From: an uncultured delta proteobacterium
GTDB taxonomy: Bacteria; Myxococcota_A; Polyangia; Polyangiales; Polyangiaceae
DNA length: 37,039 nucleotides
Direction of reading: 5' to 3'
NCBI GenBank assembly: GCA_903906315.1
Contig: CAIVJW010000289.1
Coordinates: 1-37,039 of the forward strand
The notes below the pieces were generated by a model that was given only the letters and a program-made list of their open reading frames with translations, was not told the DNA's origin and searched no databases. Position numbers and translations under genes: made by a program. Shown in pieces: positions 1-37,039 of the stretch. The number at the start of each line of letters is the position of its first letter. Within the stretch, counting starts at the first letter, position 1.

Positions 1-2055
1 GACGGCGGCGCGGCTCTCGGCGCGGGCCTCGGCGGCGCGCGCGGCGGCGAGCTCGGCGAGCTCGGCCGCGACGCGCGTGGCCTTGCGCCGGAGCGCGACC
101 TCGCGGAGCGCATCGCTGCGGTCGACGATGCCCTCGGTGAGCAGCGCCTCGACGTGCGCCCAGCCGCTCGCGACGAGCGCGGCCTCGTCGCCGAGCCGGC
201 CGGCGAGCGAGAGCCGCGCGGAGAACGCGACCGGCGCCGCGTAGGTCGCGAGCCCGGAGGTGGCGAGGCCCTCGCGAACGTGTTCGAGCACCCGTTCGAC
301 TCCGCCGGGCGGGAGCCGATCGGCCTTGTTGACGAGGATCTGCACGGGCACCCCGAGCGACCGGATCTCCTCGAGGACCCGGCGCTCGGACTCCTTGAGC
401 GGCGCGGTGGCGTCGAGGAGCCAGATCGCGACGTGAGCCTCGTCGAAGGCCTGGCGCGCGGCTACGACGTGGTCCGGATCGGGCGCGTTGAACCCGGGCG
501 TGTCCAGCACCTCGACCCGCTTCAGCCGCTCGATCGGCGCGTAGATGAACACGCGATCGATCTTCGCGCCGTCCTCGGCGAGGGCGCGGAGCGTCGGCTT
601 GAGGGCGGCGTGCGGGACGACGCGGTCGGGCGCGCCGCGCACGACGACGCGGGCGAAGGGGTCGGGCGCCCACGCGACCCAGTGGAGCGTCGCGGTGGTC
701 GGCAGCACGCCGGTCGGCGCGACGTCGACGCCGAGGAGCGCGTTCAGGAACGTGCTCTTGCCGGCGTTGAACTCGCCCACGACGGCGAGGCGCAGCGGCC
801 GTTCGCCCTCGACCGCGAGCGCCTCGACCGCGCGCACGAGATCGAGCCGACCGAGCCCGCTCGCGAGGTCGCGCAGCATCGGCAGCACGCGCCCCCAGGA
901 CGCGCGCGCCCCCCGATCCGCGGGCGGGACCCACGTCCCGAGCACGGCGCGGCGCAGCTCCGCCGCCCAGCCGGCGGCTTCCCCGAAGACCTCGTCGAGG
1001 GCCGCGAGCGCGCCGGCGTCGTCGCCGGCGGCGTGAAGCACGGCAGCGTCGCGCAAGCGCCTCAAATCGGGCGGCAGGAGGGCCGGATCGCGATCGGCGA
1101 GGACGTGCAGCGCGCCCAGATCGCGCGCTTCGGCCGCCAGCCGAAGCAGCCCTGCGACCGCACCGGCGTCTCCCGCGCCGAGCCCGCGCGCGAGCGCACG
1201 ACGGGCGTCGTCGCGCCGGCCTTCGGCGAACGCGAACGCGGCCGCGAACGACGGAGCCTCGAGCTGCCCGCTCGCCGCGACGACGCGGCGCACGCGGTCG
1301 ACGAGGACGGCATCGCGCGACGCGGCGACCACCGCGGCGAGCACCTCCGCGCCGCCGGTCGCGTCGAGGAGAAAGGCGCGCAGGGCGTGATCCGCCGCCG
1401 ATGCGAGCCCCGCGCCCCCGCCCTGCTCCGACCCGAGGAGCGCGAGCCGGGCGCGCGCACAGGCCGCACGCCCCGGCTCGGAGGGCTCCTCGCCGAGGCC
1501 GCCCGCCGCCTCCACGGCGAGGTCGGGCTCACCGAGGGCGAGGTGGCACTCGACCCGGCGGAGCGCGACCTCGGCATCGGCCGCGCCGACCTGCGGCGCC
1601 ACGCGCTCGAGCCAGCGCAGCGCGCGCGCCGCATCGGAGGCCGCGAGATCGAGATCGCACAGCACGAGCAGCGCGGCGCGCGTGGACTCGCGATCATCGG
1701 GCGACGCCGCCGCGCGAGCGAGCGCGTCGCGAGCCTCGGGCCGCCCGAGGCGGAGCGCCGCGCGCCCGAGGCGCAGCCACACGTCACCACGCCAAGGCAG
1801 CTTGTCGGACAGCACCGACAGCGCCTCGAACGCCTCGTGATCGAGCCACGCCTCCTCGGCCGCGTCGGCCCAGATCGCGAGGCCGAGCAGCGACCCAGGC
1901 ACCGCCGCGAGGATCGCCCGCGCGCGCTCGCGCGCCTCGAGCGGGCGACCGCGCGCGAGGGCCTCCTCGGCCGTGCGGCGCTCGCCGTCGAGCCCGCGCG
2001 CGATGAGCTCGACCCGACCGACGAAGCGGGAGAGGCTCTCCACGAGGCGAGGCAT
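1..2055 (-). CDS. TPR-like/dynamin-family GTPase, C-terminus beyond the window
   Basis: The reading frame is open from the ATG at 2055 to the left edge (685 residues seen), so the protein is truncated by the window. Residues 1 to about 420 are alanine/leucine/arginine-rich helical repeats resembling TPRs. A GTPase domain follows: P-loop GEFNAGKST at 427-435, a threonine switch (PTTATLHW) at about 452-459, DTPG at 518-521 and NKAD at 576-579. The VGEFNAGKSTFLNALLG form is typical of bacterial dynamin-like or YjdA/CrfC-like large GTPases, which act in membrane remodelling or chromosome dynamics. The GTPase is usually at or near the N-terminus, so a 420-residue helical front part is unusual. After the GTPase the visible sequence becomes Ala/Arg/Glu-rich helix, as expected for a stalk. 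The gene lies 32 nt after the membrane glycosyltransferase gene on the same strand. The GTPase call is firm; the cellular role is unknown. Confidence 0.85.
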   Translation of the reverse strand, partial: MPRLVESLSRFVGRVELIARGLDGERRTAEEALARGRPLEARERARAILAAVPGSLLGLAIWADAAEEAWLDHEAFEALSVLSDKLPWRGDVWLRLGRAALRLGRPEARDALARAAASPDDRESTRAALLVLCDLDLAASDAARALRWLERVAPQVGAADAEVALRRVECHLALGEPDLAVEAAGGLGEEPSEPGRAACARARLALLGSEQGGGAGLASAADHALRAFLLDATGGAEVLAAVVAASRDAVLVDRVRRVVAASGQLEAPSFAAAFAFAEGRRDDARRALARGLGAGDAGAVAGLLRLAAEARDLGALHVLADRDPALLPPDLRRLRDAAVLHAAGDDAGALAALDEVFGEAAGWAAELRRAVLGTWVPPADRGARASWGRVLPMLRDLASGLGRLDLVRAVEALAVEGERPLRLAVVGEFNAGKSTFLNALLGVDVAPTGVLPTTATLHWVAWAPDPFARVVVRGAPDRVVPHAALKPTLRALAEDGAKIDRVFIYAPIERLKRVEVLDTPGFNAPDPDHVVAARQAFDEAHVAIWLLDATAPLKESERRVLEEIRSLGVPVQILVNKADRLPPGGVERVLEHVREGLATSGLATYAAPVAFSARLSLAGRLGDEAALVASGWAHVEALLTEGIVDRSDALREVALRRKATRVAAELAELAAARAAEARAESRAAV

Positions 2056-2080
2056 GGCCGGATGAGAGCCCGTCCGGGCG

Positions 2081-2098
2081 CTCGGGATCAATCCCGAG
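2081..2098 (-). repeat. Inverted repeat at the intercistronic junction
   Basis: CTCGGGAT and ATCCCGAG form a perfect 8-bp inverted repeat around a 2-nt centre. It covers the stop codon of the glycosyltransferase gene (TGA, complement of 2088-2090) and ends 25 nt before the GTPase start. It could be an attenuator, an mRNA processing hairpin or a protein-binding site. There is no T-tract, so a strong intrinsic terminator is unlikely. Confidence 0.4.
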
Positions 2099-3578
2099 CC
2101 GCGATCGTGGGGCCCTGGCCGGCGCGCGCCGCGGAGGCTGCCGCGGGAGCGCGCCGCCGCAAGACCACGTAGCGCAGCCGCGATCGCGTGCTCACCGCGG
2201 TAGGCTCGAGCTCCGCGTCCGCCCCGGGCAGCGCCGCGAGCCGCCGCTCGACGGCCCGCGAGAAGCGCGACGCGGTCCACGGCGTGGCGAGGGGCTGTCC
2301 CTCGTCGAGCAGGAGGACCAGCGTATCGACCTCTCGGGTGCCGAGGAGCGCCGGCGGCACGTGCTTGCTCGTGTGCCCGCCGGGCAGCGCGGCGATCGCC
2401 GGGTCCGTGACACCCGCGAGGTCGACCAGCGTCGCGGGCGTCGCGGCGCCGACCCAGCCGACGTCGAGCGTCGCGACCACGCGCGAGGCGGCGAGCGCGG
2501 GCGTGAGCTCCTCGATCACCGCGAGCCGGTCTGCGCCCACGCGCGCGGCGGCCGGCCCCACGGTCGCCATCACCCACGCGGCGGCCGACACGACGAGCCC
2601 GAGCCTTGCGGCGGTCGCCATCGACGCGATCCACCCTGCAGGCGCGGCCGCCGCCACGTACGCGGCGCCGAGCACCGTCGCGGGGAGCGCGGGGACCACG
2701 AGCCGCGAGAGCGGCATCCAGTCGCCCCCGGCGAGCCCGACCGCGACGAAGTGTACGAAGACCGACGCGACGACCGCGCGCGGCCACCCCCCGAGCCGCA
2801 GGAACGCGCGCGGCGCCACGAGCAGGATCGGCCCCGTGAGCAGGAAGCACGCGAGCGCGTAGCGCGCGCCGAGCACGAGGTCGGCGGGCTTCGCGAGCTG
2901 GGCGAGCGGGGCCGCGCGGCCGAAGACCATCGATCGGAGGAGCGCGACCGCCACGAACGGCGCGGCAGCAGCGCCGACGCGCGCCCACGCCGGCGTGACG
3001 ACCGCGCGCACCCCGGCAGGGTCGGGCGCCGCCGCGACCACGATCACCCACGGCAGCAGCTCGGGGCGGAGCCCGGCCGCGATCGCCGCGCACGCGATGC
3101 CCGCCCGCGTGCGGCCGATCGCGCGCAGCGCCACGGCAGCGCACGCGAGCGCCGTCACGAGCCCGGTCTCCAGCCCCGCCACGCTCCACGCCGCGAGCGG
3201 GGCGGACACGGGCACGAGCGCGAGCGCGCTGAACCGCGCGGGGCGGTCCGACGATCGATCGACGGCGACCGCGAGCAACCCGGCGGCGATCGCCCACGCG
3301 ACGAGGCCGATCGCCTTCGCCGCACGAAGCGCCGCGAGCGGCCCCGCAGCCGCGAAGGGAGCGAGCAGCGGCGCCCAGCCGAGCGCGGTCACCCCGTCGG
3401 TGACCGGACCTCCCGCGTTGAAGCGGTAGCCGAGCCCGCGCGCGAGGTGGTGCGCGTAGCGCGCCGGGATCAGGGCGTCGTCGACCGTGAAGCCGCGGAG
3501 CGCGAGCGCCGGCACGAGCGCCAGCGCGGCCCCGACGGCGCCGACGATCCACGCGCGCTTCGTCTCTCCGAGGTTCAT
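2088..3578 (-). CDS. Polytopic membrane protein, probable GT-C fold glycosyltransferase
   Basis: A 496-residue protein with about ten hydrophobic segments beginning at residues 9-28. Just after the first segment lies a TVDDALIPARYAHHL stretch (Asp33-Asp34), then YRFNAGGPVTDGVTALGW. This Asp-Asp, RYA and 'N-x-G-x-P-V-T/E' pattern in the first extracytoplasmic loop is typical of GT-C enzymes (arabinofuranosyl/mannosyl-transferase and GT39/ArnT-like families) that use polyprenyl-phosphate sugars, with the acidic pair near the catalytic centre. The C-terminal 150 residues are mostly soluble, with a conserved-looking VATLDVGWVGA segment. ATG at 3578 is the only sensible start. Substrate cannot be told from sequence. 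Its neighbour 32 nt downstream is a dynamin-like GTPase, so both may act at the envelope; that is inference. Confidence 0.65.
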   Translation of the reverse strand: MNLGETKRAWIVGAVGAALALVPALALRGFTVDDALIPARYAHHLARGLGYRFNAGGPVTDGVTALGWAPLLAPFAAAGPLAALRAAKAIGLVAWAIAAGLLAVAVDRSSDRPARFSALALVPVSAPLAAWSVAGLETGLVTALACAAVALRAIGRTRAGIACAAIAAGLRPELLPWVIVVAAAPDPAGVRAVVTPAWARVGAAAAPFVAVALLRSMVFGRAAPLAQLAKPADLVLGARYALACFLLTGPILLVAPRAFLRLGGWPRAVVASVFVHFVAVGLAGGDWMPLSRLVVPALPATVLGAAYVAAAAPAGWIASMATAARLGLVVSAAAWVMATVGPAAARVGADRLAVIEELTPALAASRVVATLDVGWVGAATPATLVDLAGVTDPAIAALPGGHTSKHVPPALLGTREVDTLVLLLDEGQPLATPWTASRFSRAVERRLAALPGADAELEPTAVSTRSRLRYVVLRRRAPAAASAARAGQGPTIAARD

Positions 3579-3667
3579 CCGCTCGATCTCGCGCGCCGAC
3601 CGGCGCGGAGCGACTGTAGCGAAAGCGCGCGAACGGGGCGCGCCAAGCGGTACGGCAGACGACGAAT

Positions 3668-3691
3668 CGCGTCGCTAGCTAGCTCGACGCG
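3668..3691. promoter_or_regulatory. Palindromic candidate operator between divergent genes
   Basis: CGCGTCG and CGACGCG form a perfect 7-bp inverted repeat around a 10-nt centre that contains CTAGCTAG, two copies of the usually rare tetramer CTAG. It lies in the 185-bp gap between the divergent glycosyltransferase gene (start 3578) and the beta-propeller gene (start 3764). A repressor or activator site serving one or both genes is plausible. No regulator is encoded beside it. Confidence 0.35.
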
Positions 3692-3748
3692 CGTTGTCCA
3701 ATCCACGGCGATCCGCACCGAAAACTTAGGGTTGACCCGCGCGTTGCC

Positions 3749-3754
3749 TAGCAT
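3749..3754 (+). promoter_or_regulatory. Candidate -10 box (TAGCAT) for a near-leaderless start
   Basis: TAGCAT lies 9 nt before the GTG at 3764, so transcription would start within a few bases of the codon. TTGACC at 3732-3737 is only 11 nt upstream, too short for an ordinary -35/-10 pair. Confidence 0.35.
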
Positions 3755-3763
3755 TTGCGCCCG

Positions 3764-6049
3764 GTGCAGATCCTTTCCCTCGCAGCGCTCCGCCCCGCCG
3801 AGAAGCCGCCCATCCCGTCGGTGGCGCCCCTGCGCACCCTGCTCGATGCGCTCGCCGTCCCGGCGCTGCTCGCCGTCCACCCCGACGCCGCCGAAGCGGC
3901 CACGCTGGTCTGCGAGCTCTCGTACGCGCTACGCGACCTCGGCGCGCGCGATCGAGTCCGCGCGGTGGTCCACCTCGGCGGGACGCCCGATCCCTGGCAG
4001 CTCGGCCTCGAGCGCGCGGGCGCCGACGTCCTCGTCTCCGTCTTCCAGGGAGGCGGCCTGCCCGAGATCGCCGTCCACGAGCGGCGCCTCGACACGAGCG
4101 CCCTCGCCGCGCGCGTGGTCGAAGCCATCGGGCGGCTCTCCGCCGACGCGAGCCCGGCCATGCGCGAGCGACTCGGCAGCGCCCGCGAGTCGCTCGAGGC
4201 CACCCTGCCCTTCTCCGCGGACCCGTCGGCCGAGCTCGCGGTCGTCGCCGTCGAGCCGACCGGCGACATCCCGATCGTCGTCGCCGCCGACATCGTCCTC
4301 CGCACGGTGACGAGCAGCGGCCCCGCCCCAGCCGTCCTGCGCGCCGACCTCTTCTCGCTGCTCTTCCGCGGCAAGGTGCGCATCACCATCGGCGACCGCT
4401 CTCGCGAGCTGCCCGAGGTGCTCGTCTTCCCCTTCGCCGAGCAGCTGACCGCGATCACCTTCGAGGCCATCGAGGCGTGGGTGCGCGCGGCGCCCTTCCA
4501 CCGCCGCGCGACCGTCGGCGGCGCCGTCTGCGGCATCCGCCTGAGCTCCGATCGCGCCGCGTCCCTCACGCTCGGCCTCGACCGCCGCCTCCACGGCGAC
4601 CGCGGGCACGCCTCCACCCTCCCCGCCGTCGACATGCTCGCGCTCGCGCAAGGCGTCGTGGCGTTCGGCCGCGCGCTCTGCCGCAGCCTCGTGCGGCGCG
4701 ACCGGGCGCAGGCGTCGAACCTGCGGCTCGTCGCGTTCCGCACGCAGGTCCGCGAGCTCGCCGAGCGCCTGCGCGACGCGACCCGCGACGACTCGAAGAT
4801 CAACGCCGCCCCGGAGGGCTATCGCGCGTACGCCGCGACGATGCGCCCGCCCGGCGCCGACGACGACAGCTTCGGCCGCACGCGCCTGCGCTTCTCCCCG
4901 CGCTGGTACGCCGGCGTCCCGTCGATCGACCTGCGCGCGACCTTCCTCTGCGGCGACGCGATCGTCGTCGGCTCCGCGCGCGAGCTCTGCTGCCTCGATC
5001 GCCGCACGGGTGACGTCGTGTGGAAACACCCCGTCGGCCGCGCGGCGACGGTCATGACCCCCTCGGGCATCGCCCGCCTCGACTCGAACGGCGCGCTCGA
5101 GCTGCGCAGCCTCTCGTCCGGCGATCCCGTGTGGACGACGCGCCTGGCCCCACGCGTCGGCGCCGCCGCCTCCGGCGCCGTCGTGAGCGCGCCGGGCCTT
5201 CCAAAGATGCTCCTGCTCAGCGAGGGCGCCCGGCACCTCGCCGCCGTCGATCTCTTCTCGGGCGAGGTGCGCTGGCGCCACGCCACCCGCCGCAGCGGCG
5301 CGACCCGCCTCCGCCGCGCCGGAAAGCTCGTCGTCGTCACGAGCGGAGAGCCCACCCTCACCGCGCTCGACGTGCTCTCGGGCGAGGTCGTCTGGCGCTA
5401 CTGCGACCAGCTCCGCTTCACGGCCCCCGTCGCCGTCGACCAGGATGCGCTCTTCGCGGTCGCGGGCGACGGCGCCTTCGTCGGCCGAGGCGGCTCGCGC
5501 CTGCACCACCTCGACCCGTGGTCCGGCGCGGCGCGCTGGAGCGTCGACCTGTCCGCCGGAACGAGCCCCGTCGGCGCCCCGCTCCTCGCCGCCGAGACCG
5601 TCATCGTCGCCAGCCACGGCCGGCGCGGCACCGAGCTCTTCGGCTTCGATCGCGCAACGGGAGCGCTGCGTTTCCAGCGAGCCGCCTGCTCCGCGGCGGC
5701 CTCGTGCATGGTCGTCGACGACGTCGTCATCCTGAACAGCGAGGCCGGCGAGCTCGTCGCCATCGACGCGCGCGACGGCGAGGTCCGCTACCGCCACGTC
5801 TTCGCGGGCGGATCCGACGGCGACCGACCGCGACGCCTCGAGCCGATCCTGCGCTCCGGCGCGCTCTTCGTCCCGCAGAACGAGGTCCACGTCGTACGCC
5901 CGCGCGACGGCGTCCTCCTCGGCAAGGTCCCGAGCGACCTCGTCCCCGATCTGCTCCGCGTCGACGAGCGCTGCGACGTGTACGTGGTCGAGGAGAGCGG
6001 CCACCTCGCCGCGTTCGCCGCCGCGCCGCGCCTGACCCTCGTGCAGTGA
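3764..6049 (+). CDS. PQQ-like (WD/Trp-type) beta-propeller repeat protein
   Basis: 761 residues if it starts at GTG 3764; an in-frame TTG at 3755 would lie directly against the TAGCAT box and is less likely. There is no signal peptide or membrane segment, so it is probably cytoplasmic unless exported another way. Residues 1 to about 380 are an alpha/beta region I do not recognise. The rest holds at least six propeller strands with the PQQ_2/YncE signature (LDRRTGDVVWKH, VDLFSGEVRWRH, LDVLSGEVVWRY, LDPWSGAARWSV, FDRATGALRF, IDARDGEVRYRH). BamB-like and PQQ_2 proteins often act as scaffolds. Nothing shows a quinone cofactor or catalytic residues. It is a single-gene unit, convergent with the RlpA gene. 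Confidence 0.8.
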   Translation: MQILSLAALRPAEKPPIPSVAPLRTLLDALAVPALLAVHPDAAEAATLVCELSYALRDLGARDRVRAVVHLGGTPDPWQLGLERAGADVLVSVFQGGGLPEIAVHERRLDTSALAARVVEAIGRLSADASPAMRERLGSARESLEATLPFSADPSAELAVVAVEPTGDIPIVVAADIVLRTVTSSGPAPAVLRADLFSLLFRGKVRITIGDRSRELPEVLVFPFAEQLTAITFEAIEAWVRAAPFHRRATVGGAVCGIRLSSDRAASLTLGLDRRLHGDRGHASTLPAVDMLALAQGVVAFGRALCRSLVRRDRAQASNLRLVAFRTQVRELAERLRDATRDDSKINAAPEGYRAYAATMRPPGADDDSFGRTRLRFSPRWYAGVPSIDLRATFLCGDAIVVGSARELCCLDRRTGDVVWKHPVGRAATVMTPSGIARLDSNGALELRSLSSGDPVWTTRLAPRVGAAASGAVVSAPGLPKMLLLSEGARHLAAVDLFSGEVRWRHATRRSGATRLRRAGKLVVVTSGEPTLTALDVLSGEVVWRYCDQLRFTAPVAVDQDALFAVAGDGAFVGRGGSRLHHLDPWSGAARWSVDLSAGTSPVGAPLLAAETVIVASHGRRGTELFGFDRATGALRFQRAACSAAASCMVVDDVVILNSEAGELVAIDARDGEVRYRHVFAGGSDGDRPRRLEPILRSGALFVPQNEVHVVRPRDGVLLGKVPSDLVPDLLRVDERCDVYVVEESGHLAAFAAAPRLTLVQ

Positions 6050-6055
6050 TCGCCG

Positions 6056-6070
6056 GGCGCGCCGCGCGCC
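6056..6070. terminator. Weak hairpin between convergent genes
   Basis: GGCGCG and CGCGCC form a 6-bp stem with a 3-nt loop in the 34-bp gap between two convergent stop codons. There is no T-tract on either strand, so the terminator role is uncertain. Confidence 0.3.
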
Positions 6071-6083
6071 GATCGGCCAACGG

Positions 6084-6560
6084 TCAGCGCGGCGGCAGCC
6101 AGATCACGCGCACGGTCACCGGCACGATCCCCTCGCGGACCATTCCGACGGCCTCCGCCGCGGCGCGCGACAGGTCGATCACCCTCCCCGGCTCGTACGG
6201 GCCACGGTCGTTCACGCGCACCACGACGTGCCGCCCGTCGTCGCGGACGACGTCGACGACCGCGCCGAACGGCAGCGTGCGGTGCGCGGCCGTCAGGTCG
6301 AGCGGGTCGTACGGCTGCCCGCTCGAGGTGCGACGTCCCACGAACCGATCCGCGTACCAGCTCGCGAGCCCACGCTCCCCCGAGGGCGCCGGTCCAGCCC
6401 ACGGAGGTCCGCCCGCAGCCGCCCACGGCGACTCGACGTGGCTCGGCTCGACGCAACCGATCGCCGTCAGCGCGAGCGTGAGCGCCACGAGGCGCCTCCC
6501 CTGGCCGAACGACGCACGCCACGACCGACGACGGCGGGCAGGGCAGCGGACCCGTCCCAT
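6084..6560 (-). CDS. rlpA: RlpA-like double-psi beta-barrel lipoprotein
   Basis: 158 residues. An arginine-rich N-terminus, a hydrophobic segment and LTAIGC give a lipoprotein signal with Cys36 as the lipid site. Residues 64-155 match the RlpA barrel: GLASWYADRFVGRRTSSG, LTAAHRTLPFG, VVVRVNDRGPYEPGRVIDLS. RlpA proteins cleave glycan strands lacking stem peptides at the septum (shown for Pseudomonas aeruginosa). By alignment from memory, the catalytic His and Asp correspond to His93 and Asp118. The catalytic Glu corresponds to Gln82 (SSGQPYD), which may reduce or alter activity. The C-terminal SPOR domain of classical RlpA is absent. The ATG is 3 nt after the stop of the iron-sulfur gene, so the two are coupled. 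Confidence 0.85.
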   Translation of the reverse strand: MGRVRCPARRRRSWRASFGQGRRLVALTLALTAIGCVEPSHVESPWAAAGGPPWAGPAPSGERGLASWYADRFVGRRTSSGQPYDPLDLTAAHRTLPFGAVVDVVRDDGRHVVVRVNDRGPYEPGRVIDLSRAAAEAVGMVREGIVPVTVRVIWLPPR

Positions 6561-6563
6561 GCC

Positions 6564-7016
6564 CTAGCGCTCTCGGTCGGGGCGCGGACGCCGGCGAATC
6601 TGCCGAGCCTTGCCATCGACGAATCGAGCCAGCGCGACGAGCGGGACCCCCGTCGGGCAGCCTCGCTCCTTCTCCCGCAACACCTCGACCGGCACGTGCT
6701 CGAGGGCGAGCGCGGCCGCGTCGTAGTCCGGCATGCTGCGCGACGACGCGAGCACGAACCGCATGAGACCCGGATACGCGCCCCGCGAAGCCACCATCCG
6801 CTCCGCCTCGCCAACATCGCACCGACCGCACGCGATGCACCGAGAAAATGCCGCCATGCCAGCGCGAGTCGCCGCGTCGACGGGAGGGAGCCGATCGTGG
6901 TCGTAGTTCGCGTGGAACAGGCGAAGGCCCGTCACCTCGCCGAACATCCTCTTCACGGTGGCGCGAATCATCGCCCAGCCGAGCACGGCGACCGCGAGCG
7001 CGCGACCTGAGAGCAC
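6564..7016 (-). CDS. Small membrane-anchored iron-sulfur protein, unknown function
   Basis: 150 residues if it starts at GTG 7016; a longer open frame to GTG 7052 would include a TATGCT box that looks like the promoter. An N-terminal hydrophobic helix (LAVAVLGWAMI) is followed by a soluble part with CIACGRC (Cys60, 63 and 66 in this numbering) and a distant GCPTGVP cysteine (Cys120). The pattern C-x2-C-x2-C plus C-P is that of a single [4Fe-4S] ferredoxin-type site, similar to those of heterodisulfide-reductase or succinate-dehydrogenase-like subunits. The FVLASSRSMPDYDAA stretch between them is distinctive. No partner oxidoreductase gene is adjacent. It is followed 3 nt later by the RlpA-like gene. 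The cluster is inferred from cysteine spacing. Confidence 0.6.
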   Translation of the reverse strand: MLSGRALAVAVLGWAMIRATVKRMFGEVTGLRLFHANYDHDRLPPVDAATRAGMAAFSRCIACGRCDVGEAERMVASRGAYPGLMRFVLASSRSMPDYDAAALALEHVPVEVLREKERGCPTGVPLVALARFVDGKARQIRRRPRPDRER

Positions 7017-7021
7017 GCCCC

Positions 7022-7027
7022 AGCATA
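7022..7027 (-). promoter_or_regulatory. Candidate -10 box (TATGCT), leaderless iron-sulfur gene
   Basis: On the minus strand TATGCT is followed by 5 nt and then GTG at 7016. The same hexamer with a 6-nt gap precedes the GTG at 34683. This decides the shorter start for the iron-sulfur gene. Confidence 0.4.
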
Positions 7028-7119
7028 GCAAGCCGGCGCCTCCGCGCCCCACGGCCTGCCGGGCGATCGAGGGGAGACCTCCGGGGAGCCCGGCGTAGTA
7101 CGAAGACCGCCGGTGTGAC

Positions 7120-7162
7120 GGCGTTACGGCGGATCGTTACGGCGTGACGCCAGGGTTACGCC
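7120..7162 (+). promoter_or_regulatory. Repeat cluster, candidate enhancer (activator) sites
   Basis: GTTACG occurs three times (7123, 7136, 7155) and GGCGTKACG twice (7120-7128 and 7141-7149). The second contains the perfect dyad GGCGT-G-ACGCC at 7141-7151. The cluster lies about 78-120 bp before the transcription start predicted from the sigma54-like element at 7214, the usual distance for sigma54 activator binding sites. Binding is inferred. Confidence 0.45.
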
Positions 7163-7213
7163 CGGCCGACCCGGGGCGACGCGCGTTGGGCTGAATTTCG
7201 GGGCCGACCGCGG

Positions 7214-7228
7214 TGGCACGGCGCCTGC
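7214..7228 (+). promoter_or_regulatory. Sigma54-type (-24/-12) promoter candidate
   Basis: TGGCACGGCGCCTGC matches the sigma54 consensus TGGCACG-N4-TTGC at every fixed position but one (C for the first T of TTGC). The GG and GC pairs have the required spacing. The expected transcription start is near 7240, 4 nt before the ATG at 7244. Confidence 0.55.
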
Positions 7229-7243
7229 GACTGCGGCCCGGCC

Positions 7244-7891
7244 ATGAGCCGTCCGACCGCCTGCACCGCGACCGAGCCCGAGACCATGGCCGCCGCCACC
7301 GCAGCCGAGCTGGCCCTGGTGCAGGAGCTGCTGACGAAGAGCGACCGAGCCTGGCGCGAATTCCACGCGCGGTACGGCCGCCTCGTGCACCGCTGCATCA
7401 CCAAGGTCACGTGCCGCTTCCGCCGCTTCGCCAGCGACGACGACCTCCGCGAGATCTACGCGACGTTCCTCGCCCAGCTGCTCGCGAACGACATGTACAA
7501 GCTGCGCATGTTCGCCCCGGAGCGCGGCGCGAACCTGACGTCGTGGATCGGCCGGCTCGCGACGAACTGCGCGCACGACTACGTCAGGTCCGGCCGCCGC
7601 CGCGCCCTCCGCGAGCGCGACTCGGTTGAGCAGAGCGACCTCGAGCGGTCGGCGGCGCCGTGGGTCGACGACGAGGTCGACTCCCGCCGCCGCCTGCGCG
7701 CGGTCGAGAGCCTCCTCGCCGATTTCCCGCCGAAAGACCGCGAGTTCGTCAATCTCTACTTCGGGGAGGGGCTGGACCCCGACGAAATCGCGGAGCGCAT
7801 GCGCATCAGCCGGAACACGGTGTACTCGAAGCGGCACAAGATCCAGAGTCGCCTCGAGGCGATCCTCTCCGAGGCGCGGCTCGCCGCCTGA
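7244..7891 (+). CDS. ECF-type RNA polymerase sigma factor
   Basis: 215 residues. Residues about 35-120 form sigma region 2 (WREFHARYGRLVHRC, then LTSWIGRLATNCAHDYVRSGRRR). Residues about 150-210 form region 4 with the helix-turn-helix LDPDEIAERMRISRNTVYSKR. There is no region 3 or region 1.1, and the length fits an ECF (group 4) factor directing core polymerase to a small regulon. ATG 7244 is used because it follows the predicted promoter; ATG 7286 (MAAATAAEL) is a possible shorter start. No anti-sigma gene is adjacent. A lipoprotein gene follows after 74 nt. The upstream sigma54-like element suggests this factor is itself turned on by an enhancer-dependent regulator. Confidence 0.85.
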   Translation: MSRPTACTATEPETMAAATAAELALVQELLTKSDRAWREFHARYGRLVHRCITKVTCRFRRFASDDDLREIYATFLAQLLANDMYKLRMFAPERGANLTSWIGRLATNCAHDYVRSGRRRALRERDSVEQSDLERSAAPWVDDEVDSRRRLRAVESLLADFPPKDREFVNLYFGEGLDPDEIAERMRISRNTVYSKRHKIQSRLEAILSEARLAA

Positions 7892-7950
7892 CCCGATCGC
7901 CTCCCGCCGCGTCGGTGCTCGTCGCAAGCGGAGCGCGCCTCCGCGTGTGG

Positions 7951-7956
7951 TAATAG
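7951..7956 (+). promoter_or_regulatory. Candidate -10 box (TAATAG) before a lipoprotein gene
   Basis: TAATAG, preceded by TGTGG, lies 9 nt before the ATG at 7966. The lipoprotein gene has no Shine-Dalgarno and may be transcribed separately from the sigma gene with almost no leader. Confidence 0.35.
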
Positions 7957-7965
7957 CGGGGGCGC

Positions 7966-8826
7966 ATGGATCGCCCCACTTCCCCAGCACCTCGCTCCCT
8001 CGTCCACCTCGCGTTCGCGGCCATCGCAGCGCTCGCAGCGGGCTGTAGCGGCACGGCCAGCGGCGGGGCCGGTGACGCGCCCGCGGATCCGCTCGCCGAC
8101 CCGTACGGCAGCGGCAAGAGGGTCCACGAGCTGGTCGGCCCCGCGACGTGGTCGAACCCGGACGACCGCGACAGCGTGTCGTGCAAGGTCCCGGCGAACG
8201 TCCAGGTGCACATCACCGGCGCGACCGTCATCGCCGTCGATCGCTTCGACGAGACGGGCGACGGCGCGCTGGGCAACATCTACGTCCAGGATTCGCTCGA
8301 CGACCGCCCGCCGTACTCGGGCGTGACGGTGTTCGCTCCGTCCTTCGCTCCGCCCGACCTGCACCTCTCGGCCGGCGACGTCGCCGATCTGATCGGCGAC
8401 TACCAGGAGTTCCTCGGCCCGGTGAGCGGCCCGTTCAGCTTCTGTCACACGCTCCCCGAGATGGGCGGCGCGATGACCTTCCGGTTCGACACGCGACCCG
8501 TCGCGCCGAAGACGATCCCGATCACCGACCTCCGCTCGTACGACACCGCGCGGAAGTGGCTCGGTTCGCTCATCCGAGTCGAGAACGTCACGCTCGTCAG
8601 CGACGCGACGCCCGACAGCAAGAAGCGCTGCAACGTGCCGATCGACGTCGGCGGCGGGATCAGCCAGGGCGACCAGCCGAAGATCTCGAACGAGCTGTTC
8701 GACCTCGACTGCGCGGCGGGGACGAAGCTCACCGCCGGCACCAAGCTGAAGAGCATCACCGGCGTGCTGACGTACTTCTACAGCTTCAATATTGCGCCGC
8801 GGTCGGCCGACGACGTCGTTTTGTGA
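7966..8826 (+). CDS. Secreted lipoprotein with OB-fold-like domain
   Basis: 286 residues. A signal peptide ending ALAAGC gives lipid attachment at Cys27. The mature part has a beta-rich pattern: VQVHITGATVIAVDRFDE, GNIYVQDS, YSGVTVFAP, LSAGDVADLIGDYQEF. This resembles OB-fold modules of the YhcR/DUF5689 sort, in which a strand giving 'Y-I-Q-D' precedes 'GD-x-V-x-x-x-G-x-x-x-E'. A second similar half seems to run to the C-terminus (LIRVENVTLVSD, TAGTKLKSITGVL). I see no catalytic residues. An ECF sigma gene precedes it and an M16-like lipoprotein gene follows, so an envelope role is likely. The domain call is by pattern only. Confidence 0.7.
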   Translation: MDRPTSPAPRSLVHLAFAAIAALAAGCSGTASGGAGDAPADPLADPYGSGKRVHELVGPATWSNPDDRDSVSCKVPANVQVHITGATVIAVDRFDETGDGALGNIYVQDSLDDRPPYSGVTVFAPSFAPPDLHLSAGDVADLIGDYQEFLGPVSGPFSFCHTLPEMGGAMTFRFDTRPVAPKTIPITDLRSYDTARKWLGSLIRVENVTLVSDATPDSKKRCNVPIDVGGGISQGDQPKISNELFDLDCAAGTKLTAGTKLKSITGVLTYFYSFNIAPRSADDVVL

Positions 8827-8884
8827 CGGCTTCGCCCCGCGCGAGCCGAGTGACGGTACGGGGCCCGGTGGTCCCCCGCGGCGT

Positions 8885-8900
8885 CGAGGTGCAGACCTCG
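8885..8900 (+). promoter_or_regulatory. Hairpin that could hide a ribosome binding site
   Basis: CGAGGT and ACCTCG form a 6-bp stem with loop GCAG. The left arm holds the GAGGT Shine-Dalgarno-like sequence, and the right arm ends at the G of the GTG start at 8900. Folding would block initiation at 8900 but leave ATG 8921 free. Confidence 0.3.
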
Positions 8901-11332
8901 TGAGGGCTCGTCGTGCTGCGATGGCGCGAGGGGCGCCGCTCGCGCTTCTCGCCCTCTGCGCAGGCTGTTTCGGGGCGACGCCGACCGTCCCCGGGAGAGA
9001 GCAGGCGAGGCCGATCGGCGCGCTGCCGGAGGGCGGCGTGGCCGGCCGCATCGACGTGCGACGCGTCGACGGGCGACCACGGCTCACGCTGGTCGCCCGC
9101 GACGGAGACCCGGCGCCCGCGCTGGTCGTCGCGGTCGCGATCGACGCGGGGCCGATCGCGAGCGCCGCGCTCTCGGCGCTCGTCGAGGGGCGGCTCCGCG
9201 CCGCCGGCTTCGAGGTCGACGCTCGGGCGGACCGCGCGTCGTTCCGCGTGCGCTGGGGCAGCGCCGATCCGGCGCGCGCGGGCGCGTTCCTCGAGGCGCT
9301 CGTGACGGCGTTCGCGGCGCCCATAGCGAGCGGGGCGCCGGAGCTCTCGCTCGTCGCGCGGCGCGTCCGGGGGTTGAAGGAAGCGCCGATCGATGCCGCT
9401 GAGCTCGCGGGGATCGCGACGTGTACGGGGGAGATCGGGGCCGCCGCCGCGGAGGTCGATCGCGAGGTCGACGCGGCGGGAATGCCGCGGTCGCTCGAGG
9501 CCTGGCGGCGCGAGAGCCTGCACACGGGGCGTGCGTCGATCGCAGCGGTCGGCCCGGCGGCGTTCGGCGCGGCCGTCGCGAGCGCGGCCGAACGCACCAC
9601 CGGGTGGCCGAGCGGCAGCCCCCCGGAGGACGCGTGGCCGTCGAGCGATCCCGTGACGGCGTACGCTTCGTCCACGATCGCGCGGCGTTCGGCGCGGGTG
9701 AGCGTCGCGGTGCGGATTGCGGATCCCGCCGCGGCGGTCGCGGCCGCGGAGCAGCTCGCGCGCCCGGATTCGGCCCTCTCACTGCGGCTCGGCGGCCTCC
9801 CCCAGCCCTGGCAGACGACGGCCGTGACGGGCACGGCGCGACCGCGGGGCGGTTGCGTCGCGGTGACGATCGAGACGACGCGCCACCCCGGGGCGATCCC
9901 GGTCGAATCGTCCGCGGCGATCGCGGGGGCGATCGTGGCCCGCGAGATCACGGCGGAGCTCGCGGCGGCCGGACCGAGCGCGGTCGCGGCTCGGCAGATC
10001 CTGACGGCCGCCGACGCGCGCGAAGCCGCCGGCCGTGCGGCCTGGTGGGCGCTGTCGGGCGCGGTGCCTGGCGCGCCCCCGCGGACGGCCATCGCGGTTG
10101 GGCTCTCCGCCACCGACCGCGCCGGCGCCGACCTCGCTCCGGTGCGCGCGAAGATCGAGGCCGATCTCGGGCGCGCGCGCGCTCCCGCCGTGCTCGAGCG
10201 CCGCGTGGCGGTCGAGCGGGGACAGGGCGAGCTGTGGATCCTCCTGGCGAGCCCATGCGGCTCCTCCGAGGAGGGCACGCAGGACGCTGCCACCAGCGGG
10301 CTCGCCGTGCTCACGGCGATCGCCTCGCGTCGCCCGAGCGACGTGGCGATCGAGCCATGGATCACCCCGGACGGCGTCGGCGTGATCGCCCACGGGGCGC
10401 CGATCGACGAGCACGAGGCCGCGGACGCGCTCGCGAGGCGGGTCGCCGACGAGGCCGCGCGGACGCTGACCGCGTCGGCGCTGACGGCCGAAGGCCTCGC
10501 CTCCGCGAGGTCGCAGGCGCTGCGACAGGTCGAGCGGGGAGGCGGGCTCCAGGGCGCGGCGCTCGACGCCTTCCTCGGCGCGGCGTCGCCGGATCACCCG
10601 TCGTGGCTCGAGCCGCTCGGGCCGTGGAGCCGCGCGGCGAACGCGAGCCTGGACGCGGTGCGCCTCCGACGGCACGCGATCGCTGCGGGGCCGATTCGCG
10701 TCGCGGTGATAGCGCCTGCGGGTGCGAGCGAGGCCGCAGTTGCCGCCGACGCGGTGGGCCGGTGGCTCGCGCCAGCGGTCGCGACGACCACGTGCCGTCC
10801 GGCGCCGACGGGGCTCCCGCGCGCAGGCCGCTACGACGCGAAGCTCCCCTCCGACACGCCGATCGCGCAGGCCCTCGTCGGCGTGGGCGTACCGCCTACG
10901 GGCGCAACGGGGCACGACCTCGCCGAGCTCACCGCGCTCGCGCTCGACGGCGACGGCGGGGCGCTCGCCACGGCCCTCGCGGCGATTCCGGGCGCGAGAG
11001 CGACCGCGCGCCTGCTCGGCGGCGCGCGCACGGCGGCGCTGGTGGTCGACGTCAGGGCACCGGCCGACTCGCTCGACGCGGCGGTGACCGAGGTGAAGGG
11101 CGCGCTCGCGAAGCTCGCCCAGCGCGTGACCGAGGCCAGCCTCTCGAGGGCGATCGACGCCGCAGCGCGCACACGCCGCAGCGCGCTCGGCGACCCGCGC
11201 GCTCGCCTGGTCGAGCTCTGGCGCGGCGTCACCCCGGCACGCCCCTCTCCGGCCCTCGCCGCGTGGCGCGACTGGCTCGGCTCCACGCTGCGCGATCCCT
11301 CGTTCATCGTCGTGGAAGCGCGGCCGGAGTAG
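8900..11332 (+). CDS. Lipoprotein resembling a catalytically dead M16 peptidase
   Basis: 810 residues from GTG 8900; ATG 8921 is a good alternative and leaves a 16-residue signal. The N-terminus (MRARRAAMARGAPLALLALC then AGC) looks like a lipoprotein signal with Cys23 as the likely lipid site. Two halves each show M16-like order: a strand 'ALVVAVAIDAGPIASAALSAL' (broken here as ALVVAVAIDAG and PIASAALSAL), a helix, and a later 'RASIAAVGP' strand like the usual 'vvvvGd'. The catalytic HxxEH position appears as A-L-V-E-G (SALVEGRL), so both zinc-binding histidines are missing. It could act as a scaffold or partner of an active M16 protein encoded elsewhere. Family assignment is by pattern and moderate. 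The gene ends 34 nt before a strong hairpin shared with the convergent sigma-like gene. Confidence 0.6.
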   Translation: MRARRAAMARGAPLALLALCAGCFGATPTVPGREQARPIGALPEGGVAGRIDVRRVDGRPRLTLVARDGDPAPALVVAVAIDAGPIASAALSALVEGRLRAAGFEVDARADRASFRVRWGSADPARAGAFLEALVTAFAAPIASGAPELSLVARRVRGLKEAPIDAAELAGIATCTGEIGAAAAEVDREVDAAGMPRSLEAWRRESLHTGRASIAAVGPAAFGAAVASAAERTTGWPSGSPPEDAWPSSDPVTAYASSTIARRSARVSVAVRIADPAAAVAAAEQLARPDSALSLRLGGLPQPWQTTAVTGTARPRGGCVAVTIETTRHPGAIPVESSAAIAGAIVAREITAELAAAGPSAVAARQILTAADAREAAGRAAWWALSGAVPGAPPRTAIAVGLSATDRAGADLAPVRAKIEADLGRARAPAVLERRVAVERGQGELWILLASPCGSSEEGTQDAATSGLAVLTAIASRRPSDVAIEPWITPDGVGVIAHGAPIDEHEAADALARRVADEAARTLTASALTAEGLASARSQALRQVERGGGLQGAALDAFLGAASPDHPSWLEPLGPWSRAANASLDAVRLRRHAIAAGPIRVAVIAPAGASEAAVAADAVGRWLAPAVATTTCRPAPTGLPRAGRYDAKLPSDTPIAQALVGVGVPPTGATGHDLAELTALALDGDGGALATALAAIPGARATARLLGGARTAALVVDVRAPADSLDAAVTEVKGALAKLAQRVTEASLSRAIDAAARTRRSALGDPRARLVELWRGVTPARPSPALAAWRDWLGSTLRDPSFIVVEARPE

Positions 11333-11365
11333 CCGCCGGGCGCCGCTCCCGAGCCTTCGAAACGC

Positions 11366-11393
11366 CGAAGCCCCCGGGAGGCGGGGGGCTTCG
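11366..11393. terminator. Bidirectional terminator hairpin
   Basis: CGAAGCCCCC and GGGGGCTTCG form a perfect 10-bp stem with an 8-nt loop (GGGAGGCG). It lies between two convergent stop codons (11332 and 11426). The loop-side T-tract is lacking, as often in GC-rich genomes. Confidence 0.7.
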
Positions 11394-11425
11394 CGCGCTG
11401 CGGGCTTGCGGTCGGTCGAGCGCGC

Positions 11426-12190
11426 CTATTCGGCGCCGTCGAACTCCGCCTCGTCGAGCACGACGGGCGCGGCGTCCTCGACCTCGACCTCGACGTCAGC
11501 TTCGACCTTCTCGGCCTCGTCCGCCGCCTCGATGACCTCGTCCTCGTCCTCGTCGTCCTCCTCTTCGGCCACCACGAGGACGGGGAGGCGACGCTTGCCG
11601 ACCGGTCCCTCGTCCACGTAGTCGCGGAGCGCGGACATGTCGCGCAGCGCCTCCAGCTTGGCGAGCGCCTTCACCTCGACCTGGCGAATGCGCTCGCGGG
11701 TGAGGTTCATGATCGCGCCGACGTCCTCGAGCGTCGTGCCCCCACGATCGGCCACGTCGAGCGCGCACGTCTCGTTCATCTCCCAGACCTCGAGGTCGGG
11801 GAAGTTGAGCTTGATCGCGCCCGTCCTCGCCGACACGTCCAGGTAGAGGTGGTGCTGGCACGAGACGAACGGGCACGGTCGCGCGCCCTCGAGGCACTCG
11901 GCCCGCATGTGAGGCTTCCAGTAGTCGGTCTCCGGATAGAGCATCCGGCCGATCTCGAGCTCGCGCTTCGTCATGCGCTTCACGCTGATCGTGCGCGCCC
12001 GGATCTCGCGCTTTCGGCGAGACCTGCGCTGCTCGCGCGTGATCGTGCCGTCCGCCGTGCCCGGCTTCAGGGCCAGCGCCCCTTCGACGAGCTCAAGTCC
12101 TTCGCCCGTGGCGCCGATATCCTCGACGCCATGCTCGGAGTCCGCGTCCTGTCCGTCGAAGACCTCGAGCTCGTCCGAAACCGTTCCCAT
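11426..12190 (-). CDS. Sigma-region-4 HTH protein with Cys/His patch and acidic tail
   Basis: 254 residues. ATG 12190 is fixed by GGGAGG six nt upstream. Residues 1-50 are acidic and 50-75 very basic ([20 protein letters not shown]). Residues 95-116 hold Cys99, Cys106, Cys111, His113 and His114 ([20 protein letters not shown]), which could bind a metal. Residues 152-182 are a sigma70 region 4 helix-turn-helix ([20 protein letters not shown]). The last 46 residues are almost all Glu, Asp, Val and Ala. No region 2 is present, so it cannot be a normal sigma factor by itself. Region-4-only proteins of this sort seem to be widespread in deltaproteobacterial lineages (from memory). It may bind core polymerase or -35 DNA as a regulator. 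It is followed by the convergent terminator at 11366. Confidence 0.75.
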
Positions 12191-12196
12191 GCGCTG

Positions 12197-12202
12197 CCTC
12201 CC
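12197..12202 (-). promoter_or_regulatory. Shine-Dalgarno of the sigma-region-4 gene
   Basis: GGGAGG on the minus strand, 6 nt before ATG 12190. It supports that start over any longer frame. Confidence 0.7.
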
Positions 12203-12319
12203 GTCTTCCTCGTCCCGCTACGCGCGCGCACGTTTCCCGCGACATCCGGAAGCCCGCCCCGGATGCTCTGGGCACCGCTCACACCCCCCGTAACCCGCCC
12301 CAACCGAACACACGACGAT

Positions 12320-12340
12320 CCGACGGAGTCTCCCCGTCGG
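12320..12340. repeat. Inverted repeat in the leader region of the sigma-like gene
   Basis: CCGACGG and CCGTCGG form a 7-bp stem with a 7-nt loop. It lies about 130 nt upstream of the sigma-region-4 start and just past the MerR terminator. It is a possible operator or a second terminator stem. The rest of this 209-bp gap shows no clear promoter. Confidence 0.3.
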
Positions 12341-12356
12341 CCGTCGCTCGCTACTC

Positions 12357-12381
12357 GAAGAAAGGGCGCGCCTCGCGCCCT
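12357..12381 (-). terminator. Rho-independent terminator of the MerR-type gene
   Basis: Read on the minus strand, AGGGCGCG-AGG-CGCGCCCT is a perfect 8-bp stem with a 3-nt loop followed by TTTCTTC. It begins 19 nt after the MerR stop codon at 12400. It is the only hairpin in the window with a clear pyrimidine/T tail. Confidence 0.75.
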
Positions 12382-12399
12382 AAGAAGCCATCGCCGGGA

Positions 12400-12930
12400 T
12401 CAACCCACGGCCTGCTGTCGTGTCGCCCCCGCGCCCGCCGTCGCCGCCGCGATCAGCCGCTGCTCGATGCTCTCGAGCTTGGCGATGAGATCGTGAGCGA
12501 GCGCCTCGGCGTTGACGAGCTCGTTGGCGACGGCGCGGGCCGAGGGCTCACTTCGGCGCGTCTTGGCAGCGCCGCGGAGAGCCTCGAACACCTTGCCGAG
12601 CGTCCGCTCGAGCTCCTCGATGTCACCCCGAACGAACAAGTACTCGCGCTGAATTTCCTCGATCGTGTAGTCCTGGGCCATCATCTCCTTCACGCGCTGG
12701 ATCTGACGGACCACTCGAGACGGATACATGCCCTGAGAGCCCTGGTGCTTGCCCTTGCGCCCGACTCGGACGCTGCGGGGAAGGAGCCCGAGCTGGACCC
12801 ACTTACGAAGGGTCGCCTCACTGAACCTGATCTCGTGAGAAGCAAAGACGTCGAGGATCTCGTTCGAGGTGAGGCCCGCGCCTCTCTCTCTCTCGATACG
12901 GTCAAGCTCCTCTTCGGAGATCCTCAGCAA
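12400..12930 (-). CDS. MerR-family transcriptional regulator
   Basis: 176 residues from TTG 12930. An in-frame GTG at 12972 would be only about 16 nt from the predicted transcription start and has no Shine-Dalgarno, whereas TTG 12930 follows GGAGG by 5 nt. Residues about 20-90 form the winged helix: LTSNEILDVF, FSEATLRKWVQLGLLPRSVR, GMYPSRVVRQIQRVKEMM. The 'SEATLRKWVQLGLLP' helix-turn-helix and 'Y-P-x-x-x-V-x-x-I' wing are MerR features. A 70-residue C-terminal helical region (IEELERTLGKVFEAL) probably dimerises. There are no effector-binding cysteines or B12 domain. The target is unknown. It is divergent from the hydrolase-ABC operon starting at 13206, which it might control. Confidence 0.8.
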   Translation of the reverse strand: MLRISEEELDRIERERGAGLTSNEILDVFASHEIRFSEATLRKWVQLGLLPRSVRVGRKGKHQGSQGMYPSRVVRQIQRVKEMMAQDYTIEEIQREYLFVRGDIEELERTLGKVFEALRGAAKTRRSEPSARAVANELVNAEALAHDLIAKLESIEQRLIAAATAGAGATRQQAVG

Positions 12931-12935
12931 GACTT

Positions 12936-12940
12936 CCTCC
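12936..12940 (-). promoter_or_regulatory. Shine-Dalgarno deciding a TTG start
   Basis: GGAGG on the minus strand with a 5-nt gap to TTG 12930. It places the MerR start inside the longer open frame. Confidence 0.6.
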
Positions 12941-12994
12941 CACCCACCGGGCCACGACGACTGCCCGGCCACCGCGTCCCAACCGACGCGCGCG

Positions 12995-13024
12995 AATGTA
13001 TTCCATTGAGTAGAATCGCGTCAA
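12995..13024 (-). promoter_or_regulatory. Sigma70-type promoter of the MerR-type gene
   Basis: On the minus strand TTGACG (complement of 13019-13024) is followed by 18 nt and TACATT (complement of 12995-13000). The stretch is strikingly AT-rich for this genome. The start would be near 12988, giving a leader of about 58 nt to the TTG codon. Confidence 0.6.
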
Positions 13025-13192
13025 TTCTGCGACCCGACGATGATCGCCGCAGGCATCGCGGGCCGCCCAGAAACCTAGGGCAAGGCGGATCCCTACGGAC
13101 ATTTTCCGTCACCGAGATGGCGGACCCGACGAGGCGCACGGACGGGCTCGGCGACAGGGCGCCGCGCCGCCGCGCTCGGGGCGGGCTGCTGC

Positions 13193-13198
13193 TAGTCT
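13193..13198 (+). promoter_or_regulatory. Candidate -10 box (TAGTCT), leaderless hydrolase operon
   Basis: TAGTCT is followed by 7 nt and the ATG at 13206, with no Shine-Dalgarno in between. It probably drives the whole hydrolase-ABC operon as a leaderless transcript. Confidence 0.4.
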
Positions 13199-13205
13199 CG
13201 GCCCC

Positions 13206-14084
13206 ATGACGAGGAACCAGGGCGGGGCGACCGAGGCCGGCGCGGCCACCCCCGAGCCCCTGCTCCGGGACGTGAACACGCGGGGCATCCGCACCCGGGT
13301 ACTCGAGGCGGGCGACCCCGCGGCGCCGGCGATCGTCCTGATCCACGGAATGTTCGAGAGCCACCTCACGTTCGAGGAGGTCATCGGGGACCTCTCGCGC
13401 CGATTCCACGTGATCGCGCCCGACCTTCCAGGCTTCGGCGAGAGCGAGAAGCCGACACCCACGGGGTACGCCTACAGCATCGAGACCTTTGCCGAGGCGG
13501 TCGCCGACCTCATCGCCGCGTTCGGCGTCGGCCGCGCGGCCGTCGTCGGGCACGGCATGGGCGGCGCCGTCGCCCTGACGCTGGCGGCCGTGCACTCGGA
13601 GCTCGTGCAGCGGCTGGTCCTCGTGGACACGCTCTCGTACCCGGCACCGACCACCTTCCGGTCGCGCCTCCCGTTCTTGCCGGTGATCGGGAGCTTCCTC
13701 TTCAAACAGCTCTGGGGCCGCGCGCTCTTCCGGGCGACGTTCCGCGACGAGGTGTTCCCGCCCGGCGCACCGTTGCCGCTCGCGCGGATCGACCGGCACT
13801 ACGACCTCTTCAACACGCCCGCCGCGCGCGAGAGCGCGCACGCCGTGATGACGGCGATGCTCGACACGCGGGCCGTGCTCGCGCGCGTGTCCCGCGTGAA
13901 CGCGCCCACGCTCGTGGTCTGGGGGCGCGAGGACCGTCGGTACCCCGTCGCCGCCGCACAGCGCCTCGCGCGCGAGATCCGAGGCGCGAAGCTCGAGATC
14001 ATGGAGACGGGGCACGCGCCGCATCAGGAGCGACCGCGGGAGCTCGCGCGCCTGCTGACGCAGTTCCTCGAGGGGCGGCGGTGA
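13206..14084 (+). CDS. Alpha/beta-hydrolase fold protein with Ser-to-Gly nucleophile
   Basis: 292 residues, full family length. Core features are present: oxyanion-hole HGMF at 47-50, PDLPGFGES at 72-80, the nucleophile elbow VVGHGMGGA, acid Asp243 in WGREDRRYP and His270 in TGHAP. The elbow should read G-x-S-x-G, but residue 117 is Gly (codon GGC at 13554-13556), so the catalytic serine is missing while Asp and His remain. Two explanations are a non-catalytic binding or structural role, or a single-base loss of function (AGC to GGC). Its TGA overlaps the GTG of the next gene (GTGA at 14081), so it is translationally coupled to the ABC transporter genes. It may act on or bind the imported substrate; this is inference. 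Confidence 0.85.
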   Translation: MTRNQGGATEAGAATPEPLLRDVNTRGIRTRVLEAGDPAAPAIVLIHGMFESHLTFEEVIGDLSRRFHVIAPDLPGFGESEKPTPTGYAYSIETFAEAVADLIAAFGVGRAAVVGHGMGGAVALTLAAVHSELVQRLVLVDTLSYPAPTTFRSRLPFLPVIGSFLFKQLWGRALFRATFRDEVFPPGAPLPLARIDRHYDLFNTPAARESAHAVMTAMLDTRAVLARVSRVNAPTLVVWGREDRRYPVAAAQRLAREIRGAKLEIMETGHAPHQERPRELARLLTQFLEGRR

Positions 14085-16771
14085 ACGGCGACGCGCCTGG
14101 CGAGCGCACGGAGGCCCTCGTCGGGCCGCTCTCCCCGAGCGGCATCGGGGACGTCGCGCGCCGGTTCGCCCGCGACCGGGCGGCGATGACCGGCCTCGCG
14201 CTCGCGGCGGGGCTCGCGCTGTTCGCGCTCGTCGGCCCGCTGATATCCCCGTACGGGCCGCTCGAGAGCGACTTCTCCCTCGCGCGCGGGCCGCTCGGGC
14301 CGCCGGGCCCCTCGGCGCAGCACTGGCTCGGCACCGACCCGCTGTTCCGCGATCTCCTGGCGCGCCTCGCGTCCGGCGCGCGCGTGTCGCTGCTCGTGGC
14401 CCTCGTCGCGACGACGATGGCGACCGCCCTCGGCGCGACGGTCGGCGTCACCGCGGGCTTGTGCGCGGGGACGCGGGCCGGGTTCATCGACGCAGCGCTG
14501 ATGCGGACCGTCGACGTGCTGCTCGCCCTGCCCTTCCTGCTGCTCGTCAGCGCGATCGGCGTCGCGGTCGGGCGCGCGGACGTCGGCACGCTGCTGCTCG
14601 TGCTCGGGCTGACGGGGTGGACCGGGACGGCCCGGCTCGTGCGCGCGCGGACGATGCAGATCCGCGAGCTCGACTTCGTCACGGCGGCGCGCGCGCTCGG
14701 GGCCGGGCCGCTCCGCATCGTGACGCGCCACGTGCTGCCGAACGTCGCGGGCACGCTGATCGTCGTGGCGACGACCTCGGTCGCGCAGATGATCCTGGCC
14801 GAGGCGGTGCTCGGCTACCTGACGCTCGGGGTGCAGCCCCCGCGACCGACCTGGGGTCGCATGCTGCACGAGGCCGAGCACTACCTCGGCACGCGCCTGT
14901 TCCTGGTGGCGGCGCCGGGCTTCGCCATCCTCGTCGCGGCGCTCGCCTTCACGCGCGTCGGCGAGGGGCTGCGCGACGCGCTCGACCCTCGGGGCCTGCC
15001 CGCGCGGCGCGGGGGGCGCGTTCCGTGGGACCTCGTCGCGGTGGGCGCGGCGCTCGTCCTGTCGGCGGTGGCGTCGCCGGGCGCCGTGCGCGGGCCGCTG
15101 GCCGCCGGGTCGTCGGCAACGCCCGTGCGCGGCGGCTGGCTCCACCTCGCGACGAGCGTGAACCTGCGCTCGCTCGACCCCGCGATCGCGTACGACGAAG
15201 CGTCGTCCGCGATCGACGAGCTCCTCTTCGCGCGTCTCGTCACGTGGGACCGGACCGGGGCCATCGTGCCGGACCTCGCGCGCGAGGTGACGACGTCGGC
15301 AGACGGCAGGACCGTCACGTTCGCGCTGCGCGAGGGCGCTCGGTTTCACGACGGCTCGGCGGTGAAGGCGGCGGACGTGAAGCGGTCGATCGAGCGCGCG
15401 CTCGACCCGCGCACGCCGTGCCCGGCGGCGAGCCACTACGCGATGATCGTCGGGTTCGAGGCCTTCCACGCGGGCAAGTCGCCGCAGCTCGACGGGGTGC
15501 GCGTCCTGTCGGACCACGTCGTCGCGATCGACCTCTCCGCGCCTGACGCGACCTTCCTGCCGCTGATGACGCTCGCGTTCACCGCACCCGTGTGCGCGAG
15601 CGCGGGCGCGTTCGCGAGCCCGAAGAAGCCGACGCCGCCGTGCGGAGCCGGGCCGTTTCGCCTGGAGTCATTCGAGCCCGACCGCGGCGTGCGGCTCGCT
15701 CGGCACGAGGGCTACTTCGCCGCCGGCAAGCCGTACCTGGACGGGATCGAGTGGCAGACGAACGTCCGCGGCGCGACGCAGCGCTACAAGCTGGAGGACG
15801 GCGCGATCGATCACGCGCGCGACCTGACGGCCGCCGACGCGACGCTCTTCCGCGCCGACCCGGCGTGGGCCGGATCGTACCGATTCGCCGACCGGCAGAG
15901 CGTGCAAGCGATCTTCCTCAACACGGAGGTCGCGCCGTTCGACCGGCGCGACGTGCGCCGCGCGGTCGCGCTCGCCGTCGACCCGCGCGTGCTCGAGAAG
16001 GTGCGCGCCGACGTCCGCGCGGCCGATCGCGTGCTTCCGCCATCGGTGCCCGGCCCAGGTCGCGCGGAGCCGATGCGCGTGCACGATCGAGCCGCGGCGC
16101 TCGCGGCGATGGCGCGCGCGGGCCTCGCCTACGACCCGGCCACGGGGCGCGGCGGCTGGCCGGGCGCGATCGAGTACCTCACGTTCCCCGACAGCTTCGA
16201 GCAGCAGGCGGCGGAGGTGTTCCAGCAGCAGCTGCGAGCGATCGGGCTGCGGGTCGAGCTGCGGCTGGTCACCTTCGCGACGTACCTGTCGGAGGTCGCC
16301 CGACGGCGGACGAGCGCGATGGGGAGCGCCGGCTGGAACGCCGACTACCCGGACGCGTCGAACTTCTTCGAGCCGACGCTCTCGTCGGCCGCGATCCAGG
16401 ACGACGGATCGCAGAACTACGCCTTCTTCTCCAACGCGCGCTTCGACGCGGTCCTCGCGCGCGCGCGGGCCGAGCGGGAGCCTGCCGCGAGGCTCGCGGC
16501 GTACGGCGAAGCCGAGGCGATCGTGCGGGATGAAGCGCCGTGGGTGCCCGCCTACTACATCCGGTCGTTCGAGATCTGGCAGCCGTACCTGCGCGGCTAC
16601 GAGCCGCACCCGGTGATCGGCCTGCGCTTCGCCGACACCTGGCTCGACCCCGCGGCGCGTCGCGACGGCGCCTCGGCGCGGGCCCGAGGGGCGATGGGCG
16701 CGCCGTTCGCGGCGAGGGCGACGGGGCGGATTCGGGGCGCGCTCGCGGGCCACCGCGCGGGGGCACCTTGA
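14081..16771 (+). CDS. Fused ABC permease (DppC/OppC type) and solute-binding protein
   Basis: 896 residues. Residues 1-300 are a DppC/OppC-type permease: a first membrane helix at 37-54, four to five further helices, and the EAA loop DFVTAARALGAGPLRIVTRH at 198-217 that contacts the ATPase. Residues 315-333 form an extra hydrophobic helix (VPWDLVAVGAALVLSAV). Residues about 348-870 are a family 5 solute-binding protein (SBP_bac_5): LHLATSVNLRSLDPAIAYDE, GARFHDGSAVKAADVKRSI, and GWNADYPDASNFFEP, as in OppA/DppA. The extra helix would put the binding domain outside the membrane, which makes biological sense of the fusion. The GTG start overlaps the hydrolase stop, and the stop overlaps the TTG of the partner permease (TTGA at 16768). 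Substrate is probably an oligopeptide or similar; unproven. Confidence 0.88.
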   Translation: MNGDAPGERTEALVGPLSPSGIGDVARRFARDRAAMTGLALAAGLALFALVGPLISPYGPLESDFSLARGPLGPPGPSAQHWLGTDPLFRDLLARLASGARVSLLVALVATTMATALGATVGVTAGLCAGTRAGFIDAALMRTVDVLLALPFLLLVSAIGVAVGRADVGTLLLVLGLTGWTGTARLVRARTMQIRELDFVTAARALGAGPLRIVTRHVLPNVAGTLIVVATTSVAQMILAEAVLGYLTLGVQPPRPTWGRMLHEAEHYLGTRLFLVAAPGFAILVAALAFTRVGEGLRDALDPRGLPARRGGRVPWDLVAVGAALVLSAVASPGAVRGPLAAGSSATPVRGGWLHLATSVNLRSLDPAIAYDEASSAIDELLFARLVTWDRTGAIVPDLAREVTTSADGRTVTFALREGARFHDGSAVKAADVKRSIERALDPRTPCPAASHYAMIVGFEAFHAGKSPQLDGVRVLSDHVVAIDLSAPDATFLPLMTLAFTAPVCASAGAFASPKKPTPPCGAGPFRLESFEPDRGVRLARHEGYFAAGKPYLDGIEWQTNVRGATQRYKLEDGAIDHARDLTAADATLFRADPAWAGSYRFADRQSVQAIFLNTEVAPFDRRDVRRAVALAVDPRVLEKVRADVRAADRVLPPSVPGPGRAEPMRVHDRAAALAAMARAGLAYDPATGRGGWPGAIEYLTFPDSFEQQAAEVFQQQLRAIGLRVELRLVTFATYLSEVARRRTSAMGSAGWNADYPDASNFFEPTLSSAAIQDDGSQNYAFFSNARFDAVLARARAEREPAARLAAYGEAEAIVRDEAPWVPAYYIRSFEIWQPYLRGYEPHPVIGLRFADTWLDPAARRDGASARARGAMGAPFAARATGRIRGALAGHRAGAP

Positions 16772-17784
16772 AGGCCGCGATCGCCCACCTCGCGCGGCGC
16801 CTCGCCTGGGCCGCGGTCGTCGTCCTCGGCGTGACGACGATCGCCTTCGCGCTCGCCGAGGTGCTGCCCGGCGATCCGGCGCGCATGCTGCTCGGACCGC
16901 AGGCTTCGGCGGCCGACGTCGCGCACGCGCGCGAGGTCTACGGCCTCGATCAGCCGCTCCCGAAGCGCTACGCGCGGTTCTGGGGCCGGCTCGTCCACGT
17001 CGCGCGGGCGGGCGACGCGGCGGGAGCGCACGCGAGCTGCGCGCGGGCTGCCGGGCGCGTACACCTCGACCTCGGGACGAGCCCGTACTTCCGCAAGCCC
17101 GTCGTCGAGCTCCTCCTCGCCAAGGCGCCGCGATCGATCGAGCTCGGCCTCGCGGCGCTCGCGGTGCAGCTCGCGCTCGGCGTGGGCGCGGGCCTGCTCG
17201 CGGCGTCGCGTCGCGGCACGGGCTGGGATCGCGCTGTGGTCGGCGCGACGCTCGTCGGGGCGAGCGCGCCGAGCTTCCTGCTCGGCCTCCTCTTGCAGTA
17301 CGTCCTCGCGTACCAGCTGCACGTGCTGCCGTACGACGGCTACGGCGCGACGCCGGCGGAGCACGCACGCAGCCTCGTCCTGCCGGCGCTGACGCTCGGC
17401 CTGCTCGGCACCGCGCTCTACGCGCGCCTCGTTCGCGACGAGCTCGGGACGATCCTCGCCCAGGACTACGTGCGCACCGCGCGCGCGAAGGGCGCATCGG
17501 CGACGCGCGTCCTGCTCGTGCACGCACTCCGCAACGCCCTGGTGCCCGTCGCGACGCTCGCGGCGCTCGACCTCGGCACGATGGTCGGCGGGGCCGTCGT
17601 GACCGAGCGTCTATTTCGCTGGCCTGGCGTGGGGCAGATGGCCGTCGAGGCGCTGCTCAACCGCGACGGCCCCGTGATCCTGGGGACGGTGCTGATGTCG
17701 TCGTGCGCGATCGTCGTCGCGACGCTCGCGCTCGACCTCGTCTACCTCGCGCTCGACCCGCGCCTGCGACGCCCGGCTCGCTGA
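16768..17784 (+). CDS. ABC transporter permease, DppB/OppB type
   Basis: 338 residues from TTG 16768, which overlaps the preceding TGA. It begins KAAIAHLARRLAWAAVVV, with the first membrane helix and the typical LPGDPARMLLG and YGLDQPLPKRYARF signatures of OppB/DppB. It has about six membrane helices and the EAA loop DYVRTARAKGASATRVLLVH at about 233-252. Relative to the OppB I remember, an extra segment of about 18 residues (80-97, with one cysteine, AGAHASCARAAG) lies in the large periplasmic loop. It pairs with the preceding permease-SBP fusion. No oppD/oppF ATPase gene is in the window, so the ATPase must come from elsewhere. The order C-then-B is the reverse of most dpp/opp operons. Confidence 0.88.
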   Translation: MKAAIAHLARRLAWAAVVVLGVTTIAFALAEVLPGDPARMLLGPQASAADVAHAREVYGLDQPLPKRYARFWGRLVHVARAGDAAGAHASCARAAGRVHLDLGTSPYFRKPVVELLLAKAPRSIELGLAALAVQLALGVGAGLLAASRRGTGWDRAVVGATLVGASAPSFLLGLLLQYVLAYQLHVLPYDGYGATPAEHARSLVLPALTLGLLGTALYARLVRDELGTILAQDYVRTARAKGASATRVLLVHALRNALVPVATLAALDLGTMVGGAVVTERLFRWPGVGQMAVEALLNRDGPVILGTVLMSSCAIVVATLALDLVYLALDPRLRRPAR

Positions 17785-17835
17785 CCCCACGGGGCGCCCC
17801 ACCAGACGGGCGAGCCGCGCGCGCCGCCGCCTCGG

Positions 17836-20118
17836 TCAATCCATGCCGGCGAGCGAGCGACACTCCGCGCCGAGCGGCGTGTCCGGCGACGCGATCTCGG
17901 CGCAGCGGCGGTACGAGGCCTTGCCGCTGCGACCGGCGGCCTGCTCGGCGGCGCCGCGCAAGTGCCAAGCGGACGCGCTCCCCGCCGACTGGCCCGTGAG
18001 CCGCTGCGCGAGCATCACCGCCTTCGCGGGCTGGCCGGTCTCGAGGGCCCGCATGATCCGCGTCGGCAGCGGCCCGTCATCGTCGCCGGGGCTCGATGCC
18101 GGGGTCGGGTCGGCGGCGGGCGACGCGGGCATCGGGCTCGGCGCGGGCGACGCGGGCCGCGCAGAGCCGCCGATCGGGACAGGCGGAGCGCGCGTGGAGG
18201 CGATCGCGGCCGGCGGCGCGTGCAGCGAAGCGGATGCGGTCGCGGCCGCGGCCGCGGACGCGGACGTCGGCGGGGCGGGCTCGGCCGACGCAGCAGGTGC
18301 GCCGGATGGCAGCGCGACGGCGAGCGCGGACGCGGCCGGTTCGGGTGCGCGCACCGGCGGTCTGGATCGGACCATCCCGGCGAGCGCCAGCCCGGCGAGC
18401 CCGACGAGCATCGCGGCCACCACGACAAGGAGTCGCGCGCGGCGGACTCGCTGCTCCGGCGTGCGCGCCACGCCGGGGACACCGGCTATCACGAGGTCCT
18501 CGTCGTTCGCCGGTGGCAGGCTCGCGCCGTCGTCGCGGAAGAACCGCGGGCCGCCGTCCTCGAGCGCCTCCGCTGGACCGGCCCCGTCGTCCGAGACGGC
18601 CCCATCCGGCGGGGCGACGTCCTCCACGGCGGCCGACCGCCTCGCGGCGAGCGTCGCGGGCGCGCTCGCTCGCGAAGGCTCGTCCGGCTCGACGGGCGGC
18701 AGCGCCCCTGCGCCGACCGAGGGCGGCACGGCCTCCGCCTCGAGATCGGTCGGGATCGGTTCATCGCCCGCCGTGACGGCGTCGCGCGCCCCGGAAGGCT
18801 CGGGCGGCAGCGGCGCGACCGGACCGACGCGGGGTGCGGCCACGTCGGACGCGACGTAAGAGTCCGCGAGCATCGGCGCGCGCAACGTGGTGCGCTCGCG
18901 CGGCGCGGCGAGGCGAGCCGCCCCCGCGGCGGGCGTCTGCGGGCGTGCGGCGCTCTCGATCTCGGCCCTCGCGGGCCAGGCCGCCGCCCGGACCGCCAGG
19001 CCCGAGGGAACGGACGGCGCCGCCGGCACGACCCCCTCGTCGGCGACCTCCTCGGGCGCGCCGACCGCCACGCGGGCGCCCGCATGCGCCGAAGGCAGCG
19101 ACCCTCGCCCCCGCATCGAGTCCGGCTCCGCGCTCGGGACCACCGCTTCGTCGGCCGGAGACCGCGAGGCCGGAATGAGCAGGCCCTCGAAGTAGAGCTT
19201 CGAGATCGTTGAAAGCGTCGACAAGTCCTCGTACGGCGACTCGTCCACGACGGCCATGAGCGACCGACGGCCGTCGAAGAGCTTCAGGATCCCGTTCAGC
19301 TCGTCGGGGATCTCGCTCAGGCGCTCGAGCAGCTCGCCGCCATCGACCTCGAACACCGTCGTCAGCGGCGGGAGCTGCTCGAGCAGCCGCCCCCACTCGT
19401 CGACGCGCCGCAGCCCCTCCATCAGGAGCGCCTGCGTCGAGGCGGCAATCGCATCATGGCCGTCGAACCGGCAGAACTCGACCTCGAACAACCCCTCGTT
19501 CCAGATGAGCGAGCGGTAGACGGCTTCCTCGCCGGAGAGACGGCCGATCGTCGCGTCGACGACCTTTCCATCGCGGAACCAGACCTGCCCCGCCTCGGGC
19601 CCGTTCGACAGGTGCACGACACCGGTCTTCCGGCTGACCTCGAAGGTCTGCAACAGGTCGACCACGCCCATGTCGAGGATCGACCCCGAGAACCGGGTGC
19701 GCCCGGCGACCGTGGTCGGCTTGTGCGTCGCGATGCCGTCGCGCGTACGGCGGGCGAGCAGGAGGTTCACACGCGCGATCAGCTCGCGAACGAAGATCGG
19801 CTTCGTGAGGTAATCCTCGACGCCGAGCTCGAGCCCGCGAATCTTGTCCTCGATGGACTTCTGGCTCGTCAGAAAGACCACCGGGATGCCGGCCCACTCC
19901 GATCGCTCCTTGAGCTTTCGCACGAACTCGTAGCCGTCGACCCCGGGCAGCCGCGTGTCGGAGAGCACGAGGTCCGCCGGCGCCAGCTCGAGCTTCTCGA
20001 GCGCGTCGGCGCCGTCGCGCGCGGTCGTCACGCTGTAGCCGGCCTTCCTCAGGCTGACCTCGAGCACCCGGACGCTGCGAGGGTCCGCGTCGACGAGGAG
20101 TAGCTTGAGCTTCGCCAC
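17836..20118 (-). CDS. Membrane-tethered receiver-PATAN (DUF4388) protein
   Basis: 760 residues from GTG 20118. Residues 1-120 are a CheY-like receiver with acidic Asp10 and Asp12, phospho-acceptor Asp54 ([13 protein letters not shown]), Thr84 and Lys106. All key residues are present, so it should be phosphorylatable. Residues about 145-245 match the PATAN/DUF4388 domain ([20 protein letters not shown] then [13 protein letters not shown]), common in myxobacterial regulators such as FrzS-like and gliding-related proteins. Residues 340-555 are low-complexity. A membrane helix lies at 563-582 ([20 protein letters not shown]), then a long Ala/Pro linker and a C-terminal TPR-like helical pair ([20 protein letters not shown]) outside. 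A receiver joined through a membrane helix to an outer domain is unusual. The gene is 66 nt after the Ser/Thr kinase gene, same strand. Confidence 0.8.
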
Positions 20119-20184
20119 CGAGAACCGGGGTGAGAATGGCGACGCCCCGCGCGAGGAGTCAAGCGCGAGCGGGCACCCCGATGG

Positions 20185-21759
20185 TCAGGGCCCCCACGGA
20201 TCGATCACATCGCTACCCCTCGACGGCGCCGGCGACGGGCGGCCCCCGCGTTCCGGCGCTCGTCGCGGTCGCGGTACGGGCCCGGCGCCGGATCGCGCGG
20301 CAGCAGCGGCGGACGCCACGGACGCAGCAGGTGCGCCCTCGGCGAGCACGACAGCGGTCGGCGCGCTCGTCGCCGCCGCGATGGCCACGCTCGGGGCGGT
20401 GGAGGCGGAAGGCGCGGCGCTCGCGACCGGGGCCGCCGTCGCATCCGTCGCCACTCGCGGCCCGTGCGAGCTCGCGCGGAGCATGACGCCCGTCAACCCC
20501 GCGGCAGTGATCGCGAGGAGCGCGCCGAACCCGACCGAGACGAGCCGTTCGCGCAACGCCGGCGTGAGGCCGTGCGCCTCGTCGGCACGCGACGCTTCGC
20601 GCCGCCGGGAGGGAAGCGGCCGGCTCGGCTCGCGTAGGCGTAGCGAACGAGCCGGGCGCCCCACGCGGAGCGAGAGGATCGCGGCTTCCTCCGGCTCCTC
20701 CACGGCGAGCTCAATCGCGCGGCCGAGCTCGGTCATGCTGGCGTACCGGTCGCCGGGATCCTTCGCGAGGCAGCGCGCGGCCACCTGACCGAGGGCGCCG
20801 AGGCTGGTCGAGTCGGGCACGAGGCGCTCGATCGGCTCGGGCGTGGCGAACAGGTGCTTGGTGAGCACGCCCATGTACGTGTCGGCCTCGAACGGCACGC
20901 GCCCGGCGAGGCACTCGTAGAGCAGGACGCCGAGCGCGTAGACGTCCGTGCGCCCGTCGACCTCCTGGCCGGCCGCCTGCTCAGGGCTCATGTAGTGCGG
21001 GGTCCCGTACACCGTGCCGTGGCGCGTGAGACGCCCGGCGCCCGCGATCTTCGCGACGCCGAAATCGAGCAGCTTCACGAAGTCGGGGCGCCCGGCGCCC
21101 GCCACGAGGAAGACGTTGTCCGGCTTGATGTCGCGGTGGATGACGCCCGCCTCGTGCGCAGCCGCAAGCGCCGAGGCGCACTGCCCGACGATGTGCGCCG
21201 CGCGCCGAGGGTCGAGCCGCCCGTCGACGGCGAGCAAACTCGCAAGGGAGGTGCCCTTCAGTAACTCCATCACGAAGTAGGGAGCAGGGGGACCTCCACC
21301 GGCCCCGGCCGGCCCCTCGACGAGCTCGCCGAAATCCGTGACCGCGACGATGTTCGGGTGGCCGATCGCCGCGGCCGCCTTCGCCTCGTGGATGAACCGC
21401 CGCGTGAGCCCGCCGTCCTGAGCGACCTCGCGGCGCAGGGCCTTGAGCGCGAACGCGCGCCCGAGCGCGGCGTGTCGCACCTCGTAGACCGTGCCCATCC
21501 CGCCCTCGCCGAGCACACGGACGACCTCGTAGCGGCCGTCGACCACCTGGCCGATGAGGGCATCCTCGGCGGGATTCCAGTCGGTCGCTTCGACGAGCGG
21601 ATCGCCGTCGAACGGGCAGAAGCGAGCCTCTCCGGAAAAGGGGCGCCCGCACTCCGGGCAACGACGCGCTCGGCGCGAAGCCGCATCCTTCGGCGCGACC
21701 ACCGTCGCAGGATCGTCGTCGCCCGCAGCGGACGGATCGGCCTCGTCGTCAGCGAGCAT
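20185..21759 (-). CDS. Ser/Thr protein kinase with N-terminal zinc-ribbon motif
   Basis: 524 residues from ATG 21759; an in-frame TTG at 21777 gives a longer alternative. [19 protein letters not shown] (Cys34, 37, 48) is the short cysteine motif often placed before myxobacterial kinases. The kinase domain runs about 75-360: glycine loop [11 protein letters not shown], Lys106, HRDIKPDN with Asp210, DFG at 232-234, and [10 protein letters not shown]. All catalytic residues are present, so it should be active (PknB-like). A membrane helix follows the kinase ([19 protein letters not shown]), then an Ala/Pro-rich tail outside. The gene sits between the SPFH gene (99 nt upstream) and the receiver-PATAN gene. 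Phosphorylation of either neighbour is a guess. Confidence 0.92.
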
Positions 21760-21812
21760 CCGGAGCGTTCGGGTCAACCGCAGGCCCCCATTTTCACGAT
21801 CGGAAACGGCTA

Positions 21813-21841
21813 CGCCCGCCCTCGTCGTCGGAGAGCGGGCG
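21813..21841 (-). terminator. Hairpin after the SPFH gene
   Basis: CGCCCGC and GCGGGCG form a 7-bp stem, with an inner CTC/GAG extension across a single mismatch. It lies 17 nt after the SPFH stop. It may terminate or attenuate transcription into the kinase gene. The downstream T-run is poor. Confidence 0.5.
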
Positions 21842-21858
21842 AGCGAGCAGCACCGCCG

Positions 21859-23163
21859 TCAGCCGGGGGCGACGGGGGGCGCGCCGGGCGGCATGGCCGC
21901 GGGAGGCATCGCCCCAGGCGCGGGCGTGCCGCAATTGGCGCAGAACTTCGCCACGCCGAGCTCGACGCCGCAGCCGGTGCAGAACTTCTTCGCCGGCGGC
22001 GCCGCGAGGGTGGCGCCGCACTCCTGGCAGAACTTGCCGACCGGGACCGACTGCGCGCACTTCGGGCAGGGGACCTTGCCGCCCGCTGCCGTGGGAGCCG
22101 TCGCCTGGGCCGCGGGCGCCTGCGGCTGCATGTGCGGCGGGACGAACTGGGGCCCGACGGGCTGACCCATCGCGTTGCCCATCATGCCGGCCATGCCAAC
22201 GCCGACCGCCATCTGCGCGCCGACCGCCGCCGTGCCCGAGTCGCCGCCGCCGTGGGCCATGCCCTGGCCCGCGCCGATCATGGCCGAGCCGGCCGCGTAG
22301 TTCTGCCAGTTACCGGCGAGCTGCTGCACGTACCGGGCGTCCTGCCCGAACTGCTGGTCGAGCTGGTGCTGCTTGGCCTGCGCCTCGAGCTGCGCCTCCT
22401 CGATCGACTGCCGCTTGTCGAGCAGGCGCTGGCGGCGCTGCTTGCGCTGCTCGTTCGCCTCGCGGAGGCGCTCGAGGTCCTCCTTCGAGAACGTGATGTT
22501 GAAGTTGCCGATCTGGAGGACCTTGACGCCGATCGTCTCGAGGTTCGGCGCGCCGGCGGTGATGCGCTGGGAGAGCTCGGCCGTCATGCCGCCGAGGTTG
22601 AAGAGCGTCTTCTTCTGCGGCTCGGGGATGTTGTCCTGCTGGAGCGTCTTGCCGATGACGTCCTTCACGGCAACCATGAAGAGGCTCTTGATCCAGTCGA
22701 GGTCGGTCTCGCCGCCGCGCTGGCCGTGGTAGCCGATGACGAAGCGCACCGGGTCGCTGACCACGAACGAGAATTCGCCGAAGACGCGCGGCGTGGCCTG
22801 CTCGAGCAGGACCGGGTCCTCCATCATCTCGAGCGGGCCGCCGAACGGGATGCTGAAGTTCGGCTGCGTCTTGACGAAGATGACCTCGGCGATGAAGACG
22901 TTGCCGCCGGTGAACTCCGTGATCCACTGGTTGAGGATCGGGATGTTCTGCGTCTGGAGCGTGTGGCGCCCGGGCGGGAACCAGACGCCGGTGAACTTGC
23001 CGTCGCGGAAGAAGAGCGCAGTCTCGTCGGAGTCGACGGTCAACTGCGAGTACATGGGGATGTTCTGGTCGGGGTGCTTGTAGACGATTTTCTGCTTCTC
23101 GCTGTCCGGCCGCGCGATCATCATTTCGCGCACGCCGTTCTTCACGAAGTCGAAGATCCCCAT
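21859..23163 (-). CDS. SPFH-domain protein with two C-terminal zinc ribbons
   Basis: 434 residues. ATG 23163 follows AGGAG by 8 nt. Residues 1 to about 250 are the SPFH/virion-core-like domain of the YdjI type: MGIFDFVKNGVREMMIARPD, YSQLTVDSDETALFFRDGKF, FGEFSFVVSDPVRFV. A coiled coil follows (about 250-300, LERLREANEQRKQRRQRLLDK), then Gly/Ala/Met/Pro-rich linker. Two zinc ribbons end the protein: Cys366/369/379/382 and Cys395/398/408/411, each C-x2-C-x9-C-x2-C. SPFH proteins form membrane-associated rings or microdomains; zinc ribbons mediate protein contacts. No membrane helix is predicted. It leads the cluster SPFH, kinase, receiver-PATAN on the minus strand. Confidence 0.88.
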   Translation of the reverse strand: MGIFDFVKNGVREMMIARPDSEKQKIVYKHPDQNIPMYSQLTVDSDETALFFRDGKFTGVWFPPGRHTLQTQNIPILNQWITEFTGGNVFIAEVIFVKTQPNFSIPFGGPLEMMEDPVLLEQATPRVFGEFSFVVSDPVRFVIGYHGQRGGETDLDWIKSLFMVAVKDVIGKTLQQDNIPEPQKKTLFNLGGMTAELSQRITAGAPNLETIGVKVLQIGNFNITFSKEDLERLREANEQRKQRRQRLLDKRQSIEEAQLEAQAKQHQLDQQFGQDARYVQQLAGNWQNYAAGSAMIGAGQGMAHGGGDSGTAAVGAQMAVGVGMAGMMGNAMGQPVGPQFVPPHMQPQAPAAQATAPTAAGGKVPCPKCAQSVPVGKFCQECGATLAAPPAKKFCTGCGVELGVAKFCANCGTPAPGAMPPAAMPPGAPPVAPG

Positions 23164-23252
23164 TTCGCGCTCCTGGTAAGGCTCTGATCGTGGCTCTGTC
23201 GCGAGGGCGTGACCGCTCTGGTCGCCGCCTGCGAGCTCGAGGTGTCGGGCGC

Positions 23253-23281
23253 TTGCTAGCGCAAGGCCGGGTCAAGATAAT
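23253..23281 (+). promoter_or_regulatory. Sigma70-type promoter of the 23344 gene
   Basis: TTGCTA (23253-23258), 17 nt, GATAAT (23276-23281). The -10 matches consensus at five of six positions. The inverted repeat CTTGC-TAGC-GCAAG overlaps the -35. The start would be near 23288. The promoter lies in the gap to the divergent SPFH gene. Confidence 0.6.
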
Positions 23282-23327
23282 GCGCGTCGCACGCGTCAGC
23301 AATGCCGACGGGCCGCCGGACGGTGCG

Positions 23328-23333
23328 AGAGGA
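23328..23333 (+). promoter_or_regulatory. Shine-Dalgarno deciding the 23344 start
   Basis: AGAGGA, 10 nt before ATG 23344. An in-frame ATG at 23302 would be about 14 nt from the predicted transcript start and has no Shine-Dalgarno. Confidence 0.55.
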
Positions 23334-23343
23334 CTCCAGAAGC

Positions 23344-24471
23344 ATGATCTCGCCCATCGATCCCTCCACGCTCTCCCCCCAGGCGCAGAAGATCGTCTCC
23401 GCGTCGGCGCCCGAGAAGCTCCAGGAGGTCGCTGCCCGAGGCGTCGTACCCGGGGTCCATCCGGTCGAGATCGTCGCCGTGCTCGTGCTGCTCGCGCAGA
23501 GCGGACGCGCGACCGTCGCCGCCACGGCGCAGCGCACCATCGCGGCGCTCCCGGACGCGATCCTCTCGTCAGCCCTGGGGGCGGCCGACCGGCTGAACGC
23601 CGCCACCATCGACGCGATCGCCCGTGCCTACGTCCAGCGCGTCGACGTCCTCGAGCACCTGATCGGCGCGACGTCCATCGACATGGAGACGGTCGAGCAC
23701 CTGGCCAAGGCGGGCACCGAGTCGGTCGCCGAGCTCATGGCGACGAACGAGGAGCGGCTCCTCAAGCACCCGCGGCTCATCGAGCTGCTCTACATGAACA
23801 AGCGGACGCGCATGTCGACGGCCGACCGCATCGTCGAGCTCGCCGTGCGCAACGGCGTCGAGCTGCACGGCATCGCGGCCTGGAAGGAGGCCGCGGCGGC
23901 CATCGAGAACGAGATGATCGTCGAGCCGTCGAGCGAGCCGACGCCGGACGACCTGCTCTTCGCGGATGCCCAGGCGATCGGCGACCAGATCGCCGGCCTC
24001 GGCGCCGACGACGACGTCGTCGACGAGACGCCCGAGGGCGTGGAGGTCGTCAAGGACCTCATCAAGCCCCTGAGCCAGCGCATCTCGGAGATGACCATCA
24101 GCCAGAAGATCCGCACGGCGATGCTCGGCAACAAGGAGGCGCGCATGCTGCTGGTGCGCGACACCAACAAGCTCGTTTGCAGCGCCGCGATCCGAAGCCC
24201 GCAGATGCAGGAGGCGGACGTGCTGATGGTCTCGAAGAACCGCAACGTGCAGGACGAGGTTCTGCGCATCATCGGCACGTCGTCGGAGTGGCTGAAGAGC
24301 TACCAGATCAAGCTCAGCCTGGTGGAGAACCCGAAGAGCCCGACCGCCGTCGCGTCCAAGCTCATCTCGCACCTGCGCGAGTGCGACCTCAAGATGCTCT
24401 CCAAGAGCAAGAACATCTCGGGCGCGGTCAAGGACGCCGCGAAGCGGCACCTCGAGCGGCGCAAGAAGTAG
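23344..24471 (+). CDS. Conserved helical-repeat protein, unknown function (deltaproteobacterial type)
   Basis: 375 residues from ATG 23344 (MISPIDPSTLSPQAQKIV). It is almost entirely helical, with no signal peptide or membrane segment, so cytoplasmic. Two halves are joined by an acidic linker (about 205-240, DDDVVDETPEGVEVV). The second half has regular repeats (ISQKIRTAMLGNKEARMLLV, DEVLRIIGTSSEWLKSYQ, KSPTAVASKLISHLRECDL), like HEAT or DUF2336-type solenoids that bind other proteins. I recall similar proteins in Myxococcus and relatives, annotated only as hypothetical. It is divergent from the SPFH gene with its own promoter at 23253. It ends at a hairpin shared with the second kinase gene. 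Confidence 0.75.
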   Translation: MISPIDPSTLSPQAQKIVSASAPEKLQEVAARGVVPGVHPVEIVAVLVLLAQSGRATVAATAQRTIAALPDAILSSALGAADRLNAATIDAIARAYVQRVDVLEHLIGATSIDMETVEHLAKAGTESVAELMATNEERLLKHPRLIELLYMNKRTRMSTADRIVELAVRNGVELHGIAAWKEAAAAIENEMIVEPSSEPTPDDLLFADAQAIGDQIAGLGADDDVVDETPEGVEVVKDLIKPLSQRISEMTISQKIRTAMLGNKEARMLLVRDTNKLVCSAAIRSPQMQEADVLMVSKNRNVQDEVLRIIGTSSEWLKSYQIKLSLVENPKSPTAVASKLISHLRECDLKMLSKSKNISGAVKDAAKRHLERRKK

Positions 24472-24499
24472 CCGCGCGGTCGGCCGCGCTCCACCGCCG

Positions 24500-24534
24500 C
24501 CGAGCGCCCGCACCCGCCGGATCGCGGCGCTCGG
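24500..24534. terminator. Bidirectional terminator hairpin
   Basis: CCGAGCGCC and GGCGCTCGG form a perfect 9-bp stem with a 17-nt loop, between convergent stop codons at 24471 and 24548. There is no T-tract. Confidence 0.45.
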
Positions 24535-24547
24535 GGCCCCGTCGCCG

Positions 24548-26314
24548 CTAGTGGTCCGCGTCGAGAGCGAGCAGGCGCCAGAACACCATCCCGAGCCCGA
24601 CGATGAGCAGCACCATCGCCACCCAGATGGGCCGAATGGGGCTGCCGCTGAACGAGTCGGCCGCGCCGCGATCGATGGCCATGACGACGAGGCCGCCGAC
24701 GATGAGGCCGATCGGCAGCCGGAGCACCTGACCGAGGTTGCGCCCTTCGGGGACGGTCGACGGGCGCGGCTCGCGATCGCGGTCGGCCGCGGTGGGGGCG
24801 CGCAGAGGAGCCGGTTCCGCGCCGGTCGGGGACGGCTTCGCCGGGCGCCCGCGCGCGGGCGACGGCGGGTCACTGGCAGGGCCCGGAGGAGGAGGCGCGA
24901 GCGAGGCCTCCTGGCCGACCTTGCTCGGGGTGCCCTCTAGCTCGATGTCCTCCATCGAGGGCATTCGCCCGCGACCGCTGAGCGGCGCGGCCAGGGGCTC
25001 GAACTCGTCGGCGCCCGGCGGCGGCAGGACGGCGCGCCCGCTCGAGGGCACGGAGGCGGGCACCAACCGCGACGCGCGGCCTCGCACCAGGTCGAGCTCG
25101 AGCCGAGGCTCCTCCGTCCGCGGGTCGGCGATCGGCTCGCCTCGCCCGGCGCCGATCGGTTGGCTCAGATCGAGGAGCTCTTCGCCGGACGGCGCTGGGC
25201 CTCGCCCGGCGGCCGCCTGCGACGCCAGCCCGCGGCGGGGCGGCATCGTGACCCCGATCGATGGCTCGTCCGAAGGAGCGTCGGATCCCTCGGAGCGCGC
25301 GTCGGCGCGCGGCGGCACGGTCCTCGAGGTCTCGGCGCGAACGTCGCGCCGGGCGAACGTGAGGGGCAGCCCGAGGGACTTCTCGAGCGGCGTCCAGAAC
25401 GACTCGACGTCGCGCGATCGCTCGCGCGGGTCGATCGACAGAGCCTGCAAGAAGACCTCCTCGATGGCGTCCGAGAGCACGACGCCCTCGTTGCGCGGCG
25501 AGGGCCTGCGCTTGCGGTCGAAGACCGTGGCGCGCATCTGGTCGACGTCGCCGTCGACCACCGCGTGCCCCGCGAGCGCCTCGGACATCGTCATCGCGAG
25601 CGCCCAGACGTCCGTCCACGGCCCGGCCTCGCCCCAGGTGTCGGGGTCCCACTGCTCGGGCGCCCCGTAGCGCGGCGTGAACGCGGTCATCGTCTCGAGG
25701 CTGTGCTCGATCTGCGTCCCGGCGTTGCGAGCGGCGGCGCGGCGGGCGATCGAGATGCCGAAGTCGAGGAGCTTCACGACCTCCTGACCGTTGACGTTCG
25801 CGACCAGGATGTTCTCCGGCTTGATGTCGCGGTGGACGATCGTGATCATGCCGGTCGGGCCGGGGAAGCGATGCGCTCGCGAGAGCCCCCGCGCGACGGG
25901 CCGCAGGAGCTTCACCAGCTTGACGGGGCTCATCGGCGCCTGCCCCGCCTCGCGGCGCCGGTAGATCAGCTCGTCGAGCGCCTCGCCCTCGAGCCACTCG
26001 AGCGCCAGAAACGGCACGAAGCGGCCGTCCCGGAGCGTCAGGGTGTCGACGTGCAGGGGACGGACGACCTCCGGGATCGAGGCCGACAGCCGAAAGAGGA
26101 TCTCGGCCTCTTCGCGGAACTTCTCGAGAAACGCCTCACGCTGGGTGGGCGTCATCTCGCCCGGGATCTTGAGGCACTTCAGCGCGACGGGCGCGCGAAA
26201 GGCCCCGTGCTGCGCGCGATAGACGACGCTGAAACCACCCTCGGCGACGGCGCGCTCGACGCGGAAGCTCCCCCCTTGTGTCGTGCCGACTATGCCGAAG
26301 ACGTCGTCCGTCAT
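24548..26314 (-). CDS. Ser/Thr protein kinase with C-terminal membrane helices
   Basis: 588 residues from ATG 26314. The kinase domain spans about 17-310: glycine loop VAEGGFSVVY, Lys46 (VALKCLK), IVHRDIKPENIL with Asp163, DFG at 184-186, and YGAPEQWDPD. All catalytic residues are present. The glycine loop is the variant EGGFS found in many myxobacterial kinases. A long disordered Pro/Ser/Arg region follows (about 325-520). Two hydrophobic helices lie near the C-terminus (LPIGLIVGGLVVMAI and WVAMVLLIVGLGMVFW), so the kinase is inside and the end is anchored, with no sizeable outer domain. It lies 131 nt after the SPOR-domain gene, same strand. Confidence 0.9.
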   Translation of the reverse strand: MTDDVFGIVGTTQGGSFRVERAVAEGGFSVVYRAQHGAFRAPVALKCLKIPGEMTPTQREAFLEKFREEAEILFRLSASIPEVVRPLHVDTLTLRDGRFVPFLALEWLEGEALDELIYRRREAGQAPMSPVKLVKLLRPVARGLSRAHRFPGPTGMITIVHRDIKPENILVANVNGQEVVKLLDFGISIARRAAARNAGTQIEHSLETMTAFTPRYGAPEQWDPDTWGEAGPWTDVWALAMTMSEALAGHAVVDGDVDQMRATVFDRKRRPSPRNEGVVLSDAIEEVFLQALSIDPRERSRDVESFWTPLEKSLGLPLTFARRDVRAETSRTVPPRADARSEGSDAPSDEPSIGVTMPPRRGLASQAAAGRGPAPSGEELLDLSQPIGAGRGEPIADPRTEEPRLELDLVRGRASRLVPASVPSSGRAVLPPPGADEFEPLAAPLSGRGRMPSMEDIELEGTPSKVGQEASLAPPPPGPASDPPSPARGRPAKPSPTGAEPAPLRAPTAADRDREPRPSTVPEGRNLGQVLRLPIGLIVGGLVVMAIDRGAADSFSGSPIRPIWVAMVLLIVGLGMVFWRLLALDADH

Positions 26315-26421
26315 CCGCTACCCGCGGTGGGCTCCTCAGGTGGAGCCGTGGTGGCGCATCCTACGCCGGTCGCCAGTAGGAAAGCGATCAGTTCCCCGCC
26401 TCGCCGCGCGCGGAGGAGGCC

Positions 26422-26438
26422 CGCTTCGCCGCGAAGCG
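26422..26438 (-). terminator. Hairpin after the SPOR gene
   Basis: On the minus strand CGCTTCG-CGG-CGAAGCG forms a 7-bp stem with a 3-nt loop, 7 nt after the SPOR stop. There is no T-tract, so it may only attenuate transcription into the kinase gene. Confidence 0.4.
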
Positions 26439-26445
26439 ATCGTTT

Positions 26446-27297
26446 TCATTCGTCGTCGTCGTCGGCCTTCACCTTCACGACCGTCTTCGGCGGGTCGACG
26501 ATGAACGTGACCATGCGCTCCTTCGCCTCGAAGTCCTGACGATAGATGACGGCCGCGTGGCGCATCTTGAACGGACCGATGCGGACGCGGTACCAGAGGC
26601 CGCGCCCCTTGACCTGCGCCGGCTCCACATAGGCGTGGTGGCCCCGGCGGCGCAGCGCCGCGGCGAAGCCTTCCGCCTCGGCCAGCACCGTGAACGAGCT
26701 GACCTGGAGCTGGTGGCCGCCCGTCGCGCCGGCGGAGACCTCGGCCGCGTCCTCGCGCGACACGCGCTTCGCCATCGAGGTCAGCGTGTCGCTCGCGGCG
26801 ATCGGCGAGCCGCCGGGGATGACGTTCTGCGCCGGTAGAGGCACGACCGGGAGGCGATCGGCGGCCGGCGGCGGGGCGGTCGGCGAGCCGGGGGGCAGCG
26901 CGAACGGGAGATCGGCGGCCGCGAGGGACGCGGGGCCGGGCGGGCCGATGGGGGACGCGGCGCGCGGGTCGCGGACGGCCTCGAGGGCGGTCGTGCTCTT
27001 GGCGTCCGTGAGCATGCCGGGGAACGTGATGTCCTGCCCCGAGAGGTCACCGGGGCGCTCCACTCGGGCACCGGCGGGGTGCGTGCGCGCCACGAGGTCG
27101 CCCAGCGGATCCGCCTGCGTCGGCTTGGCCTTGACCGGAGCGCGAAGCAGCAACGCCGCCGCGAGCACGATGCACGCGCCCGCGAGCGACGCGAGCACGA
27201 GCGCGCCGAGGCGCGACGGAGGGGCCGTGGGATCGGCCTCCTGGATCTGGTCGAGGTTCCGCACCGTCCCGGAGTCTGCGCCGTCCGCCGTGCCCAT
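26446..27297 (-). CDS. Single-pass membrane protein with C-terminal SPOR domain
   Basis: 283 residues from ATG 27297, which follows GAGGAG by 7 nt; the GTG at 27312 overlaps that Shine-Dalgarno and is rejected. A short cytoplasmic N-terminus precedes a membrane helix at 31-51 (GALVLASLAGACIVLAAALL). A Pro/Ala-rich linker runs to about 190. Residues 194-263 are a SPOR domain (GHQLQVSSFTVLAEAEGFAA, VKGRGLWYRVRIGPFKMR), followed by an acidic tail. SPOR domains bind denuded peptidoglycan glycans at division septa, so the protein probably sits at the septum with the SPOR part in the periplasm. It precedes a Ser/Thr kinase gene. The RlpA-like protein at 6084 lacks a SPOR domain. Confidence 0.88.
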   Translation of the reverse strand: MGTADGADSGTVRNLDQIQEADPTAPPSRLGALVLASLAGACIVLAAALLLRAPVKAKPTQADPLGDLVARTHPAGARVERPGDLSGQDITFPGMLTDAKSTTALEAVRDPRAASPIGPPGPASLAAADLPFALPPGSPTAPPPAADRLPVVPLPAQNVIPGGSPIAASDTLTSMAKRVSREDAAEVSAGATGGHQLQVSSFTVLAEAEGFAAALRRRGHHAYVEPAQVKGRGLWYRVRIGPFKMRHAAVIYRQDFEAKERMVTFIVDPPKTVVKVKADDDDE

Positions 27298-27304
27298 GGT
27301 CCCG

Positions 27305-27310
27305 CTCCTC
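27305..27310 (-). promoter_or_regulatory. Shine-Dalgarno deciding the SPOR start
   Basis: GAGGAG on the minus strand, 7 nt before ATG 27297. Confidence 0.7.
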
Positions 27311-27509
27311 ACTACCGATCCGCAGGCTCAGGCCCGTGAGCCGCGGCATGCGGGCTCGGCAGGTCGTCTGGTGCCTCGCGGTCAAGGTACGCCGCGACGT
27401 CGACGACGACCAACTTTCGTCAACACATTGTCCTACATCGACCCAATGCCCGAGCGGACAGGCGATCGGCGCACGGCGACGGCGCGTTGTCGGTCCGTCG
27501 GGCACCGGC

Positions 27510-27515
27510 TACGGT
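27510..27515 (+). promoter_or_regulatory. Candidate -10 box (TACGGT) of a lipoprotein gene
   Basis: TACGGT is 10 nt before ATG 27526. TTGTCG lies 17 nt further upstream, a moderate -35 match. The leader would be only a few bases. Confidence 0.35.
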
Positions 27516-27525
27516 CACGGCACCG

Positions 27526-28938
27526 ATGAAGCGACGACGACGAGGACCGGCCGGCGCCCGCGGGACGGCCGGCGCGCTTGCGCGGGGCGCGCGGATCGTC
27601 GTGCTGGCAGCGGCAGCCGGTTGCTCGTCCGAGGACCGCACGCTCACGGTCGAGATCACGGTCGGCCACGAGACGGACGCGCTCCGGCGCACTCCGGCCG
27701 TGACCCGGGTCGAGGTCACCGCCACCGACGGCGTCGGCGCCGTGGCGCGGGCGAGCGCGGCGCCCGGGGGGACGTTCGACCTCGGCGACCGGACGAGCGA
27801 GGACATCGTCTCGATCGAGGCGACGGGCTTCGACGGCGCCGGCGTGGCGATCGTCCGGGGGCGATCGCTCTCGGGCATCGGGCTGGGTGGCGTCGCTTCG
27901 GACGTGCTCCCGGTCTTCGTGCAGCGCAAGGGCGAGTGGGCCCGGCCGTCGGGCGCGATCGACCACGCCCACGTGGCGGGCGTGGCCGGCGCGATCGGCG
28001 AGCGGTACGTGCTCCTCACGGGCGGCATCCAGGCGCTGCCCGCGAGCGCCTCGGTCGGCCTGCGGTCGGTCGCCGCCTACGACCTCCTCGGGCTTGCGGG
28101 CGCCACCATGGCCCCATTCCCTCGCGCGGCCCGATCGCTCGTCGCCCTGGCTTCGAGCGTCGTCGTGATCGACGACCAGGGTGCGACGCGGGTCGATCTC
28201 ACCGCGGGCTCGACCGAGGACCTCGCCGTGCCGACCGGTCTCGGCGCGTTCGCCGAGGTCGCGGGAGGCGTGACGCTGCCGGGGCTGGACGGGTCGCAGT
28301 ACGTCGTCGGCGCCACGCGCGCGGGAGCGCCGACCCGGGCCGTGCTGCGGGTCGGCGCGGACGGGACCCAGACCGGCCTGCTGCTCGGCACGGCGCGCGC
28401 CGGCGCCGCCGCGAGCTACCTCGCCGACGTCGGGCTCGTCGTCGCGGGCGGGAGCGCCACGGGGCCTGGCGTCGAGATCCTCTCGACCGGCGGGACGGCG
28501 TTCGCCGCGACGGCCTTCCCCGCCGACCCGACGACGGGGGCGGCGATCGGGCCGGCCTCGAAGGGGTCGTTCGCGGTCGTGGGCGGGACGATCGGCGGAA
28601 AGCCGGCACCGACGCGCACGTTCGCGCTCGACTGCGGGGCGACGTGTGCGGGCGCGGGGGTCGACGCGGCCTCGATCCCCTTTGCGACGGCGCGCACGGC
28701 GGCGTTCTCGCTCGGCGGGCTGCGAATCGTCGTGGTCGCCGACGAGGCCACGGTGGGCGGAACGACGCGCGCGTTCCTCGTGGATCTCGGCGCGCGGACG
28801 CAGGTCGAGCTCCCCCTCCGCGAGCCGCGCGCGGGCGCCACCGCGGTGCCCGCTCCCAACGGCACGCTCGCGCTGCTCGGCGGCGTCCACCCCGACGGCA
28901 CGCCAGCGCTGACCGTCGAGGTGCTCTTCCCGGAGTGA
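27526..28938 (+). CDS. Lipoprotein with kelch-like beta-propeller repeats
   Basis: 470 residues. A highly basic N-terminus (MKRRRRGPAGARG), a hydrophobic stretch and AAAAGC give a lipoprotein signal with Cys33. Mature residues 37 to about 110 resemble an Ig-like or carboxypeptidase-regulatory beta domain (LTVEITVGHETD, GGTFDLGDR). The rest has repeats of the type 'YVLLTGGIQ', 'LVVAGGSATGPGVEIL', 'FAVVGGTIGGKPAP', 'LALLGGVHPDGTP', which is the kelch/galactose-oxidase propeller pattern with double glycines. There are no catalytic residues. Proteins of this sort are abundant in myxobacterial envelopes. It runs towards the NTP-transferase gene, with stops only 16 nt apart. Confidence 0.72.
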   Translation: MKRRRRGPAGARGTAGALARGARIVVLAAAAGCSSEDRTLTVEITVGHETDALRRTPAVTRVEVTATDGVGAVARASAAPGGTFDLGDRTSEDIVSIEATGFDGAGVAIVRGRSLSGIGLGGVASDVLPVFVQRKGEWARPSGAIDHAHVAGVAGAIGERYVLLTGGIQALPASASVGLRSVAAYDLLGLAGATMAPFPRAARSLVALASSVVVIDDQGATRVDLTAGSTEDLAVPTGLGAFAEVAGGVTLPGLDGSQYVVGATRAGAPTRAVLRVGADGTQTGLLLGTARAGAAASYLADVGLVVAGGSATGPGVEILSTGGTAFAATAFPADPTTGAAIGPASKGSFAVVGGTIGGKPAPTRTFALDCGATCAGAGVDAASIPFATARTAAFSLGGLRIVVVADEATVGGTTRAFLVDLGARTQVELPLREPRAGATAVPAPNGTLALLGGVHPDGTPALTVEVLFPE

Positions 28939-28954
28939 TCCAGGCGCGGCGAGG

Positions 28955-29848
28955 TCAGCGCGGGGGGCGGGCGACGACGCGGCCCGCCGAGGTGACGACG
29001 GCGTCGGCCAGCGGCGCGCGCGCGACCGCGCCGGGCCAGACGACGCAGCGCACGATCGACCCGCGACCGGTCACGTGCGCGCCCTCACCGACGACGCTCG
29101 CCTCCACCTCGACGCCCGGATCGACCCGCGCGCTCGGGGCGACGTGAGCGCGCGCCCCGGCGCGCCGGAGCCAGGAGGCGTTCGCGTCGAGGTAGGCGCC
29201 GATGGACCCGATGTCGTCGAAGCCGCCGGCCACGTCGACCACGCCGAGGCGCGCGCCGAGGCGGAGCGCGGGCAGGTACACGTCGCCGACGAGGCACCCT
29301 TCGCGCGGGAGCTCGCCTCGGGTCGCGGCGCCGAGGACCTGCACGCCGACGAAGTCCGCGGCGCGCACCTCGACCCCGAAGCGCTGACCGCGCAGGCGAA
29401 CGACCTGCCCCTCGGCGCCGATCCCGACGGTCCCCTCCCCTTGCACGAGCGGCGCGACCGCGAGCGTCGCGGCCCAGGCGCGCGATCGGTGCGCCGCCAG
29501 GAGCGCGGCCACGTCGACGCCGGCCAGGATGTCGCCGTTCCAGACGACGACGTCGCCCTCGCCGAGCGCGTGCGCCGCGTTCGCGACGCCGCCGGCCGTC
29601 CCGAGGATGGCGGCCTCGTGGATCACCTCGACCGGGATCGGCAGCGCGCCGAGCACGGCGGGCCCGAACGCCTCGGCGAGGTGGTGCGCGTTGACGACCG
29701 CCCGAAGGACGCCGCCCGCCCCGAGCCGGTCGACGACGTGCGCGATCATGGGGCGATCGCCGACGGGCACGAGCGGCTTCGGGAGCTCGTCGGTGAGCGG
29801 GCGGAGGCGGGTTCCGTACCCGGCGGCGAGGATCATCGCGGTGGTCAT
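28955..29848 (-). CDS. Sugar-1-phosphate nucleotidyltransferase (GmhB/MurU/ManC-like)
   Basis: 297 residues from ATG 29848 ([20 protein letters not shown]); an upstream ATG at 29866 adds six residues and is less typical. The nucleotide-binding signature is complete: [20 protein letters not shown], with GTAGG at 83-87 and metal-binding Asp106 in WNGD. It forms NDP-sugars from NTP and sugar-1-phosphate. A second signature ([16 protein letters not shown]) and about 55 C-terminal residues with hexapeptide-like repeats ([20 protein letters not shown]) suggest a short left-handed beta-helix. The closest types are mannose-1-phosphate guanylyltransferase or N-acetylmuramate-1-phosphate uridylyltransferase; the sugar is not decided by sequence. 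Confidence 0.85.
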
Positions 29849-29918
29849 GGGCGCGGCCCGCAGCATAGCCGGCCCCGCGGCGACGGCCGAAAACTCGACC
29901 CGGTCGCATCGAGCATGG

Positions 29919-29924
29919 TACGGC
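29919..29924 (+). promoter_or_regulatory. Candidate -10 box (TACGGC) before a lipoprotein gene
   Basis: TACGGC, preceded by ATGG, is followed by 7 nt and ATG 29932, with no Shine-Dalgarno. Compare TGGTAC before 30546. Confidence 0.35.
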
Positions 29925-29931
29925 CCCCTCG

Positions 29932-30468
29932 ATGCGGATCCCGAGGCGCTCGCTCGCCCACCTCCTCGTGGCCGCCGGCCTGGCGGCGGGCCTCGGCGCG
30001 CTCGCGGCGAGCTGCGGGACGGACGCGGTGGGCATCGAGGCCTGCCAGCAGATCGAGCTCGCGCGGTGCGACGAGGCGCCGGCCTGCAAGGCCGACTTCG
30101 ACGTGGCGCATTGCCGGGCGTTTTACCGCGATCAGTGCCTGCACGGGATCGAGAACGTGGACCACCCGCCGAGCGACGCCGAGGTGTCGGACTGCGTCGC
30201 CGCCATCCAGGGGGTCGCCGCCTGCGCTCGCAAAGGGGCCACGAACATGACGGCGTGCTCGGTGCCGCTCGTCGACGGCGTGCTGCCCGCGACGATTTCC
30301 CCCTGCGATTTGCTCATGTCGAACGCGCACCTCTTGCAGAGGTGCGGCTTCGCGACCTCCCCGCCCGATGCGGGCGCGGTCACGCCGCCGCCCGCGGTGG
30401 ACGCCTCGGTCGACGCCGCCTCGACGAGCGACGCCGGCGCCGCCGACGCCGCCACCGACGCGGGCTAG
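29932..30468 (+). CDS. Small cysteine-rich lipoprotein, unknown function
   Basis: 178 residues. The signal ends LAASC, giving lipid attachment at Cys28. The mature part (29 to about 140) has ten further cysteines in an even spread ([27 protein letters not shown] and others), suggesting five disulfides in the periplasm or at the surface. The last 35 residues are Ala/Asp/Pro-rich ([20 protein letters not shown]), an unstructured tail or linker. I do not recognise a family; similar small Cys-rich lipoproteins are typical of myxobacteria. It starts 83 nt from the divergent nucleotidyltransferase gene. Confidence 0.72.
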
Positions 30469-30480
30469 CGCCGCGCCCCC

Positions 30481-30492
30481 ACCGGGCCCGGT
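30481..30492. repeat. 12-bp perfect palindrome between lipoprotein genes
   Basis: ACCGGGCCCGGT is perfectly palindromic, 12 nt after the Cys-rich lipoprotein stop. It has no loop, so it is not a good terminator. It might be a binding site or chance in such GC-rich DNA. Confidence 0.25.
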
Positions 30493-30531
30493 CCGCGCGG
30501 GATCCGCTGGCCTCGAGCGGGGGGCTCGTGG

Positions 30532-30537
30532 TACCCC
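30532..30537 (+). promoter_or_regulatory. Candidate -10 box (TACCCC) before a lipoprotein gene
   Basis: TGG-TACCCC lies 8 nt before ATG 30546. If it is the promoter, the in-frame GTG at 30528 cannot be the start. Confidence 0.3.
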
Positions 30538-30545
30538 CGCTCGGC

Positions 30546-31679
30546 ATGCTGCCCTCGCTCCCCGGCCGGCTCGTCGCGCTCGCAGGGCTGCCGCTCGCCC
30601 TCGCGGCCTGCACCACCAGCGGAACCAGCGGCACCTCGGGGCCCGCGCCGACGATGGTCTCGCTCGACCCGGCGTACTTCCTCGGTGACGTCGCGTGCAG
30701 CGCGGCGCCCGGCGGAATGCAGAGCTACGTCGCCACGATCCTCGACGTCACGGACCCCGGCAAGCCCTTCGTCATGCCGAGCGCCCTCGCGACGGCGTGC
30801 TCGCTGCCGGTCGGCTTCTACTTCGTCCTGCCAGGGCACACCTACATCGCGACGATCGACGGCTACGAAGCGCCCGCAGCCACGCTCACCCCCTGCGGCG
30901 GCGCCACCTCCGGGGCGCGGCGCATGTTGCCCGCGGGCAAGACCGACTGCGCGCGCGACGCGCTCGCCCCTCGCTGGACGGCCTCGTGCGGGCAGACCGG
31001 AGGCTCGGCGGCCGTCTCGGTCGAGAGCTCGAACGTGATCATGAGCGGCTGCGAGGCGCTCGTCGATCACGGCGCGTCCGCGACGGGGATCCTGCTCGAT
31101 CCGACGGCCGCGCTCGGAGCGCTCGCGTGCGCGACGGCGTCGGGCGGCGACGTCGCGACCTTCGACGTGACACCGCTCGACGGCGCGTCGGCTCCCGTCG
31201 TCGGCCTCGCGTGCGGAGCCCCGCCGCTCCAGCTCTCCAGCGGGGTCGAGCCGGGCGTGACCTACTCGTTCCTCGTGGCCGGGCGCAAGGCCCCGACCGA
31301 GCCCGCGTCGTGGGGCAGCGTGTGCCGCGCGACGGCCATCGCCGGCCTCACGGTCACGGCGTCGTGCGACCCGCTGGCCGCGAAGGGCGGCATCCGAGTC
31401 GACGTGCCCGCCCTCTTCGCGAGCGCCGGCGTGGCCTGCAACGACGGCGCGCCGAGCCTCTTGACGACCTCCGTGACGACCGGCGGCGCGGCGGTGCCGG
31501 TCGCGGCGCCCCCCGGGCGGTGCGACAAGGCCGCCGTCCTCGGTCCGATCCCGCCCGGATCGTACGAGATCGCGCTCGTCGCGCGCGACGCCGAGGGAGC
31601 CGAGGCGCTGGCGGCGACGTGCACGGCAGACGTCGCGGCGGGCCTCCTCGCCTCGGCGACCTGCACGACGAAGCCCTGA
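30546..31679 (+). CDS. Beta-rich lipoprotein, unknown function
   Basis: 377 residues. A hydrophobic signal ending LALAAC gives lipidation at Cys22, followed by a short TTSGTSGTSG linker. The mature protein looks like three or more repeats of about 100 residues, each with paired cysteines and a phrase such as 'GFYFVLPGHTYIATIDGYEA', 'PLQLSSGVEPGVTYSFLVAG' and 'GPIPPGSYEIALVARDAEGA'. This resembles tandem Ig-like or fibronectin-type sandwiches (each ending 'y.f.v.g.'). There are no enzyme motifs. It lies 77 nt after the Cys-rich lipoprotein gene, and both may be co-expressed. Confidence 0.68.
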   Translation: MLPSLPGRLVALAGLPLALAACTTSGTSGTSGPAPTMVSLDPAYFLGDVACSAAPGGMQSYVATILDVTDPGKPFVMPSALATACSLPVGFYFVLPGHTYIATIDGYEAPAATLTPCGGATSGARRMLPAGKTDCARDALAPRWTASCGQTGGSAAVSVESSNVIMSGCEALVDHGASATGILLDPTAALGALACATASGGDVATFDVTPLDGASAPVVGLACGAPPLQLSSGVEPGVTYSFLVAGRKAPTEPASWGSVCRATAIAGLTVTASCDPLAAKGGIRVDVPALFASAGVACNDGAPSLLTTSVTTGGAAVPVAAPPGRCDKAAVLGPIPPGSYEIALVARDAEGAEALAATCTADVAAGLLASATCTTKP

Positions 31680-31861
31680 CAGCGCGGCCACCCGAGGCAG
31701 GGCCAGCGCCGGCGCTCCGGACGCCCGCACGGCCGCGCGCGGAGGCCCCAAAGCCTTTGCGTCGCTGGCGCCGTTGGACTACCTCAAACGCGCCCCGGCG
31801 CGCGGACGAGCGGCTCGATTTCCGGCCGTTTCCCGCGCCCCGCCGAGCGTGACGTCGCCGC

Positions 31862-34480
<2,619 letters not shown>

Positions 34481-34670
34481 GCGCAGGCGCCTTCGGTCCT
34501 GCACGGGCGGCGTCGGGGGTGACCTCGGCGCCGCTGCCGCGTCGGGGCCGGCCCAGGACGGGCGACCGAGGAGCCGGACCTCGCACGAGCGGGGCCCCGC
34601 GCGTGGGCGGGGGCGTCCGTCGCGGTCGCTCACGTGGGCGCGGAATGATCATCCTGCGCCGGGTTTCCGC

Positions 34671-34676
34671 TATGCT
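34671..34676 (+). promoter_or_regulatory. Candidate -10 box (TATGCT), leaderless gene
   Basis: TATGCT is followed by 6 nt and GTG 34683. It is the same hexamer as before the iron-sulfur gene. The 202-bp gap after gyrA holds no other clear signal. Confidence 0.4.
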
Positions 34677-34682
34677 CGCGGC

Positions 34683-37039
34683 GTGGTTGCTTCGCACAAG
34701 GTCGCGGTGCTCGAAGACCTGCTCGAGCGCGTACGCAGGAACGCCCGAATCCCCGGCTCGGCGCGCGCCGCCGCGGCCACGAGCGGCGAGGCGCGGGGCG
34801 CCGAGGGACTCGTCGACGACCCCACGCCCGTCAGCGAAGGCGCCGTCACGACGACCCGACGGGACGTCGACCACGCCGCGGCGCGCGGGCGCAGCGAGAC
34901 CATCGAGGGCCCTCCGCCCCGCTCGGCGGAAGTGCGCGCCGCTCCGCCCATGGCGACCGGGCCATCGCGGCTCGACGAGGTGCCCGGGGCCGCGGCTTCC
35001 GAGGCGGGGCCCGATCCGGAGTCGTCGCGGTACACGACCAAGGTCCAGGGCACGCCCGCGCAGTCCGTGGGGCGCACGCGCGAAGCCGAGAAGGAGACCG
35101 CCCGGCCGGTAGAGCCGGAGCGCCGGCCTCGGGTCGTGGCCCTCGCGGCCCCGACCGGGACGGCGGCCACACCCCCGAAGTCGGCCCGCCCGGACGCGCC
35201 GAGCTCGCGCAAGCCCGTGCTGAGCCGGCCCCCGGCCGCGATCGCTCGCACCGGCGAGGTGCCGACTGGGCGCGCCCCGCTGCCGAGCACGCACGCCACG
35301 GAGCCCGCGCCGGCGCCGCCCAGGGCCGCCCTGCCGAGCACGCACGCCACGGAGCCCGCGCCGGCGCCGCCCAGGGCCACCCTGCCGAGCAGCTCGACCG
35401 AGGTCGACGTCCCGCCGAGCGTGCGTCGCGCGCCGCCGCCGATCCCCTCCAAGGAGGCGCGCGCCGAAGCGGCCGCGAGGTCGGGCGCGTCGAAGGCCCC
35501 GCCGCCCGCGCCTCCCTCGCAGCGAGGCTCGATCCCGGAGGCCCCACGTCCGCGGATGGACAGCCGCCTCGAGCTCGATCGCGCCGCGGCGAAGGCCGGC
35601 GACGTGCCCACCGCGAAGCCGCCCGCCCTCCCCTCGTCGACGCAACAGGGCGCTCCGAAGGCAGCCGAAGCCCAGAGGTTCCGGCCGAACCGCGGAACGC
35701 TGGTCGGAATGGGGCAGGAGTTCGCCGACGCGGTCAAGGCCGAGCTCGCCGCCGCTGGACGCGACAACCCGGGCGACTACGAGGACGAGCACACGGCGAA
35801 GATGTCCGCCGCGCTGCTGGCCGAGGCGCGCGCCGCGATGGGCGAGCGCGCCGACAAGCCGACCGCCCCGCCGGGCGCGCTCCAGGCGACGCCGCCGGCG
35901 CCGAGGGCGGCCGCGGTCGACCTCGACGCCCCGACGTTGGCGAAGGCCGGGGCGTTCGACCTCGACCTGCCGACGGCGCCCCAGGCCGCGATCGGTCTCG
36001 CGTCGAAGGCCTCGGGCAGCGCGGAGACGTTCGACCTCGACGTGCCGAGAGCGCCCACCTCCAAGCCGGCCGAGGTCGACCGGGCGGCAAGGCCGCGAAC
36101 GGCCCAGGGGCTCGGTCCTCCGCCGCTGTTCGGCTCGGCGCGGCCCACGACCGCCGAGGTGCCCGAGGACGACGACGTCGATCCGCTGCTCAAGACGATC
36201 GTCGCGGGCGAGTCGTCGCTGCCCATCCGCGACTCCGTCCGCAGCGAGCCGCCGCCCGCCTCGCAGGATCTCGCTGCGACCGTGCAGATCTCCGCGTCCG
36301 AGGCCCGTGAGCGCATCGCCGCCGCTTCGCGCGTCGACGACCTCGCCGCGCCGACGACGCCGGAGCCTCCGCCCTTCCCCGGGTCGAGCGGGCCGGCCCC
36401 GAGCGAGCTCGCGTTCGCGCCGACGCTCGACTTCGTCGATCGCACCGCGCCGGACGCGGCGGATGCGGGCGACCTGTCGCTCGACCTGCCCAGCGAGGAG
36501 CCGCCCGCCTTCGACGCGCCCGGCTTCGAGCCTCCGGCCCCCGATCGCGGCCCGGCCGGGCTCCACGCGCCCACGCTCCAGTCGGCCATCGAGGAACCCC
36601 CGGTCCTCGAGTCCGCGCGCCCGGCGGATCCGAAGTGGGCGACGGCGCCCGCCGAGACGGCGCCCTCCGCCGCCCAGCCGAAGAGCCGGACCACCCTCTG
36701 GGTCGGCGTCGCGGCGTTCCTCGCGGTGGTGGTGGGCGGCGGGCTCTTCCTCGCGCTTCGCAGCACCGACCTCGCGGACACTCCCCCGACGACGCCACCT
36801 GCGCCCGTCGCGAAGCCCGCACCGACCGCTCGCGCCACCGCGACGACCGCCGCGACTGCCCCGACCGAGGCCGTCACGGCCGCGCCGAGCGCGACCGCGG
36901 AGGCCCCCGCCGGCAGCGCGATGGCCTCCGCGAGCGCAGCGCCGTCCGCGAGCGCAGCGCCGTCCGCCAGCGCAGCGCCGTCCGCCAGCGCAGCGCCGTC
37001 CGCCAGCGCAGCGCCGTCCGCCAGCGCAGCGCCGTCCGC
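34683..37039 (+). CDS. Long disordered single-pass membrane protein, C-terminus beyond the window
   Basis: 785 codons are seen from GTG 34683 (MVASHKVAVLEDLLERVRRN) to the right edge; the frame stays open. A short helical head (1-20) is followed by about 640 residues rich in Pro, Ala, Ser, Glu and Arg, mostly disordered. It includes a 51-bp duplicated unit (LPSTHATEPAPAPPRAA) and RGTLVGMGQEFADAV, a 'TLVGM' motif common in myxobacterial low-complexity proteins. Four D-L-D-x-P motifs follow. One membrane helix begins near residue 672 (LWVGVAAFLAVVVGGGLFLA). The part after it is Thr/Ala/Pro-rich and ends in a tandem SAAPSA repeat. No catalytic domain is seen. It resembles regulatory tails of myxobacterial kinases without the kinase; function unknown. 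Confidence 0.65.
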   Translation, partial: MVASHKVAVLEDLLERVRRNARIPGSARAAAATSGEARGAEGLVDDPTPVSEGAVTTTRRDVDHAAARGRSETIEGPPPRSAEVRAAPPMATGPSRLDEVPGAAASEAGPDPESSRYTTKVQGTPAQSVGRTREAEKETARPVEPERRPRVVALAAPTGTAATPPKSARPDAPSSRKPVLSRPPAAIARTGEVPTGRAPLPSTHATEPAPAPPRAALPSTHATEPAPAPPRATLPSSSTEVDVPPSVRRAPPPIPSKEARAEAAARSGASKAPPPAPPSQRGSIPEAPRPRMDSRLELDRAAAKAGDVPTAKPPALPSSTQQGAPKAAEAQRFRPNRGTLVGMGQEFADAVKAELAAAGRDNPGDYEDEHTAKMSAALLAEARAAMGERADKPTAPPGALQATPPAPRAAAVDLDAPTLAKAGAFDLDLPTAPQAAIGLASKASGSAETFDLDVPRAPTSKPAEVDRAARPRTAQGLGPPPLFGSARPTTAEVPEDDDVDPLLKTIVAGESSLPIRDSVRSEPPPASQDLAATVQISASEARERIAAASRVDDLAAPTTPEPPPFPGSSGPAPSELAFAPTLDFVDRTAPDAADAGDLSLDLPSEEPPAFDAPGFEPPAPDRGPAGLHAPTLQSAIEEPPVLESARPADPKWATAPAETAPSAAQPKSRTTLWVGVAAFLAVVVGGGLFLALRSTDLADTPPTTPPAPVAKPAPTARATATTAATAPTEAVTAAPSATAEAPAGSAMASASAAPSASAAPSASAAPSASAAPSASAAPSASAAPS
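35280..35381 (+). repeat. 51-bp tandem duplication in coding sequence
   Basis: Two 51-bp units (35280-35330 and 35331-35381) encode LPSTHATEPAPAPPRA followed by A in the first and T in the second. They differ at a single base, so the duplication is recent or maintained. A third unit starts at 35382 but diverges after 9 bases. Confidence 0.9.
36927..37039 (+). repeat. 18-bp tandem repeat running to the window edge
   Basis: Six full 18-bp units (TCCGCSAGCGCAGCGCCG) and a partial seventh encode repeated SASAAP. The first two units have G and later ones C at one position. The number of copies is uncertain because the array reaches the edge. Confidence 0.92.

Follow-up and report, generated by a model that had tools for sequence, protein, structure and literature searches.

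A conserved sigma54-type promoter with upstream repeats, and a probable FHA-domain activator, for an ECF sigma factor gene in the Polyangiales

An ECF sigma factor gene in the genome of an uncultured member of the Polyangiales is, with high probability, switched on by transcription from a dedicated sigma54 promoter, on which an enhancer-binding activator (bEBP), most likely an FHA-AAA-HTH protein, acts at a cluster of GTKACG repeats. The promoter, the repeat cluster, their conservation, and the co-occurrence of the bEBP are all supported by comparison across the order. The gene lies in a 37,039-nt stretch of DNA that was analysed as a whole (the window; Table 1).

Results

The 215-residue product of the gene exceeded the curated cut-off of TIGR02937, a family-level model that spans regions 2 to 4, while Sigma70_r2 reached 19.6 bits against a Pfam cut-off of 24. 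No anti-sigma factor was recognised among those neighbours of the ECF gene that were tested. Immediately upstream, the element TGGCACGGCGCCTGC carries GG at 7215-7216 and GC at 7227-7228 in the spacing GG-N10-GC, and differs from TGGCACG-N4-TTGC by one mismatch, in agreement with the original prediction of a -24/-12 match one base short with correct GG/GC spacing. The accompanying caution, that such a match may arise by chance in G+C-rich DNA, was justified: because chance alone would supply 0.41 such matches in the 37-kb window, TGGCACGGCGCCTGC alone is not significant and by itself proves little.

Conservation in relatives had been named beforehand as a refuting test, and we ran it on a sample of 183 genomes of the order, in which the source genome (8.79 Mb) was the sole representative of its genus; a scan of genome contigs for close relatives found none. 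ECF orthologues, 41-57% identical at the protein level, were present in 102 of the 183 genomes. The DNA of 80 orthologue loci was oriented and scanned for upstream elements, and 78 loci, the window included, had sufficient upstream DNA for the -24/-12 count. TGGCACGN5TGC was found upstream of the orthologues exactly in 48 of the 78 and with one mismatch in another 25 (73 in total), compared with 44 of 6,308 control windows (0.7%) of equal length from the same loci at no more than one mismatch. Each specified position was kept in at least 87% of the orthologue loci, L128 being one orthologue that lacked the element; two loci could not be read. The reading withstood the test: element and GTTACG repeats alike were kept across the order, and since the ECF proteins are only 41-57% identical, the persistence of these upstream features suggests that selection acts on the control region. 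We take this as strong comparative evidence that the gene is switched on through sigma54, from a control region that the whole group has maintained even though protein identity fell to about 45%. In the source genome, which encodes one copy of rpoN, the arrangement GTTACG-N25-55-TGGCACGN5TGC occurs once.

Table 1. Features of the ECF locus and the candidate activator gene
Feature	Position	Strand	Basis
ECF sigma factor gene, 215 aa	7244-7891	+	TIGR02937, 62.7 bits (cut-off 42.9); Sigma70_r4_2 over cut-off
Predicted +1 and 4-nt leader (near-leaderless)	7240-7243	+	Inferred from -12 spacing
Sigma54 -24/-12 element TGGCACGGCGCCTGC	7214-7228	+	Sequence; at most 1 mismatch to TGGCACGN5TGC in 73/78 orthologues
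Putative upstream activator region, five GTKACG units	7115-7160	+	Sequence; enriched at same place in orthologues
GTKACG unit 1, GTGACG	7115-7120	+	
GTKACG unit 2, GTTACG	7123-7128	+	
GTKACG unit 3, GTTACG	7136-7141	+	
GTKACG unit 4, GTGACG	7144-7149	+	
GTKACG unit 5, GTTACG	7155-7160	+	
TGAATTTCG, representing in the window the A+T-rich patch that separates the -24 element from the activator sites	7192-7200	+	Orthologue composition
Lipoprotein-like gene; 286-aa product with a signal peptide (AAGCSG)	7966-8826	+	No Pfam family over cut-off
Sigma-70 region 4-only protein, 254 aa	11426-12190	-	Pfam Sigma70_r4 over cut-off
MerR-type HTH protein, adjoins sigma-region-4 gene	12400-12972	-	Identity of about 75% in the three Sorangium-clade relatives used for the sigma-region-4 protein
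PQQ_2/BamB-like beta-propeller protein, 764 aa	3755-6049	+	Kept near ECF gene in 28/80 relatives
Candidate activator, FHA-AAA-HTH protein	G000:C256:16640-18028 (outside window)		Co-occurrence with ECF gene

The repeats upstream of the element proved more extensive than first noted: the three GTTACG copies (units 2, 3, and 5) are present as described, and two GTGACG units had been missed, giving a cluster of five GTKACG units, of which the first begins 99 bp and the last 59 bp ahead of the -24 T. The perfect dyad GGCGT-G-ACGCC that had also been noted is present at 7141-7151, but consists of the fourth GTKACG unit plus its flanks. Units 1 to 4 form two 14-bp GTKACGGCGTKACG pairs, at 7115-7128 and 7136-7149, with starts 21 bp apart. 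The 8.79-Mb genome contains exactly two copies of GTKACGGCGTKACG, both in this cluster, a count that expresses rarity and not significance, the pattern having been derived from this very site. Five GTKACG in 60 bp occurred in none of 200 first-order random 37-kb sequences (maximum three), and the next-densest place within the window has two units. Across the orthologues, GTTACG/CGTAAC was enriched 235-fold in the region 20-160 bp upstream of the element and peaked 60-120 bp ahead of the -24 T; at least one GTKACG lay upstream in 71 of 79 loci and at least three in 64 of 79, in both orientations and most commonly at spacings of 8, 10, 12, or 13 bp. Repeated activator-type sites were thus found about 80-150 bp before the start, as is looked for at a sigma54 promoter.

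Between these sites and the -24 the orthologues share an A+T-rich patch, with an A+T content of 0.47-0.53 in the interval -40 to -11 relative to the element, versus about 0.29 at -160 to -141, and with TGAAAT and AAATCA enriched 44-50-fold. It was rejected as an IHF site, the IHF consensus being present in only two loci. Nor do we claim a wider GTTACG plus sigma54 regulon in the order, as matches away from the ECF gene were about as numerous as those of a backwards-pattern control. Near-identical GTTACG plus -24/-12 arrangements were seen at G178:C127:2597-2669 and G179:C42:10966-11038; the latter is on a different contig from the ECF gene, and a second target is possible there.

The layout of the start is as noted, with a predicted +1 near 7240 and an ATG at 7244, and the claim that the transcript would be almost leaderless gained from the comparison. 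Measured from the predicted +1, the first in-frame ATG lay 1-4 nt away in 19 of 79 loci; the distance was exactly 2 nt in 12 of these and 4 nt in the window. A second class of 56 loci had leaders of 10-84 nt, mostly with a Shine-Dalgarno-like sequence, and no locus had a leader of 5-9 nt, so that the two classes are sharply separate. On a quick ECF tree the leader state changed at least seven times. The ECF gene has a second in-frame ATG at 7286, and translation from there would give a 46-nt leader that is not near-leaderless. This start is consistent with similarity between orthologues that often begins only at about residue 20-25, and with the lack of a Shine-Dalgarno ahead of 7244. However, no clear Shine-Dalgarno precedes 7286 either, most of the longer-leader class does have such a sequence, and the 19 in-frame ATGs within 1-4 nt of the predicted +1, with none at 5-9 nt, argue for the upstream codon; we therefore regard the downstream start as unlikely. 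Near-leaderless starts at this promoter look real and recurrent, although the window does have its second ATG. Leaderless mRNAs are already known elsewhere; S. meliloti, for one, has 171 (PMC3616915).

Sigma54 requires a bEBP, and the source genome encodes about 36. A scan of the 80 loci for Walker A plus GAFTGA motifs found none less than about 5 kb from the ECF gene. The bEBPs of five small ECF-bearing genomes were listed, and a shortlist was drawn from reciprocal best hits in all five, which comprised four bEBPs of the source genome; one of the four, L183, also had a reciprocal best hit in an ECF-minus genome. The other three shortlisted bEBPs were then searched across all 183 genomes. Two controls, L187 and L193, were near-universal in the order and were rejected as the activator. 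For the third, the FHA-AAA-HTH protein, hits with an E-value under 1e-100 occurred in 87 of the 102 genomes that have the ECF gene and in 12 of the 81 that do not (87/15/12/69, odds ratio 33), with the contig-split hits in G128 and G153 scored as present; the corresponding counts at the genus level were 46/5/7/25. Moreover, in four genera some members miss both the FHA-bEBP and the ECF gene and the rest hold both.

The FHA, Sigma54_activat (202.9 bits), and lid domains were confirmed in this protein, which has an HTH-like C-terminal end and the loop GAFSGA, in place of which several orthologues have GAFTGA. In a tree, the copies of Sorangium (g47), G050/G051, and G165 fell in paralogous clades; among the 12 ECF-minus genomes with a hit, those of G050, G051, and G165 are thereby paralogues, and several others are incomplete assemblies. 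True orthologues carry RMQ[VI]HRW in the HTH, and the sampled paralogues differ at M, with the ECF-minus G081 as the sole sampled misfit: its bEBP groups with a paralogous clade, yet has RMQVHRW.

The ECF promoters of Sorangium and of a third family (f3), which were counted as without a true FHA-bEBP orthologue, keep the -24/-12 element and have two or more GTKACG units in 0 of 9 cases, versus a GTKACG cluster in 66 of 70 promoters of the remaining genomes, where orthologue presence was taken from the E-value and not in every case from sequence; the joint absence of FHA-bEBP and GTKACG from ECF-bearing genomes represents only two independent clades. The dedicated FHA-bEBP thus very probably activates the ECF promoter, and its FHA domain suggests phosphothreonine input from Ser/Thr kinases.

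That some other bEBP recognises the GTKACG cluster of a real sigma54 promoter we consider unlikely. In its favour, the shortlist was limited to bEBPs with reciprocal best hits in all five small genomes, only three of the roughly 36 bEBPs in the genome were followed across the order, and one more, L188, was found in four of the five. Against it, of the bEBPs tested only the FHA-bEBP follows the presence of both the ECF gene and the GTKACG cluster; the recognition helix of this protein is kept in the sampled genomes that have the cluster. A reading in which the cluster binds a repressor or another non-bEBP regulator, the bEBP acting elsewhere or without specific DNA binding, is very improbable: direct repeats do serve several regulator families, but the GTKACG units lie about 40-130 bp upstream with almost none between the -24 and the start, and both their multiplicity and their loss together with the bEBP fit an upstream activator sequence. 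A chance -24/-12 look-alike in G+C-rich DNA beside a random repeat, for which the expectation in the window alone might speak, is refuted by the conservation in orthologues and the motif enrichment, and has virtually no probability.

Outside the order, ECF orthologues of the same class are about 38-44% identical, and four of them (L348, L351, L352, and L355) have a -24/-12 element with one mismatch and lack GTKACG clusters. From this distribution the core promoter appears to be older than the GTKACG activator site. By eye, the same four promoters contain other repeat-like pieces (TGGTGG, ACC), as if another activator were used, and those of f3 contain GTGAAC repeats; three Sorangium-clade promoters (L052-L054) have a common GTGAACCCTCGTTAACAGC in place of GTKACG units.

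Among the neighbouring genes, the lipoprotein-like gene starts 74 bp after the ECF gene, and 37 of 80 relatives likewise have it downstream in the same orientation. A TGTGGTAAT-like -10 element lies within 7936-7965, shortly ahead of its start, and is common to many relatives; given this nearby element, the lipoprotein gene may have a very short leader too. Of an ECF-type promoter there, only the -10-like TGTGGTA was common, and no shared -35 was seen. The sigma-region-4 protein has a Cys-rich stretch and a long acidic tail, and is 70-78% identical in three Sorangium-clade relatives, where the spacing between its gene and the ECF gene is similar. A minus-strand GTTACG that had been pointed out upstream of its gene is present at 12289-12294, but as a single copy its membership in the repeat system is unsupported. 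About three GTTACG are expected by chance in the window, and this copy was not accepted as a further site. Upstream of the same gene a GTTACG, likewise alone, also occurs in two of the three relatives, whose genomes are without a true bEBP orthologue.

Discussion

The cascade originally predicted, from bEBP through sigma54 to the ECF factor, draws support from the conserved promoter and repeats, the presence of rpoN, and the co-occurring bEBP. RNA polymerase with sigma54 would wait at the -24/-12 element until the bEBP, bound to the five GTKACG units, which begin 59-99 bp upstream, reaches it by looping, possibly with help from the A+T-rich patch, and hydrolyses ATP to open the promoter; these first steps are proposed on the grounds of established sigma54 biology and conservation. 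The transcript would begin at about 7240, with translation initiating on an ATG that coincides with the 5′ end or lies very close to it, Ser/Thr kinases would supply a phosphothreonine signal as the input of the bEBP, and the ECF protein would then drive a putative regulon of its own.

To our knowledge, sigma54-to-ECF cascades have been documented for very few systems (hrpL and rpoE P2), and we found no publication on the present sigma54-ECF module among open papers, nor a published FHA-bEBP with this ECF target or a GTKACG site in the open literature searched. The wiring logic is already known from HrpRS-sigma54-hrpL, and the parts differ here. The hrpL gene of Pseudomonas syringae encodes a transcriptionally regulated ECF factor (ECF32) without an anti-sigma factor, and as proposed for the present case its sigma54 promoter is controlled by bEBPs and preceded by activator sites (PMC5263251; PMC8999054), the comparison being one of wiring. 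In contrast to the pair HrpR/HrpS, a single FHA-domain bEBP is proposed here, encoded elsewhere in the genome; the hrpL promoter is bent by IHF, whereas the IHF consensus was almost never seen in our loci; and HrpL targets type III secretion. The P2 promoter of E. coli rpoE (as cited in PMC8103513) is likewise a sigma54 promoter of an ECF gene driven by a bEBP, QseF. However, rpoE has several promoters, of which P2 is one, an anti-sigma factor restrains RpoE as well, and QseF is a two-component response regulator whereas our candidate is an FHA-domain bEBP. With FHA-domain bEBPs the candidate shares the FHA and sigma54-activator AAA domains.

A fuller evolutionary reading would combine several elements: a phosphothreonine-reading bEBP dedicated to one promoter, carrying Ser/Thr-kinase input via sigma54 into an ECF factor; a core promoter older than the activator site; an activator exchanged more than once, seeing that relatives in other families and orders combine the -24/-12 with different upstream sequences; and an mRNA that switched several times between leaderless and led forms. 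We give this combination an even chance. If it is true, three signalling layers would be joined. Sequence alone served to predict the cascade for an entire bacterial order, with a likely activator and its DNA site named, and natural promoters that have the core promoter and are without the activator are available for comparison. The site specificity of bEBPs, the exchange of enhancers, and leaderless sigma54 transcripts would thereby become directly testable.
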